Assembly (NCBI GenBank): GCA_937899415.1
Contig: CALBPI010000085.1
Location: 1-57,792 of the forward strand
Length of the DNA stretch: 57,792 bases
Direction: 5' to 3'
From: an uncultured Gammaproteobacteria bacterium
GTDB taxonomy: Bacteria > Pseudomonadota > Gammaproteobacteria > Steroidobacterales > Woeseiaceae
The position numbers were made by a program, and so were the translations under genes. Positions 1 through 57,792 of this stretch are shown piece by piece (position 1 is the first letter of the stretch; each line of letters starts with the position of its first letter). A model generated the notes under the pieces. It was not told the origin of the DNA, made no database searches, and was given only the letters and a program-made list of their open reading frames with translations.

Positions 1-101
1 TCGCTCGCCAAGCGATCCAGGGATGGACTCGAGCGTTCCCGACAACACCCATCGGTGGTGCGGGCAGGCGGGCGTTAAGCGGGTCGTGCCGATGAACAGC
101 A

Positions 102-120
102 CGATCTCGTTACGAGATCG
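102..120. repeat. Perfect 8-bp hairpin
   Basis: CGATCTCG and CGAGATCG flank a TTA loop, giving a perfect 8-bp stem. Its right arm runs into the REP-like unit that follows. No T-tract follows on either strand, so it is not a convincing terminator. No complete gene is visible in positions 1-226. Confidence 0.5.
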
Positions 121-206
121 CCGCGGCGCTGCGCGCCTCGCGATGACGGGGCACTTTGTGCCGCCGCCAGATTGCCGCGGGGCCTGCGGCCCCTCGCAAT
201 GACGGG
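114..206 (+). repeat. Two REP-like palindromic units
   Basis: There are two units of the form GAGATnGCCGCG, then a variable GC hairpin, then CGCnATGACGGG: 114-150 and 169-206. The second has the hairpin GGGGCC-TGC-GGCCCC. The same unit returns at 25016-25190, so this is a dispersed extragenic palindrome family of this genome. The second copy ends 8 bp before the -10 hexamer of the next gene. Confidence 0.75.
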
Positions 207-214
207 TCAGCCGG

Positions 215-220
215 TATACT
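215..220 (+). promoter_or_regulatory. -10 hexamer TATACT, candidate leaderless promoter
   Basis: TATACT (5 of 6 matches to TATAAT) is followed by six bases and then the GTG start at 227. There is no Shine-Dalgarno sequence in between. Transcription would be expected to begin at or next to the start codon. No good -35 hexamer is visible; a REP unit occupies that position. Confidence 0.5.
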
Positions 221-226
221 CCGACC

Positions 227-2014
<1,788 letters not shown>

Positions 2015-2015
2015 C

Positions 2016-4364
2016 TCAGGCGCGCTCGTCGAGCGCGGCTTCGAGGCTGGCCACTTCCTGCAGGTAGACGAGAGTTTCGTCCGCTTCCTGCCAAAGCGCC
2101 TTCACGGCATCGAGCGCCTCGCGCGCCTGGCTTTCGCGGCCTAGGTCGAAGTAGGCCTGCGCCAGGCGCAAGTGCGCGAGCGCCAAACCCGGGTAGCGCG
2201 TCACGATGCCTTCGAGCCCGCTTACCGCCTCCCGGATCTCTCCAGCACGGCGCAACGTATCGTACATCTCCGCCTGCATGCTCAGGATCTCACCGCTCAG
2301 GAACACCGCAAGCCATGATGACTCGGAGCGTTCGATAGCGAGGTTGATGAGCTCTATCGCGTCGTCGGGGCGGTTTTCGTAAACAGCCGCCTTGGCGCGG
2401 TAGGAATCGGCCATAAACTGCAGGTTCGCGTTGCCGGGCTGCGTGGTGGCGAACCGCTCCACGTTGCCCAGGTTGGCGACGAACGCATCTCCCTGATCGT
2501 GTGCCGCCAGCAAGCCAGCCTTGTAGAGCGCGATGAAGTCCGTCCAGGGCGCCTGCATCGTGGCACCCAGCGCGTCGAGTTCACCGAGTACAGCTTCGGG
2601 GTCTTCGTCAAGGAAGCCCTGCTGCACGATCTTCGGTGCCGTGGCCTGGAGCGTTGTCATAAGCGGGCCCGCAAGCCGCATCATGATGGGCTCGGCCTCC
2701 GTCATGATCCGGATCGAATCGGAGTACTTGCCCCGTTGCGTGTACATGCTGCTGGCCAGCGTGTAGACGTTAATCTTCTGCTCGTCGGACAGGTCACTTT
2801 GAAGGAGCCGCGTCAGGCGGTCCTCGGCCTGCGCAAAGTCACCACGGCGCATGAGCACCGAGATGGCGCCAAGCTTGGGCTCCACGTTGCGGTCATCGAG
2901 CAGCGCAGCCTGGCGGTAGGTGTCCAGCGCCGCATCGCCGTCGCCCTTGGCGGCCTGCAGTTGCGCAAGCGCACTCAGGCCGCTCACATCGTCAGGCGCC
3001 TTTTCGGTGTACTTAAGCAGCAGCGCTTCGGCGGCGTCGATGTTGCCGAGCTGTTGCTCAATCTGCGCCGACTCCTTAAGCGTGCTGATCGCCATCGGAT
3101 TGAGTTCGCGAACGGTGACGAAGGCCGCCTTGGCCTCCTCAAGGTCCAGCGCCGTCACGATGTTGATACGCGCAAGGCGCATGAACGCCGTCTCGTTACC
3201 CGGCTCGACACGGGTCCAGGCTCGCGCGATATCACGTGCGCCTTCGAAGTCGCCGTTAATGGCCGCCTTGTTGATCCGGATCTGGTACTCGCTCGCGTCC
3301 GAAAGGCGGAAGTCGTAGCGCAGCGCTGCGTCAAACGACTGCTCCGCAAGGTCATTTCGCGCGTTGAAGTAGTGGAACATACCGATGCGGTGATGCGCCT
3401 CGGCAAACTGTGGGTCGACTTCCACCGCCTGCTGCATGAGCGCGCCACCACGCGGCGCATCCTTATCGAGATTTGCGGCAATGCGGGCCTCGGTGAAAAG
3501 CCGCAGCGCTTCAAAGTTCGGGCTCATCGACTCCGAGATCGGCAGATCGGTCATCTGTACCGAATCGCTGATGTTCTGCTCAAGCTCTTCCTGAACAGCA
3601 GCCGAGATCTCGTCGACAGACTCAAACATGGTTTCGTCCGTGAAGGTCACCTCACCCGTGACGCGCGGCTCGCCGGTCACGACATCATGCATGGCGTAAC
3701 GCAGGGTCAAGCCACCCGCCTCGGCGTCAACCAGTTCACCCCGAACGAAGTAGTTGTAGCGACGGTCGCGCGCGAGTTGCAGCTGCAACGATTGCGGTAC
3801 GCGCATGGCGTTGGCGAACCCAGACTGCACGATGTCCTGCAACAGCGAGTCGGCGTCGAACGGTGTCAGCGCCGTGAATGCCGGGCTCTCACGCAGCAGG
3901 TCCTCGGACAGGAGGATCGGCAAAATGTAGGCGTACCAGTCGGGCGCCTCGGCCGTGTTGTTGACCAGGTAGTAAGACATGATGCGCTGCGAGCTCGGAC
4001 GCGTGGTCGACGCTTCAACGAACTCCGCGTCGGCCAGCGTTGCGGCGCCAGTCGATGGCGGTGTGGCGGGCACGAGGAACACGCCGAACGCCGCCAGCAC
4101 AATATTGAACGGCACGAAGATCATCTGCGCTTTGGAGGCCTGGTCCTTGCCCGGGGCGCCATGCGTCCAGGCAAACAGCGCGACGGTAGGCAACATAACG
4201 GCCATGAACACGAAGATGTAGGTGGTCAGACGCTCGGGCATGACGAACTGCTCCGAGAGCCAGTCGCCCATCTCGATACCCAACCAGACACCGGCGATAT
4301 AAAGGCCCAGGTACTGGGGTACCCGGCGATACATCAGCTCGCCAATGAATCCGCGCTCGCTCAT
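2016..4364 (-). CDS. Membrane-anchored TPR-repeat protein
   Basis: 782 residues. The N-terminus has three hydrophobic segments (about 16-35, 45-65 and 82-100). A globular region follows (about 110-270) that resembles the part seen in CadC/adenylate-cyclase-associated TPR proteins which binds nothing obvious, and then a long run of TPR-like helical pairs (about 290-770). There is no DNA-binding or cyclase domain, so it is not a CadC regulator. The likely role is protein-protein interaction at the inner membrane; the partner is unknown. The start is the only ATG before the membrane segment. It is convergent with the ABC exporter, with one base between the stops. Confidence 0.7.
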   Translation of the reverse strand: MSERGFIGELMYRRVPQYLGLYIAGVWLGIEMGDWLSEQFVMPERLTTYIFVFMAVMLPTVALFAWTHGAPGKDQASKAQMIFVPFNIVLAAFGVFLVPATPPSTGAATLADAEFVEASTTRPSSQRIMSYYLVNNTAEAPDWYAYILPILLSEDLLRESPAFTALTPFDADSLLQDIVQSGFANAMRVPQSLQLQLARDRRYNYFVRGELVDAEAGGLTLRYAMHDVVTGEPRVTGEVTFTDETMFESVDEISAAVQEELEQNISDSVQMTDLPISESMSPNFEALRLFTEARIAANLDKDAPRGGALMQQAVEVDPQFAEAHHRIGMFHYFNARNDLAEQSFDAALRYDFRLSDASEYQIRINKAAINGDFEGARDIARAWTRVEPGNETAFMRLARINIVTALDLEEAKAAFVTVRELNPMAISTLKESAQIEQQLGNIDAAEALLLKYTEKAPDDVSGLSALAQLQAAKGDGDAALDTYRQAALLDDRNVEPKLGAISVLMRRGDFAQAEDRLTRLLQSDLSDEQKINVYTLASSMYTQRGKYSDSIRIMTEAEPIMMRLAGPLMTTLQATAPKIVQQGFLDEDPEAVLGELDALGATMQAPWTDFIALYKAGLLAAHDQGDAFVANLGNVERFATTQPGNANLQFMADSYRAKAAVYENRPDDAIELINLAIERSESSWLAVFLSGEILSMQAEMYDTLRRAGEIREAVSGLEGIVTRYPGLALAHLRLAQAYFDLGRESQAREALDAVKALWQEADETLVYLQEVASLEAALDERA

Positions 4365-4606
4365 CCGATTAACCTGTGCCCTGCCACCCGGGACCGGGTG
4401 TCCTGCGTCAATCCGCTAACATACGATTTACCTGTGACAACGACAAGCGCGTATTGCTCCGTAAGTTAGACAAACTTTCTCGATTTATCGGGGTCCAACG
4501 GCGCCGCCAGCCAAACCGTCCTCAGGTCCCGCTTCACACTTCTTATGGGACGTCGTGCACACCCGCGCGGCATACTCGTTTCTGACCGCTCCGTCTGCTC
4601 ACCCCG

Positions 4607-5293
4607 ATGAACCACCGCCTGCTACTCATTGACGACGACGAACAGCTCGTGACGATGCTCGCCGAGCTGCTGCGTCTTGAGGACTACGCCGTCGAAACCG
4701 CACCCGACGGACGCGCGGGCATCGCGGCGCTCGACGCCACAGCCCCCGACCTCATCGTGCTCGACGTCATGATGCCGGGTATGGACGGGTTCGAAACGCT
4801 GGCCGCCATCCGCAACCGCAGTCGCATACCGGTTCTCATGCTGACCGCACGCGGGGAGGTCGATGACCGCATCAGTGGTCTCGAAGCCGGCGCCGACGAC
4901 TACCTCGCCAAGCCGTTCAGTCCCCGCGAGCTGCTGCTGCGCATTGGCGCGATCCTGCGTCGCGGGACAGCAAGCGACGACGAGGTGCTCGAGTTCCACG
5001 GGGTGGCGCTCGACCCGGGCAACATGCGCGCCAGCATCGGAGGCGAATCAGTCGCACTCACGGGCGCGGAACTGCGCGTGCTCGAGGGTCTGCTGCGCGA
5101 AGCCGGCCACGTCGCTTCACGGGATGCGCTCACGCAGTTTGCACTGGGCCGCAAACGTACCGCCTACGACCGGGCACTCGACACACACATCTCGAACCTG
5201 CGCCAGAAGCTCGGCGGCGAAACGGCACCCGTTGAAATCCGCAACGTGCGTGGCGCGGGCTATGCGCTGCTGCCGCGGGAGCCCGCGGCGTGA
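4607..5293 (+). CDS. OmpR-family response regulator, CpxR-like
   Basis: 228 residues. The receiver domain has acidic residues D9-D11, phosphoacceptor D53 (in VLDVMMPGMDG), T80 and K102 (in AKPF). The C-terminal winged helix (about 130-225) is of OmpR type and ends in the usual RNVRGAGYAL. It forms an operon with the histidine kinase: the stop and the kinase start overlap by 4 bp (GTGA). The layout is that of CpxR, a regulator of envelope stress genes; a Spy/CpxP-like gene lies 3 kb downstream, which supports this but does not prove it. No clear ribosome binding site precedes the ATG. A possible -10 (CATACT) lies at 4571-4576. Confidence 0.85.
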   Translation: MNHRLLLIDDDEQLVTMLAELLRLEDYAVETAPDGRAGIAALDATAPDLIVLDVMMPGMDGFETLAAIRNRSRIPVLMLTARGEVDDRISGLEAGADDYLAKPFSPRELLLRIGAILRRGTASDDEVLEFHGVALDPGNMRASIGGESVALTGAELRVLEGLLREAGHVASRDALTQFALGRKRTAYDRALDTHISNLRQKLGGETAPVEIRNVRGAGYALLPREPAA

Positions 5294-6642
5294 ACAGCGT
5301 TTTCTGGAAAATCTTCCTGTCGTTCATCGTCATGCTCGCGGCGGTCGGCGCGATCACGGTGCATGTGAGCTTCTACCTGGCCGGGCAGCGCGCGGCATCG
5401 ATCAACGAGCTCAAACGCATCGACGTTCAGCGCGACGCCGAGGCCGCACTGGTCGACGGCGGGCGCGAAGGCTTCGCGAGATGGCTGCGGCGTGATGCCG
5501 GTCTGCCCCTGACGAAGACGATTTTTCTCATCGACGAGACCGGCGACGAGATCCTCGACCGCAAACTGCCTGCTGAAACCAAGATGGCTTTTGGCCGCCT
5601 CAAGAAAAGCGGCCGGCTCAAGTCGAGCAAACGCGTGCCGAAGGTCGTCGACGCCGATGGCAACGTCTATCTGTTTCTGTTGGGGCCGGGCCGACCACCG
5701 GCCATGGGTGTATTCGCGACGCCGGGCGTCAACCGCGTCGTGCTTGTACTGGCATTGCTGGTCACGGCCACGGTCTGCTTCCTGTTGACGCGTTACCTCG
5801 TCGCACCGCTCACGCGTGTGACTCGCGCCGCCGAGGCGCTGGCGGACGGCAAACTCTCCGCTCGCGCTGGCGCCGAAGCCTACCGTCATGACGAGCTGGG
5901 TCGGCTCGCCGCCCAGTTCGACGACATGGCCGACGCGCTGCAACGTCAGATGCAGACGCGCCAGGACCTGCTCCGAAACGCCTCGCACGAACTCCGCTCG
6001 CCGTTGGCACGCATCCAGGTCGCGCTCGAGCTCGCGCGCCGCCAGCCCGACGCCATCACCGAGCAGCTTGAGCGCATCGAGCGTGAGGCCGAGCAGATGG
6101 AAGCGCTCACCGCGCAGATGCTCAATCTGGCGCGGGCGCAATCCGACGCGGCCAGCGAGGAGACCGACGTCGATCTCGCAGAGCTCCTGCAGCAGATTGT
6201 CGACGACGCCTGCTTTGAGGGCGCGCCCAGAGACCGCGATGTGCAACTCGACACACACGGCGACGCGCTCGTGTTGCGCGGCCATCCTGAGCTACTCGCG
6301 AGTGCCATCGAGAACGTCGTGCGCAATGCGCTGCGCTTCACACCCGAGGGCAGCCAGGTCGACGTCGATCTCGTGCGCGAGAATGGCCACGCTTTGATCG
6401 CGGTGCGAGACAGTGGCCCGGGCATCCCCGAAACCCTCATCGCGCACATCTTCGAGCCCTTCTTCCAGGGTCAATCCAAAGCCGGTACGGCGGGTGTGGG
6501 ACTGGCCGTCAGCAAGCAGGTCGTAGACCTGCACGGCGGCACCATGCGCGCGCGCAACCGCAGCGAAGGCGGGCTCGAGGTCGAGATCCGCCTGCCGCTC
6601 ACGGGCGATCAGGACACGAGTACGAGCGCCGCGAACGCGTAG
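5290..6642 (+). CDS. Sensor histidine kinase, CpxA-like
   Basis: 450 residues, inner membrane. One transmembrane helix lies at about 7-30, a periplasmic sensor region at about 31-153, a second helix at about 155-176, then HAMP. The H-box NASHELRSPLARIQ places the phosphorylated histidine at residue 233. The N-box carries N346 in VVRNALRF, and the G-boxes DSGPGIP and GVGLAVSKQ follow. It is complete and coupled to the response regulator by a 4-bp overlap. Its last 34 bp overlap the 3' end of the convergent yeiH-type gene. Confidence 0.87.
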   Translation: MNSVFWKIFLSFIVMLAAVGAITVHVSFYLAGQRAASINELKRIDVQRDAEAALVDGGREGFARWLRRDAGLPLTKTIFLIDETGDEILDRKLPAETKMAFGRLKKSGRLKSSKRVPKVVDADGNVYLFLLGPGRPPAMGVFATPGVNRVVLVLALLVTATVCFLLTRYLVAPLTRVTRAAEALADGKLSARAGAEAYRHDELGRLAAQFDDMADALQRQMQTRQDLLRNASHELRSPLARIQVALELARRQPDAITEQLERIEREAEQMEALTAQMLNLARAQSDAASEETDVDLAELLQQIVDDACFEGAPRDRDVQLDTHGDALVLRGHPELLASAIENVVRNALRFTPEGSQVDVDLVRENGHALIAVRDSGPGIPETLIAHIFEPFFQGQSKAGTAGVGLAVSKQVVDLHGGTMRARNRSEGGLEVEIRLPLTGDQDTSTSAANA

Positions 6643-7607
6643 ACCGCGATAATCAGGGTCTGCGCGACCATCGCGCCGATGGGCGCCACACCGACGGTGA
6701 CGAGCCCCCTGAGTGAGGTCTTCACGCCCAGCGCGGCCACAGCCACGACCAACAAAATCCCCGACGCGCGCCGCAATGGATCGACGATCAGATCGGGCAA
6801 CAGCCCCGTGCTGTTGAGCGCCACAAGCACCACGAATGCGATGAGGAAGAGCGGCAGCGGCGGCGGCTTGCCGCCCGCCTGGTCGTTGCGACGGTGGAAC
6901 ATCCAGGCGATGACAGCCACAGCCGGCACCAGGCAGGCCACACGAATCAGCTTGACGAGTGTCGCCGTCTCACCCGCGAGCGGCGAGATGATGTAGCCGG
7001 CGCCCACGACCTGGGCAACATCGTGAATAGATGCGCCCAAAAAGATCCCAGCCGCGACATCGCCCCAGCCCAGCGATTGCGTAAATACCGGGTAGGCGAC
7101 CATGGCCACGGTAGAGAGCGCGTTGACGCCCACGACCGCGAGAATGGCCTGCTTGTCCGTGCTGTCGCTGCGCGGCAACACGGCCGCAATCGCGAGCGCA
7201 GCAGACGCGCCGCAGATGGCAACGGCACCGGCTGTCAGGATCGAGAATGTGCGCGACAAACCGACCCAGCGCGCAAACCAGTAACCGCCCACGAGCGTCA
7301 CCGCGACGCTGCCCACGGCAATAAGGGCAGTTCCCCAACCCAGTGCCTGCACCTCGCCCAGCGTGATCCGCAATCCCAACAACGCCACGCCGATACGCAG
7401 TATGCGACGGCCGCTGAACTCGATCCCGGGTTTGATGCGCGGGTGATCCATGACCCCATGGCACGCCATACCGATAATCAGCGCATAGACCATGACGGGG
7501 CCACCGACCGCGCCCGACAAGGCATAGGAAAAAGCGGCGACGCCCACCGCCAGCAGCGTGCCCGGGGCGAATCGCAGGACGCCCTGCGTCAGGGAGTTAG
7601 CGGACAC
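6609..7607 (-). CDS. YeiH/UPF0324-type membrane protein (putative sulfate exporter family)
   Basis: 332 residues, almost entirely hydrophobic, with about ten predicted membrane helices. The segment ICGASAALAIAAVL and the stretch GASIHDVAQVVGAGY are typical of the YeiH/PSE family, putative anion (sulfite or sulfate) exporters whose substrate is not well established. It starts with GTG at 7607 inside the end of the uridine kinase gene (11-bp overlap), so the two are probably translationally coupled. A 34-bp overlap with the convergent kinase gene is unusually long for this window. Confidence 0.75.
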   Translation of the reverse strand: MSANSLTQGVLRFAPGTLLAVGVAAFSYALSGAVGGPVMVYALIIGMACHGVMDHPRIKPGIEFSGRRILRIGVALLGLRITLGEVQALGWGTALIAVGSVAVTLVGGYWFARWVGLSRTFSILTAGAVAICGASAALAIAAVLPRSDSTDKQAILAVVGVNALSTVAMVAYPVFTQSLGWGDVAAGIFLGASIHDVAQVVGAGYIISPLAGETATLVKLIRVACLVPAVAVIAWMFHRRNDQAGGKPPPLPLFLIAFVVLVALNSTGLLPDLIVDPLRRASGILLVVAVAALGVKTSLRGLVTVGVAPIGAMVAQTLIIAVYAFAALVLVS

Positions 7608-8223
7608 CGGGCAGGTCGCAGCAGAAGCGAACCATCTGCTCGAGCGCGTCGTCGCCGTTCAGCGCGTCCTGGTCGAACACTGTGTTGGCGAAGCGCGCCG
7701 AGGGCTCGACGAAACGCTGGTGCATGGGCTCGACCTGTTGCTCGAACTGCGCGATGACGTTGTCGCGCTCGCGGCCGCGCTCTGCGACGTCCCGAGCGAT
7801 ACGGCGTTCGAGCCGTGTGTCCGCGTCACATTCAATGAACACGCCGTAGTCGATGACGCGGCGCGCGACGGCGCTCGCGAGAATCAGGATGCCGTCGACA
7901 AGCACCACGGGTCGCGCGGGCACGGCACGCACTTCGTCAGTGAGTCGCTCATGGCGCGCGAAGTCGTAACGCGGCGACTCGATGTCGTTGCCCTGTTTCA
8001 GACGCGCGAGGTCACGGGCGAGGTAGTCGAAGTCCAGCGCGTCGGGGTGGTCGAAGTTGAACGCCAGGTTGTCGACCTGGGCCTCTGGGCGGCTGTGGTA
8101 GTAGTCGTCCTGGAGCACCACGGAACAGGTGTCGCCGCCCAGTGCGTCGCGAAGACGGCGCAGCAGCCGGGTCTTGCCCGAACAACTGCCGCCGGCGATG
8201 CCGATGATCGTGACCGAATCCAT
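7597..8223 (-). CDS. udk: Uridine kinase
   Basis: 208 residues from the ATG at 8223. It phosphorylates uridine/cytidine in pyrimidine salvage. The P-loop is GIAGGSCSGKT at about residues 8-18, followed by QDDYYH, the nucleoside-site NFDHPDALD, and PVVLVDGILIL, all hallmarks of the family; the length is normal. An in-frame TTG 42 bp upstream would add a poorly hydrophobic extension, so the ATG is preferred. There is no strong ribosome binding site. It is the first gene of a pair with the YeiH-type gene. Confidence 0.85.
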   Translation of the reverse strand: MDSVTIIGIAGGSCSGKTRLLRRLRDALGGDTCSVVLQDDYYHSRPEAQVDNLAFNFDHPDALDFDYLARDLARLKQGNDIESPRYDFARHERLTDEVRAVPARPVVLVDGILILASAVARRVIDYGVFIECDADTRLERRIARDVAERGRERDNVIAQFEQQVEPMHQRFVEPSARFANTVFDQDALNGDDALEQMVRFCCDLPGVR

Positions 8224-8257
8224 GCGCCGCGCATTGTCACCGAGCACAAGCGCGGAC

Positions 8258-8298
8258 GCCAACAAAAAGCGGCCGCCCCGTCGCCAGAGCGGCCGCTT
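8258..8298 (-). terminator. Rho-independent terminator after the Spy-like gene
   Basis: AAGCGGCCGC (8267-8276) pairs perfectly with GCGGCCGCTT (8289-8298). On the minus strand the stem is followed by a T-rich run (TTTTTGTTGG). It lies 33 bp after the stop of the minus-strand gene at 8331, so it should end that transcript before udk. Confidence 0.8.
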
Positions 8299-8330
8299 CG
8301 GGTCCTTCGGAACCCTTGGGGAGGCGGTGC

Positions 8331-8771
8331 TTAGCCCTCGCCGCGCAGCTCTGCGCGCTGCTCTTGCTTTAGCTTCATCTGTTCCTTCTTGTGCTGGGCG
8401 CGCATCTTGCGCTTGGCCTGCATCTCATCAAAGGTCGCCTGCTGATCGGCGTCGAGCAGCGCGTAGATCCGCTCACTGGTCCGGTTGTGCAGCTCCTTCA
8501 TGGCCGTCTTGGCCTGGTCTTTCTGGTTCAGCGTGTAGGTGTCGCCGATGCTCTGCTTTTCGGCACGCGCTTCCGCGAGGATCTGCTCGACGTCTGCGGC
8601 CTGTGCATCGCTGAGGCTCAGTTTCTGGGCCAGTTTCGCGGCGTGCTTGGCCGGGTCGGCGCCCAGCGGGTCCTTGTGCTTGCCGTGGCCACCAAAGGCC
8701 GCGCCGGAGAGCAGTATCAGGGCCAGCGAGGCCACGGCTGCTACGGCGGTGAGTTTCTTGTCGTTGGTCAT
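8331..8771 (-). CDS. Spy/CpxP-like periplasmic stress protein
   Basis: 146 residues. Start at ATG 8771, chosen because an ideal site TAAGGAG lies six bases upstream. A signal peptide occupies about residues 1-27 (ending near GAAFG), and the mature protein is charged and helical. It contains two LTxxQ-like motifs, LSDAQ and LDADQ, the mark of the Spy/CpxP family of periplasmic chaperones and repressors of CpxA. It ends in a Lys/Arg/Gln-rich helix. A terminator follows. The nearby CpxRA-like pair is a plausible regulator. Confidence 0.72.
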   Translation of the reverse strand: MTNDKKLTAVAAVASLALILLSGAAFGGHGKHKDPLGADPAKHAAKLAQKLSLSDAQAADVEQILAEARAEKQSIGDTYTLNQKDQAKTAMKELHNRTSERIYALLDADQQATFDEMQAKRKMRAQHKKEQMKLKQEQRAELRGEG

Positions 8772-8923
8772 GGTCTGCTCCTTAAAAACGAGGGTGCCTG
8801 CGTTCGAGGCAGATTTAGTCTGCACCCGCCGCTCCGCAAGTTGTGTCGGGCTTCGTCAAGATTCGTCAAGCCTGCCGCGCCCTGCTAGCCTGCGGCCTCT
8901 CGCCCTGCCCGGAGACGCTGCCC

Positions 8924-9364
8924 ATGCAGTACCTGCACACGATGATCCGCGTCAGCGACCTCGACGCTTCACTGGATTTCTATTGCGACAAGCTCGGGCT
9001 GGTCGAGGTCAATCGCTATGAGAATGAGGGCGGCCGCTTCACGCTGGCCTTTCTGGCCGCACCCGAGGACGTCGAGCTCGCGCTTGAGCGCAAGGCACCG
9101 CTCATCGAGCTGACCTACAACTGGGATACCGAGGACTACTCGGGTGGCCGCAACTTCGGGCACCTGGCATTTCGGGTCGACGACATTTACGGCCTCTGCC
9201 AGCGCCTCGCAGATGCCGGTATCACGATCAACCGGCCACCACGCGACGGGCGAATGGCCTTCGTTCGCTCCCCTGACGGCATTTCCATTGAGTTGCTGCA
9301 GAAGGGCGCGTCTCTGGCTCAGGCCGAGCCCTGGGCCTCGATGGAGAACACGGGCAGCTGGTAG
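8924..9364 (+). CDS. gloA: Lactoylglutathione lyase (glyoxalase I)
   Basis: 146 residues. It converts the methylglyoxal-glutathione hemithioacetal to S-lactoylglutathione. The start [10 protein letters not shown] and the segment [10 protein letters not shown] match the E. coli-type enzyme closely. The four metal ligands are all present: H5, E62, H80 and E123. ATG 8924 is preceded by GGAG nine bases upstream. Upstream codons in the same frame lack conserved sequence. It stands alone: divergent from the Spy-like gene and 51 bp before the M48 gene. Confidence 0.9.
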
Positions 9365-9388
9365 CTGCGGGCCGCTGCCGCCCTCGGC

Positions 9389-9394
9389 TACACT
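9389..9394 (+). promoter_or_regulatory. -10 hexamer TACACT before the M48 operon
   Basis: TACACT matches TATAAT at 5 of 6 positions and lies 21 bp before the ATG at 9416, whose GGGGGAG site falls between them. No good -35 hexamer is visible at 16-18 bp spacing. The likely first gene of the transcript is the M48 lipoprotein. Confidence 0.4.
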
Positions 9395-9415
9395 TGCAGT
9401 ACGGGGGAGAACAGC

Positions 9416-10963
9416 ATGACAACACGCGCGCGCATCCGCACGGGACTGAGCATCGCCGCAGCCGCACTGGCGCTGCCGGGCTGTGTGACCAATCCCGTGA
9501 CCGGCCGCTCCGAGCTCACCATTATTTCGGCCCAGCAGGAAGTGGCCATGGGTGCCAATGCCTACGCGCCCATGCAACAGTCGCAGGGCGGGCAGTTTCG
9601 CCTCGACCCGGCTGTCGGCGAATACGTCGCGCGCGTGGGCCAGAAGATGGCCGATGTCAGCGACCGCGACCTGCCCTACGAATTCGTCGTCCTAAATAAC
9701 GGCGTGCCCAATGCCTGGGCGCTGCCGGGCGGCAAGATCGCCATCAACCGCGGTTTGTTGCTCGAGATGGACAGTGAGGCCGAACTCGCCGCCGTGCTGG
9801 GCCACGAGGTCGTGCACGCCGCGGCGAAGCACAGCGTGCGCCAGATGCAGCGCGGCATGTTGCTGCAGGCGCTTGTCGTCGGCACGGCGGTCGTCACGAG
9901 CGACTCCGACTACGGCCAACTTGCGGCGGGCGCGGCTAATGTGGGCGCCAGCCTGTTGACCTCGGCCTACAGTCGCGACGCCGAGCGCGATGCCGACCTC
10001 TACGGCATGGATTACATGGACCGCGCCGGCTACGACCCGCAGGGCGCAGTCGACCTGCAGCGCACATTCCTCGCCTTATCGGCGAATCGCCCGAGTTCAG
10101 GCCCCAGCCTGTTCGCAAGCCACCCGCCGTCAGCCGAACGTTTGGCTGCGAATACGGCCAAGGCGCAGCAACTGCCCGCGGGCGGCATCGTCGGGCGCGA
10201 CAGTTACGCGGCGGCGATGCGCACACTCACGGAAACAGCGCCGGCTTTCGAGCGCTACGACGCCGGGCGCAAGGCGCTATCCGAGAAAAAATACGACACG
10301 GCGATGCAGCACGCCCGTGCGGCCATCTTCGCCGTGCCGGCCGAAGCCAGCTTCCATGGCCTGGCCGGTGACATCGAACTGATGCGCAACGACACGTCGG
10401 ACGCGATCACGCACTACACGCGCGCGCTTGATCGCGACGCCACCTTCTTCTACTACCACCTGCAACGCGGCATCGCGCGCGAGCGCCGCGGCGCGCTCGA
10501 CGGCGCCAAGGTCGACCTCGAAAACAGCCTGCGGCTCTTCGAGACCGCGCCCGCGCAATACACGCTGGGCAAGATCGCGCTGGCACAGCGCAACACGGGC
10601 GAGGCCAGGCAGCGCTTCGCCGCCGCTGCGCAGTCGCCTGGCGACGTGGGCCTGGCCGCGCGCGGCGAGCTCATGCGCCTCGACCTCGCCAACAACCCGG
10701 GGCAATACATCAATGTCCGCACAGGCACGGACGACTCGGGCCAGCTGCTCGTGCGCGTCGAGAACCCGAACCCGCTAGCCGTACGCGGCCTCGTGTTCCG
10801 GATCCGCTATCTCGACAGCGCGAACCAGGTGCGCGACATCCAGCGCACGCTCAACGGCACGCTTTCCGCGGGCACAGGCACAACACTCTCAACGGGCCTG
10901 GGCCCATTCACGAGCGCACAACAATTCGAGGTCACGCTGGTAAGCGCGGCCCTCGCTGAGTAA
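9416..10963 (+). CDS. M48-family metalloprotease lipoprotein with TPR region
   Basis: 515 residues. The signal peptide ends in the lipobox LPGC with Cys23 as the lipidated residue. The zinc motif HEVVH is at 130-134, and a third ligand E190 lies in RDAERDAD. The C-terminal part (about 285-420) consists of TPR-like helices. This matches the BepA/YfgC and LoiP kind of periplasmic M48 protease, which helps quality control of outer-membrane proteins. GGGGGAG precedes the ATG. Only 25 bp separate it from the next gene, so it probably leads the operon 9416-14891. Confidence 0.85.
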   Translation: MTTRARIRTGLSIAAAALALPGCVTNPVTGRSELTIISAQQEVAMGANAYAPMQQSQGGQFRLDPAVGEYVARVGQKMADVSDRDLPYEFVVLNNGVPNAWALPGGKIAINRGLLLEMDSEAELAAVLGHEVVHAAAKHSVRQMQRGMLLQALVVGTAVVTSDSDYGQLAAGAANVGASLLTSAYSRDAERDADLYGMDYMDRAGYDPQGAVDLQRTFLALSANRPSSGPSLFASHPPSAERLAANTAKAQQLPAGGIVGRDSYAAAMRTLTETAPAFERYDAGRKALSEKKYDTAMQHARAAIFAVPAEASFHGLAGDIELMRNDTSDAITHYTRALDRDATFFYYHLQRGIARERRGALDGAKVDLENSLRLFETAPAQYTLGKIALAQRNTGEARQRFAAAAQSPGDVGLAARGELMRLDLANNPGQYINVRTGTDDSGQLLVRVENPNPLAVRGLVFRIRYLDSANQVRDIQRTLNGTLSAGTGTTLSTGLGPFTSAQQFEVTLVSAALAE

Positions 10964-10988
10964 CACACAAACCAACAGGGGAATCACC

Positions 10989-12158
10989 ATGGCGCAGTCT
11001 CCAATGCAGTACCTGGATAGGGCACTGGGTAAGCTACGCGACCTCGGGCTCATGCCTGAGAAAACCGAAGAGGCGCCCGTCATCGCGCTCATTGAGCGCA
11101 TCAGCGACCTCGACCCGGACCGGACGCTGGCCATCGCGCGCACGCTCAACCAGGCCTCGCTGTTCAACACCGTGGTCCGCGAGCAGATCGAAGCCATGCG
11201 TATCGGCGAGCGCTACGAGGACATCACAGGCGCATTCAACAGCATCCGTGACGACGCGCGCAGCATGGTGGAGCAGCTCGATGACGGCAAAATCGACCTC
11301 TGGGAGCGCGCCCAGAACGTATGGATGAAGGTGTCGCGCGGCGACATCCCGTCCCGCTTCAACAAGATCAAGGAGACCTACCTCGAGGTGGCCGCCGACT
11401 CGCGCGACCAGATCGAACGCGAGCGCATCATCCTCGACGCCTACCGCGACTTCCGCGGCGCACTCAAGGAATCCGAAGTGCTTTCGCTGCAGGTTCTGAA
11501 GACGGCCACGGAGAAGCTCGACACGCAAAAAGAAGCCCTGGCGTCGGCGGCCAAGGCGATCGATGAATCGAACACCGAGGACCGCGAGGCGCAGGCCAAA
11601 CTCGAGCTCAAGCGCGACGCCGAATTGCGCCGCCTGCAGCTCGTCGACGAGCGCTACCAGATCGCCAAAGACCTGGCCGACAATCTGACCATCTCCTACA
11701 ACACAAGCGAGACAGTCATGGCGCGGCTGCTGCAAACCACACACGCCAAAGAGCGCGTCTACTCGCAGGCCGTGACCTTCTTCGGCACCAACGAAACGGT
11801 GTTCACCGCACTGGCTGCATCGTTCACGGGTTTACACGGTCTGCACGAGGCGACGGAGACGCTCAACGCCATGAAGGAAGGCATCTCCGAGAGCCTCGAG
11901 GTGCTCGCCGAAGTGGGCGGCAAGGTCCAGGAGGAAGCCGTGAAAGCGGGCTACGGCCCAACCATTCGCGCAGACGCTGTGAAGGCGCTCGTCGACTCGG
12001 TCGTGAACTTCCAGGAACGCTCCGCGCAGCTCATCGAAGAGGCGCGGCAGGCCTCGACACGCAACGCCGAAGAAGTGCGGCTCGCGGTCGAGGACGGCAA
12101 GCGGCGCATGACGGAGCTGGCCAACCGCGGCCAGGGCCTGACGCTGCAGGCGGACTGA
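10989..12158 (+). CDS. Soluble coiled-coil protein, TelA-like in layout
   Basis: 389 residues, with no signal peptide or membrane helix, and highly charged and helical throughout, with coiled-coil stretches at about 130-230 and 340-389. The overall pattern (a long helical core with ALKESEVLSLQVLKTATEKL and later ETVMARLLQTTHAKERVY) recalls the toxic-anion-resistance TelA group, but I cannot confirm the family. The ATG has AGGGGA upstream. Together with the next two genes it makes a set of coiled-coil proteins of unknown role. Function is not assigned. Confidence 0.6.
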   Translation: MAQSPMQYLDRALGKLRDLGLMPEKTEEAPVIALIERISDLDPDRTLAIARTLNQASLFNTVVREQIEAMRIGERYEDITGAFNSIRDDARSMVEQLDDGKIDLWERAQNVWMKVSRGDIPSRFNKIKETYLEVAADSRDQIERERIILDAYRDFRGALKESEVLSLQVLKTATEKLDTQKEALASAAKAIDESNTEDREAQAKLELKRDAELRRLQLVDERYQIAKDLADNLTISYNTSETVMARLLQTTHAKERVYSQAVTFFGTNETVFTALAASFTGLHGLHEATETLNAMKEGISESLEVLAEVGGKVQEEAVKAGYGPTIRADAVKALVDSVVNFQERSAQLIEEARQASTRNAEEVRLAVEDGKRRMTELANRGQGLTLQAD

Positions 12159-12165
12159 CCGACCC

Positions 12166-13464
12166 GTGAACACCCCCGCCCCTGTGCCGGTCGACGAGAA
12201 CGTCGGCCTCGGCAACGTCCTGCTGGCCATGGACGTGGTCGACACGCTGCGCCACGAGCAGCGTGTCGTCTCGGAGGCGTTGGGTGAGGAAGCCCGCGAA
12301 CAGGCGCTCGTAAACCGCGTGCGCCGCGCCTACCGGGCGCAGGGCATCGAGGTCAGCGACGCGCTGATTGCAGAAGGCGTCGCCAAGCTCAAGGAACAGC
12401 AGTTCGACTACACGCCACCCCCACCGGGCCTTGGCACAGGACTCGCCAAAGCCTGGATCAACCGCGGCCGAATTGGCACAGGGCTGGCCGCCGTCGCGCT
12501 GCTCGTGGGTGTTATCGGTAGCGGCTGGTGGGGCTTCGTGGAACGTCCGGCGCAGAAGCGCCTGGCCACACTCGTCTCGTCCACGGACGCGGGCATCGCC
12601 GACGCCACGCGCCAGCTCACGTTGCTCGAGGAGCGGCGCAAGACACTGGCCGCGCGCATCGAGACCGAGCGGAATGCGCGCACGCCGCAGCCCGCGCAGG
12701 CCGCAGTGACGACCGAGCTCGACAACGCCACCCAAGACCTGGCGAACGCCGCCTCGGCACTGACACAAGCGGCAACCTTCGCCCAGGTGGCCCGTAACCG
12801 CGAGCCCGAAAACAAGGCAATGGCGCAGTCGCGCAGCGACCAGCTCACGCGGCAACGCGTGCTGTTGACCACGGCCGGCAACGAACTCGGCAATGCCGAG
12901 CGCGCGCTGGGTGGCCTCGACGCGCTGCGGACCTTGCCCGAGACCATCACGACCCTGCGCGACGAGGCGCTTGCCGCGGCGGCCACCGGAGACGCGCGCA
13001 CGCGCATTGGCAACACGGCGTCCGATGCGCTCTCGGCGCTCAGCCGCGGCGAGGCCAGCCTGGCGCAAACGGGCGTGTCGAGCCTGCGCAGCATGATCGA
13101 GATGCTGCAGCAGGAGCTTGAGGTGCGCATCGTGTCGCGCCCGGGCGTGCTCTCGGGCGTCATTCGCACGCCCAACGACAACCGGCGCATCAACAACTAC
13201 TACCTCGTCGTTGAAGCCGTCGACGGCGCGGGCAGCCCCGCACGGCTCGCCATCGAATCTGAGGAAGACGGCACGACGCGTACCGTGGCGCTCTGGGCCG
13301 CGCGCGTTTCCGAGTCGACCTTCAACGGTGTGCGACGAGACAAACAGGACGACGGGATCATTCAGAACGATGCCGCGGGCGCCAAGCCGCGCGGCCACCT
13401 GGAGATTGACTGGTCGCTGCCGCGCTCGGGCGGCTTCATTCACACCTGGGAGAACCCGCGGTGA
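12166..13464 (+). CDS. Single-pass membrane coiled-coil protein, DUF6384-like
   Basis: 432 residues from a GTG start, seven bases after the previous stop. The cytoplasmic N-terminal part (about 1-95, with LLAMDVVDTLRHEQ) resembles the DUF6384 family. One membrane helix follows (about 105-125), then a long helical region (about 130-310). A beta-rich C-terminal domain (about 315-432) has the pattern NNYYLVVEAVD...LAIESEEDG. The topology suggests a membrane anchor that links a cytoplasmic helix to an outer domain, or the reverse. Function is unknown. Confidence 0.6.
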   Translation: MNTPAPVPVDENVGLGNVLLAMDVVDTLRHEQRVVSEALGEEAREQALVNRVRRAYRAQGIEVSDALIAEGVAKLKEQQFDYTPPPPGLGTGLAKAWINRGRIGTGLAAVALLVGVIGSGWWGFVERPAQKRLATLVSSTDAGIADATRQLTLLEERRKTLAARIETERNARTPQPAQAAVTTELDNATQDLANAASALTQAATFAQVARNREPENKAMAQSRSDQLTRQRVLLTTAGNELGNAERALGGLDALRTLPETITTLRDEALAAAATGDARTRIGNTASDALSALSRGEASLAQTGVSSLRSMIEMLQQELEVRIVSRPGVLSGVIRTPNDNRRINNYYLVVEAVDGAGSPARLAIESEEDGTTRTVALWAARVSESTFNGVRRDKQDDGIIQNDAAGAKPRGHLEIDWSLPRSGGFIHTWENPR

Positions 13465-14891
13465 GTTCCGGGCGCGAGTTGTTACAAGCCATCGAGGGCG
13501 CGCTCGGCGAGAGCCGCACGGCGTTCCGTGCGCTTGATCTGGAGATGCAACGCCGCAGCGCGGCGCTGGGCCGCACACGCGGGCGTGAGGCCTCGCTGTA
13601 CCGTCAGCTCGCAGCATTACGGCTGGCCGATGTGGCCGACGGCGAATTCGGCGAATCGATGTCGCGCGCCGAGCGCCAGGCCGCGGCTATTCTCGATCGC
13701 CGCGACGCGAGTGCGGCCGAGCTCAACACGCGTATCGATGCTGCCGAAGCCGAACTGGCCGGGCACGAGACCGAACGAGAAGGCGCGGCCACGACGCGCG
13801 ACGAGGCGGCCCTCGCGCTGGACGCACTGCTCGATGACGTCGACACGAAGCTCAGTGCCAACCCGGATTACCAGCAGCGCGTCGCCGACGTGCAGCAAGC
13901 CATCGAGACGGCAGCCAACGCGGCGGCCAAGACGGCCGAGGTCGAGGCGCGCCGTGACGACAAGCGCCAGCCGTTTGATGCCGACCCGCTGTTCGTCTAC
14001 CTCTGGGCGCGCCGCTACGGCACACCCGACTACCGCGCCAACCTCATCGCGCGTTTCTTTGACCGGCTCGTCGCCCGTCATGTGCGCTATGAGCCCGCGC
14101 GCCGCAAGTACTACGCCCTCACGGAAATCCCGCGGCGGCTGCGCGCGCACACCGCGCGCATGGAAGCGGCGGCCGAAACTGCGGCAGAGTCCCTGTCCGA
14201 CTTCGAACGTGACGCCGACCTCGCCGCGGGTGCTGAGCCGGTTGAAGACGCGCTTGAGGCCGCGCAGGCGCGCTGCGACGGCATCGATGCCACGATCGAG
14301 GCTAACGAATCCGCGCTCAACACGCTCTACGCCGAACGCGATGCGTTTGCCGAGGCCCGCGACCCGCACTGGGCCGAAGCCATGGCGCTGCTCGACAAGG
14401 CCATGCGCGCAGAACCCATCGGCGAGTTACGTCGTGAGGCGCTGATGACACCCGCCATTGAGGACGACGACCTCGTGGATTCACTGGAGGCACTGCTCGA
14501 GCAGCAGGAAGAACTGGGCGGCTATCTCGAAGACCACCGTGACCTGCACGCCAAGCGCGCACGACGCGTGGACTCGCTCTCCGCCATTCGTAGGCGCTAC
14601 AAGTCGAAGCGCTTCGATTCACCCCACAGCCGCATTCGCGACCGTCGCGAAATCGAGGACATGCTGGCGGGCTTCCTGGCGGGACTCGTGACCAGCGACG
14701 GCTTGTGGCGCGCCATCCGCCATGCACAGCGCTTCAAGCGCCCGCCCAAGACGACCTCGGGCGGCCTGCCCCGGGGCGTCAAAATCCGCTTCCCACGCAG
14801 CGGCGGGGGGGGAGGCAGTTTCGGTGGCGGCAGCTTCGGCGGCGGCGGCGGTTTCGGCGGCGGCGGCTTCAGCAGCTCGGGCGGTTTCTAA
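13461..14891 (+). CDS. Coiled-coil protein with Gly/Phe/Ser-rich tail, unknown function
   Basis: 476 residues. The GTG start overlaps the previous stop by 4 bp (GTGA), so translation is probably coupled. It has no signal peptide or membrane helix. Long coiled coils occupy about 1-170 and 235-390; between them is a compact segment, FDADPLFVYLWARRYGTPDY. The last 30 residues are almost only Gly, Ser and Phe (FGGGSFGGGGGF type). Such tails are known from TPM-domain/YgcG proteins, but no TPM domain is present. The family is not recognised. Confidence 0.6.
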   Translation: MSSGRELLQAIEGALGESRTAFRALDLEMQRRSAALGRTRGREASLYRQLAALRLADVADGEFGESMSRAERQAAAILDRRDASAAELNTRIDAAEAELAGHETEREGAATTRDEAALALDALLDDVDTKLSANPDYQQRVADVQQAIETAANAAAKTAEVEARRDDKRQPFDADPLFVYLWARRYGTPDYRANLIARFFDRLVARHVRYEPARRKYYALTEIPRRLRAHTARMEAAAETAAESLSDFERDADLAAGAEPVEDALEAAQARCDGIDATIEANESALNTLYAERDAFAEARDPHWAEAMALLDKAMRAEPIGELRREALMTPAIEDDDLVDSLEALLEQQEELGGYLEDHRDLHAKRARRVDSLSAIRRRYKSKRFDSPHSRIRDRREIEDMLAGFLAGLVTSDGLWRAIRHAQRFKRPPKTTSGGLPRGVKIRFPRSGGGGGSFGGGSFGGGGGFGGGGFSSSGGF

Positions 14892-15251
14892 GCCCGACCC
14901 GGCGCCCTGCACCACTGCGGTGCGCCCCCAAAACCCACTGCACCATGGCGCGCCAGATCACACCGGTTCGCGTGCTCGCGCCACGATGCGCCCTAGCGGG
15001 TAAGCCGCTGACTCAAAAGATAAATTCGGAATACCGGGCGCGCCTCAATGAGTTGGCACGTCGCTTGCTCTAGTAAAGACAGGCGGCTGCAATGCCGCAT
15101 CGACTTGCCGGCGCGGGACGCCACCTAAAGGTACGCCCCCCGTCATCTGAACGTACGTCTCGCGTCGGCAAACCAAACCCCCCAGGCAGGCCCGGCCGCG
15201 AGTGGACGTGCTCGCGGTTCGGGCAGCGGGTCACCCTCCACCCCGTCGAAT
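14892..15251. other. Non-coding gap between convergent genes
   Basis: 360 bp between the Gly-tail gene and the convergent acyltransferase. I see no gene with a ribosome binding site and no strong terminator. A weak hairpin GCACC-ACTGC-GGTGC lies about 30 bp after the stop. Small open frames here have no recognisable content. Confidence 0.4.
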
Positions 15252-16865
15252 TCAGTCTGCAGCCGGCCGCGTGTCGCCGTTGAGCGGTGTCACTGATGCG
15301 GACTTGGGCGCACTGGGCTCGGCGGGCTTGGCTTCGGCCTTGGCTGCCTTGGGCTTTGCCGCTTTCTTCTTTGTCTTGCGCTTCGCAGCCGTTTTGCTGG
15401 CGGGCTTGACCGTGGGCTTCTCGACAGGCTTCTCAACAGGCTTCTTCGCCGCGGCACCGACCGTAGCCGCGTACATTTCGTCGAACGATTCCTGCAGGCA
15501 GGACATGTAGAAGGCCGGGTCCGGCATCATCTCGCGGCAGGCCACGATGCTGATCGCGATCATGCCGTTGTAGCTGACGACGGGGTGGAACAGGCCGACA
15601 CCGTGGACCACGGGGCCCATGCCGAAATTAGCCACCATCTTCGAACCCATCGAGTACAGCGGCACGTTGACGCCGGGCACGTTACTGATCACGGTGTTGA
15701 AGACCGGTTTCACTGACTCGGCCATGCGCATGCGGCCGTAGGCACGCACCGCGAGACCGGCCACCGTCGAGGGCAGGAAGTCTGCAGCGCTCGCCATAAG
15801 ATCGGGCCCGAGCGTGAAGGTCATCTTTTTGGCGTTGTCGCTGCCTTCGTGTACCGCGAGCAGGCGCTCGACAGGATCCTCGATGTCGCTGCGCACGGGC
15901 AGGCTCATGGCTGCGACCAGGTTGCCCTCGGCGCGTATCTTGTCCTGTGGGCGAATCGACATGGGCGCCATCGCCACCAGTGATTCTTCGGGCAGCTCAT
16001 GCTTGGCCTGCAGGTACTTGCGTAGTGCGCCGCCGCAGATGGCGACGACGACGTCATTGAGCTTGATGCCTTCGCGCGAATTCTTGATGGCCTTGATGTC
16101 ATCAAGCTTGAACGCCAGCGCATCGAACACGCGGTTTGGTGACACGTTGTCGTTGAAGCGCGTACGCGGCACCGGCGGCGTCGGTTTGATCTGCTTGGTG
16201 GCCATGCCGCCGGCCAGCCTGCCCAGCGAGGGCAGCGCGCGCGCCGCCGTGCGGGCCAAACGAACGGGACCTGTCGCTGTGCGCTGCGCCGTGCGGGCGA
16301 GCAGCTCCAGGCCTGTGGGCTGGCGCTCAGGCACCCAGCGACCCGAATCGTCGTTGACCTCGGCGTCGGGCGTCGGGTCGTGCAGGGCCGCCGCAATCTC
16401 GGCGCCCGACACGCCGTCAATGGCGGCGTGGTGGATTTTGCTCACGACGGCGAAGCTGCCCGGCGGAATGCCATCGACGGCATCGAGGCCCTCAATGACC
16501 GTCACTTCCCAAAGCGGGCGATTCATATCGAGTGCACGAGCATGCAGGCGCGCGGCCTGGATGCAGAGTTGGCGCCAGTCACCGGGCTGCGGCAGCGCGA
16601 TGTGCCGAATGTGGAATTCGAGGTCGAAATCCGGGTCTTCGATCCAGTACGGATGGTCGAGCGACAGTGGCACGCGGGCGAGGCGTTGCCGGAACACACG
16701 CGCGCGGTGCAGTCGCTGCTCATAGAAGGACAGGATGTCCTTGAAGCGCACGTGCCCGCCGGGGGCCGTCGACTGATCGTAGATACAAAGGCTGCCGATG
16801 TGCATCGGCGTGTTGGTCGTTTCGAGGTAAAGGAACGACGCGTCGAGACCGGTGAGCTGGTGCAT
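15252..16865 (-). CDS. Wax ester synthase/diacylglycerol acyltransferase (WS/DGAT)
   Basis: 537 residues. The active-site motif HHxxxDG is present as HHAAIDG at 145-151, with the N-terminal signature MHQLTGLDASFLYLET and the late motif ISNVPGV. Such enzymes join a fatty acyl-CoA to a fatty alcohol or diacylglycerol to make storage lipid. The catalytic part ends near residue 465; the last 70 residues are rich in Lys, Ala and Pro (KPVEKPVEKP, AAKRKTKKKAAKPKAAK), a tail not needed by the fold. The gene stands alone, 99 bp after the sensor kinase gene on the same strand. Confidence 0.87.
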   Translation of the reverse strand: MHQLTGLDASFLYLETTNTPMHIGSLCIYDQSTAPGGHVRFKDILSFYEQRLHRARVFRQRLARVPLSLDHPYWIEDPDFDLEFHIRHIALPQPGDWRQLCIQAARLHARALDMNRPLWEVTVIEGLDAVDGIPPGSFAVVSKIHHAAIDGVSGAEIAAALHDPTPDAEVNDDSGRWVPERQPTGLELLARTAQRTATGPVRLARTAARALPSLGRLAGGMATKQIKPTPPVPRTRFNDNVSPNRVFDALAFKLDDIKAIKNSREGIKLNDVVVAICGGALRKYLQAKHELPEESLVAMAPMSIRPQDKIRAEGNLVAAMSLPVRSDIEDPVERLLAVHEGSDNAKKMTFTLGPDLMASAADFLPSTVAGLAVRAYGRMRMAESVKPVFNTVISNVPGVNVPLYSMGSKMVANFGMGPVVHGVGLFHPVVSYNGMIAISIVACREMMPDPAFYMSCLQESFDEMYAATVGAAAKKPVEKPVEKPTVKPASKTAAKRKTKKKAAKPKAAKAEAKPAEPSAPKSASVTPLNGDTRPAAD

Positions 16866-16964
16866 GACAGTAATTCGGTTGCGGAGCCGAGGTGCCCAAG
16901 CGGGCGGTCTGCCAGTATAGCAGGCGCTCGCGCCTGCGCTGTTTGGACTGCGAATGCAGCGTTT

Positions 16965-18413
16965 TCAGGCTGCTGCGGGCAGGTCGAATCGCACCTCGGT
17001 ACCACGCTCGGGCGCACTGTCGACGGTGACCGGGGCCTCATGCAGGTCGAGGATCTTCTTGACGATGGCAAGCCCAAGTCCTGTCGCCGACGCCTTGCCC
17101 GCCCTGCCCGGCACGGCGTAGTGGCGGTCGAACACGTGCGGCAGGTGAGCACTGTCGATCCCACTGCCAGTGTCAGCCACGGCGATGGCGCAGCGCTTCA
17201 CGTGCGGCTCGACGACGATGTCGACGCGGCCGCCGTCGGGCGTGTGCTTGAGCGCATTATCGATAAGGTTCTCGAGCACGCGCTGGATCAGGCCGATGTC
17301 GGCCAGCACGGTGACGGGCGCCTCGGGCGGCGCCACACGCAGCGCGATGCCCGCATCGCGGGCGCGCAAGGCGAACTCCTGCGCCACGTCGTTGGCCAAC
17401 TCCGCGAGACAGAACGGCTCGGGCTGCGGCGTGATGCTGCCGGCATCGAGGCGGCTCAGATCGAAGAGGTCACTGACCAGGGTGCTCAGGCGATCGGCGT
17501 TGCGCTGCGCCGTTGCCAGCAGCTCACGGCGCTGGTTCGCGTCGAGCGTGGCGTCCTTGATCACGAGCGTGTCGATGTAGCCCCGCATCGACGCGAGCGG
17601 CGTGCGCAGGTCGTGCGATACATTGCCGATGAGTTCACGGCGCAGTCGATCGGCGTCGCGGAGCTGGCGAACCTGGCCCACGATGCGCTCTGACATGGTG
17701 TCGAACGCGCGGTCGAGTCGCGTGAGCTCATCGCCGTGATCGACACGATTCGGGCCCGCGTTGCCGTCCGCGCGAAATGCGTCGACCTTGGCCGTGAGGC
17801 GACCGAGCCGCCGTGTCACGCGACGGAACAAGGCCCAGCCCGTGACCAGCGCACCTGCGAGTGTCAGCGCGATAGCCGCGATCACAATGCGCTGCTGGTA
17901 CCCACCCGCCACAGCGGCGGCGGTTGTCTCGTAAGCCGTGCCACCAAGAATCACGTAGACGTAGCCGGCCAGCGCGCCAGCGTCGGTAACCGGGTGCGCC
18001 GAGAACACGCGCTGCGTGCCGGTGCCGCGCGGGTCGTCGCCGAGCACCGGCAGACGCGCATCACCCGCAACGAGTGACGTGACGGGCGCGACGTCGACGC
18101 GGTCAAGTGCGTCCTGCGCGGGCGCCGGGAACAGCACCTGACCGGCCGTATCGAGCAGATAAATCTCGGCGCTCGGGTTTACGATCATGGCGCGCTCGGC
18201 GAGCACGCGCAGCGCCGCCTCATCGGGCGCACCGTCGCGAATCAGCGGCGCGCTGTCGGCGACGTACATGGCGATGGGGGCATTAAGCCGCTGCGTGAGC
18301 TCGAGGTGGTAGCGCTCGCTGCTGGCACTTTCGGCCCAGTAGAACAGCGCACCGACGGCCACGAGCAAGGCCGTGAAGCCAAAGGCGAACTTGAGGTGTA
18401 GCGGCGCGTTCAT
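16965..18413 (-). CDS. Sensor histidine kinase (OmpR-partner type)
   Basis: 482 residues. A membrane helix lies at about 8-27, a periplasmic sensor domain at about 28-172 (containing YLLDTAGQVLF), a second helix at about 175-195, then HAMP. The H-box NVSHDLRTPLASM has the phosphorylated histidine at 267. The N-box NLIDNALKHTPDGG and the G-boxes DTGSGID and GLGLAIVKK are intact. Its start overlaps the response regulator stop by 4 bp (ATGA), so regulator and kinase form one transcript. The stimulus is unknown. Confidence 0.87.
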   Translation of the reverse strand: MNAPLHLKFAFGFTALLVAVGALFYWAESASSERYHLELTQRLNAPIAMYVADSAPLIRDGAPDEAALRVLAERAMIVNPSAEIYLLDTAGQVLFPAPAQDALDRVDVAPVTSLVAGDARLPVLGDDPRGTGTQRVFSAHPVTDAGALAGYVYVILGGTAYETTAAAVAGGYQQRIVIAAIALTLAGALVTGWALFRRVTRRLGRLTAKVDAFRADGNAGPNRVDHGDELTRLDRAFDTMSERIVGQVRQLRDADRLRRELIGNVSHDLRTPLASMRGYIDTLVIKDATLDANQRRELLATAQRNADRLSTLVSDLFDLSRLDAGSITPQPEPFCLAELANDVAQEFALRARDAGIALRVAPPEAPVTVLADIGLIQRVLENLIDNALKHTPDGGRVDIVVEPHVKRCAIAVADTGSGIDSAHLPHVFDRHYAVPGRAGKASATGLGLAIVKKILDLHEAPVTVDSAPERGTEVRFDLPAAA

Positions 18414-19111
18414 GCCGCGGCACCGAGTTTGTAGCCCACGCCCCAGACCGTGACGATGTAGGCGGGATTGGCCGGGTCCGGCTCGATCTTGGCGCGCAGC
18501 CGATTGATGTGGGTGTTGACGGTGTGCTCGTAACCGTCAAAGCCGTGGCCCCAGACGCGGTCGAGCAGCTCGGCGCGACGGAACACGCGCCCGGGCGCGC
18601 GCATGAAGGCCTCAAGCAGGTCGAATTCGCGGGGCGTGAGCTCGATGTCGCGCTCGCCCAGGCGGACCCCTCGGCGCGATGTATCGACGGTCAGTGCGCC
18701 CGCCCGCAACGTGTCGCCGCGATCGTCATTCGCGAGTGCCGCACCGACGCGCCGAAACAGCGCCTTAACGCGGGCCACAAGCTCCATGACACCGAAGGGT
18801 TTCACGACGTAGTCGTCGGCGCCCAACTCAAGACCGAGCACGCGGTCGAGCTCCGTCGACCGGGCGCTGACGATCATAAGTGGCGTCGCGTCGCCATTGG
18901 CGCGCAGTTGTTTGCAGATCTCGAGGCCGTCGACGTTCGGCAGCATCAGATCAAGAATGACGAGGTCCCAGCCGCCCGCGGCGGCGCGCTCGAGACCGTT
19001 GGCGCCATCAGCCGTGTGCGTCACCGAAAAGCCCTGGTCACGCAGGTGCAACGCGACCAGCTCGGCAATGTCCGTCGCGTCCTCAATGAGCAAGATTCGC
19101 TTTCGTGTCAC
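18410..19111 (-). CDS. OmpR-family response regulator
   Basis: 233 residues from GTG 19111. The start was chosen because GGAGG lies 11 bases upstream and the protein then begins VTRKRILLIED, as is usual for the family. An in-frame ATG at 19204 would add 31 residues of no recognisable content. Receiver: E10, D11, phosphoacceptor D54 (VILDLMLPNVDG) and K104 (VVKPF). The C-terminal winged helix ends in YIVTVWGVGYKLG. It is coupled to the kinase by a 4-bp overlap and is divergent from the lipoprotein hydrolase gene at 19328. Confidence 0.83.
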   Translation of the reverse strand: MTRKRILLIEDATDIAELVALHLRDQGFSVTHTADGANGLERAAAGGWDLVILDLMLPNVDGLEICKQLRANGDATPLMIVSARSTELDRVLGLELGADDYVVKPFGVMELVARVKALFRRVGAALANDDRGDTLRAGALTVDTSRRGVRLGERDIELTPREFDLLEAFMRAPGRVFRRAELLDRVWGHGFDGYEHTVNTHINRLRAKIEPDPANPAYIVTVWGVGYKLGAAA

Positions 19112-19327
19112 GACGCGTGTCGCCTCCGAGCCACCGAAATCGATGTAGGAGACCTTGGGGTCGACGGATTTATGACGGGCATCGGGCCCGGGGGAGTGCG
19201 TCATGACACGTCTCGAGGCTGATCTGTCGATCCAGTCTTGCAGCAAACATTCACGAAACGATCACGGGTTGTGGGCGCCGGCCACAGGCGGCTTAATAGC
19301 GTCACGGGTTACATCGGGGGAGTCGTC

Positions 19328-20197
19328 ATGCGTCAGGCCGTTCAAATACTTTCTGCGCTCGGAGTCATCACGTGCCTCACCGCGTGCGCATCGACACCCG
19401 CGCCCCCAAGCGGCGCGGCGCGCGCCAGCGATGGTGCCGCGATCGCCTGGTCGCGCGCGGGTACCGGCGACACCGCACTCGTATTCATCCACGGCTGGTC
19501 CTGCAGCAGCGCGTTCTGGCGCGAACAGGTCGACGCTTTTGCGGCCGACTACACGGTGGTGACGCTCGATCTGCCCGGCCACGGACAATCGAGCGGTGAC
19601 CGCGAACCCTGGCGCGTGGGCGACTACGGGGACGACGTGGCAGCGGTGGTCGATGCGCTCAACCTGGATCGGGTTGTACTCATCGGGCATTCCATGGGCG
19701 GACTCGTCGCGCTACGTGCTGCTGCCGAACTCGACGACCGCGCGGTGGCGGTCATCGCCGCCGACTCATTGCACGATGCAGAAGTCCGCTACACCGAAGC
19801 TCAGGCCGCGCCCGCCATCGCCGCGTTCAACGCCGACTACGCCGGCAGCATGACGGGCATGTTCAGGGGCATGGCAGGGCCGCAGATCGACGCCGAACTG
19901 GCAGCCTGGATCGCGGCCGAGGGCGCGGCGTCGCGACCCGAGGTCGGCATCGGCCTGTTCGCCAACTACACCGAGATCGACGCGACCGTCTGGTTTCGCG
20001 AAGCCGGTGTCCCTGTTCGCGCCATAAACGCTGCGGCCGGCGGCATGACACCGCCGACGCGCATCGAGGCCAACCGGCAGTATGCTGACTTCGATGCCAC
20101 CATTCTCGACGGCGTCGGCCACTTCCTGCAGCTCGAGGCACCCGAGCGGTTCAACGCGGCGTTGCGCGAGACCCTGGCCAGGCTCGGCGCCGACTAA
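19328..20197 (+). CDS. Alpha/beta hydrolase, predicted lipoprotein
   Basis: 289 residues from ATG 19328, which has GGGGGAG upstream. The signal peptide ends LTAC, Cys20 being the likely lipidation site. The nucleophile elbow is GHSMGG with Ser122, the oxyanion motif HGWSCSS is present, and the late histidine lies in GVGHFLQLE. The usual acid after strand 6 is not in its standard place: the segment reads VPVRAINAAAGGMTPP. The acid may come from another strand. The substrate is unknown. Its stop overlaps the convergent S41 gene by 3-4 bp. Confidence 0.75.
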   Translation: MRQAVQILSALGVITCLTACASTPAPPSGAARASDGAAIAWSRAGTGDTALVFIHGWSCSSAFWREQVDAFAADYTVVTLDLPGHGQSSGDREPWRVGDYGDDVAAVVDALNLDRVVLIGHSMGGLVALRAAAELDDRAVAVIAADSLHDAEVRYTEAQAAPAIAAFNADYAGSMTGMFRGMAGPQIDAELAAWIAAEGAASRPEVGIGLFANYTEIDATVWFREAGVPVRAINAAAGGMTPPTRIEANRQYADFDATILDGVGHFLQLEAPERFNAALRETLARLGAD

Positions 20198-21663
20198 CGC
20201 GCGATATAGGCCTTCGCAGCAATCAGCGCGACGTCGTTGCCGGCGAGCCAGTCCGCGGTCGTCATGGTTGCCTTGATATCCGGTGTGACGCCGAGGCCCC
20301 GTTCGAAACTGGGCACGTTGTTGTAATCGCGGAGCGCGGGGATTCGCGTGCGGATGCCGCTCTCGGGCATCGTGAGCGTGAACAGGATGCCCGCCGTCGT
20401 GCCTTCGGCGCTGCCGCCTGTCGGCTCACCGATGAGCGTGGCACGACCCAGCCCCGCCAGGACGGCAATGACGTTCGTGCTACCCGACGAATTCTCGTCG
20501 CTCGTGAGGATCAGCAGCTTGCCTGAGAATGCGTGGCGCGCCGGTTTGATGCGATTCGTCTCGCTGGTTGCCCAGCCGCGAAACGAGTAGCTGCCATCGC
20601 GATTCTTGCGAAACATGATGCGCCAGGGGTTGAGCGCGCGCTTGTCCCAGGTCGACAGGTGTTCGCGCAAGCCATCGAGGTTCAGGGTCTTCACGCGTAC
20701 ATCGGTTTTCATTTGCGCGGGCTTGTCGAGCAGGTGCGCGACAAGCCGGCTTGAGGCGTCATTGGAGCCGCCGCCGTTGTTTCTGAGGTCGAGTATCAGC
20801 GTGTCGCGCCGCTCATCGGCCATGCGCTTGAAGATCGGGCCGTAGAGCTCATCGGGGTCGACGGGCCGGCGATAATTTACAAACGTATCGATGCGCAGGT
20901 AACCGGCGTTGTCACCGACGGGCTCGAAGGTCACGGCATCCACGAAGTTGGCCGCGCGGCCCGTGCCCGCATCAAGCGCGCGCCAGTCGCCGAAGCTCAG
21001 CCGGTCGGCCGTGATCGCGCGCGTCGCGCCATCCTGGTTGGCCACGGTCAGCATCACGGTCGGCGCGTTGTCCCAGAGCAGGTCGCCGAAGTGATCGACG
21101 GCGCCGCCCATAAACTCTCGCGAGGTCGAGATGCCGCCCCGGCGCGCCCAGTCCGTGTAGCCGTCGACGGGAATGTAAGGCGCGACCTCGGCCACAAGCT
21201 CGGACAGCGGCCGACCGTCGATGCTGAGGATCTCGTCGCCGCGTTCAAGGCCCGTCGCCTCGGCAGCGACGCTCACAAACCCGCGCCCTTCCACGAGCAC
21301 CCACTGAAACGGCAGGTAGGTCGGCTGCTCGCGGCGACGCGTAGCGAGCGACTTCGGCAGCTCGGCCTTGGTGTGGTCGCATCGAATCAGCGTGAGTACC
21401 CGCTGCACGGCAAGATAGAAGTCGCCTGTCGACAATCCGCCTGCGGCTTCGGCGTCATCGATCACCTGCTGCCAGGCCGCATCGAGTGTCGCGGCATCCG
21501 CGTAGCGCGTGTAGCCCGGATGGATCCGGTCGTAGGCCTCCTGCGCCAGCGCCACGTCGCGGGCCACTTGTTCGGGCGTGAGCATGGGGCCCTGGCGGGC
21601 ATCTGCAGCCGAGGCGAACAGCGTCAATACAAGCAGGACAAGGGGGGGCAGCAAGCGCGGCAT
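20194..21663 (-). CDS. S41-family peptidase, secreted
   Basis: 489 residues. A signal peptide covers about 1-22 (ending near ASAADA). A PDZ-like part (about 120-160) contains LERGDEILSIDGRPL. The S41 core has DLRNNGGGSNDAS and the serine region TSDENSSGSTN, followed by GEPTGGSAEG. These are the marks of carboxyl-terminal-processing or tricorn-core peptidases; the protein is probably periplasmic. GGAG lies 10 bases before the ATG. Its target is unknown. Confidence 0.8.
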   Translation of the reverse strand: MPRLLPPLVLLVLTLFASAADARQGPMLTPEQVARDVALAQEAYDRIHPGYTRYADAATLDAAWQQVIDDAEAAGGLSTGDFYLAVQRVLTLIRCDHTKAELPKSLATRRREQPTYLPFQWVLVEGRGFVSVAAEATGLERGDEILSIDGRPLSELVAEVAPYIPVDGYTDWARRGGISTSREFMGGAVDHFGDLLWDNAPTVMLTVANQDGATRAITADRLSFGDWRALDAGTGRAANFVDAVTFEPVGDNAGYLRIDTFVNYRRPVDPDELYGPIFKRMADERRDTLILDLRNNGGGSNDASSRLVAHLLDKPAQMKTDVRVKTLNLDGLREHLSTWDKRALNPWRIMFRKNRDGSYSFRGWATSETNRIKPARHAFSGKLLILTSDENSSGSTNVIAVLAGLGRATLIGEPTGGSAEGTTAGILFTLTMPESGIRTRIPALRDYNNVPSFERGLGVTPDIKATMTTADWLAGNDVALIAAKAYIAR

Positions 21664-21766
21664 TGTTGGCGTCTCCGGTTGAGGTCAGCCGGCAGATTGC
21701 CTTGCGGCCACGACTCGATCGACGCAAAACCGATATTGTTCAGCGGCTTACAAGAATTGAGACGTT

Positions 21767-22849
21767 TCAGGAGGCGCGTCGGTTGCGCCAGGTGCTGGGC
21801 GTCATGCCCGTGTGCTGGCGAAAGGCACGGTTGAAACTGGCCTTGGAGCCGAAGCCCGCCGCGAGCGCCACATCAACGAGGCTCGCGTCGCGCTCGGCGA
21901 TGAGCCGCTGGGCGTGCGCCACGCGCATGCCGTTCACGAACTGGCTGAAGTTCTGCTGCAGGCCTTTATTCAGTGCGCGCGACACGTAGCTCTGGTTGCT
22001 GCCGATACGCCGTGCCACGAGCCGCAGCGACAAACCCGGTTCGAGGTACCAGCGCTCGCGCTCGACGGTCTCGCGCAGCCGCGCGCCCTCCGCGTCCCAG
22101 TCGCGCGGCTCAGCGCTGGCGACGGGCTCGGGCTCGGCCAGAGACACGATCGCGGGCATCTTGGGATAGCGCCGCTGCATGTGCACAAGCGCCTCGACGG
22201 CGATCACGAAGACCACGCACATCGCCGCAAAGTCGACCCAGAAACGGTCGTAGTAGCTGTAGTCGAGCAGCGCGTCGAGACCGTATTCGATGGCCGACAA
22301 CACGCCGTAACCCGCCGCGGCCACGATGAGGTGCACGAGCCAGATGGGGCGGAAGTCATGATCGTCGCTGCGCCGCGCCGCGAGCCACTCGGCGTAGCGC
22401 CGGTGCAGGCGCCAGCAGGCCACGAGCGCACCGACGCCCAGCGCGAGGCTGACCGCAAACACGACGGGCAGGATGTAGGGCTCGTGCCAGGCGTCATTAA
22501 ACGCCCATTTGTTGCGGTAGTCGCCGAGTGCTGTGAATGCCCAGAGCTGGTAGAGCCAGTACGCAACGCCGGGTGCGAGCCACCAGAGGTGGCCGCGCGC
22601 GCCGGACTCGAGCATGAGCGTGCGCGCGTGCAGCCAGAGCAACGGGCCCAGCAACGGCGTGAGGTCAACGGGCAGAAAGGTCAGCCCCGGCCAGACATCG
22701 TAAGCGCCAGCAAAGCCGATGATCATCGATGTGTTGCCCGCGTGGATCGCGAGCACGAAGGCTGCGAACCAGGCGACGGAGCGCCGCTCCGGACTCGCAA
22801 ACCAGAGTACGGCAACGCACGTCAGGGTGCTGGCAAGCGTCATCGCCAA
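21767..22849 (-). CDS. Membrane-anchored AraC-family regulator
   Basis: About 360 residues. The N-terminal half holds six or seven hydrophobic segments (about 5-235). The last 100 residues are an AraC-type DNA-binding domain with two helix-turn-helix units: LSLRLVARRIGSNQSYVSRALN and DVALAAGFGSKASFNRAFRQHTGMTP. The start is uncertain. TTG 22849 and ATG 22843 are the first ordinary start codons, but neither has a ribosome binding site, and the hydrophobic first helix continues upstream (see findings). The signal may be sensed in the membrane. The neighbouring acetoacetyl-CoA synthetase gene is a possible target. Confidence 0.75.
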   Translation of the reverse strand: MAMTLASTLTCVAVLWFASPERRSVAWFAAFVLAIHAGNTSMIIGFAGAYDVWPGLTFLPVDLTPLLGPLLWLHARTLMLESGARGHLWWLAPGVAYWLYQLWAFTALGDYRNKWAFNDAWHEPYILPVVFAVSLALGVGALVACWRLHRRYAEWLAARRSDDHDFRPIWLVHLIVAAAGYGVLSAIEYGLDALLDYSYYDRFWVDFAAMCVVFVIAVEALVHMQRRYPKMPAIVSLAEPEPVASAEPRDWDAEGARLRETVERERWYLEPGLSLRLVARRIGSNQSYVSRALNKGLQQNFSQFVNGMRVAHAQRLIAERDASLVDVALAAGFGSKASFNRAFRQHTGMTPSTWRNRRAS

Positions 22850-22993
22850 CAGCGCGCTGGGCCAGGTCAGTTCGATGGCGGCGTACTCCGACTCTGAGGG
22901 GATACCGCGACCTTAGCGCCAGTGGTTGATAGGCGCGTCGCAGAATCCGTAGCGCTCCTGCCAGGTTTTACGATTTGCGACATTTTCGAAGCG

Positions 22994-24985
22994 CTAATTG
23001 CGGTCGGCGGCCAATTGCAACGCGAAGTCGACAAACCAGTCGATGCTCTCGGGGTTGGCCATCGTGTCGCGGTTGATGGCCTCGGCCGCCGCCTTGCCCA
23101 GCAGCAAACGGCGTACGGGGATTTCCATTTTCTTGCCCGAGAAGGTTCGCGGCACGTCGGCGATCGCAAAGACGTCGTCGGGCACGTGGCGTGGCGACAG
23201 ACCCGTTCGAACCGCAGTGCGAATCGCTGTGATGAGTGCGTCATCAAGCGCGGCACCCTCGGCCAGCACAACGAATAGCGGCAGGTAGGAATCACGCCCC
23301 AGGTATTCCAGGTCGACGACGAGGCTGTCGAGGACTTCAGGCAGGGCCTCCACGACCTGGTAGAGCTCGGCGGTGCCCATGCGGATACCCTGGCGGTTGA
23401 TTGTCGAGTCGGACCGACCGTAGATCACGGCACTGCCGCGGTCGGTAATGCGAATCCAATCGCCGTGTCGCCAGACACCCGGGTAGGTGTCGAAATAGGC
23501 GTCGCGGTAACGGGAGCCGTCGCCATCGTTCCAGAACATGAGCGGCATCGAGGGCATGGGCGCGGTAATCACGAGCTCGCCCACGGTATCGGTGACTGCA
23601 TTGCCCGCCTCGTCCCAGGCCTCGACGGCGCAGCCCAGCGACCGACATGAAATCTCGCCGCGCCACACGGGCACCGTGGGCGCCCCACCCACGCAGGCCG
23701 TCGCGAAGTCCGTGCCGCCCGAGATCGATGACAGAAAGACATCGCTACCCACGGTCTCGTAGATCCAGTCAAACACGTCGGGCGCGAGCGGCGAGCCCGT
23801 GGAGCCCATACCGAATAGCCATTTGAGATCGAGCGTCTTTCCTGGCGCCAGCCCCGCGTTCTTGCAGGCCTCAAAATACGCAGCACCGGCACCAAAAAAG
23901 TTGATCTCCAGCGCCTCGACGACCTGCCACAGCCGATTAAGGTCGGGCTTGCCGGGGTTGCCATCGTAAAGGCACACCGTGACGCCCATGAGCAGGCCCG
24001 CAATGTTGTAGTTCCACATCATCCAGGCCGTGCTCGAGAACCACATGAAGCGGTCACCGGGATTGAGGTTGAGCTGCAGGCCGACCTGCTTCAGGTGCTC
24101 GAGCACGATGCCGCCGTGACCGTGCACGATGGCCTTGGGCTTACCCGTCGTGCCTGATGAGTAGACAATCCAGAGCGGGTGGTCGAAGGCTACGGGCTCG
24201 GCTTCGAACACGGCATCGCCCGCGATGGCCGCCTGCCAGTCCACGCACTCGAACAGCCGCGCGTCGGCGGGCGCGACGCCCGCGATCGCGGTGCCACCAA
24301 TGCGTTCGAGCGAGACGAGGCCCGCAAGCGTGGGCAAGCCGTCCACGAGTTCGGCCACGACGTCGGCGCGCGCGAAGTCGCGGCCGCCGTAGTGGTATCC
24401 GTCGCAGGCGATAAGCACCTTGGGCTCGATTTGCTGGAAGCGGTCGAGCACGCCTTGCGCGCCCAGGTCCGGCGAACACACGGACCAGGTGGCACCCAGA
24501 GCGGCGACGGCGTGAAACGCAACGATGCACTCGGGCACGTTGTTGAGATACGCCACGACGCGGTCGCCGCGCTCAACGCCGAGCCCGCGCAAGGTGTTGG
24601 CCAGCGCCATGGCCTGTCGCTGCAGCTCCGCCCAGCTCAGAGAGATGAGCTCGCCCGACTCGGGCTGGCAGAGCACGGCCGGCCCCTCGCGCCCCGCGTG
24701 GCGCCAGACCACGTCGACGTAGTTGAGCGTCGCGTTGGGAAACCACTGCGCGCCCGGCATCGTGGCGTCGGCGAGTGCCGGGTCGCACTGATCCTCAGGT
24801 AGCACGTCGTAGTAGCGCGCCACGGCGCGCCAGAACCGGCCCGGGTCGTCGACGGACCATTGCCAGAGCGCCGCGTAGTCGCGTGACGTGCCGTCGTAGT
24901 CGCGGCCCAGTGCGTTATTGAAGCTGGCGATATTGGCGCGCACTTTGGGGTTGGGCAGCCAGAGCGTTGTTGGGGTTTCGGTCAT
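22994..24985 (-). CDS. Acetoacetyl-CoA synthetase
   Basis: 663 residues from ATG 24985. It activates acetoacetate with ATP to acetoacetyl-CoA through an adenylate, in the cytoplasm. The adenylate-forming motif YSSGTTGKPKAIVHGHGG is present. The N-terminal ACS domain begins LWLPNPKVRANIASF, and the catalytic lysine region reads RTFSGKKMEIPVRR. The length (about 650) fits acetoacetate-CoA ligase better than acetyl-CoA synthetase. A perfect TATAAT lies six bases before the ATG with no ribosome binding site, suggesting a leaderless mRNA. It could feed ketone bodies or storage-polymer breakdown products into thiolysis. Confidence 0.87.
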   Translation of the reverse strand: MTETPTTLWLPNPKVRANIASFNNALGRDYDGTSRDYAALWQWSVDDPGRFWRAVARYYDVLPEDQCDPALADATMPGAQWFPNATLNYVDVVWRHAGREGPAVLCQPESGELISLSWAELQRQAMALANTLRGLGVERGDRVVAYLNNVPECIVAFHAVAALGATWSVCSPDLGAQGVLDRFQQIEPKVLIACDGYHYGGRDFARADVVAELVDGLPTLAGLVSLERIGGTAIAGVAPADARLFECVDWQAAIAGDAVFEAEPVAFDHPLWIVYSSGTTGKPKAIVHGHGGIVLEHLKQVGLQLNLNPGDRFMWFSSTAWMMWNYNIAGLLMGVTVCLYDGNPGKPDLNRLWQVVEALEINFFGAGAAYFEACKNAGLAPGKTLDLKWLFGMGSTGSPLAPDVFDWIYETVGSDVFLSSISGGTDFATACVGGAPTVPVWRGEISCRSLGCAVEAWDEAGNAVTDTVGELVITAPMPSMPLMFWNDGDGSRYRDAYFDTYPGVWRHGDWIRITDRGSAVIYGRSDSTINRQGIRMGTAELYQVVEALPEVLDSLVVDLEYLGRDSYLPLFVVLAEGAALDDALITAIRTAVRTGLSPRHVPDDVFAIADVPRTFSGKKMEIPVRRLLLGKAAAEAINRDTMANPESIDWFVDFALQLAADRN

Positions 24986-24991
24986 GCGCGG

Positions 24992-24997
24992 ATTATA
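24992..24997 (-). promoter_or_regulatory. Consensus -10 TATAAT, candidate leaderless promoter
   Basis: On the minus strand TATAAT is followed by CCGCGC and then ATG 24985. The spacing puts the expected transcription start on the first base of the start codon. No -35 match is visible; the end of a REP unit occupies that region. Confidence 0.6.
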
Positions 24998-25015
24998 CGG
25001 TGGTGCGGGCGGTGG

Positions 25016-25052
25016 GAGATTGCCGCGCCGGCTTCGCCGGCGCGCAATGACG
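25016..25052 (+). repeat. REP-like palindromic unit
   Basis: GAGATTGCCGCG, a hairpin CCGGC-TTC-GCCGG, then CGCGCAATGACG. It has the same frame as the units at 114-206 and lies in the divergent gap between the acetoacetyl-CoA synthetase and VOC genes. Confidence 0.8.
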
Positions 25053-25061
25053 TTTCGTTTC

Positions 25062-25190
25062 ATCATCGCGGGGCCGCGCAGTCGCCGTACCCGTCATTGC
25101 GAGGCCGCGGAGCGGCCACACCCGTCATTGCGAGGCCGCGGAGCGGCCACACCCGTCATTGCGAGGCCGCGGAGCGGCCGCGGCAATCTC
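25062..25190 (-). repeat. Tandem REP array, 31-bp period
   Basis: Four units begin near 25062, 25093, 25124 and 25155. The first is degenerate, the next two are identical, and the last is completed to a full inverted REP ending GCGGCAATCTC. Each unit reads CGTCATTGCGAGGCCGCGG followed by AGCGGCC. There are no spacers, so it is not a CRISPR array. Confidence 0.85.
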
Positions 25191-25228
25191 CTGATGCAAC
25201 GCACCCGCATCAATGCAATAGTCCCCCG

Positions 25229-26143
25229 ATGCACTCCTGGTCCATAGTCACCGTCGGCGTGGCAGACCTCACCGAGGCAGACGCACTCTGGTGCGACACC
25301 TTTGGCATGACCCCTATTGCCGAGCGCGAACCGGGCGACGCAGCTCTGGCAGCACTCTGGAAGCTGCCCACGTCAGCCATCGGGCGCCAGCGACTGCTCG
25401 AAACGCCGGGACAGACCGAGGGCAGACTGCACCTCGTCGAATTTCTGGATCCCGCACCGCCTGTGCGCGAGGGCGCCAACACCTTCGACCTGGCACCCAA
25501 GAACCTCGATATCTACGTCGACGACCTGCCGGCCAAGGAAGTCGCACTGCGTGCCGCAGGCCACCACTTCCGCACGGAACAACATAGCGAAGTCGTCGCA
25601 CCCGACGGCACGCGCTTCCGCGAACTGCATATGCCCGCGCACGACGCCATCAACGTCGTCTTACTCGAAGTGGTGGGGTCGCCGCGACCGGTCACGCCAG
25701 CGGGTTTTGGCGCCATCGGACCGCTGATCCTCACGGTGCCCGATGCGCGCGCCGAGCAAGCGTTCGCGCGCGACGTGCTCGGGCTCGGGAAACTCAGCGA
25801 TCACGTCCTGAGTGGCCCCGAGATCGAAGCCATGATCGGCCTGCCGCCCGGTGCGACACTCGACGTCAGCATCTGGGGCGACGCCAACGCGCCGTTCGGT
25901 CAGCTCGAGATCATTGAATACGGCGGCACCGCTGGCGTGAACCTGTACCCACGCGCGCAGGCGCCTGCGACGGGCATCCTGCAGGTGCGCTACCACGCCG
26001 AGGCGCTGCGTCTCATCGAGACGCGCTTGTCAGACACCGAGTTTGAACGCCACGCCGACCTCGACCTCATCGACGGCCGCGGCGCACTGCTGCGGTTCCG
26101 CTCGCCAGCTGGACTGGTGGTCGAGGTGCTGGCGCCGGCCTGA
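25229..26143 (+). CDS. VOC (glyoxalase/dioxygenase fold) protein, two modules
   Basis: 304 residues from ATG 25229; the frame stays open upstream only because it runs through the REP array. Two vicinal-oxygen-chelate modules are visible: residues about 1-145 (beginning SIVTVGVADLTEADALW, with NLDIYVDDLPAKEVAL) and about 155-304 (beginning IGPLILTVPDARAEQAFARDVLGLG, ending GLVVEVLAPA). Metal ligands cannot be placed with certainty. The family includes ring-cleavage dioxygenases, glyoxalases and resistance proteins; the reaction is unknown. AATAGT ends six bases before the ATG. Confidence 0.7.
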   Translation: MHSWSIVTVGVADLTEADALWCDTFGMTPIAEREPGDAALAALWKLPTSAIGRQRLLETPGQTEGRLHLVEFLDPAPPVREGANTFDLAPKNLDIYVDDLPAKEVALRAAGHHFRTEQHSEVVAPDGTRFRELHMPAHDAINVVLLEVVGSPRPVTPAGFGAIGPLILTVPDARAEQAFARDVLGLGKLSDHVLSGPEIEAMIGLPPGATLDVSIWGDANAPFGQLEIIEYGGTAGVNLYPRAQAPATGILQVRYHAEALRLIETRLSDTEFERHADLDLIDGRGALLRFRSPAGLVVEVLAPA

Positions 26144-26144
26144 G

Positions 26145-26891
26145 TCAGCGCGCGGGGCGCCGGAACACCAGAAAGTGCTGCTGCGGGAGGAAGTCGCGGT
26201 TGGCTTCGAACTCGAGACCCAGGGCATCCATTTCCTTGCGCACTTGTTCGACGGTCATCTTGTGCAGCGGCTTGATGGGCACGGAACGATCCTCAGCGCG
26301 GTACTCGATAAGTACCAACCGCCCGCCGGGCTTCAAAGCTGCCGCAATGGCCGTCCCCATCTCATAGGGGTGCGAGAACTCATGGTAGGCGTCGACGATG
26401 AACGCAAGATCGATGCTGTCGGGCTCGAGATTCGGGTTCTCAGCCGTTCCAAGCACAGTGTCGACATTGCTTGTGCCCATTTGCGCGCGGCGCGCTTCGA
26501 CAATCGCCAGCATCTCGGGCTGGATGTCGACGGCGATGACGCGACCTTCGGGCACGCGCGCGGCGACGGGAAAGGTGAAGTAACCACTGCCCGCCCCGAT
26601 GTCGGCAACGACGCTGTCGGCCTCAAGCGGCAGGTTCTGGATGACCAGGTCCGTTCGCTCTTCGGCCAGACGACCCCGGCGCTCGAGCCAGCCCGCGGCC
26701 AGGTGCCCCATAACCTGGGACACTTCCCGGCCCATGTAGTACTTGCCGATGCCGTCTCGTGTGGCGCGTTCGTAGGTGTAGCGCGCATCTTCAGTCGCGG
26801 CTTCGGGATCGGCTGCGCCAGCACCACAAGCGGCCACAACAGCCAGACCTGCAAAGACCAGCGCACGTCGCAGATGTGTCGTCAGCACCAT
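26145..26891 (-). CDS. SAM-methyltransferase-fold protein with lipoprotein signal
   Basis: 248 residues. The N-terminus RRALVFAGLAVVAAC is a lipoprotein signal with Cys22 as the probable lipid site. The mature part carries a class I methyltransferase core: motif I VADIGAGSGYFT, the acidic loop VIAVDIQPEM, and later DAYHEF and LKPGGRLVLIEY. The family is usually cytoplasmic, since the methyl donor is there, so export is odd. AGAGGT lies six bases before the ATG. It follows the glycosyltransferase gene by 10 bp on the same strand, and its stop is one base from that of the VOC gene. Confidence 0.72.
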   Translation of the reverse strand: MVLTTHLRRALVFAGLAVVAACGAGAADPEAATEDARYTYERATRDGIGKYYMGREVSQVMGHLAAGWLERRGRLAEERTDLVIQNLPLEADSVVADIGAGSGYFTFPVAARVPEGRVIAVDIQPEMLAIVEARRAQMGTSNVDTVLGTAENPNLEPDSIDLAFIVDAYHEFSHPYEMGTAIAAALKPGGRLVLIEYRAEDRSVPIKPLHKMTVEQVRKEMDALGLEFEANRDFLPQQHFLVFRRPAR

Positions 26892-26901
26892 GTCGCCACC
26901 T

Positions 26902-27666
26902 CTAGGGTTCCAGGCCGCGCGATTTGGTATAGCGTTTCGCGTAGCGGAAAAACGTACCCGTCATTCGTCCAAAGGCGATCACCAGACCGCGCCAGCCGGC
27001 AAGAAAGCCGAGCTGCAGAACGTAACTGCGGAAGAACGCAAACTGGCTTCGCAGGAATGCAACGAATGGATGCGGCGCCTTCCTGTCACGCTTAGCCTCG
27101 GCGGCGATCTCCGAGTAGGTCGAGGCTTTCTTCAGGAACTGGTCGAGACGCAGCACGGCGTCGTGCCAGAGCACACCGTCGAGCAGCACGGTGTCGACGC
27201 CCGTATCAGGCTCGACCTTCTCGTGCACGGGCTTGTCGTTGAAGCGCGCGTGGCCGCGGTGGAACACGCGCAGCAGCCGGTCGTTGCCCCATCCACCGCG
27301 CGTGACATGTTTGCCGCAAAATCGATTGTAGCGAACAACGTCGCCCGTGGTCGTTGCAGGGCCAGCCGCCAGCGCCGCGATGGCGTCGACGAGCTCGGGA
27401 GTCGCCTGCTCATCGGAATCAATCGAGAACACCCAGTCGTTTCGCGCGAGATCGACGGCGGCCTGCTTCGTGGGCCCAAAGCCCAGGAACGGCCCCTCGT
27501 GCACGCGCACCCGGGTGTACTGCGCGCAGCGCGCCGCCGTGTCATCGTTGCTACCGTTGAGGTAGACAACGACCTCATCGAGACGCGACAGGCTATCAAG
27601 GCAGGCGTCGATTGTTTCGGCCGCGTTGGCGGCGATGATCACGGCGGATACGGGGACTGTCGACAT
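26902..27666 (-). CDS. Family 2 glycosyltransferase (LPS-core type)
   Basis: 254 residues from ATG 27666. A GT-A fold: VSAVIIAANAAETIDACLDSL, the nucleotide-sugar region VYLNGSNDDT, and the metal motif SIDSDEQATPEL. The C-terminus is basic and partly hydrophobic, suggesting membrane attachment. The pattern is that of WaaE/KdtX-like enzymes that add a sugar to lipopolysaccharide core; the acceptor here is not known. A -10 TATACT lies at 27697-27702 on the minus strand. It probably forms one transcript with the lipoprotein methyltransferase gene. Confidence 0.8.
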   Translation of the reverse strand: MSTVPVSAVIIAANAAETIDACLDSLSRLDEVVVYLNGSNDDTAARCAQYTRVRVHEGPFLGFGPTKQAAVDLARNDWVFSIDSDEQATPELVDAIAALAAGPATTTGDVVRYNRFCGKHVTRGGWGNDRLLRVFHRGHARFNDKPVHEKVEPDTGVDTVLLDGVLWHDAVLRLDQFLKKASTYSEIAAEAKRDRKAPHPFVAFLRSQFAFFRSYVLQLGFLAGWRGLVIAFGRMTGTFFRYAKRYTKSRGLEP

Positions 27667-27768
27667 GCAGCTCGGTGCGTGTTGGGAACTGGCGCGAGTA
27701 TAGCCTGCTGTCACCCCACGGGTGCTTGCAGTACCCTAGCGAGCGCCTGAACCACCACCTGAGCCGAC

Positions 27769-28563
27769 ATGTCTGCCCCGCGTTCCGTGAGCTACGTTCT
27801 GAATCGTTTCGTGTTGCGCCGCGAGTACTTGACCGCGCGCGCCGACGGGCTCGAATTTCGGGTCAAGACTGAAGACGTCGTGGGCCGCCATCTCTACAAG
27901 TACGGTCGCCACGAACCCGAAATGACGGCCTGGCTGATGCAGGCGGTCGCACCACAGGACGGCGACCTCATCATCGACATCGGTGCCAACATCGGCTGGT
28001 ACGCCATGCATTTCGCACAGCTGTGCAAAGGCACCGATGCGCGCGTGCTGGCCTTCGAGCCCGACCCCCGCAACTTCGGCCTGCTGACCGAGAACATCGG
28101 GCGCAACAATGCCGACGCCGTTCAGCCGTTCCAGCTCGCGCTGTCCGACAACGACGAAGGCGCGGCCCTGCACCAGTTCGGCAGCAACAACCTCGGACGC
28201 CACTCGTTGCTGCCCATCAACGAAGGCGGCAGCGTGTCCGTGGCCACCGCGCGCCTCGACGACCTGCTGGCGCAGCCCGAATTCGCAAACCGCAGGCCGC
28301 GCGCCGTGAAGATGGACATCGAAGGCTTCGAGCTCGTCGCCCTGCGCGGCGCACCCGAGATGCTCGCGCGCTGCCCGCTCGTGGTGTTCGAATACTCGCC
28401 ACGCTACATGCGCGCAGGCGGTATCGAGCCCGCCGCACTGCTGCACTTCATGCGTGGGCTCGGCTTCGCGGCGCAACGTCTCGAAAACGGCCAGGCCGTA
28501 GCGGCTGACATTGACACACTGGCCACCGACGACAAACACACCGACCTCATCTGGACGCGCTGA
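27769..28563 (+). CDS. FkbM-family methyltransferase
   Basis: 264 residues. The SAM-binding motif is DLIIDIGANIGWYAMHFA. Further motifs are LAFEPDPRNFGLL and KMDIEGFELVALRG, the typical FkbM pattern (O-methylation of sugars or polyketides). Its last base is the first base of the next ATG (TGATG), so it is coupled to a glycosyltransferase; glycan methylation is therefore the likeliest role. There is no clear ribosome binding site. Confidence 0.83.
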   Translation: MSAPRSVSYVLNRFVLRREYLTARADGLEFRVKTEDVVGRHLYKYGRHEPEMTAWLMQAVAPQDGDLIIDIGANIGWYAMHFAQLCKGTDARVLAFEPDPRNFGLLTENIGRNNADAVQPFQLALSDNDEGAALHQFGSNNLGRHSLLPINEGGSVSVATARLDDLLAQPEFANRRPRAVKMDIEGFELVALRGAPEMLARCPLVVFEYSPRYMRAGGIEPAALLHFMRGLGFAAQRLENGQAVAADIDTLATDDKHTDLIWTR

Positions 28564-29651
28564 TGCGCGTGCTCGCAATCAGTTCGCACGCCGACACGCT
28601 CGTCAGCGTGCGACCTGAGGCCGCCTCGTTCATCGGCCTCGCGCGCGCGGGCGTCGAGATGCACGTGATGACCCAGGGCGACTCGCCCTGCGCGCAGGAC
28701 ATGCGCGATGCGGGCATCAACGTCATCGATTACCACCCGAAGAAAAAGTGGGCGCGAGAATCGATCCAACGCATTCGCAAGGATATCGACGCGCACGACG
28801 TCGACATCGTCTACGCGTTCAATAACAAGGCGATCTGCAACGCCGCGTTCGCCTGTCGCGGACGCCGTGCCAGGCTCGTCACTTACCGCGGTCAGACGGG
28901 CAACCTGTCGCGCTGGGATCCCGCGGCCTACCTCACCCACCTGCACCCGCACGTCAACGCGATTATCGGCGTCGCCAATGCTGTGACAGACTTTCTGGAG
29001 CCCGTCGTGCGACCCGGCGTCAGCGTAACCACGGTATACAAGGGTCACGACCTCGGCTGGTACACGGATGCGGCGCTGCCGCGCGACGAGCTCGGGCTCG
29101 ACGAGGACGATTTTGTCGTCGCTTGCGTGGCCAACAACCGGCCGCGCAAGGGCGTCGATTACCTGGTACGCGCCTGCGGCGAGCTCGCCGACATCGACAA
29201 CCTCAAGCTGCTGCTCGTCGGCCACGGCATGGACCGCGAGACGCTGGGCGAGGCGCTGGTCGAAGCCGACCTCGAGGATCAGGCCGTGTTGCTTGGCCCG
29301 CGCAGCGATGCCACGGCCGTCATTCAGGCGGCCGATGTGTCGGTGTTGCCCTCAACAAAACGCGAAGGCTTGCCCAAGACGGTCATCGAAGCCATGGCTT
29401 ACGCGATCCCCTGCATCGTGACTGACACGGGCGGCAACGCCGAGCTCGTCTTGGATGGCAAGACCGGTATCGTCGTGCCGGTTGCCGATGCCGCGGCGAT
29501 CGCTCGGGCCGTTCGCACGCTGCGTAACGCCCCTGGACTGGCGCGTCGCTACGGGGATGCGGGCCGCGCGCGCATCGCAGAATCGTTCAGTGTCGAGCGC
29601 ACGGTGACGGGCACGCTAGCCGTATTCGAACGGCTGCTTGCGACCGACTAA
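28563..29651 (+). CDS. Family 4 glycosyltransferase
   Basis: 362 residues, GT-B fold. The C-terminal nucleotide-sugar domain shows VVACVANNRPRKGVDYLVRA, LLLVGHGMD, and the E-x7-E type segment KREGLPKTVIEAMAYAIP. The N-terminal acceptor domain starts MRVLAISSHAD. It is cytoplasmic or peripheral and acts on a lipid-linked or surface glycan. It is coupled to the FkbM gene by a 1-bp overlap. Its stop lies 3 bp from the convergent SDR gene. Confidence 0.83.
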   Translation: MRVLAISSHADTLVSVRPEAASFIGLARAGVEMHVMTQGDSPCAQDMRDAGINVIDYHPKKKWARESIQRIRKDIDAHDVDIVYAFNNKAICNAAFACRGRRARLVTYRGQTGNLSRWDPAAYLTHLHPHVNAIIGVANAVTDFLEPVVRPGVSVTTVYKGHDLGWYTDAALPRDELGLDEDDFVVACVANNRPRKGVDYLVRACGELADIDNLKLLLVGHGMDRETLGEALVEADLEDQAVLLGPRSDATAVIQAADVSVLPSTKREGLPKTVIEAMAYAIPCIVTDTGGNAELVLDGKTGIVVPVADAAAIARAVRTLRNAPGLARRYGDAGRARIAESFSVERTVTGTLAVFERLLATD

Positions 29652-29654
29652 CGG

Positions 29655-30332
29655 CTACCAGGGCAGCGTGCGCCCGCGCCAGTCGATGAGCGTGCCGGCG
29701 CTGTCGGCATCGAGCGTATTGATAACCTGTATGAGCCCGGCCACGGAATCGGCGGGGGTCAGCGTCGCGTCCTGCCCACCCATATCGGTTTGTACCCAGC
29801 CCGGGTGCAAGGCCGCACAGGTGACGCCACGACCGGCCAGGTCCAGCGCCATCGACCGCATCACGGCATTCACGGCCGCCTTGCTGGCACGGTAGGCGTA
29901 GAGCCCGCCGCTCGTGTTCTTCTCCATCGAACTGAGGATGCTCGAAACCGTGACGATGCGACCGTGATCGGCACGCGCCACGTTGTCGACGAGCCGTTCC
30001 GAAATCGCAAGCGGCGTGAATACGTTGATGTCGAAAATGCTGTGCCAGTTTTCGCGCTCGAAATAGCCGAAGCCCTTGTCGTTCATGGCACCCGCGTTGT
30101 GAATGAGCACGTCGATCGTGCGTCCCTCGAGCGGCACCAGCGCGCGGTCCAGTTCGGCTTCGTCGGTCAGCGAACCGATGAGCACGTCCAGCGAGCCCGT
30201 ATCGGCAAGCGCAGTCAAGGTCGCGCTCTCTGCGCGTTGCAGCGCGATCACCTGCCAGCCGGCACTCAAGTACTGGCGTGCGAATTCGAGCCCGATGCCG
30301 CGACCGGCGCCCGTGATGAGAACGGTGGGCAT
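29655..30332 (-). CDS. Short-chain dehydrogenase/reductase
   Basis: 225 residues from ATG 30332, which has GGGAGA upstream. The Rossmann motif TGAGRGIG is at 8-15, NAG lies near 79-81, and the catalytic residues are Ser131 (VSS), Tyr147 and Lys151 (YRASK). It is closest in feel to C-factor-like SDRs (HPGWVQTDMGG). Two bases separate it from the aldehyde dehydrogenase gene, so both are likely read from the same message. The substrate is unknown. Confidence 0.82.
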   Translation of the reverse strand: MPTVLITGAGRGIGLEFARQYLSAGWQVIALQRAESATLTALADTGSLDVLIGSLTDEAELDRALVPLEGRTIDVLIHNAGAMNDKGFGYFERENWHSIFDINVFTPLAISERLVDNVARADHGRIVTVSSILSSMEKNTSGGLYAYRASKAAVNAVMRSMALDLAGRGVTCAALHPGWVQTDMGGQDATLTPADSVAGLIQVINTLDADSAGTLIDWRGRTLPW

Positions 30333-30334
30333 AG

Positions 30335-31768
30335 TCAATCTCCCTGCTTCTGGCCCTCGGCGTAGGCTGCAATAGGCAGCACGGGGCCCGCGTTGATGTA
30401 GTAGGCGCGGCGGCGGAAGAACCGGGTGAGCCCGTCGGCACCCATTCGCGACGGACCGATGCCCGAGCAGCGGTAAGCGCTTTTCTCAGCGTCCGAGATC
30501 ATCGTCGTAAGGCCCGCGTCGTTGATGCTGATGCCGCCCGCCTCGAGCGCCGCGCCGACCCGCAGTGCCGTAGCTTCGTCGGGGCCAAACACGGCCGCTG
30601 AGAGCCCAAACAATGAGTCATTGGCAAGGACGATGGCTTCGGCCTCGGTCTCGAACGCCATGACGGGCATGACCGGGCCGAAGGTCTCATCGCGCATAAT
30701 CGCCATGTCGTGGTTGACTCCGGACAAGACCGTAGGCCGCAACCACATTCCGCCACCGAGTGTCTCAATGCTGCCGCCGCTGTGCACCGTTGCGCCCTTC
30801 GCGACCGCGTCATCGAGATGACCGCGTATGAGCGACGCCTGGTGTTCGAAAATGATCGGGCCCAGGACCCCTTGTCCCGCATCGGGATAACTGAGCGGCA
30901 CCGCGTCGGCCGTCTCAGCCAGCCGTGCTACGAAGGCGTCGTGCAGGCTTGCGTGCACGTACACCCGTTCAATCGACTGACAGGCCTGCCCCGTGGCGCC
31001 GACGGAGGCGCGCAGCACCGCTGTGGCGGCGCGCTCGACGTCACTGCCTTCGAGCACAATGGCCGCGTCCTTGCCGCCGAGCTCGAGAAACGCCGGGATG
31101 AACGCGTCGGCGGCTGCAACACCCACCTTGCGGCCTGTGGCCACGCTGCCCGTGAACGCGACGACATCGACTTCGGGAATCAGTGCCGCACCCGTCGAGC
31201 CGTCGCCCGTGACGAAAGCCAGCACGCGCTCAAGCTCAGGCACCGCGGCAATCGCAGCCGCAACGGGTGCTGTGAACCGCGGCGTCACTTCGCTCGGTTT
31301 GATCATGACCGCGCAGCCCGCAAGCAGCGCGGGCGTGGCATCGATGAACGACAGCAGCAACGGGAAGTTCCAGGGGCTTATCGCACCCAGCAACGGGTAG
31401 GGATCGACGGCGCGGGCAATGTCGATTCCGGGTATTCGTTCGAGTGCCGCACGATCCTCGGTGATCAGACCCGGCGCCAAACCGCACCAGCGGTGGATGC
31501 CGCCAATTACGCCGTCGACTTCGGTGTGCGCAAGCGCGACGCGACCCGTGTCCGCTGACAATGCGGCAACGATGTCAGTGCGGTGTGCCTCGAGCACCTT
31601 TGCAAAGCGCTGCAGTACCGCCACGCGTGCCATGACTCCAGCGTCGCGCCAGTCGGCCTGCGCATCGCGCAAGCGCTCGGCCACCACGGCAATGGCGTCA
31701 CCGTCGTGCACGGTCATCTCGTAGTCGTTGTGACCCGTGCGGGGATTGCGGACAGGCAGCGTGCGCAT
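30335..31768 (-). CDS. Aldehyde dehydrogenase family protein
   Basis: 477 residues from ATG 31768. The NAD(P) site and active site read PWNFPLLL, KPSEVTP, FTGSVATGRKV, ELGGKDAAIV and GQACQSIERV, with catalytic Cys263; the later motif ETFGPVMPV is also present. It oxidises an aldehyde to an acid. It follows the alpha/beta-fold gene by seven bases. A longer frame upstream overlaps that gene and has no conserved content, so it is rejected. CATAAT ends six bases before the ATG, so an internal leaderless promoter is possible. Confidence 0.85.
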   Translation of the reverse strand: MRTLPVRNPRTGHNDYEMTVHDGDAIAVVAERLRDAQADWRDAGVMARVAVLQRFAKVLEAHRTDIVAALSADTGRVALAHTEVDGVIGGIHRWCGLAPGLITEDRAALERIPGIDIARAVDPYPLLGAISPWNFPLLLSFIDATPALLAGCAVMIKPSEVTPRFTAPVAAAIAAVPELERVLAFVTGDGSTGAALIPEVDVVAFTGSVATGRKVGVAAADAFIPAFLELGGKDAAIVLEGSDVERAATAVLRASVGATGQACQSIERVYVHASLHDAFVARLAETADAVPLSYPDAGQGVLGPIIFEHQASLIRGHLDDAVAKGATVHSGGSIETLGGGMWLRPTVLSGVNHDMAIMRDETFGPVMPVMAFETEAEAIVLANDSLFGLSAAVFGPDEATALRVGAALEAGGISINDAGLTTMISDAEKSAYRCSGIGPSRMGADGLTRFFRRRAYYINAGPVLPIAAYAEGQKQGD

Positions 31769-31775
31769 GATGGGA

Positions 31776-32591
31776 TTATGCCGGGTCGTGGCGCGCGATG
31801 AACGCGCCAATGTCAATCGCGGCCTCAGCCGTCCGCAGCGTAAGAAAGCCGTTGCCCCAGTCGGGGTAGTCGCGCCGCAGACCATTGCGCAGCAAGCCGT
31901 CCGCGCGCGGCGTGATCTCCCAGAGGTCGTCACGCACATTCATAACGAACATCGGATGCTCAAGCGCTGCCAACCGCTCGCGGTAGGTCGGCACATAGGC
32001 GAACGCCGCGCGGTGACCCCATTCGTAGCCCTCACCGCCCCGCAGATTCTCCGCCATCGACTCGGCACACATCTCGAGCGTCATGCCCGGACCCCGGTGT
32101 TCGAGCACGCGCTGCCAAAGCGTCGTGTAACGCGTGCCAGCCTCGTCAATCGGAATGGGTTCGAAGGTGTTCTCGAACGTGGCGAGTTCGCTGTCCTCGA
32201 TGACGGGCGCGGCGATACTGACAATGCTCAACACGCGCCCGGCATGCCGCGTCGCAAGCTCCGCGGCGACGAGCGCCCCTGTGTGATGCCCCACAACGTG
32301 ACACGTCGCAATGCTGAACGCGTCGAGTACGGCGATCACACTGTCCGCGTAATCGGCGACCGTCACGGGCGGATCCGCGGGTGGCGGATCGCTTTCCCCC
32401 ATGCCCGGGTAGTCTGGTGCGACCGCGAAACGCTCGCCACCGAGTGCCGCGAGCAGGTCGACGAACTGGCGCCCCGACTTGGGGCTCTGGTGCAGACATA
32501 AAACCGCCGGCCGCGCCGCGTCTGGCGCACCGGCGTGGCGTATGTGGATCTGGCCGAAGGGGCCATCGACATACTGGCGGCGAACGGTCAT
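31776..32591 (-). CDS. Alpha/beta-hydrolase-fold protein without the usual triad
   Basis: 271 residues. The fold is clear: LCLHQSPKSGRQF (oxyanion region), DYPGMGESDPP, and the elbow VVGHHTGALVA. The nucleophile position, normally serine in GxSxG, is histidine (GHHTG). The region expected to hold the late histidine reads DWGNGFLTL and has none. It may be a non-hydrolytic or cofactor-free enzyme, or a family with different chemistry. GGGAG lies upstream of the ATG. It sits between the TonB receptor and aldehyde dehydrogenase genes in a minus-strand run. Confidence 0.75.
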   Translation of the reverse strand: MTVRRQYVDGPFGQIHIRHAGAPDAARPAVLCLHQSPKSGRQFVDLLAALGGERFAVAPDYPGMGESDPPPADPPVTVADYADSVIAVLDAFSIATCHVVGHHTGALVAAELATRHAGRVLSIVSIAAPVIEDSELATFENTFEPIPIDEAGTRYTTLWQRVLEHRGPGMTLEMCAESMAENLRGGEGYEWGHRAAFAYVPTYRERLAALEHPMFVMNVRDDLWEITPRADGLLRNGLRRDYPDWGNGFLTLRTAEAAIDIGAFIARHDPA

Positions 32592-32627
32592 GAGCTAGCT
32601 CCCGTCCGCCGCGCGTGTCGCAAACGC

Positions 32628-32650
32628 GCGCGGGGCTTTCGGCCCCGCGC
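32628..32650 (-). other. Strong intergenic hairpin after the TonB receptor gene
   Basis: GCGCGGGGC and GCCCCGCGC form a 9-bp stem with a 5-base loop (TTTCG on the plus strand), 9 bp after the receptor stop. No T-run follows on the minus strand, so it may reduce read-through or protect the upstream message rather than end transcription fully. Confidence 0.5.
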
Positions 32651-32658
32651 ACCCGCAA

Positions 32659-35115
32659 TCAGTCGCCGAAGCGGGCGTTGAAGTTGAGGCCCCAGTGCGC
32701 GCCGCGGCGGGCCGTGCCCACGAACGAACGACGGAACGAGGCGTTGCCGTCGGCGTAGCGCAGCACGAGCGGCGAGCTGTCTTCACCCAGGATGTTGCGG
32801 CCAAACAGGATCACGGAGTAGCGATCGCTCTCGACGCCAAACCGGGCACCGACGAGGCCCGTATCGCCCGTCTCAGCCAGATTGTGCACCTGCGCGAACT
32901 TGCTCGACTCGAAGCTGTAGTTGAAGCCCGCGAACCACTCCCAGTCGGCATTGAAGTTGTCGCGCAGCTCTGCGTCGAGGAACAGCATGTTCTCGGCTGT
33001 ACGCGGAATCTTGTTGCCATCGATCGAACCAAACGCCGACACGTCGCAATCGGTGTTGCCGAACTGTTCGCCCTGCGAGCAGTTGACGAGGCCGTCGTCC
33101 GCGACGTCGTTGAGCACGCCCTGGTTCTCATCGAACCCGTCTGTGAATTCGGCGTCAGTGTAGGCGTAGTTCATCGTCAGCGTCAGCATGTCGCCGGCAC
33201 GGAACGTGGACTCGAGCTCGAAGCCGTTGATGCGGGCGTCCCCGGCGTTGACTGTGGCCGAGGTCGTGTTTGCACCCGAACGCGCGTTCTGCGTGAGCTG
33301 GTAGCCATCGATCTCGTTCGAGAAAATCGCCACGTTGGCCGTCAGCGCGCCGTCAAGCCACGTCGTCTTAGCACCGAGCTCAACCGAGGTCACCTCTTCC
33401 TCGTCGAAGGTCGGCAAACCCGCGCGAATGGCCAGCGGATCATTGAAGCCGCCAGGCTTCGTGCCCGTGGCAACCACGGCGTATAGCAGTGCGTCGTCCG
33501 TCGCCTGGTAGTCGATCGTGTAGCGCTGCAGGAACGCGTCAAACGTGGCGCTGGAGTTGACGATGTCATCGACTGGCCCGCCGTCATTCTGAAGCGTAGC
33601 AATCTGATCGATCTCTTCTTCCTGGTAACGACCTTCGAGCGTCAGCGTCAGGTTCTGCGATAGTGGAAACTCGACGAGACCGAAGATGGCCGTGTTCGTG
33701 AGATCGAGCTGTTCGCGGTTTCGGCCCACATCGATGGTCGGACCGAAGAACGGCACGATCGACTCGCAGAGGAAGTTAGCGGCGCAGACACCGAGCATTC
33801 GCGCGAACTCAGCGCCGAAGTTGGCACCGGCCACAGCGAAAGCATCAGACGGCAGCTCGCGCACGTCGCGGTTGTCATTTTCCTGGCTGTAGTAATAGAC
33901 GCCCAGCAGGCCGCTGATGCGCTCACCCTCGAATGCCAGACGCAGTTCCTGCGAGAAGTCCTCTTCCTGGTCCCAGCCCGAGAACGTGAAGTCGACGATG
34001 CTGCCCGCATAGGCGTAGTCGAACGGGGGTCCGTCGGCAAAACCTGCGAACGGGAAGCCGTTGGGCGTGAAGTTTGCGACCTCAAAATGACCCGGGCTGT
34101 AGTCGCCGTCGGTGACCTGAATCGTGTCGATGTCGTTGTAGCCCGTAATGCTCGTCAGGGAGATCGTGTCACTGATCTGCCAGTCGATGACCAGGCTCGT
34201 CTGCAGGTTCTGCTGCTCTTCGCGGGCATCGGGCGCCTGCTCGAGGTAGTTGGTGTTGATCGCCCGCGGATCGAGCGTGCCGCAGAAGTAACGGCCCAGC
34301 CCCTGGTAGAAACTGCCGTTGTCTTCGAAGCAGTTGTTGAACTCCGAGCCCTGGGCGAACAGCGGCGGCTGGCCGTCCTCAAGATCGTTGTAGTAGGCGC
34401 GGAACCGGGCGCTCAGGTTGTCAGTGGGCTCCCATTGCAGCACCCCCGAAAAGGAGTTCGACTGCTGCTCGCCGATGTCCGATCCATCGAAGGTGTTGGT
34501 CCAGGGACCATCGAGCTGGAATCGGCGCAGGGAGATCCCGCCGAACAGCGTCTCGGTAATCGGCCCGCGAATGGCCGCAGAAACCTCACGTTCGTTGTCG
34601 TCGGTCAGTGTCACGGCAACGTTGCCCGTCAACGTATCGCCCGGCGACTTGGTAATGATGTTGATGGCACCCGAGTAGGTGTTGCGGCCGTACAGCGCGC
34701 TTTGCGGGCCCTTGATGATCTCGAAGCGCTCAACATCGTTGAGGTCGAAGTCGGCCAGCGAGCCTTCGATGTAGACGCCGTCGATGAAGTAAGAAACGCC
34801 CGACTCGCCAAGAATGTTGGCCTGCCCGCGAATGACGGGGCGGTTCGAGGTGCGACCGAAGTCGTTGTCGAACACGATGCCTGCGGACAGCTTCGCGATG
34901 TCCGAGAAGTCCTGCAGGTTCAGATTGACGATGGTGTCGCTGGTCACCGCAGACACGGATACCGGCACCGTCTGCAGCGTTTCAGTACGCTTCCGCGCCG
35001 ACACCACAATTTCCTCGATTTCCTGAGCTTGCACCACCGGCGCCAACGCCGTTGCGGCGGCAATGCCTGCCACGAGGCCGGCGCGTAGCAGGCCTGTTCC
35101 CAATCGCTTGGTCAT
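32659..35115 (-). CDS. TonB-dependent outer-membrane receptor
   Basis: 818 residues. The signal peptide covers about 1-30 (ending PVVQAQ). A TonB-box-like start EIEEIVVSARKR follows, then the plug domain (about 40-160) with VPVSVSAVTSD, RGQANILGESGVSYFIDGVY and IIKGPQSALYGRNTYSGAINI, then a long beta-barrel. It imports a large or scarce ligand with energy from TonB-ExbBD. No siderophore gene is near; the following enzyme genes suggest an organic substrate. AGGGG precedes the ATG. A 20-bp palindrome lies 86 bp upstream. Confidence 0.9.
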   Translation of the reverse strand: MTKRLGTGLLRAGLVAGIAAATALAPVVQAQEIEEIVVSARKRTETLQTVPVSVSAVTSDTIVNLNLQDFSDIAKLSAGIVFDNDFGRTSNRPVIRGQANILGESGVSYFIDGVYIEGSLADFDLNDVERFEIIKGPQSALYGRNTYSGAINIITKSPGDTLTGNVAVTLTDDNEREVSAAIRGPITETLFGGISLRRFQLDGPWTNTFDGSDIGEQQSNSFSGVLQWEPTDNLSARFRAYYNDLEDGQPPLFAQGSEFNNCFEDNGSFYQGLGRYFCGTLDPRAINTNYLEQAPDAREEQQNLQTSLVIDWQISDTISLTSITGYNDIDTIQVTDGDYSPGHFEVANFTPNGFPFAGFADGPPFDYAYAGSIVDFTFSGWDQEEDFSQELRLAFEGERISGLLGVYYYSQENDNRDVRELPSDAFAVAGANFGAEFARMLGVCAANFLCESIVPFFGPTIDVGRNREQLDLTNTAIFGLVEFPLSQNLTLTLEGRYQEEEIDQIATLQNDGGPVDDIVNSSATFDAFLQRYTIDYQATDDALLYAVVATGTKPGGFNDPLAIRAGLPTFDEEEVTSVELGAKTTWLDGALTANVAIFSNEIDGYQLTQNARSGANTTSATVNAGDARINGFELESTFRAGDMLTLTMNYAYTDAEFTDGFDENQGVLNDVADDGLVNCSQGEQFGNTDCDVSAFGSIDGNKIPRTAENMLFLDAELRDNFNADWEWFAGFNYSFESSKFAQVHNLAETGDTGLVGARFGVESDRYSVILFGRNILGEDSSPLVLRYADGNASFRRSFVGTARRGAHWGLNFNARFGD

Positions 35116-35200
35116 GTTGTTCCCCTCGTTCCCCCGAAGTGCCAGCGCAAAGCAGTCGAGACGCCGCCTTTTTCCTGCGCTGGTTTTGCACGTCGCTAAA

Positions 35201-35220
35201 TTGTTATATATCTATAACAA
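35201..35220. promoter_or_regulatory. 20-bp palindrome, candidate operator
   Basis: TTGTTATATATCTATAACAA has 8-bp perfect arms (TTGTTATA/TATAACAA). It is the most AT-rich spot in the neighbourhood and lies in the divergent gap between the TonB receptor and TMEM175-like genes. The size fits a TetR-, MarR- or LacI-type dimer. No such regulator gene is adjacent. Confidence 0.55.
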
Positions 35221-35268
35221 TATAGCAACGGGGTGCGGGTAGACACTGGGCTGTGGCATGGTAGCCCG

Positions 35269-36009
35269 ATGACGAAGCAGCATCCGCTGGCGCATCTCGG
35301 GAAGTCGAAGTTCTTCTATAACCGGGGCCGGGACACCACCCGGCTCGAGGGGTTTATCGATGCGGCATTCGCCTTTGCGTTGACGCTGCTCGTCATTTCT
35401 TTCGACGCGGTGCCCACCAATTACGACGAACTGATTACGGCGTTAAAGGCCGTGCCCGCGTTTCTGTTTGGCTTCCTGATACTCGGGATGTTCTGGATAG
35501 CACACCGTAACTGGTCGATCCGTTACGGTCTCGATACGACGTTTTCGATACTCGTGAGCTTGGCGCTCGTGTTTATTCTTCTCGTATACGTCTATCCGCT
35601 GCGGGCCATGGCGACTATGGCCGTCAAAGGCATGACAAACGGTTGGGTGCCATCGGAGTTCTCCGTCCAAACCGCGCAGCAGGCACGAGGGCTTTTTGTC
35701 ATTTATGGCGTCGGCTACGTGGCTTCAAACCTCTGCGTGGTGCTCCTGTACTGGCATGCGACACGGCAAGCGGCTCAGATCCACCTGACTGCCGAAGAGC
35801 GCTTCATCACCTGGGGCGACGTCGTTGCCTGGAGCATGGTCGGCAGCGTTGGCCTCGTGTCGATCGTGCTTGCCTTGACGGTGCCGCCGAACCTCATCCC
35901 GGTCGCGGGCTGGTGCTACGGCTTGCTGGGCATCGCGATGCCCCTCTTCGGCGTCGTCATCTCAAAGCGCTTCGACGCCCGCTTCCCCGACGCCGAACCC
36001 GACGCCTGA
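35269..36009 (+). CDS. TMEM175-like (DUF1211) membrane protein
   Basis: 246 residues from ATG 35269, with about six membrane helices. The first helix has the family motif as RLEGFIDAAFAFALTLLV, where the R-x-F-D pattern lines the pore in bacterial TMEM175 potassium channels. The later segment FGFLILGMFWIAHR is also typical. It probably conducts potassium, by family. There is no ribosome binding site. Its stop directly abuts that of the convergent XRE gene with no bases between. Confidence 0.78.
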   Translation: MTKQHPLAHLGKSKFFYNRGRDTTRLEGFIDAAFAFALTLLVISFDAVPTNYDELITALKAVPAFLFGFLILGMFWIAHRNWSIRYGLDTTFSILVSLALVFILLVYVYPLRAMATMAVKGMTNGWVPSEFSVQTAQQARGLFVIYGVGYVASNLCVVLLYWHATRQAAQIHLTAEERFITWGDVVAWSMVGSVGLVSIVLALTVPPNLIPVAGWCYGLLGIAMPLFGVVISKRFDARFPDAEPDA

Positions 36010-36234
36010 TCAATCGGCCTCGAGCTCGAAGACCTGCTCGACGGGCTCCTCAAACAAACGCGCGATCCTGAGCGCGGATTCCAGCGACGGGCAGAACTTG
36101 CCCTGCTCGATGGCGATGACCGTCTGGCGCGATACACCCAGGGCATCAGCCAGGTGCTGTTGCGTCATGCCTTCGTGACCTTCGCGCAGCGCCCGCACAT
36201 GATTGCGGACGTTGCTCCTGCGGCGTGGCGGCAT
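36010..36234 (-). CDS. Small XRE-family repressor
   Basis: 74 residues, nearly all a single helix-turn-helix: NHVRALREGHEGMTQQHLADALGVSRQTVIAIEQGKFCPSLESALRIARLF, followed by a short acidic end (VEQVFELEAD). It belongs to the short YozG-like group commonly paired with a membrane protein. Its ATG overlaps the stop of the membrane-protein gene by one base (TAATG). An inverted repeat upstream of the pair is the likely operator. Confidence 0.83.
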   Translation of the reverse strand: MPPRRRSNVRNHVRALREGHEGMTQQHLADALGVSRQTVIAIEQGKFCPSLESALRIARLFEEPVEQVFELEAD

Positions 36235-36947
36235 TACTCCGTGCCCAGGCGGTAGTAGGTCAGCACGGACGCGTAGTACACGAGTTCCGACAAGACGAGC
36301 ACACCCGTCCAGGTCACCACGAAACCGGCCACCGACGGCTGGAACACGGCGTAAAAGGGCAGCGACACGAAGCCCGCAAACAACAGGTAGTAGGCGTTCC
36401 GGGCACTGAGCAAATTGACAGCCCGGTCACGTTCATCGGGTTCAGCGCCGGCCGCATCAATGGGGGCATGTGTCAAAGCCGCGATGATGTGGCCAATGAC
36501 GACGAAGACGACCAGCTCGACGATGGCGCGCCCGAAACTTGCCAGCACGACCGCGTCCTCGCTACCCCATGCGCGTCGGGCGAAAACCGCGCAGACGACC
36601 AGCAGTGACAGGATGATGATGACGGCACTTTTCTCGTTGAAGTGCCATCGGGAGACGACCACATCAGGCCGCCGCCGACGTGATCGACCCAGGGCCGCCG
36701 CGCCGGCCAGCGCCGCCGCCACGACAAGCTGGATACCGCCCGTGAAGATCGACGTTTCATTGGCCATCCAGCCCACGAGAAACCAGACCACGGGCGCGAG
36801 CCCCACCAGCACGCAAGCGCTGGCAAAAAGCCCGCGTTCGGCATCGGGCGCATCAACAGGCGCGCGGTAAACCTTTACGGCAACGAGAAGGCTCGCGACA
36901 AAGAACGCGAGGATGAACGGGCCCAGCGGCAGGAAGCTCTCTGTCAT
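36234..36947 (-). CDS. Integral membrane protein, partner of the XRE repressor
   Basis: 237 residues from ATG 36947, which has TTGGAG six bases before it. It has about six membrane helices (first: LGPFILAFFVASLLVAVKVY) separated by a basic loop (RSRRRRP) and a loop NEKSAVIII. No family is recognised. Its position as the first gene of a two-gene operon with a small XRE repressor suggests that its level is tightly controlled. Function is unknown. Confidence 0.65.
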   Translation of the reverse strand: MTESFLPLGPFILAFFVASLLVAVKVYRAPVDAPDAERGLFASACVLVGLAPVVWFLVGWMANETSIFTGGIQLVVAAALAGAAALGRSRRRRPDVVVSRWHFNEKSAVIIILSLLVVCAVFARRAWGSEDAVVLASFGRAIVELVVFVVIGHIIAALTHAPIDAAGAEPDERDRAVNLLSARNAYYLLFAGFVSLPFYAVFQPSVAGFVVTWTGVLVLSELVYYASVLTYYRLGTE

Positions 36948-36958
36948 GGCGTTCTCCA

Positions 36959-36980
36959 AATGTAAAATAAACCTTACATT
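36959..36980. promoter_or_regulatory. Inverted repeat, likely XRE operator
   Basis: AATGTAA (36959-36965) and TTACATT (36974-36980) are perfect 7-bp arms with an 8-base AT-rich centre (AATAAACC). The site begins 12 bp before the ATG of the membrane-protein gene, so it probably overlaps the promoter or the mRNA start. A single dimer of the encoded XRE protein could bind here. Confidence 0.65.
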
Positions 36981-37027
36981 CGAAGATACGGCTCACCTGG
37001 CAGTCATGTCAAGTTTATCTGACATCC

Positions 37028-37756
37028 TCAGTTCGTGTGGCGCCGGTGCGGCGCCGAGAAAAAGCCGAACAAACCGAAACCCATCACGGCCAGTGAGGCC
37101 CACATCGCGGGGCGCCAGACATTGCGCCCTCGTGCCACGATCTCGAACTCGTCGACGTAGATCGTCTCGCAGGCGCCATCGCCCGTGTCGGTGCGCGTCG
37201 TGCTCGTCCCACGCTTGCTGCCGTTGGGGCTGATGTAGGCAGCCAACGTGCCGCGCACACGAATCTGGTCGCCGATGCGCACGTCGTCGACCCGGTCCCG
37301 AATCTGCGCGTCGTCGGCGATGATGTGATTGTTCGACACCTCGGTCTGGTCGAACGCGTTCCAGGCGGCCCGGTCGCGGGTCGAGAAGTTGCAGGTGAAG
37401 ATTCCGTTCCAGAATTTGATGCTAGAGAGCAACGGGCTGCGCGCCGTGTCACCCCAGACCACGCACAGGTCGGCCACATTGAGATGGTCCTCGCTCAGAC
37501 GGTGCATGCGTGACTCGCCGTCGTGCTGGCGAAACGAGACGACGAGCCCTGTCAGCTCGTAGTCGTACTCAGGCTCGACCTGGTAGTCGATGCCGTCCCA
37601 GTTGGCCTGGAAGGGATAACGCTCCGTGGCGCGTTGCAGCGGCTCACGGTCGATCCCCGCATCGAACGTAATCGACCCGGGCAGATCGTTGCGGTTCGAA
37701 AACGCCACCGCAAACGCTGCGGCGCTGACAATCAGGACAGGGCGGCTCCAGTGCAT
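37028..37756 (-). CDS. Conserved-looking hypothetical membrane protein
   Basis: 242 residues. A signal-anchor segment lies at about 5-19 and a second membrane helix at about 213-231. Between them is a periplasmic-type domain with YDYELTGLVVSFRQHDGES, LCVVWGD, FWNGIFTCNF and a late DVRIGDQIRVRGTLAAYI, which looks like an OB-type beta fold. TGDGACETIYVDEFEIV closes the domain. No function is known to me. TAGCAT ends six bases before the ATG, with no ribosome binding site. Confidence 0.6.
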   Translation of the reverse strand: MHWSRPVLIVSAAAFAVAFSNRNDLPGSITFDAGIDREPLQRATERYPFQANWDGIDYQVEPEYDYELTGLVVSFRQHDGESRMHRLSEDHLNVADLCVVWGDTARSPLLSSIKFWNGIFTCNFSTRDRAAWNAFDQTEVSNNHIIADDAQIRDRVDDVRIGDQIRVRGTLAAYISPNGSKRGTSTTRTDTGDGACETIYVDEFEIVARGRNVWRPAMWASLAVMGFGLFGFFSAPHRRHTN

Positions 37757-37848
37757 GGCTTCATGCTAACCCGCGCCTAAGGGCCGAACACGTGACGTCG
37801 ACCCCGTTTTTGGGGAATGATCGGCGCTGGCCGCAGGAGCACAATCGC

Positions 37849-39069
37849 ATGCAAGACAACGCCTTCAAGCCCGCCCCTGACGGTCTGGCACAGGCCGTGT
37901 CGCTGTTGCTCGAGGGCGCCAGCCTGCCCGTCGCGTCCCTACCCGATCATCTGCCCGAGACCGGCATCGGCGAAACGGACACGTTGCGGATGCTTGCGCC
38001 CAACATTGTGGGCGCTGCCGCCGCCCTGGGTGAGGAGACTGCGTTCGCGCACATGGACCCGCCCACGCCCTGGGTGACCTGGGCCACGACACTCTGGAAC
38101 GCTGCACTCAACCAGAACCTCTTGCACCCGGCCACGAGTCCCGCAGCCAAAGACATCGAGCGGCGCGTCATCGACTGGCTCAAACCGCACTTCAGTATGG
38201 ACGGTGGTCACATGACGCCGGGTGCCACCATCGCAAACCTGACCGCGCTCTGGGCTGCGCGCGACGTGGCGGGCGCGCGCCGCGTAATGGCCAGCGAGCA
38301 CGCGCACGTGTCCGTTAAGAAATCCGCGCACCTGCTCGGGCTGCGCTACGAGGGCATCGCGGTCGACGGGCGCGGCCGACTCGACCGGCACGCCCTGCCC
38401 TCGGAGCTCCGCGACACCTGCCTCGTGCTGACGGCCGGCACGACGTCGACGGGCGCCATCGATGCGGTGACGCCCACCACAGGCGCAGCCTGGACTCATG
38501 TCGACGCGGCCTGGGGTGGCGGACTCGCACTGAGCGACGCCTACACCTCGCGGCTTGAGGGCCTCGCGCAGGCCGACTCCGTCGCCATCTCGGCACACAA
38601 GTGGTTGTTCCAGCCAAAAGAATCGGCGCTCGTCCTGTTCCGAGATACGGCACGCGCCGAAACCGCCCTCGCGTTCGAAGGTGGTTATCTCGCTACGCCC
38701 AACATCGGCGTGCTGGGTTCACACGGCGCGACCGCGGTGCCCTTGCTCGCAACGCTCATGGCCTGGGGTCGCCAGGGCATGGCCGAACGCATCGACCGCT
38801 GCATGCGCACGGCCGAACGCGTGCATACCTTCCTGGCGCGACAGACCGAGGCCGTGATTTACGCCGAGCCCGAATCGGGCGTGATCGCCTGGCGCCTGGG
38901 TGACGATGCGCGCACGCGTCGCGTGTTCGACGCGCTGCCCGACGGCATGGCTTCGACGACGACGCTCGACGGCCTGCACTGGATCCGCCATGTCGCGGCC
39001 AACCCCAACACGGACGCAGAGCGCGTCACAAACGCGATTGCCGAAGCGATTCGTTCGACGACTCAGTAG
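37849..39069 (+). CDS. PLP-dependent group II decarboxylase-like enzyme
   Basis: 406 residues from ATG 37849, which has CAGGAG upstream. The aminotransferase-like fold has the stacking histidine region ASEHAHVSVKKSAHLLG, the pyridine-ring aspartate in HVDAAWGGG, and the PLP lysine K251 in SAHKWLFQP. Group II decarboxylases act on aromatic amino acids, glutamate, aspartate or cysteine sulfinate; the length is on the short side and the substrate is open. Its last 7 bp overlap the convergent cydB gene. Confidence 0.8.
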   Translation: MQDNAFKPAPDGLAQAVSLLLEGASLPVASLPDHLPETGIGETDTLRMLAPNIVGAAAALGEETAFAHMDPPTPWVTWATTLWNAALNQNLLHPATSPAAKDIERRVIDWLKPHFSMDGGHMTPGATIANLTALWAARDVAGARRVMASEHAHVSVKKSAHLLGLRYEGIAVDGRGRLDRHALPSELRDTCLVLTAGTTSTGAIDAVTPTTGAAWTHVDAAWGGGLALSDAYTSRLEGLAQADSVAISAHKWLFQPKESALVLFRDTARAETALAFEGGYLATPNIGVLGSHGATAVPLLATLMAWGRQGMAERIDRCMRTAERVHTFLARQTEAVIYAEPESGVIAWRLGDDARTRRVFDALPDGMASTTTLDGLHWIRHVAANPNTDAERVTNAIAEAIRSTTQ

Positions 39070-40094
39070 TACTCGAGCTTGGCTGCCTTGCCGCCGAAGA
39101 CGCGGTAGGCGAATACCGAGTAGCCGATGATCACGGGCAGCACGACGATGGCACCCACAAAGATGATCAGCAGCGACTCGGGCGCGCTGGCCGCGTCCCA
39201 GATCGTGATCTCGTCGAGCACGAGCCAGGGAAACAACGCGTAGGCCAGCCCCTGGAATGCCAGCAAGTAGAGACCTGCCGCGCAGGCAAAGGGCACCCAG
39301 TCACCGTAGTCGTTGCCGTCGGTAAGTCGCACGGGCAGACGCCCCAGTGAACGCCAGCAGATAAACAGCACGGCCAGCGTCACCACGGGGATCGGCCAGA
39401 CCATGAGCAGGTTCTCAAGCTGGAACCACTTGTCGAAAATGCGGTCGTTGAGTGCGGGCGTCATGAATGACACGGCACCGATACCCAGTGCGGTGAGCAC
39501 GAGCGCCACGCGCGCCTGGGCGACGGCCTTGAGCTGCAGCGCGCCCTCGGTCTTGATGATGAGCCAGGTCGCACCGAGCAGCGCATAACCCGCGGCCAGG
39601 CAGAGGCCAATGAACAGCGAGAACAGTGTGGTGGCCAGGGTGACCTCAAAGCCCGTGACGACACGGCCCAGCATGTAGCCCTGCGAGGTCGCCGCCAGCA
39701 AAGAGCCCGCGAAGAACGCGAGGTTCCAGCTCTCCTTGTGCTGCGCATGGGCCTTGACCCGGAAGTCGAAGGCGACGCCGCGCAGGATGAGCCCCAGCAG
39801 CATCACCGAGATGGGCAAATACAGCGCCGTGAGAATCACGCCGTGCGCCACGGGGAACGCCACGAGCAAAATGCCGATACCGAGCACGAGCCAGGTTTCG
39901 TTGGCGTCCCAGAACGGACCGATGGACGCGATCATGAGGTCCTTCTCGGTATCGTCGCCGCGTGGCAAAAGGATGCCCACACCGAGATCGAAGCCGTCGA
40001 GGATTACGTAGGCGAGCATCGACAGCGCCATCACGAGCATGAATGCGAGCGGCAGCCAGCCCTCGGGCTGCGCGAGGTCAGGAATCTCAGGCAT
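39063..40094 (-). CDS. cydB: Cytochrome bd-type quinol oxidase subunit II
   Basis: 343 residues, about nine membrane helices. The start GWLPLAFMLVMALSMLAYVILDGFDLGVGILLP and the segment GPFWDANETWLVLG are hallmarks of subunit II. With CydA it reduces oxygen to water with quinol, in the inner membrane. It is shorter than E. coli CydB (379), as often in cyanide-insensitive-type oxidases. Its ATG overlaps the cydA stop by 8 bp. No small cydX-like gene follows on this strand. Confidence 0.9.
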   Translation of the reverse strand: MPEIPDLAQPEGWLPLAFMLVMALSMLAYVILDGFDLGVGILLPRGDDTEKDLMIASIGPFWDANETWLVLGIGILLVAFPVAHGVILTALYLPISVMLLGLILRGVAFDFRVKAHAQHKESWNLAFFAGSLLAATSQGYMLGRVVTGFEVTLATTLFSLFIGLCLAAGYALLGATWLIIKTEGALQLKAVAQARVALVLTALGIGAVSFMTPALNDRIFDKWFQLENLLMVWPIPVVTLAVLFICWRSLGRLPVRLTDGNDYGDWVPFACAAGLYLLAFQGLAYALFPWLVLDEITIWDAASAPESLLIIFVGAIVVLPVIIGYSVFAYRVFGGKAAKLEYY

Positions 40095-41466
40095 TGCCGG
40101 CCACCTCGCTCAGACCAGCCGGGCGTGGCCCGTAGGCCGTCGGCTCACTGTCCTTGACCTCGGGGCGACCCGCCTGGCGCGCCAGGTAGAACACGACCGA
40201 GATGTAGGCCGCGATGAGTGCGGTGTAGACCACGAGGTAGCCCGTCAGCGTCGTCGCCACGGCAGCTCCGGAGACGGGCCCCACGGCATCGGCGGTACGC
40301 AGCACGCCCGCAACGAGGAACGGCTGGCGGCCAATCTCTGTGGTGTACCAACCGGCCAGCACGGCGACCCACCCCGAGAAGGTCATGGCGACATAGGCGC
40401 GGTTGAGCAGCGCGCCTGTCATACCGCGTCGGAACAGCGACACCGCACCCGCCAGGCCCAGCACGAGCATGAGCATGCCCACACCCACCATGACGCGGAA
40501 TGACCAGAACACGGCCGCCACGGGCGGGTGCGCGCCTTCGAACTCGTTAAGACCTTTCACCTCGCCGTCGAGGTCATGGGTGAGAATCAGCGAGGCGAGC
40601 TTGGGGATCTCGATCGCGAAGCGGTTCTGCTTGGTGTCCTCATCGGGCAGCGCAAACAGCACGAGCGGCGCACCCGTCTGCGTCTCCCAGACGCCTTCCA
40701 TAGCCGCGATCTTCGCGGGCTGGTGTTCGAGCGTATTGAGTCCGTGCAAGTCTCCCGTGAACACCTGCAACGGTGCGAGCAACGCCGCCATGACCACACC
40801 CGTTCGCAGCGTCGACTTCACAGCTTCGGTCTTGTCGCCGCGCAACCAGCGGTAGGCGGACAGGCCCGTGAACAGGAAAGCCACCGTCAGGAACGACGCC
40901 AGCATCGTGTGCACAAGCCGGTAGGGGAATGAGGGATTGAAGATGATCGCCCACCAGTCCGTCGCGTAGGCCACGCCGTCACGCATCTCGAAACCGGCGG
41001 GCGTGTGCATCCAGGACACAAGCGCCAGGATCCAGAACGCGGACAGCGTCGTGCCCACAGCGACGAGCACCGTGGCGATCGTGTGCACGCGGTTACTCAC
41101 ACGATTGAAGCCGAACAGCATGATGCCGAGGAAGGTCGCCTCGAGGAAAAACGCCGTCAGCACTTCGTAGCTCAACAGCGGACCCGCGATGTTGCCGACC
41201 GTCTCCATGTAGCCCGGCCAGTTGGTGCCGAACTGGAAACTCATGGTCACGCCACTAACCACACCGAGTGCGAACGAGAGCGCGAACACCTTCACCCAGA
41301 GCCGGTAGGCGCCCATCCACTTTGTATCCCGCGTCGCGTTGAAGCGAAGTTTGAAGAACAACAGCATCCAGCCGAGACCGATGGTGATCATCGGGAACAG
41401 GATGTGGAAGCTGATGTTCGCGGCAAACTGAATACGGGACAGCAGCAGCGGGTCTGCACTAAGCAC
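40087..41466 (-). CDS. cydA: Cytochrome bd-type quinol oxidase subunit I (CIO-like)
   Basis: 459 residues from GTG 41466, with GGAG seven bases upstream. The N-terminus RIQFAANISFHILFP carries the heme ligand His21. The core has GWYTTEIGRQPF (the GRQP motif), and YRLVHTMLASFLT and GVGMLMLVLG hold the other heme ligands. It is about 60 residues shorter than E. coli CydA; the loss lies in the Q-loop, as in CioA. The start lies within the end of the upstream regulator gene (8-bp overlap), so the three genes form a coupled operon. Confidence 0.9.
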   Translation of the reverse strand: MLSADPLLLSRIQFAANISFHILFPMITIGLGWMLLFFKLRFNATRDTKWMGAYRLWVKVFALSFALGVVSGVTMSFQFGTNWPGYMETVGNIAGPLLSYEVLTAFFLEATFLGIMLFGFNRVSNRVHTIATVLVAVGTTLSAFWILALVSWMHTPAGFEMRDGVAYATDWWAIIFNPSFPYRLVHTMLASFLTVAFLFTGLSAYRWLRGDKTEAVKSTLRTGVVMAALLAPLQVFTGDLHGLNTLEHQPAKIAAMEGVWETQTGAPLVLFALPDEDTKQNRFAIEIPKLASLILTHDLDGEVKGLNEFEGAHPPVAAVFWSFRVMVGVGMLMLVLGLAGAVSLFRRGMTGALLNRAYVAMTFSGWVAVLAGWYTTEIGRQPFLVAGVLRTADAVGPVSGAAVATTLTGYLVVYTALIAAYISVVFYLARQAGRPEVKDSEPTAYGPRPAGLSEVAGNA

Positions 41467-42010
41467 GGGGGGTCTCCTTCTTGCGCCGACCGGCGCCCAA
41501 CAGTTTCTGCACACCGCCGCCGAGCTTCATGAGCTGGGTGGCCGTGCGCTGGTCCATGTCACTGACGTCGTCGAGCCAGCCCGTGACGAGCTCAATGAGC
41601 TCGAGCATCTCGGCCAGCTTCCTGGCGGCGTGGGCGTCATCGCCCTGTTCGGGCGGGGCCACGAGGGCGCCGCGCAACATGGACGCGGTGGGCTCGATCT
41701 CTCGCCGGCGGCGCTCGGCCACGAGCGTGCGAAAGATCTCCCAAACATCATCGGGTGCCGTGAAATAGTCGCGACGGTCATCGGGCAGGTGCTGGACGCG
41801 CACCAGCTGCCACGCGGAGAGCTCTTTCATCGCCATGCTCGTGTTCGAGCGCGAAATACCGAGCGCCTCGGTGATCTGTTCGGCGTTAAGCGGGCGCGGG
41901 CTTATGTAAAGCAACGCGTAGATCTGGCCGATGGTGCGATTGATGCCCCAGCGGCTTCCCATCTCGCCGAAGTGCAGGATGAACGCCTGTTGGTAGGCGG
42001 TCGTTTTCAT
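41459..42010 (-). CDS. GbsR/MarR-family regulator of the cydAB operon
   Basis: 183 residues. The winged helix reads GINRTIGQIYALLYISPRPLNAEQITEALGISRSNTSMAMKELSAWQLV, as in GbsR proteins. A helical C-terminal part (about 100-183) is probably for dimerisation. It is the first gene of the operon with cydA and cydB. An 18-bp palindrome between its -10 and its ATG makes autoregulation likely. The signal (redox, osmolyte or quinone) cannot be told. Confidence 0.82.
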   Translation of the reverse strand: MKTTAYQQAFILHFGEMGSRWGINRTIGQIYALLYISPRPLNAEQITEALGISRSNTSMAMKELSAWQLVRVQHLPDDRRDYFTAPDDVWEIFRTLVAERRRREIEPTASMLRGALVAPPEQGDDAHAARKLAEMLELIELVTGWLDDVSDMDQRTATQLMKLGGGVQKLLGAGRRKKETPRA

Positions 42011-42022
42011 GTCTTTCAGTCT

Positions 42023-42045
42023 TTTCAGTAATTATTGAAATTATA
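42023..42045 (-). promoter_or_regulatory. Palindromic operator next to a TATAAT -10
   Basis: TTTCAGTAATTATTGAAA (42023-42040) is an 18-bp palindrome with 8 of 9 paired positions. It joins a minus-strand TATAAT (42040-42045). A further TTTCAGT half-site lies at 42014-42020. The site would cover the transcription start of the GbsR-like gene, so binding should repress it. Confidence 0.65.
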
Positions 42046-42216
42046 CATTCTGGGACCGCAGAAAGCGTGTTTTTCTCCACGATTTGTGACGCCGTCAGGC
42101 CGGTTTGCCCGATGCGGTCATTCGGCGAAACCAGATGAAACACGCCCCCACCTCGGGCTTGCCTTGCAGTACCATCGCTGTCCGGCTTTGGCATCTGCAA
42201 TCGGGGGAGCAGACGC

Positions 42217-43752
42217 ATGCACAAACCATCAGTCGACTACAACATGGCGGCACTCATCCTGCGTCGCGGCTCACTGAGCGGTAACCGCACGGCGATGACG
42301 TTCGAAGAAAAAGACCTGAGCTACGCCGAGCTCGAGGCCAACGTTCGGCAGTTGGCCGGTGGGCTGCGTGAGCTCGGTGTCTGCGCCGGTGACCGCGTCG
42401 GCTACCTGGGCGTCAACCACCCCCGCTTTATTGAGACTATGCTTTCGGCCTGGACGCTGGGCGCCGTCTTCGTGCCGCTCAACTTCCGGCTCACGGCACC
42501 CGAACTCGAATTCATTATTAATGACGCGGGCGTTCACACGCTCGTCGTCGATGACGCGCTGCGGCCTGTCGTCGGGCCCGCGCGCGACGCACTCGTGTGC
42601 CGCAACTTCGTGGCGTCGGAGTCCGACGAATCGGGCTGGCATCACATCGACACGTTGATCGCCAACGGCGCACCCGTCGCTGAACATACGATCGCCGGGC
42701 AGCACGACACCGCTGTCATCATGTACACGTCGGGTACGACGGGTCGCCCCAAAGGCGCGATGCTCACGCACGGCAACATGACCTGGAACAACATCGGCGC
42801 CAGCCACAACATCAGTGTGAGCTACGACGACATCACGCTTGTCGCGGCACCGCTGTTCCACATCGGCGGGCTCAACGTCACGATGATTGCGGCGCTGCAG
42901 TACGGCGCGCAGGTGATTCTGCACCGCGGCTTCGATCCCGCCAAAGCCATCGAAGACCTCGCGCGTTACCGCTGCACCTCGATGTTCGGCGCACCCGCCA
43001 TGTTCCTGTTCATGGCGCAGCAGCCAGGCTTCGCCGATGCCGATATCTCGGCGCTGAGTAATCTCGTGGTTGGTGCAGCTCCCGTGCCGAAGTCACTGCT
43101 CGACATCTACGGCAAACGCGGCGTGGCGCTCAACCAGGGCTACGGCCTGACGGAAACCGCACCCTTCGTGAGCTTCCTCACGAGCGAGCACCTCGAAGCG
43201 AAGATGGGCAGCGCGGGCAAGGCCAACGTGCTCGGCGAAGTCCGCATTGCGGACGGCCACGGACACACGCTTGGGCCCGGTGAGGTAGGCGAGATCCTCT
43301 ACCGCGGCCCCAACGTTATGAAGGGCTACTGGAACCGCCCGGAAGCGACAGCCGAGGCCATCGACAGCGAAGGCTGGTTCCACACAGGCGATGCGGGGTA
43401 CATCGACGACGACGGGTTCCTGTTCATCAGCGACCGCGTGAAAGACATGGTCATCTCGGGTGGCGAAAACGTTTATCCGGCTGAAGTCGAAGGCGTCCTG
43501 TTCGAGCACGACGCCATCCGCGAGGTCGCCGTCATCGGCTTGCCCGACGAGAAATGGGGTGAAGCCGTCACGGCCGTCGCGGCGCTCAACGACGATGCAG
43601 ACTTGTCACTCGTGGCCCTTCGCGACTTCTGTGACGGGAAACTTGCTCGTTACAAGTTGCCGTTACGCTTACACATTGTGGAAGCCTTGCCCCGGAACCC
43701 GGCTGGCAAGGTTTTGAAATTCGAATTACGCGAACAATTCGCGGAGGTTTAA
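42217..43752 (+). CDS. Acyl-CoA synthetase (AMP-forming)
   Basis: 511 residues. ATG 42217 has GGGGGAG upstream. Adenylate-forming motifs: YTSGTTGRPKGAMLTHGN (P-loop), GYGLTETAP, and the hinge region TGDAGYIDDDGFLFISDRVKDMVISGGENVYP. The catalytic lysine lies in NPAGKVLKFELRE. It resembles medium- or long-chain fatty acyl-CoA ligases and could activate the acid used by the carboxylase operon downstream. The RNA-binding-protein gene and its terminator lie between them, so they are not one transcript. Confidence 0.87.
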   Translation: MHKPSVDYNMAALILRRGSLSGNRTAMTFEEKDLSYAELEANVRQLAGGLRELGVCAGDRVGYLGVNHPRFIETMLSAWTLGAVFVPLNFRLTAPELEFIINDAGVHTLVVDDALRPVVGPARDALVCRNFVASESDESGWHHIDTLIANGAPVAEHTIAGQHDTAVIMYTSGTTGRPKGAMLTHGNMTWNNIGASHNISVSYDDITLVAAPLFHIGGLNVTMIAALQYGAQVILHRGFDPAKAIEDLARYRCTSMFGAPAMFLFMAQQPGFADADISALSNLVVGAAPVPKSLLDIYGKRGVALNQGYGLTETAPFVSFLTSEHLEAKMGSAGKANVLGEVRIADGHGHTLGPGEVGEILYRGPNVMKGYWNRPEATAEAIDSEGWFHTGDAGYIDDDGFLFISDRVKDMVISGGENVYPAEVEGVLFEHDAIREVAVIGLPDEKWGEAVTAVAALNDDADLSLVALRDFCDGKLARYKLPLRLHIVEALPRNPAGKVLKFELREQFAEV

Positions 43753-43817
43753 TCGATTGCGGCGACGCACCAAACTGGCGCGACCGTGACGATTTTGTGA
43801 AGAATATGGTGACGACG

Positions 43818-43847
43818 TGTACACCTCTCCGTGTAGGGGTCTATACT
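43818..43847 (+). promoter_or_regulatory. Promoter of the RNA-binding-protein gene
   Basis: TGTACA (43818-43823, 4 of 6 to TTGACA) and TATACT (43842-43847, 5 of 6 to TATAAT) are 18 bp apart. Transcription from about 43854 would give a leader of roughly 170 bases before the GTG at 44027. Confidence 0.5.
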
Positions 43848-44026
43848 GACACCACGCGTTGTTTACAGCGCTCGCCTTGATGTTTCCGCCGCGCGGTGAA
43901 ATCCGCGCTCCGAACCCCCGGTGAATGCTGTACGCGACACGAGAACTGGAAGTCGCTTCGATCGAGTCAACGGCATGTCGCCCGAACCCTCTAGAGCGAT
44001 CAAAAATCCCCTCAGGAGGTTTCACC

Positions 44027-44302
44027 GTGGGTAAAAAACTGTACGTCGGCAATCTGCCGTATTCCGTAGACCAAGCTCAGCTTGAGCAAGCGTTTGCACC
44101 GTTCGGCACTGTCGAGTCGGCCATCGTCATCAACGACCGCGACACCGGCCGCAGCAAAGGCTTCGGTTTCGTTGAGTTCGCGAACGACGACGAAGCGCAG
44201 AAAGCGATTGACGAAATGAATGGCCAGAGTCTTGGCCAGCGTCAGATCACCGTTAACGAAGCCCGTCCGCGCGCGCCGCGTCCGGACCGTCGTTTCGGCT
44301 GA
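44027..44302 (+). CDS. RRM-type RNA-binding protein
   Basis: 91 residues from GTG 44027, chosen because a perfect AGGAGG lies six bases upstream. A single RRM has RNP2 as LYVGNL and RNP1 as KGFGFVEF; the tail ARPRAPRPDRRFG is basic. Such proteins are typical of proteobacteria and cyanobacteria and bind single-stranded RNA. The roughly 170-base leader and a strong terminator just downstream suggest an independent, highly expressed unit, perhaps controlled after transcription. Confidence 0.9.
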   Translation: MGKKLYVGNLPYSVDQAQLEQAFAPFGTVESAIVINDRDTGRSKGFGFVEFANDDEAQKAIDEMNGQSLGQRQITVNEARPRAPRPDRRFG

Positions 44303-44328
44303 TTCACAGCGCAGTCTGAGATCAGAAG

Positions 44329-44361
44329 CGGGGCCCGGATAATCCGGGCCCCGTTTTTTTT
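44329..44361 (+). terminator. Strong rho-independent terminator
   Basis: CGGGGCCCGGA (44329-44339) pairs perfectly with TCCGGGCCCCG (44343-44353), with a TAA loop and eight Ts directly after. It ends the RNA-binding-protein transcript. Confidence 0.95.
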
Positions 44362-44387
44362 GGCTCGGGTTGTCCGGGCGGTATGAT
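44360..44387 (+). promoter_or_regulatory. Promoter of the AtuA operon
   Basis: TTGGCT (44360-44365, 4 of 6) and TATGAT (44382-44387, 5 of 6) are 16 bp apart. The first element begins in the T-tract of the preceding terminator. The start would be near 44394, shortly before the GGGGGG site of the first gene. Confidence 0.5.
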
Positions 44388-44416
44388 CGCGTGACGATTC
44401 GTGCGCAGGGGGGCGC

Positions 44417-46216
44417 ATGTCGAAAACGACAATCAGCGTTGGCGGTGCGAGCGGCTTCTGGGGTGAGTCCGCCATGTCGACGGCGCAGCTGCTCGGCGAC
44501 GCCGAGCTCGACTATCTCGTCTACGACTACCTTGCCGAGATTACGATGTCGATTCTGGCGCGCGCTCGCGCCAGCGATCCGGCATTGGGTTACGCAACCG
44601 ACTTCGTCAGCGCCGTTCTCGCACCCAACATTGAGGCCATCGCGGCGAAAGGTGTGCGCGTGCTCTCCAACGCGGGCGGCGTCAATCCCGAGGCCTGCGC
44701 CAAAGCGGTTCGTGCACTCATCGCCGAGCGCGGGCTCGACCTCAAGGTCGCCGTGGTCACCGGTGACGACCTGACCGCACGCGCTGCGGAGTTTGCGGAC
44801 GCGGGTGTCACCGAGATGTTCTCGGGCGCGGCCTTCCCCGAGGTTGATCGACTCGCGAGCATCAACGCCTATCTGGGCGCCTTCCCCATCGCCGCAGCAC
44901 TCGCCGACGGCGCTGACATCGTCATCACGGGTCGCGTTGTCGACAGCGCCGTCACGTTGGCTGCCTGCATTCACGCCTTCGGCTGGTCGGCCGATGACTA
45001 CGACCGGCTGGCCGCGGGCAGCGTGGCAGGCCACATTCTCGAATGCGGGCCACAGGCGACCGGCGGCAACTTCACGGACTGGGAGCAGGTTGCCGACTCG
45101 CTGCACAACATTGGCTACCCCATCGCCGACATCGACGCCGACGGCGACATGGTCATCCGCAAACCCGCCGACACAGGCGGCATGGTCAGCGTCGGTACCG
45201 TCGCCGAACAGTTGCTGTACGAAGTCGGCGACGCGCAGGCTTACGTGCTGCCAGATGTCGTCTGCGACTTTGGCGCACTGCAGCTTGAGCAAATGGGCGA
45301 AAACCGCGTTCATGTTTCAGGCGCACGCGGCCACGTACCTACCGACACCTACAAGGTCAGCGCCACCTACGCCGATGGGTGGCGGGGCGGCCAGACGCTC
45401 GTGTTCTACGGCCGCGACGCGGACCGCAAGGCACGCGCTTTCGCAGGCGCCGCACTCAAGCGCGCACAGGCGCAGCTCGACGCCGCCGGGCTGCCCGGTT
45501 TCACCGATACGCTCATTGAACTCGTGGGCGACGAGAGTCACTACGGCGCGCGTCGAGAACTCGCGGGTTCACGTGAGGTGTCGCTCAAGGTCGCCGCACG
45601 CCACCCGACAAAGGCCGGTATCGGCATCCTGCTTCGTGAAACTATCGGCGCGGCACTCGCGGGTCCGCCAGGCCTCACAGGATTCGCGGGGACGCGACCA
45701 AGACCCTCGCCCGTCGTGCGTCTGTTCTCGTTCCTGCTCGACAAGAAGTCGGTGCCCGTGACCATTGATTCGGGCGACGCCCAACATCACTACACACCCG
45801 CTGGCAACGACAGCGCGTTTGACGATGCCGTCATCGTGCGGCCAGCGCCGCCCGAGGTGCACAACGATGGCGGCCCGATGTTGCTCGTGCCGCTGGTCGA
45901 GCTCGCCTGGGGCCGCAGCGGGGACAAGGGCGACAAGGCCAACATCGGCATCATCGCGCGCAAAGCACAATACCTGCCCTACATCTGGGCGACGTTGTCG
46001 GAAGCCGTCGTCGGCGAGCGCTTCGAACACTTCACGAACCAGCCCGTGGACCGGTACTACCTGCCTGGTATGCACGCGATCAATTTTGTCCTGCACGACG
46101 TGCTGGGCGGCGGTGGCATCGCCAGCCTGCGCAATGACCCGCAAGGCAAGGGCTACGCCCAGCTGTTACTCGATATTCCCGTCCGCGTCCCCGAGCGCAT
46201 GAGGCCCGCACACTGA
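44417..46216 (+). CDS. AtuA-family protein (DUF1446)
   Basis: 599 residues. The core begins ISVGGASGFWGESAMS, and motifs such as VLSNAGGVNPEACAKAVRAL and DIVITGRVVDSAVTLAA are typical of AtuA proteins, first described in acyclic terpene (geraniol, citronellol) breakdown. Their reaction is not settled; a lyase role late in the pathway has been proposed. The extra C-terminal domain (about 490-599, with LAWGRSGDKGDKANIGI) is the second AtuA module, here fused. It is the first gene of a six-gene operon and its stop overlaps the next ATG by one base. Confidence 0.85.
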   Translation: MSKTTISVGGASGFWGESAMSTAQLLGDAELDYLVYDYLAEITMSILARARASDPALGYATDFVSAVLAPNIEAIAAKGVRVLSNAGGVNPEACAKAVRALIAERGLDLKVAVVTGDDLTARAAEFADAGVTEMFSGAAFPEVDRLASINAYLGAFPIAAALADGADIVITGRVVDSAVTLAACIHAFGWSADDYDRLAAGSVAGHILECGPQATGGNFTDWEQVADSLHNIGYPIADIDADGDMVIRKPADTGGMVSVGTVAEQLLYEVGDAQAYVLPDVVCDFGALQLEQMGENRVHVSGARGHVPTDTYKVSATYADGWRGGQTLVFYGRDADRKARAFAGAALKRAQAQLDAAGLPGFTDTLIELVGDESHYGARRELAGSREVSLKVAARHPTKAGIGILLRETIGAALAGPPGLTGFAGTRPRPSPVVRLFSFLLDKKSVPVTIDSGDAQHHYTPAGNDSAFDDAVIVRPAPPEVHNDGGPMLLVPLVELAWGRSGDKGDKANIGIIARKAQYLPYIWATLSEAVVGERFEHFTNQPVDRYYLPGMHAINFVLHDVLGGGGIASLRNDPQGKGYAQLLLDIPVRVPERMRPAH

Positions 46217-47838
46217 TGGCAATCTACTCAAGCCGCGTCAACACCCAATCCAGCGCCTTTGCCGAAAACCGACGTGACATGCTCGCGCTCGTGGATCGGC
46301 TGCACACACTCAACGCGCGCGGTGCCGCATTGTCCGAGAAGCGGCGCGATCGTTTCGAATCGCGCGGCCAGCTGCTGCCGCGCGAGCGACTCTCGAGTAT
46401 TCTCGATCCGGGCATGCCGTTTTTCGATATCGGTAACCTCGCGGGTTACCTGCAGGACGGCCAGCCCGAGGAGCGCTCACTGCCGGGTGGCAATGTCATC
46501 GTCGGCATCGGCTTTATCGCGGGCACGCGCTGCATGCTCAGCGTCAGCGACAGCGGCATCCAGGCCGGCTCGCTGACCGAGGCGACGGCCTACCGCATCT
46601 TCAGGGCGCAGGAGATCGCGCTGCGACAGAAACTGCCCTTCGTGCACCTCGTCGAGAGTGCGGGCGCCAACCTCATGCAGTACACCGTGGGCGGCTTTGT
46701 CAAAGGCGGGACCTTTTTCGCAAACCTGGCACGACTGAGCGCGGCGGGTGTTCCCGTCGTCAACATCCTGCACGGTTCATCCACAGCGGGCGGCGCCTAC
46801 ATGCCCGGCATGAGTGACTACGTCGTGGCAGTGCGTGACCGCGCAAAAGCGTTTCTGGCCGGGCCGCCACTGCTCAAAGCCGCCACGGGTGAAATCGCAA
46901 CGGATGAAGAGCTCGGCGGCGCGCGCATGCACGCCGAAGTTTCGGGGCTCGTCGAATACCTGGCCGATGATGACGCGGACGCCACACGCATCGGCCGAGA
47001 GATCGTCGCCAGACTGCACTGGAACGACCGACTCGAACCCACGCGTCCTCGCGAAGCGTCACCACCCGCACTGGACCCGGACGAGATCGCGGGCATCGTG
47101 CCCATCGACTACCGCGTGCCCTACGAGGTTCGCGAGGTCATCGCGCGCACCGTGGACGCTTCCGATTTTCTCGACTTCAAACCGGGCTTCGGTGTCAGCA
47201 CGGTGTGCGCACAGGCCGAGATCTTCGGTATCGGCTGCGGCATCGTTTCGAACAACGCCCCCATCGATCCCGACGGCGCCGCGAAGGTCACGCAGTTTCT
47301 GCAGCTCTGCGACCAGTCTGACCTGCCTGTCGTTTTCCTGCAGAACACGACGGGCTACCTTGTGGGCAAACGCTACGAACAGGGCGGCATGATCAAGCAC
47401 GGCGCCAAGATGATTCAGGCCGTCACCAACATCTCCGTGCCACGCATCACCGTGAACATCGGTGCGAGCTACGGCGCCGGCAACTACGGCATGTGCGGGC
47501 GCGGCATGGATCCCGACTTTCTCATTACCTGGCCCAACGCGAGCACGGGCGTCATGGGCGGCGAGCAGGCCGCGCAAACCATGTCGATCGTCATGCGTGG
47601 CGCCGCAAAGGCCAAGGGAAAGGAACTCGACGAGGCCACGATCGCGCAACAGGAGAAGCAGCTTGCCGGTCTGTTCGACGGCCAGTCGGACGCGTTCTAC
47701 ACCTCGGGGCACCTGCTCGATGACGGCATGATCGACCCGCGCGACACGCGTCGGGCGACAGGTTTTCTGCTTGAGACGGTGCGCGAGGCGCGCCGTCGAA
47801 CGACAACCCCCAACAGTTTCGGCGTGGCGAGAATCTGA
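46216..47838 (+). CDS. Acyl-CoA carboxylase, carboxyltransferase (beta) subunit
   Basis: 540 residues. It belongs to the MccB/AtuC/LiuB type: N-terminal RERLSSILDPGMPFFDIGNLAGY, the acyl-CoA site GGAYMPGMSDYVVAVRD followed by LAGPPLLKAATGE, and the C-terminal domain with QNTTGYLVGKRYEQGGMIKHGAKM and NASTGVMGGEQAAQ. It moves the carboxyl group from biotin to a branched, unsaturated acyl-CoA (methylcrotonyl- or geranyl-type). Its partner is the biotin carboxylase at 48625. Translation is coupled to the AtuA gene (TGATG). Confidence 0.9.
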   Translation: MAIYSSRVNTQSSAFAENRRDMLALVDRLHTLNARGAALSEKRRDRFESRGQLLPRERLSSILDPGMPFFDIGNLAGYLQDGQPEERSLPGGNVIVGIGFIAGTRCMLSVSDSGIQAGSLTEATAYRIFRAQEIALRQKLPFVHLVESAGANLMQYTVGGFVKGGTFFANLARLSAAGVPVVNILHGSSTAGGAYMPGMSDYVVAVRDRAKAFLAGPPLLKAATGEIATDEELGGARMHAEVSGLVEYLADDDADATRIGREIVARLHWNDRLEPTRPREASPPALDPDEIAGIVPIDYRVPYEVREVIARTVDASDFLDFKPGFGVSTVCAQAEIFGIGCGIVSNNAPIDPDGAAKVTQFLQLCDQSDLPVVFLQNTTGYLVGKRYEQGGMIKHGAKMIQAVTNISVPRITVNIGASYGAGNYGMCGRGMDPDFLITWPNASTGVMGGEQAAQTMSIVMRGAAKAKGKELDEATIAQQEKQLAGLFDGQSDAFYTSGHLLDDGMIDPRDTRRATGFLLETVREARRRTTTPNSFGVARI

Positions 47839-47839
47839 C

Positions 47840-48628
47840 GTGACTACGACTATAGAAGCCAAGCGAGACGGTGACTGGCTGACCATCGCCCTGGCGCGCC
47901 CCGACGCGCGCAACGCGCTCTCGAGTGAGATGGTGGCCGAGCTGCTGGCGCTACTCGATACCACGGCCGAAGACGCCTCGATCCGCGGCATCACGCTGCG
48001 CGGGCAGGGCCGCGTGTTTTGTGCGGGCGGCGACCTCAAGGGCTTCGGCCGCAGCCTCGACGACCCCGAGGCTGCCGCGGCCATAGAGGCTTCGAGCCGC
48101 GCTGCGGGCACCCTGTTCCACCGCGTCGCCACGATGCCGCAAACCACCATCATGGCGGTGCACGGCGCCGCTATGGCCGGCGGTATGGGGCTCGCCTGCG
48201 CCGGCGACCTCAACATCGTGACGGCCGATTGCCGCTTTGCCCTGACTGAGACCCGGCTCGGCATCGTGCCCGCTCAGATCGCACCGTTCGTAGTCGCGCG
48301 CGCAGGTCTGCCCGCCGCGCGGCGACTCATGCTCACGGGCGCACAATTCGATGGCAAGGCGGCGTTCGAACTCCGCATCGCCGATGAGGTCGTCGCGGAC
48401 ACAGCAGCCCTCGACGCCACCGAGGCCAGACTGCGCGCTGACGTGCTGGCCTGTGCACCGGGCGCCAACGCGGCCACCAAGCGCTTGCTGCAAACACTCG
48501 CACCCGTCGACGCAGAGACCTTCGTGAATCACGCGGCAACCGTGTTCCGAGAATGCCTGCAGAGTGACGAAGGGCGTGAGGGCATGGCCGCCTTCGTCGG
48601 CAAACGCGAACCGGGGTGGCAACCATGA
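47840..48628 (+). CDS. Enoyl-CoA hydratase of LiuC/AtuE type
   Basis: 262 residues from GTG 47840, one base after the previous stop. Crotonase fold: GRVFCAGGDLKGF (oxyanion hole) and HGAAMAGGMGLACAGDL. In that second motif the first catalytic glutamate of standard hydratases is replaced by glycine, while the second (ALTETRLGIVP) is kept, as in methylglutaconyl-type hydratases. With a carboxylase on either side, hydration of the carboxylated product is the likely role. Its stop overlaps the next ATG by 4 bp (ATGA). Confidence 0.85.
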   Translation: MTTTIEAKRDGDWLTIALARPDARNALSSEMVAELLALLDTTAEDASIRGITLRGQGRVFCAGGDLKGFGRSLDDPEAAAAIEASSRAAGTLFHRVATMPQTTIMAVHGAAMAGGMGLACAGDLNIVTADCRFALTETRLGIVPAQIAPFVVARAGLPAARRLMLTGAQFDGKAAFELRIADEVVADTAALDATEARLRADVLACAPGANAATKRLLQTLAPVDAETFVNHAATVFRECLQSDEGREGMAAFVGKREPGWQP

Positions 48629-50598
48629 GCACTTCGTTCAGACCCATTTCGCGCGTGCTCATCGCCAACCGTGGCGAGATCGCGTGTCGCATCGCACGCA
48701 CGTTGCGCGCGACGGGCCGGACGACCATCGCGATTTACTCCGACGCAGACGCGGGTGCGCCGCATGTCGCGGCAGCCGACGTTGCGCTCCCGATCGGGCC
48801 GCCGCCCGTCGGCGAGTCCTATCTCGACATCGAACGCATCGTCGCGGCGGCCGTGGCCGCCGATGCCGACGCCGTCCATCCAGGTTACGGCTTTCTGTCC
48901 GAGAACGCCGAGTTCGCCGCGGCTTGCGAGGCGGCAGGCCTCGTTTTCATCGGCCCGGGCGCCGAGGCCATTGCACTCATGGGCAACAAGGCCGCAGCGC
49001 GCCAGCGCATGCAGGCGGCAGGTGTGCCCTGCGTGCCCGGCTATGACGGCGACGCACAGGACGACACGGCGTTGACGCAGGCTGCCGCGAAGATCGGTTA
49101 TCCCGTCATGGTGAAAGCCGCCGCGGGTGGCGGTGGCCGCGGCATGCGCATCGTCGAACGCGAAAACGCACTGGCCGACGCCTTGTCACTGGCGCGCGCC
49201 GAGGCCCTGTCGGCGTTCGGCTCGGACCAGCTCATTCTCGAGCGCGCCGTAGTCGCGCCACGGCACGTCGAGGTGCAGGTACTGGCCGACGCGCACGGCA
49301 CCACAGTGCACCTCGGTGAACGCGACTGCTCTGTGCAACGCCGCCATCAGAAAGTCATCGAGGAAGCACCAAGCCCGGCCGTCGACGCCGAGCTGCGCGC
49401 GCGCATGGGCGCCGCGGCCGTCGCGGCGGCGGCCGACATCGACTACCGCGGCGCCGGCACCGTCGAGTTTCTGCTCGACGCCGATGGCAGCTTCTACTTC
49501 CTCGAGATGAACACACGTTTGCAGGTTGAGCACCCCGTGACGGAGTCGATCACGGGTCTCGATCTTGTGGCGCTGCAGCTTGATGCCGCCGAAGGCCGCC
49601 CTTTGCCATTCGGGCAGGATGATGTGCGACTGGCGGGTCATTCGATCGAGGTGCGACTGTACGCTGAGGACCCAGAGCGCGACTTCCTGCCGCAAACGGG
49701 TGACATCGCGCTCTGGCGCCCTGCAGCGGGCGTACGCACCGACGCCGGCATCGAGACGGGCGACGTCATTTCGCCCCACTACGACCCGCTGCTGGCCAAG
49801 ATCATCGCGCACGGTCGGGACCGCGCCACGGCGCGCCGACGGCTCGTCACGGCGCTCGAAGACACGGTGCTGCTCGGCGTCACGCACAATCGGGATTTCC
49901 TGCGCGCAGCACTTGAGCACGAGGCATTCGCTGCTGGCGATGCCACGACGCACTTCATCGATGACCATGCGCCGCAGGCAAGCACGGCGGATGACGCAGC
50001 CGTCCTTCGACTCGCCGCGGTCGCCTGGTACCGTGCGCGCATGTCGCAGGCGCTGGCACAAGCACCCGACATCAACGACGAACTCGAAGACTGGTCGAGT
50101 GCGACACCGCTGGCTCAGAGCTGCCCGTTCGTATCCGGGTCGAGTGTCCAGGTGACGGCGCTGGGTGGCGGCAGCTACGCCATCGATGTCGACGGCGACG
50201 TGGACACGCTGACCGTAGTGGGCGAGGCGGCGGGCCGACTCACCGTCGAGTCGGGCGGCGCGCTCATCGACCTGGACGCACTGCTCGATGACAATGCGCT
50301 GCACCTCTCCTTCGCCGAGTTCTCGGGACCGATTGAACTCGCGCAATCCGGCGCTGCCGATGCCGACCAGAGCGGTGATACCGTCGCCGCACCGATGCAC
50401 GGCAAGGTCATGTCCATTGACGTGGGCGTTGGCGACACCGTTCGCGCCGACCAGCGCGTGGCCGTCGTTGAGGCCATGAAAATGCAGCATGCTGTGACCG
50501 CGCCCCGGGACGGCCGCGTGAGCGCGGTACACTGCGCGGAGGGCGACCAGGTGGATGCCGACGCCCTGCTGATCGAACTCGAACCGGAGGCTGAATGA
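48625..50598 (+). CDS. Acyl-CoA carboxylase alpha subunit (biotin carboxylase + BCCP)
   Basis: 657 residues from ATG 48625. The biotin carboxylase part (about 1-450) has VLIANRGEIACRIART, the ATP-grasp segment MVKAAAGGGGRGMRIV, CSVQRRHQKVIEEAPSP and FLEMNTRLQVEHPVTE. The C-terminal BCCP domain carries the biotinylation site EAMKM with Lys619. It is the MccA/AtuF/LiuD type and pairs with the beta subunit at 46216. It overlaps genes on both sides by 4 bp (ATGA), showing tight coupling. Confidence 0.92.
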   Translation: MSTSFRPISRVLIANRGEIACRIARTLRATGRTTIAIYSDADAGAPHVAAADVALPIGPPPVGESYLDIERIVAAAVAADADAVHPGYGFLSENAEFAAACEAAGLVFIGPGAEAIALMGNKAAARQRMQAAGVPCVPGYDGDAQDDTALTQAAAKIGYPVMVKAAAGGGGRGMRIVERENALADALSLARAEALSAFGSDQLILERAVVAPRHVEVQVLADAHGTTVHLGERDCSVQRRHQKVIEEAPSPAVDAELRARMGAAAVAAAADIDYRGAGTVEFLLDADGSFYFLEMNTRLQVEHPVTESITGLDLVALQLDAAEGRPLPFGQDDVRLAGHSIEVRLYAEDPERDFLPQTGDIALWRPAAGVRTDAGIETGDVISPHYDPLLAKIIAHGRDRATARRRLVTALEDTVLLGVTHNRDFLRAALEHEAFAAGDATTHFIDDHAPQASTADDAAVLRLAAVAWYRARMSQALAQAPDINDELEDWSSATPLAQSCPFVSGSSVQVTALGGGSYAIDVDGDVDTLTVVGEAAGRLTVESGGALIDLDALLDDNALHLSFAEFSGPIELAQSGAADADQSGDTVAAPMHGKVMSIDVGVGDTVRADQRVAVVEAMKMQHAVTAPRDGRVSAVHCAEGDQVDADALLIELEPEAE

Positions 50599-51407
50599 GC
50601 GACGATGTCGTCACTGCGTTTCGGGAGGAGAGTGACGCGCTCAACGCGCTCGTCGCCGACCTCGACGAAGCCACGCTGCTCACGCGAACGCAGTTCAAGG
50701 ACTGGACCGTCGCTGACCTGCTAGGTCACCTCTACATATGGAACGATGCGGCCGCGCTCACACTGACCAATGGCGACGCCTTCACCGCATTCTTCTCCAA
50801 CGTGGTGGCTGCGATGCACGAGCCCGGTGGCCTGCGCGCCTTCGAGCGCGGCCTTCTGGCCGAAAAGTCGGCCACCTCGATTCTCGACGCCTGGCAACAG
50901 AGCGTTGCAGCAACCGCGAACGTGTACGCCAACGCGGACCCCAAAACACGCGTGCGCTGGGGCGGCCCCGACATGAGCGCACGCTCCTGTATCAGTGCGC
51001 GGCTCATGGAAACCTGGGCACACGGGCAAGCCGTATTCGACAGCTTCGGCGTCGCGCGCACGGACACCGACCGCATTTACTCCATCGCCGTGCTGGGCGT
51101 GAACACGTTTGCGTTCAACCACAGAGTCAACGGGCTGGATGTCCCCGACGTCGTACCCCGCGTGACACTGGCCGCCCCCTCGGGCGCGCAGTGGGATCTG
51201 GGTAACCCGGAATCCGATGCGAGCGTCACGGGCAGCGCGACCGAGTTCTGCCAGGTCGTCACGCAGACTCGAAACATCGCCGACACCGACCTCGCCGTCA
51301 CGGGCGACACGGCAGAGCACTGGATGCGCATCGCGCAGTGCTTCGCCGGCCCACCGACACCACCACCCGCAGCCGGCACACGCTTTCTGCAGAATCCCGG
51401 AGCCTGA
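50595..51407 (+). CDS. TIGR03084/DinB-like metal-binding protein
   Basis: 270 residues. The N-terminal four-helix domain has the likely metal triad His45 (LLGHLYIW), Glu139 and His143 (METWAHGQ), the layout of the mycothiol-dependent maleylpyruvate isomerase/DinB fold. The C-terminal part (about 175-260) resembles a sterol-carrier-like module, with MDMPI-type ending. Mycothiol is not expected in a Gram-negative organism, so a different thiol or none may be used. GGAGG precedes the ATG, and the gene overlaps the carboxylase by 4 bp. The role in the operon is unknown. Confidence 0.75.
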   Translation: MSDDVVTAFREESDALNALVADLDEATLLTRTQFKDWTVADLLGHLYIWNDAAALTLTNGDAFTAFFSNVVAAMHEPGGLRAFERGLLAEKSATSILDAWQQSVAATANVYANADPKTRVRWGGPDMSARSCISARLMETWAHGQAVFDSFGVARTDTDRIYSIAVLGVNTFAFNHRVNGLDVPDVVPRVTLAAPSGAQWDLGNPESDASVTGSATEFCQVVTQTRNIADTDLAVTGDTAEHWMRIAQCFAGPPTPPPAAGTRFLQNPGA

Positions 51408-51409
51408 TC

Positions 51410-52495
51410 ATGACCACCGCCAAGACGCTCGAAGTCCGCAGGGACGACCTCACCACAACCCGAGTGACCGAAAAGGAGCTCGCGCCACTGGCCGACGGTC
51501 AGGTGCTTTGCGCCGTCGACTGTTTTGGCTTGAGCGCCAACAACATCACCTATGGTGTGGTCGGCGAGAAGATCGGCTACTGGCAATTCTTCCCGGCCGA
51601 AGACGGCTGGGGCGTGATTCCGACCTGGGGCTTTGCCAACGTCGTCGAGAGCAAGCACCCGGAAATCGCCGTGGGCGAGCGCTTCTACGGCTACTGGCCG
51701 ATGGGCACGCACCTGGTCATGGAGCCCGGCAAAGTGGCCGAACAGCGCCTCACGGACGGCATCGAGCACCGCGCAGCACTTCCGCCCGTTTACAACGGCT
51801 ACGCCCGCTGTAGCCACGAGCCGCACTACGAGCCCCAGCTCGACGATGCGCGCATGTTGCTGTTCCCGTTGTACGCGACCTCGTACTGCCTCTACGACTA
51901 CCTCGTCGACAACGAGTACTTCGGCGCGAGCCAGGTCATCATCCCGAGCGCCTCATCGAAGACGGCCATTGGCCTGGCCTACGCGCTGGCGGCCGACAGC
52001 GGCGGGCGCGAGGTGATCGGCCTGACCTCGCCGGGCAACGTCGAACGCGTCAAGGACCTCGGCCTCTACACGCAGACGGTCCGCTATGACGCCATCGACA
52101 GCATTGATGCCAACGAGCCGACCGTCATCGTCGACATGTCGGGCAACGGCACCGTGTTGGCCGCGCTGCACACGCACCTGGGCGACAACATGCGCTTCAC
52201 ATCGAACGTCGGTCTGACCCACTACGACGACAACCAGATGACCGAGGGCTTCATCGCCGAGCGCAGCCAGATGTTCTTCGCGCCGGGCCACATGCTCAAA
52301 CGCGCCAAGGACTGGGGCCCCGGCGTCTTCGAACAGCGCGCGTTCGCGTTCTGGCGCGACGCCTCGGTCAAGAGCGCGGACTGGCTGCGCTACGAACACC
52401 GTGCCGGCATCCCGGCGCTCGAATCGAGCTACCGGGAGGTGCTTGCCGGCACGCCCGCGCCTGACCTCGGGATCATCATCACGCCCGGCGACTAG
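51410..52495 (+). CDS. DUF2855 family protein
   Basis: 361 residues from ATG 51410, two bases after the previous stop. The layout is medium-chain-dehydrogenase/quinone-reductase-like: an N-terminal domain (GQVLCAVDCFGLSANNITYGV) and a Rossmann-like part (SQVIIPSASSKTAIGLAYAL). The usual glycine-rich NADPH loop and zinc ligands are not visible. DUF2855 proteins are uncharacterised. As the last gene of the AtuA/carboxylase operon it may be a reductase in the same pathway. Its stop overlaps the convergent tricorn-like gene by 4 bp. Confidence 0.78.
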   Translation: MTTAKTLEVRRDDLTTTRVTEKELAPLADGQVLCAVDCFGLSANNITYGVVGEKIGYWQFFPAEDGWGVIPTWGFANVVESKHPEIAVGERFYGYWPMGTHLVMEPGKVAEQRLTDGIEHRAALPPVYNGYARCSHEPHYEPQLDDARMLLFPLYATSYCLYDYLVDNEYFGASQVIIPSASSKTAIGLAYALAADSGGREVIGLTSPGNVERVKDLGLYTQTVRYDAIDSIDANEPTVIVDMSGNGTVLAALHTHLGDNMRFTSNVGLTHYDDNQMTEGFIAERSQMFFAPGHMLKRAKDWGPGVFEQRAFAFWRDASVKSADWLRYEHRAGIPALESSYREVLAGTPAPDLGIIITPGD

Positions 52496-55400
52496 AAGTC
52501 CGTCGGTGCCGGCGGCGCCTTGACCTCGGCGGGTGGGTTCTTCTCAAGCTCGGCCAGCAGATAGGTGACCGCTGCTTCAAGCGTCGGGTCCTGACCCGCG
52601 GCGACGAGCTCGGGCCGGTCCACGACCTCGATGTCGGGCGCCACGCCCTCGTTCTCGACGGCCCACTCGTTGTCGGTATCCATAAAGCGGAAGGTCGACG
52701 CGAGGATGCTGCCGCCATCGGCCAGCGACGGGTTGCCCGAGATGCCGATGAGCCCACCCCAGGTGCGCGTTCCGATCAGCGGGCCCAGGCCAAGCTTCTT
52801 GAAGTAGTAGGGGAATGCATCACCGCCCGACGACGAGTAGCCGTTGATGAGCGTCGCCTTTGGACCCGTATGCGAGAACGCGGGTGTCGCCTGCGGCTCG
52901 AGCCCGCGGCGCTTCCAGTAGTTCAACGGCCGGCGCGACACGATCTCGATCATGCGGTCCGGGATGAAGCCACCGCCGTTGTAGCGCGCATCGATAATCA
53001 GGGCGTCCTTGTTCATCTGCGGCAGGAAGCGTTTGTAAAGCTCACGGTTGCCGGCGCCCGCCGTGTTCGGTAGGTGAACGTAGCCAATGCGACCGCCCGA
53101 GAGTTCGTCGACGCGACGTGCGCGGTCCTCGACCCAGTCGAGGTAGCGCAGCTGGGTTTCCGACGCGACCGTCTGAACCATCACGTCACGACCGCCGCGC
53201 GTTGTGGGCCGGTCATTCACGGTCAGCGTGACGACATCGCCCGCGGTGTTCTCAAGCAGCGCGTAGAAGTTCTGCACATCGGCCGCCGCCACGCCGTTGA
53301 CGGCCAGGATGTAGTCGCCCTCGGCGACGTCGACACCGGGCGCTGCGAGCGGCGAATAGAAGGCCGTTTGCCAGGCTTCGCCCTTGAAGATTTTGACGAC
53401 GCGGTAGGCATCGTCGGCACGCTCGACCTCGGCGCCCAGAAGGCCGCCGCCGCGACGCTGCACGCTGGGCTGATCGCCCGACTGGACGTAAATGTGGCCC
53501 GCGTTCATTTCGCCCGCGATCTCACCGAAGATGTAGTCGAGATCGGCGCGGTGCGCGACGTGGTCGACGAGCGGCGCGTACTTCGCTCGAATGGCGTCCC
53601 AGTCCTGCCCGTGCATGTTCGGGTCGTAGAACCAGTCGCGCAGGATGCGCCAGCCGTCGACGTACATCTGCTGCCACTCAACGCGCGGGTCGACGCGCAG
53701 CTCCATATTGCCGAGATCGAGGTGGCCCTTGCTCGCGTCCTGCTTGGGCGCGAGGTCTGCGATGCCCAGGCCGCCATTGGCCGAGAACAACACCTTCTTG
53801 CCATCGCCGGAAACAGAGAAGTTGCCGACGCCCTCGAGCACGGTCTTCTCTTTCTCTTCCTTGAGGTCGAACATCACAATGTTGCTGTCGCCGTTCGGGG
53901 TTGCCACGTATGCGGGGCCCTTGGCCGTCGCAACGAGGTTGCCGTAGTTGCCACCCTGCTCCTGCAAGGCAACCACCCGGGCTTCCAGGCCTGCGTAGTC
54001 GATGCTGACCTCGATATCGCCCTCGTCACCGTCACCGTCACCGTTTTCGCCCTCGTCAGCGTCCCCGGCCTGCACCACCTCATCACTCTTGGGCCGGAAC
54101 AGCGCCGGCTGGTCAGCGGTCAACTGGGCGGCATATACGCGAACCGAGTTGGTGACCATGTAGTTGAACTCGATCGAGCTGAACTGCAGGTTCTGGTCGC
54201 GCGATGAGAGGAAGTAGAGGTAGCGCCCCTGCGGGTCGAACACGGGTGACTGCTCGTTCGTGAGCTCGGTCGTCACCTGGCGCGACTGACGGTCGCCGAA
54301 GGCGTAGATCCAGATATTGCCGATGCCGAGCTCGTTGTTCTTGATGTAGCTCACGAATCGGCTGTCGGGCGACCAGCTGTAGTCGGTGATGTCGTTGCGG
54401 TCGGACGCATCGAGCACCGTGACGCGGCCATTGCCGACATCGACGACATTGAGGCGCTGGTTCTTGTCGCCAAACAGGAGCTTGCTTGAGTCAGGCGACC
54501 ACACGGGCGGAAACCGCCAGATCGAGCCACCATCGGTCACCTGCCGCGCCTCGCCACCAGCGACAGGGCGCACCCAGATTTCGTATTCGCCGGTCGCATC
54601 GGACAGGTAAGCGAGCTGAGAGCCATCGGGCGACCAGCTCGCGGCCACCTCGCGCGTGGTCGGCGTGCGCGTTAGATTGCGGATCGGACCTTTCTTGGCC
54701 GGCGCGCTGAACACTTCGCCGCGGGCCGTGATGAGCACGCGATTGCCGGCCGGCGACAAGTCGGCCGACTCAATGAAGCCCGCGGCTTCAACGATCTTGG
54801 GCAGGCTCGCAGGGCGGTCGCCCGCGATCGTGATCGTGAGCTTCTGCGATGCGCCACTGGCCGGGTCAAAGCGGTACAGCCAGCCACCGTTCTCATAAAC
54901 AATGGCCTGCGGGCCCGCGCTGGCCCAGAGCACATCGAAGTCATCATGTGCCGTAACGGCTTCCGAGCCCTCGGCCGAGTAGCGGTAGAGATTTAGCGTG
55001 TAATCGCGATCAGATGTGAAGTAGATGTCGTCACCCACCCAAACCGGCTGCTGATCGGTGGCGGGGTCATCCGTCAGTTGCGTCGAGCTGCTGTTCTCGA
55101 GGTCGTAGACCCAGACGTCTTGGGCGCGACCACCGCGGTAGCGCTTCCAGGTCCGAAACTCCCGGTCGATCGGTGTGTAGACGATTTTGCTGCCGTCGGG
55201 CGAGTACATCCCGCCGCCGCCTTCGGGGATCTCCAACGGCGTTTCGTCGCCGCCGCTCGCGGGCACGCGGAAGTAGCGCCCCATCCGCACGCCCCAAGGC
55301 AAGCGGTTAGCGCGGACCAGCACGTTGCTGCCGTCACGGCTCCAGTCGAGCACGCGGTAGTCGGTACCGCCACGTGGCGGCATAGCGCCCACGTCGTTGT

Positions 55401-55713
55401 ACCAGGTCAGTTGGCGCGGCGTGCCGCCGGCTGCAGAGATCACATAAACCTGTCGGGTGCCGTTGTACTCGGCGGAGTAGGCGATTTGGGAGCCATCGGG
55501 CGAAAACTTGGGGTAGAGCTCGGCGCCGTTGTGCGAGGTGAGGCGCATCGCCGTGCCACCGGCCGTTGACGCGATATACAGGTCGCCGGCGTAGACAAAA
55601 ACCACGCGATCGTTGTGGATGTCGGGGAATCGCAGCAGCCGCGTATCGTTGGCGGCGGCAGCGCCGGCAAGCGACAGCAGAAGTGCAATCAGAGTGGCGC
55701 GAACGAAGGACAT
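52492..55713 (-). CDS. Tricorn-like S41 protease, periplasmic
   Basis: 1073 residues. A signal peptide covers about 1-21. Then come beta-propeller repeats of the TolB/WD40-like kind (FSPDGSQIAYSAE, WSPDGSQLAYLSD), about 25-650, and a core region with DWDAIRAKYAPLVDHVAHRADLDYI and the probable catalytic histidine in NAGHIYV. A PDZ-like part (DYILAVNGVAAADV) follows, and the S41 domain has IDARYNGGG and the serine stretch SSSGGD (960-965). It fits the tricorn protease family, which cuts peptides into small fragments. An acidic insert (near 546-570) is unusual. AGGGGAG precedes the ATG. Confidence 0.87.
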   Translation of the reverse strand: MSFVRATLIALLLSLAGAAAANDTRLLRFPDIHNDRVVFVYAGDLYIASTAGGTAMRLTSHNGAELYPKFSPDGSQIAYSAEYNGTRQVYVISAAGGTPRQLTWYNDVGAMPPRGGTDYRVLDWSRDGSNVLVRANRLPWGVRMGRYFRVPASGGDETPLEIPEGGGGMYSPDGSKIVYTPIDREFRTWKRYRGGRAQDVWVYDLENSSSTQLTDDPATDQQPVWVGDDIYFTSDRDYTLNLYRYSAEGSEAVTAHDDFDVLWASAGPQAIVYENGGWLYRFDPASGASQKLTITIAGDRPASLPKIVEAAGFIESADLSPAGNRVLITARGEVFSAPAKKGPIRNLTRTPTTREVAASWSPDGSQLAYLSDATGEYEIWVRPVAGGEARQVTDGGSIWRFPPVWSPDSSKLLFGDKNQRLNVVDVGNGRVTVLDASDRNDITDYSWSPDSRFVSYIKNNELGIGNIWIYAFGDRQSRQVTTELTNEQSPVFDPQGRYLYFLSSRDQNLQFSSIEFNYMVTNSVRVYAAQLTADQPALFRPKSDEVVQAGDADEGENGDGDGDEGDIEVSIDYAGLEARVVALQEQGGNYGNLVATAKGPAYVATPNGDSNIVMFDLKEEKEKTVLEGVGNFSVSGDGKKVLFSANGGLGIADLAPKQDASKGHLDLGNMELRVDPRVEWQQMYVDGWRILRDWFYDPNMHGQDWDAIRAKYAPLVDHVAHRADLDYIFGEIAGEMNAGHIYVQSGDQPSVQRRGGGLLGAEVERADDAYRVVKIFKGEAWQTAFYSPLAAPGVDVAEGDYILAVNGVAAADVQNFYALLENTAGDVVTLTVNDRPTTRGGRDVMVQTVASETQLRYLDWVEDRARRVDELSGGRIGYVHLPNTAGAGNRELYKRFLPQMNKDALIIDARYNGGGFIPDRMIEIVSRRPLNYWKRRGLEPQATPAFSHTGPKATLINGYSSSGGDAFPYYFKKLGLGPLIGTRTWGGLIGISGNPSLADGGSILASTFRFMDTDNEWAVENEGVAPDIEVVDRPELVAAGQDPTLEAAVTYLLAELEKNPPAEVKAPPAPTDF

Positions 55714-55843
55714 GCGGAAGCTCCCCTTGAAGTGAGGTCGCTATCCTAACGCGCACCCCGGACGGGTGCGACGCGTTCGCAAGAACGGGTTTGCGCCGCG
55801 GCCACCGGGAGCGGATCAACCGCCCCGGCAGCGCGCTAGCGCA

Positions 55844-56788
55844 TCAGGGAATCGGCAGGTAGCCGTCGGCGACGCCTTTCGTGACGATGCTCACGGCGTC
55901 GTGGGGATGCAGGCTCTCCATGTGCTCGACCCGGACCCAGAAGTCCGCGAAGCGATCATCGCTGTTGAGCGCTTTTTGCACCCGGCGGCCCGCGTCTTCG
56001 CAGAACATGAGGTTCGCCGCGTTACGCCGCGCAAACTCCTGCTCATCTTCGCGCTTCACGGCCGTCTGCACAGCGGTCTGCAGCGTGTCCTCGATCTGGT
56101 CGATGAGCTCGGAAATCGGGAACTCGTCGATGCCCGTCTCAAGACGCGCGAGGATGTGCACTTCACTGCGCTGCGAGTGCGGCGTCGCGGAGATGCCTTC
56201 CTCTGTGCCCAGCCAGGCACGGACGTCTGCCGCGGACACCGTGGCGTGATCACCGAAGTCTTTGTCGAACTGCTTCTGGATGATCTGGCGCGACAACGCG
56301 GCCGAGCATGGGCACGTCGATGAGTAGGTCACCGTGACGCCCAGCTCGAGATGCAGTTTGCCGTCGACGAAGGTGCCTTTGATTTGTACGGGGTAACTAT
56401 TCCAGCCCGAGTTGTCGGAAAGCAGGGCCGGGCGGCGCAGCAGGTATTCGAAATCGAACTGGATGAACGCCGTAGAACTCAGGTCAGAGTGCGAATCCAG
56501 GACATCACCGAGCAGATCCGTAAGCACAGCGGGCGTGAGTGCGTGAGTGCCCGCGCTTTCGTCGAGCATGAGGTAGAGGCGGGACATGTGGATGCCCTTG
56601 GCCTGGGGGTCCTCAAGATTGACGTAGATTTGCGCCTTGGCGGCCACGTTACGGCTGACGCCACCATCAGACACGCTCAGCGGTACGTGCACATTGCTCA
56701 TGCCGACCCAATCCAGGGTGCCCTGCGGGTGCAGGTGCTCGCCGGCGGCAATGTCCGGCATTGTGGCGATCGCGGCGGTGCTACTCAT
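55844..56788 (-). CDS. folE2: GTP cyclohydrolase I, FolE2 type
   Basis: 314 residues. FolE2 makes dihydroneopterin triphosphate from GTP for folate synthesis, and does not depend on zinc as FolE does. It shows the family signature near the N-terminus, LDWVGMSNVHVPL, the active-site TCPCS at 158-162, and the metal and substrate region HSQRSEVHIL. AGGA precedes the ATG. I looked for a Zur box upstream, which folE2 often has, and saw none. It stands alone. Confidence 0.9.
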   Translation of the reverse strand: MSSTAAIATMPDIAAGEHLHPQGTLDWVGMSNVHVPLSVSDGGVSRNVAAKAQIYVNLEDPQAKGIHMSRLYLMLDESAGTHALTPAVLTDLLGDVLDSHSDLSSTAFIQFDFEYLLRRPALLSDNSGWNSYPVQIKGTFVDGKLHLELGVTVTYSSTCPCSAALSRQIIQKQFDKDFGDHATVSAADVRAWLGTEEGISATPHSQRSEVHILARLETGIDEFPISELIDQIEDTLQTAVQTAVKREDEQEFARRNAANLMFCEDAGRRVQKALNSDDRFADFWVRVEHMESLHPHDAVSIVTKGVADGYLPIP

Positions 56789-57009
56789 ATCTCGTTCCTT
56801 CGTTGGATGTGCTGTCCTGCAGCGCGCAGCAACCCGCCGGGCCCTGAGGTCCGGAGGTGCAACACGCAGCGCTATCGATGCTTAGCCTTCGCGGAAACGG
56901 CTATGCCCGCAGGGTGCGTTCCCTGACGGGCGCTCTTCAGAGGCGATATCATGACGAGATGGCGGATCGCGGTGGCCGCAACCCATTTCGCCTCTTAATC
57001 ACCAGTATT

Positions 57010-57024
57010 GGGGCCTGCGGCCCC
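57010..57024. repeat. GGGGCC hairpin before the last gene
   Basis: GGGGCC-TGC-GGCCCC repeats the hairpin core of the REP unit at 169-206 but lacks its flanks. It lies 20 bp before the ATG at 57044; TTTT follows after one base, so it may be a weak terminator or a relic REP. Confidence 0.4.
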
Positions 57025-57043
57025 ATTTTCAACCAAGAGACAC

Positions 57044-57792
57044 ATGTCGATGCGCATGTTCATTACGAGTTCATCGGTCATCACCGCGCTCACCGTGCTG
57101 GCCAGCGCGGCCCATGCACACGAGTCGGAGCAAGCCCACACGCAGCCGCCCTGGCAGGCGGCAACGGGCTGGCCGGATCGCATCGTCATCACGCTGCCCG
57201 GGACTCCACAGACGAGTTTCGCCGTCACCTGGCGAACAGATGCAGCCGTTGCGGAGACCGTCGCCGAGATCGTCGAGGCTACGAGCGACGCCCGGTTCGA
57301 CCTGGATGCTGAGCGCGTGCCGGCGACAACCGAGCGACTCGACGTGCAGCAAATTGAGGCGTCCGGTCAGGTCATGGACTACACGCCCAATACGGGTATC
57401 CCGCCCGCCCACTTTCACTCAGTCATCTTCGAGAACCTGAAGCCCGACACGATCTACGCCTACCGCGTCAAAGGCGCCGAGGACCAGTGGTCGCCCTGGC
57501 TGCAGACACGCACGGCGGCTAAGGAAGGCCCGGTCTCGTTCCTGTACTTCGGCGACGCGCAGAACGCGCTCCGGTCACACTGGTCGCGTGTCGTTCGGGC
57601 GGGTTTCCAGGAAGCGCCCAAAGCCGACTTCATTTTGCACGCGGGCGACCTCGTCAACATCCCCTCGCGGGATCTCGAGTGGGCCGAGTGGTTCGATGCG
57701 ACGGGTTTTATCCACGGCATGATTCCGGCCGTACCGCTGGCGGGCAATCACGAATACGACCGCATGGAGCTGCCTGACGGGGAACGGCAGTA
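57044..57792 (+). CDS. Metallophosphoesterase, purple-acid-phosphatase-like (3' end missing)
   Basis: At least 249 codons; the frame is still open at the window edge, so the C-terminus lies outside. A signal peptide covers about 1-26 (ending ASAAHA). A fibronectin-like N-terminal domain (about 40-155, with PDTIYAYRVKG) precedes the catalytic domain, whose metal motifs appear in order: YFGDAQ, HAGDLV and GNHEYD. This domain order is that of purple acid phosphatases. It is probably periplasmic or secreted, releasing phosphate from esters. AAGAGA lies upstream of the ATG. Confidence 0.85.
   Translation, partial: MSMRMFITSSSVITALTVLASAAHAHESEQAHTQPPWQAATGWPDRIVITLPGTPQTSFAVTWRTDAAVAETVAEIVEATSDARFDLDAERVPATTERLDVQQIEASGQVMDYTPNTGIPPAHFHSVIFENLKPDTIYAYRVKGAEDQWSPWLQTRTAAKEGPVSFLYFGDAQNALRSHWSRVVRAGFQEAPKADFILHAGDLVNIPSRDLEWAEWFDATGFIHGMIPAVPLAGNHEYDRMELPDGERQ

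Follow-up and report, generated by a model that had tools for sequence, protein, structure and literature searches.

SSB carries an acidic C-terminal tip that ends in Phe. Many SSB-interacting proteins dock onto this tip, as described in an excerpt of a published study (PMC10164576), and the tails of SSB and FtsZ are the closest mechanistic parallel to one part of the locus presented here. At the family level, the closest described relative is DUF6384 (PF19911), of which gene B of this locus is a member although the family itself has no stated function. A literature search found no paper naming DUF6384, and neither fixed partners corresponding to genes A and C nor a C-terminal tip appeared in any description of the family that was found.

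Four adjacent genes and the place of the M48 protease

The window analysed here is a stretch of 57,792 nucleotides from an uncultured gammaproteobacterium of the Woeseiaceae (contig CALBPI010000085.1), in which ORF calls placed four plus-strand genes in a row with spacings of 25, 7 and -4 bp (Table 1). A sequence-only reading had listed the same genes and spacings, which agree with the ORF coordinates, and had grouped all four as one uncharacterised set; its description of helical or coiled-coil proteins accompanied by a one-pass membrane protein was likewise borne out. The grouping itself stood for genes A, B and C, which stay together, but not for the M48 gene, which is no constant partner. 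A glyoxalase-family gene ends 51 bp before the M48 gene and may share a transcript with it; this gene is outside the A-B-C module.

Table 1. Features of the locus, with positions counted from the first nucleotide of the window.
Feature	Position	Strand	Description
Glyoxalase-family gene	8843-9364	+	PF00903, 78.7 bits
M48 metalloprotease gene	9416-10963	+	515 aa
Gene A	10989-12158	+	soluble all-helical protein, 389 aa
Gene B	12166-13464	+	DUF6384 membrane protein, 432 aa, GTG start
Transmembrane stretch of B	12484-12540	+	residues 107-125, from hydropathy
Conserved C-terminal beta-domain of B	13117-13449	+	residues 318-428, from relatives and model
Gene C	13461-14891	+	soluble coiled coil with Gly-rich tail, 476 aa, GTG start
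Low-complexity linker of C	14742-14867	+	residues 428-469
C-terminal tip of C	14868-14888	+	FSSSGGF, departs from the consensus F[RK]TGGGF-COOH

The product of the M48 gene matched Peptidase_M48 in Pfam (E 3.5e-35, 122 bits against a cut-off of 20.3), and direct reading of its translation gave the zinc motif HEVVH, conforming to HExxH, and an N-terminal lipobox, LPGC, as a lipoprotein signal. TPR matches stayed under their Pfam cut-offs, and the best NCBIfam match was BepA (NF052400), at 118.3 bits against a cut-off of 570. Relatives at E<1e-100 were present in 24 of 40 genomes, the window's own included. The 25-bp gap to gene A, the shared strand and the lack of a predicted plus-strand terminator in between are what would be expected of a single functional operon, in which the protease would process or regulate the periplasmic domain of B; M48 genes were also found downstream of C at locus L051 and, divergently oriented, near the trio on pNY8709-IMP. 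A neighbourhood survey, as the sequence-only reading had suggested, kept A-B-C together in distant genomes rather than scattered, but placed an M48 gene beside the trio at only 1 of 81 loci found via A and at 1 of another 18 loci carrying the trio. Among the 11 trio-carrying genomes, nine have an M48 orthologue (46–57% identity), in all nine on another contig than the trio. Furthermore, none of the other 11 tested window genes lay near 15 M48 orthologues in relatives; as searches found no trio in 14 of these 15 genomes, this count argues only for independence. Since M48 genes are common, with six in the window's own genome, a few loose co-locations are by our own estimate near chance. We consider the one-operon explanation improbable, and the M48 lipoprotein protease to be probably a bystander, perhaps no more than co-transcribed with the trio in this lineage; setting it apart from the module spares later work a wrong partner.

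Order, distribution and probable movement of the A-B-C module

Genes A, B and C form a conserved module. The order A-B-C was found at 75 of 81 loci identified via A, in a search that retained the best 80 of 369 relatives, a selection that favours close homologues. The six exceptions comprise A alone (L058, L085) and A with B (L069, L098, L101, L126); five of these are contig-end cuts, and the sixth, L126, is phage phiR1-37, where C (gp192) is next in line after A and B. The loci found via A carry six phylum labels, and the same order occurs on megaplasmids of Pseudomonas, Bradyrhizobium, Microvirga and Methylorubrum. Likewise, A and C are present in each of the 12 genomes found via B, among them the window's own. 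The two gaps inside the trio have medians of 19 bp over 45 loci and 10 bp over 65, and at 45 of the 62 loci for which both flanks were called, the 100 bp before and after the trio are free of genes on its strand.

A Dolichospermum phage encodes B and C, with a TGGGF end, and has no detectable A, so that the tip could have a partner other than A. Among viral contigs, searches with profiles of A or with the A protein of the phage gave only phiR1-37, the B profile gave no confirmed further copies, and tblastn with the phage B and C proteins gave only phiR1-37 and Dfl-JY45. An excerpt of PMC10299810 describes the use of phiR1-37 as a phage without chimallin, and the passage found in a literature search for phiR1-37 g190 concerns phage AR9's own g190.

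In the phylogenetic tree of A, the window was placed with seven foreign loci, L046-L052 (support 96, starred), and the tree of B placed it with the same seven (support 76, not starred); in the tree of C it grouped with six of them (support 99.9, starred), the C gene of L050 being cut. All three trees set the window apart from the copies of its own family, well supported for A and C and weakly for B, for which an AU test did not reject a grouping with the family's copies (p 0.17). This shared placement makes it probable that the three genes are transferred together, with the weaker support for B.

Such a distribution would also suit an anti-phage or inter-element conflict system acquired by plasmids and phages, given the copies on megaplasmids and in a jumbo phage, the presence of B and C in a second jumbo phage, and the patchy occurrence of the trio in the order (11 of 296 genomes, own included). 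Against this, the best PADLOC matches were weak (E 0.002-0.1, one per protein) and pointed to no clear known system, and no defence family appeared among the 25 listed of 143 families encoded by 118 scanned neighbours, which makes a conflict system rather unlikely. The commonest neighbours were LysM-BON (4 loci) and LptF/LptG (4 loci, all of the Arenicella type), and no envelope-stress gene consistently adjoined the trio when the 118 neighbours were compared with Pfam. A constant fourth gene was rejected as a candidate, the recurring neighbour clusters being nearly all confined to a single lineage, LysM-BON apart. No promoter common to six related loci was seen ahead of A. A search for literature joining tellurium resistance, StiP, TelA and coiled-coil proteins found nothing, nor did one linking merozoite surface protein 3b to Pseudomonas.

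The three proteins and the C-terminal tip of C

Gene A encodes the best-conserved member of the module (median pairwise identity 65%). No Pfam family was matched above cut-off, and the highest 19-residue Kyte-Doolittle mean of 1.03 leaves neither a hydrophobic stretch nor a membrane span; only 1 of 81 relatives exceeds 1.6. The family-level resemblance to TelA proposed from the sequence was not supported: a Pfam search with the window's A gave no match to TelA (PF05816) at E<=1, and hhalign probabilities against five TelA proteins were 0.5% (profile of 18 A proteins) and 0.3% (49 proteins), both profiles being shallow. TelA kinship of A was rejected on this lack of profile similarity in hhalign and Pfam.

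The predicted structure of A has a mean pLDDT of 69 and contains a long hairpin (119-193/199-299). Its 15 best VIA-align matches are all ClyA-type alpha-pore formers, with XaxA at Z 13.6 (rmsd 5.6, 276 residues aligned) and the best match of any other kind at Z 10.2, and NheA was among the best Foldseek matches (E 0.027). These matches would agree with A being an alpha-helical pore former of the ClyA superfamily, and with the trio as a tripartite pore-forming toxin, were it not that A lacks the hydrophobic segment needed for membrane insertion, has no visible signal peptide and carries a charged hairpin tip. The model is also weak, Foldseek against the PDB returned nothing at E<=0.001, and the tool warns that for helical bundles a Z of up to about 13 may reflect a common arrangement. 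In our judgement the high identity among A proteins is moreover unlike toxins, and a pore-forming role is very improbable.

The assignment of gene B to DUF6384, already made in the sequence-only reading, was confirmed by a Pfam score of 319.5 bits, in two stretches, against a gathering cut-off of 25. The protein has a single hydrophobic stretch, starting at residue 107, and the N-terminal side of this span is the more positive one in 74 of 77 proteins, so that the C-terminal part is predicted to be periplasmic. On this topology signal, B is predicted to be anchored N-in with its conserved beta-domain in the periplasm. The last residue is Trp in 74 of 77 relatives, and the window's B has a short extension beyond it. 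The model of B (mean pLDDT 89.6) gave nothing at E<=0.001 in Foldseek against the PDB, and with VIA it gave helical-bundle matches mainly over residues 113-276, barely covering the beta-domain. Foldseek against viral models gave one strong match, G4KKD0, which may be phiR1-37 gp191, as both are 440 aa long. A first scan of genome contigs with the single B protein as query found no relative. When profiles of A, B and C were compared to solved structures, the matches were read as chance, designed-helix or coiled-coil similarity, the best being that of the C profile to a de novo protein (E 5e-6). A non-metabolic role is probable, as the sequence-only reading had proposed, because no catalytic family was recognised in any of the three proteins.

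Gene C matched no Pfam family above cut-off, has no hydrophobic stretch strong enough for a membrane span, and ends in SGGGGGSFGGGSFGGGGGFGGGGFSSSGGF. The Gly/Phe tail noted earlier is present, but that description missed the near-invariant tip formed by the last seven residues. Across 73 C proteins, the linker varies from 25 to 101 residues (37.5% Gly, 5.8% Phe) and is followed by a tip with the consensus F-[R/K]-T-G-G-G-F-COOH, whose median identity is 86% against 31% for the rest of C. Individual positions reach 72/73 (F), 70/73 (T), 71/73 and 72/73 (G) and 70/73 (final F). The exact F[RK]TGGGF ends 53 of the 73 proteins, among which the window is counted although its own degenerate tip, FSSSGGF, is not exact, and shuffling the last 60 residues of C gave such an end in 0 of 200 rounds. 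A variable linker and a conserved C-terminal peptide were found together, the arrangement expected of a protein that docks through its tip in the SSB/FtsZ mode. Of the 296 genomes of the order, 3 contained a DNA pattern for the tip with a TAA or TGA stop, each time at the end of C, and a slightly wider pattern occurred in 0 of 398 genomes of the phylum. TAG, the stop codon of 33 of the 72 C genes, is not covered by these patterns, which recover no more than 33 of the 72 C ends and 3 of the 11 other trio carriers, so that other proteins may also bear the tip. A literature search for TGGGF gave nothing apparently related, judged by the titles among the matches listed.

The Gly and Phe content of the linker, together with internal tip-like copies in 5 of the 73 C proteins and in that of phiR1-37, could instead mark C as a condensate former acting through its Gly/Phe tail, with the tip as the last of several FG-like stickers. 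A generic sticker, however, need not occupy the exact C-terminus with Thr at position -5 in 70 of 73 proteins, and the internal copies are rare; we regard this explanation as unlikely.

Proposed role and comparison with known systems

The best reading, by analogy with the SSB and FtsZ tails, is a scaffold or stress module tethered to the membrane, where the tip of C would serve to recruit a partner. With a probability of roughly 0.4, A-B-C would be an autonomous, horizontally moving module that builds an assembly tethered to the inner membrane, with the tip of C docking on a partner and envelope stress protection or organisation as the likeliest role. Gene order, the tree placement shared by the window's copies, the sequence signal for topology and the conservation of the tip are observed; that the proteins form a complex, that the tip docks and that the module acts under stress is inferred. 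B would serve as the anchor. Its conserved N-terminal domain would lie in the cytosol and be followed by a single membrane span; in the periplasm, a helical stalk that varies in length would lead to a conserved beta-domain, which probably senses or grips the envelope. The soluble, helical and very conserved A and the soluble coiled coil C would assemble on the cytosolic side, where the long, presumably flexible Gly-rich linker of C would carry the fixed tip. The tip would probably dock in a partner's pocket in the manner of an SSB or FtsZ tail, which would allow recruitment or cross-linking of the assembly at the membrane, most likely so that the cell envelope is protected or organised under stress.

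A bolder and more doubtful extension is that A-B-C constitutes an undescribed transmembrane machine, spread horizontally over several bacterial phyla as well as megaplasmids and giant phages. In this machine C would recruit a client through its free C-terminal heptapeptide and couple it to the periplasmic sensor domain, and the copies carried by jumbo phages would give them control of the envelope of the host they infect. No family name was found for two of the three proteins and the third is a DUF, yet this nameless set keeps a fixed order over great distances, on plasmids and in a jumbo phage, and its constant C tip offers a direct experimental handle.

As a system, A-B-C fits no described kind that was found, while its parts may be remote members of known folds. 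The M48 gene resembles BepA and other M48 lipoproteins in its M48 domain, TPR-like repeats and lipobox, but it scores far under the BepA equivalog cut-off and, as a protein of this type, is not constantly linked to the trio. The model of A is all-helical and of about 390 aa, as in TelA (PF05816), but A has no profile similarity to that family, and another gene of the same genome (C68:30563) does score above the TelA cut-off. The long-helix bundle in the low-confidence A model may be similar to that of the ClyA-superfamily alpha-pore formers (XaxA, AhlB, ClyA), from which A differs in having no hydrophobic insertion segment. As in SSB with its tip and FtsZ with its C-terminal conserved peptide, a low-complexity linker of variable length leads to a fixed peptide at the end of C. 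The likeness is drawn at the level of mechanism, and in contrast to the tip of SSB that of C is Gly-rich and basic or neutral.

Conservation of a three-gene module

The four consecutive forward-strand ORFs (see table) are separated by 25, 7 and -4 bp, as the sequence-only reading had it, with a glyoxalase-family gene located 51 bp upstream of gene 1. A wax ester synthase/diacylglycerol acyltransferase gene (15252-16865, reverse strand) lies directly downstream of C on the opposite strand.

Layout of the four-gene region
Gene	Position	Strand	Basis
Gene 1, M48 metalloprotease with lipobox and TPR-like repeats	9416-10963	+	ORF, Pfam
Gene 2 (A)	10989-12158	+	ORF; no Pfam family above its cut-off
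Gene 3 (B), DUF6384	12166-13464	+	ORF, Pfam
Gene 4 (C)	13461-14891	+	ORF; no Pfam family above its cut-off

The conserved unit is the three genes A-B-C, not all four. DUF6384 was patchily distributed: of 398 genomes sampled from the phylum 2 carried it, and of 296 from the order 11 did (own genome in both). A and C flanked B in all 12 carriers found through it (own genome included; gene A of G506 was split between contigs). A profile of A gave at least 369 relatives in a bacterial and archaeal genome collection, of which the best 80 were retained, biasing the locus set toward close homologs. In these 80 genomic loci and one viral locus, the sequence-only grouping of the M48 gene with the trio came apart: the order A, B, C was present in 75 of the 81, while an M48-like ORF was found in one, L051, further downstream of C. 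The 75 include this locus, L080, where the order was masked by an over-long ORF call for C, and L050, L059 and L064, where C is cut by a contig end. The remaining six contained A or A and B only, five being cut at a contig end and one being the copy in phage phiR1-37, where C is next in line although the C profile did not report it. Six loci of the B-found set are presumably the same contigs as A-profile loci, and the two sets were never summed.

By NCBI phylum label, the 82 A rows, the window's among them, fall into Pseudomonadota (62), Nitrospirota (5), Thermodesulfobacteriota (5), Campylobacterota (4), Planctomycetota (2) and Myxococcota (2; records titled only Deltaproteobacteria), two rows, presumably the window and the phage, having none; many rows are metagenome-assembled genomes, and individual labels may be wrong. 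At 45 of the 62 loci with both flanks called by a simple purpose-made codon-usage gene caller (loci lacking the full trio and L080 excluded), no same-strand gene lay within 100 bp on either side of the trio. By PADLOC models the trio is not a known defence system, its best matches reaching only E 0.002-0.1. The name DUF6384 was absent from the 5.39 million open-licence papers searched, and we rate the module as undescribed; it offers a clear experimental handle, its function still being putative.

The M48 gene is probably a bystander of the trio. Among 18 further A-holding loci an M48-like ORF was found in one, divergently oriented, on pNY8709-IMP. Relatives of gene 1 at E<1e-100 were present in 24 of 40 genomes, the source genome among them, and an ortholog (46-57% identity) in 9 of 11 trio-carrying genomes, in all nine on a different contig from the trio. 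A tblastn search with 11 further window genes gave no hit in 15 gene 1 ortholog loci, three of which were short stretches (3.5-6.5 kb); in 14 of these 15 genomes our searches found no trio, only G671 having both. No terminator-like site was predicted on the forward strand between gene 1 and A, so co-transcription of gene 1 and the trio is possible in the source organism.

Predicted anatomy of A, B and C

A (median pairwise identity 65%) was modeled as all-helical with a mean pLDDT of 69, including a confident long hairpin (119-193/199-299). The model resembles ClyA-type bundles (VIA, Z 13.6), from which A might be read as a ClyA-type pore former, but the model is weak, VIA warns for helical bundles, and A has no hydrophobic segment. 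The TelA likeness earlier proposed for A was not recovered when A was aligned to TelA proteins with hhalign. The own genome encodes a TelA (PF05816) protein above the family cut-off away from the trio (G000:C68:30563-31417, L045), and in three relatives (L039, L040, L043) TelA is directly followed by an ORF of ~365-375 aa, alike in all three.

B (model mean pLDDT 89.6) contains a single membrane span near residue 105, with a stretch above 1.6 (19-residue Kyte-Doolittle mean) in 68 of 76 relatives. In 74 of 77 proteins the N side of the span carries more positive charge, and the conserved N-terminal part is predicted to be cytosolic. A conserved beta-domain covers residues 318-428, and 74 of 77 proteins end in Trp. 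B falls into two main size classes, about 305 and about 420 aa, the window encoding the long form; the classes differ in the helical region predicted to be periplasmic, as a ruler made in two lengths would.

C is a coiled coil followed by a Gly-rich linker (25-101 residues, 37.5% Gly) and a seven-residue tip. The window protein has no membrane span, and a stretch above 1.6 was found in 2 of 72 relatives. The core has a median identity of 31%. Across the 72 complete C proteins from A-profile loci plus the window (n=73; plasmid and phage forms left out), the tip positions were F (72), R (42, with K in most others), T (70), G (71), G (72), G (66) and F (70), and 53 of the 73 end in exactly F[RK]TGGGF, which did not occur in 200 rounds of shuffling the last 60 residues. 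The window C ends in FSSSGGF, Pseudomonas megaplasmid C is FSTSDSF-like, and the ends in Methylorubrum, phiR1-37 and Dfl-JY45 are FTTGGEI, FSSSDSF and RVTGGGF. Among 296 genomes from the order, a degenerate DNA pattern of the tip with a TAA or TGA stop matched in 3, always at a C end; a slightly wider pattern matched in none of 398 from the phylum. The tip appears special to C on partial evidence, as the patterns omit TAG, the stop of 33 of 72 C genes, and the pattern fits only 33 of 72 C ends.

Mobile copies and probable joint transfer

A was found on 11 of 72,556 plasmid records (37-63% identity to window A), seven from Pseudomonas and the rest from Microvirga, Bradyrhizobium, Methylorubrum and Rhizobium. 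The trio was complete on all nine inspected, seven by similarity and two by annotation, the C end being read for one of the latter. On Pseudomonas megaplasmids, dcd (dCTP deaminase) lies near the trio in 3 of 3 (L023, L024, L027), and StiP-domain cysteine protease and peptidyl-tRNA hydrolase genes in L024 and L027; on two related Pseudomonas plasmids (L132, L133), type IV CRISPR csf2 lies ~5 kb downstream of C.

A search of 50,697 phage records detected A only in phiR1-37 (two records, one phage), where g190-g191-g192 correspond to A-B-C; several neighboring genes carry the note "phage structural protein" and these three do not. In Dolichospermum phage Dfl-JY45, B and C are present and A was not detected. 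In an excerpt of PMC10299810, phiR1-37 is named among phages without chimallin, and on that passage the chimallin phage nucleus is ruled out as the explanation.

From separate quick trees of A, B and C, the trio probably moves as a unit. Seven loci, L046-L052, cluster with both window A (support 96, starred) and window B (76, not starred); window C clusters with six of them (99.9, starred), C of L050 being cut off. Their hosts are Kangiella, Sedimenticola, a Lysobacterales bacterium and an unclassified gammaproteobacterium. Copies matched to genomes of the window's own family (L103, L115 and L123; G671, G613 and G514) were placed elsewhere. Forcing the window together with these was rejected for C (p 0.036) and not for B (p 0.17), the grouping having been picked after the A tree was seen and the window sitting on long end branches.

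Proposed mode of action

Given the predicted topology, envelope protection is rated the likeliest purpose of the trio. A LysM-BON gene, which we take to be Kbp/YgaU-like, lies directly upstream of A in four loci (L065, L086, L114, L121; one titled Paracoccaceae, the others gammaproteobacterial), a weak pointer to a stress role. A and C would assemble on the cytosolic portion of B, and B may pass force or information into or out of the periplasm. The tails of SSB and FtsZ dock partners, and they share with C the layout of a linker of free length followed by a fixed, free-ended peptide; by this analogy, C is proposed to dock a partner by its tip. For SSB, an excerpt of PMC10164576 describes many interacting proteins as docking on the C-terminal tip.
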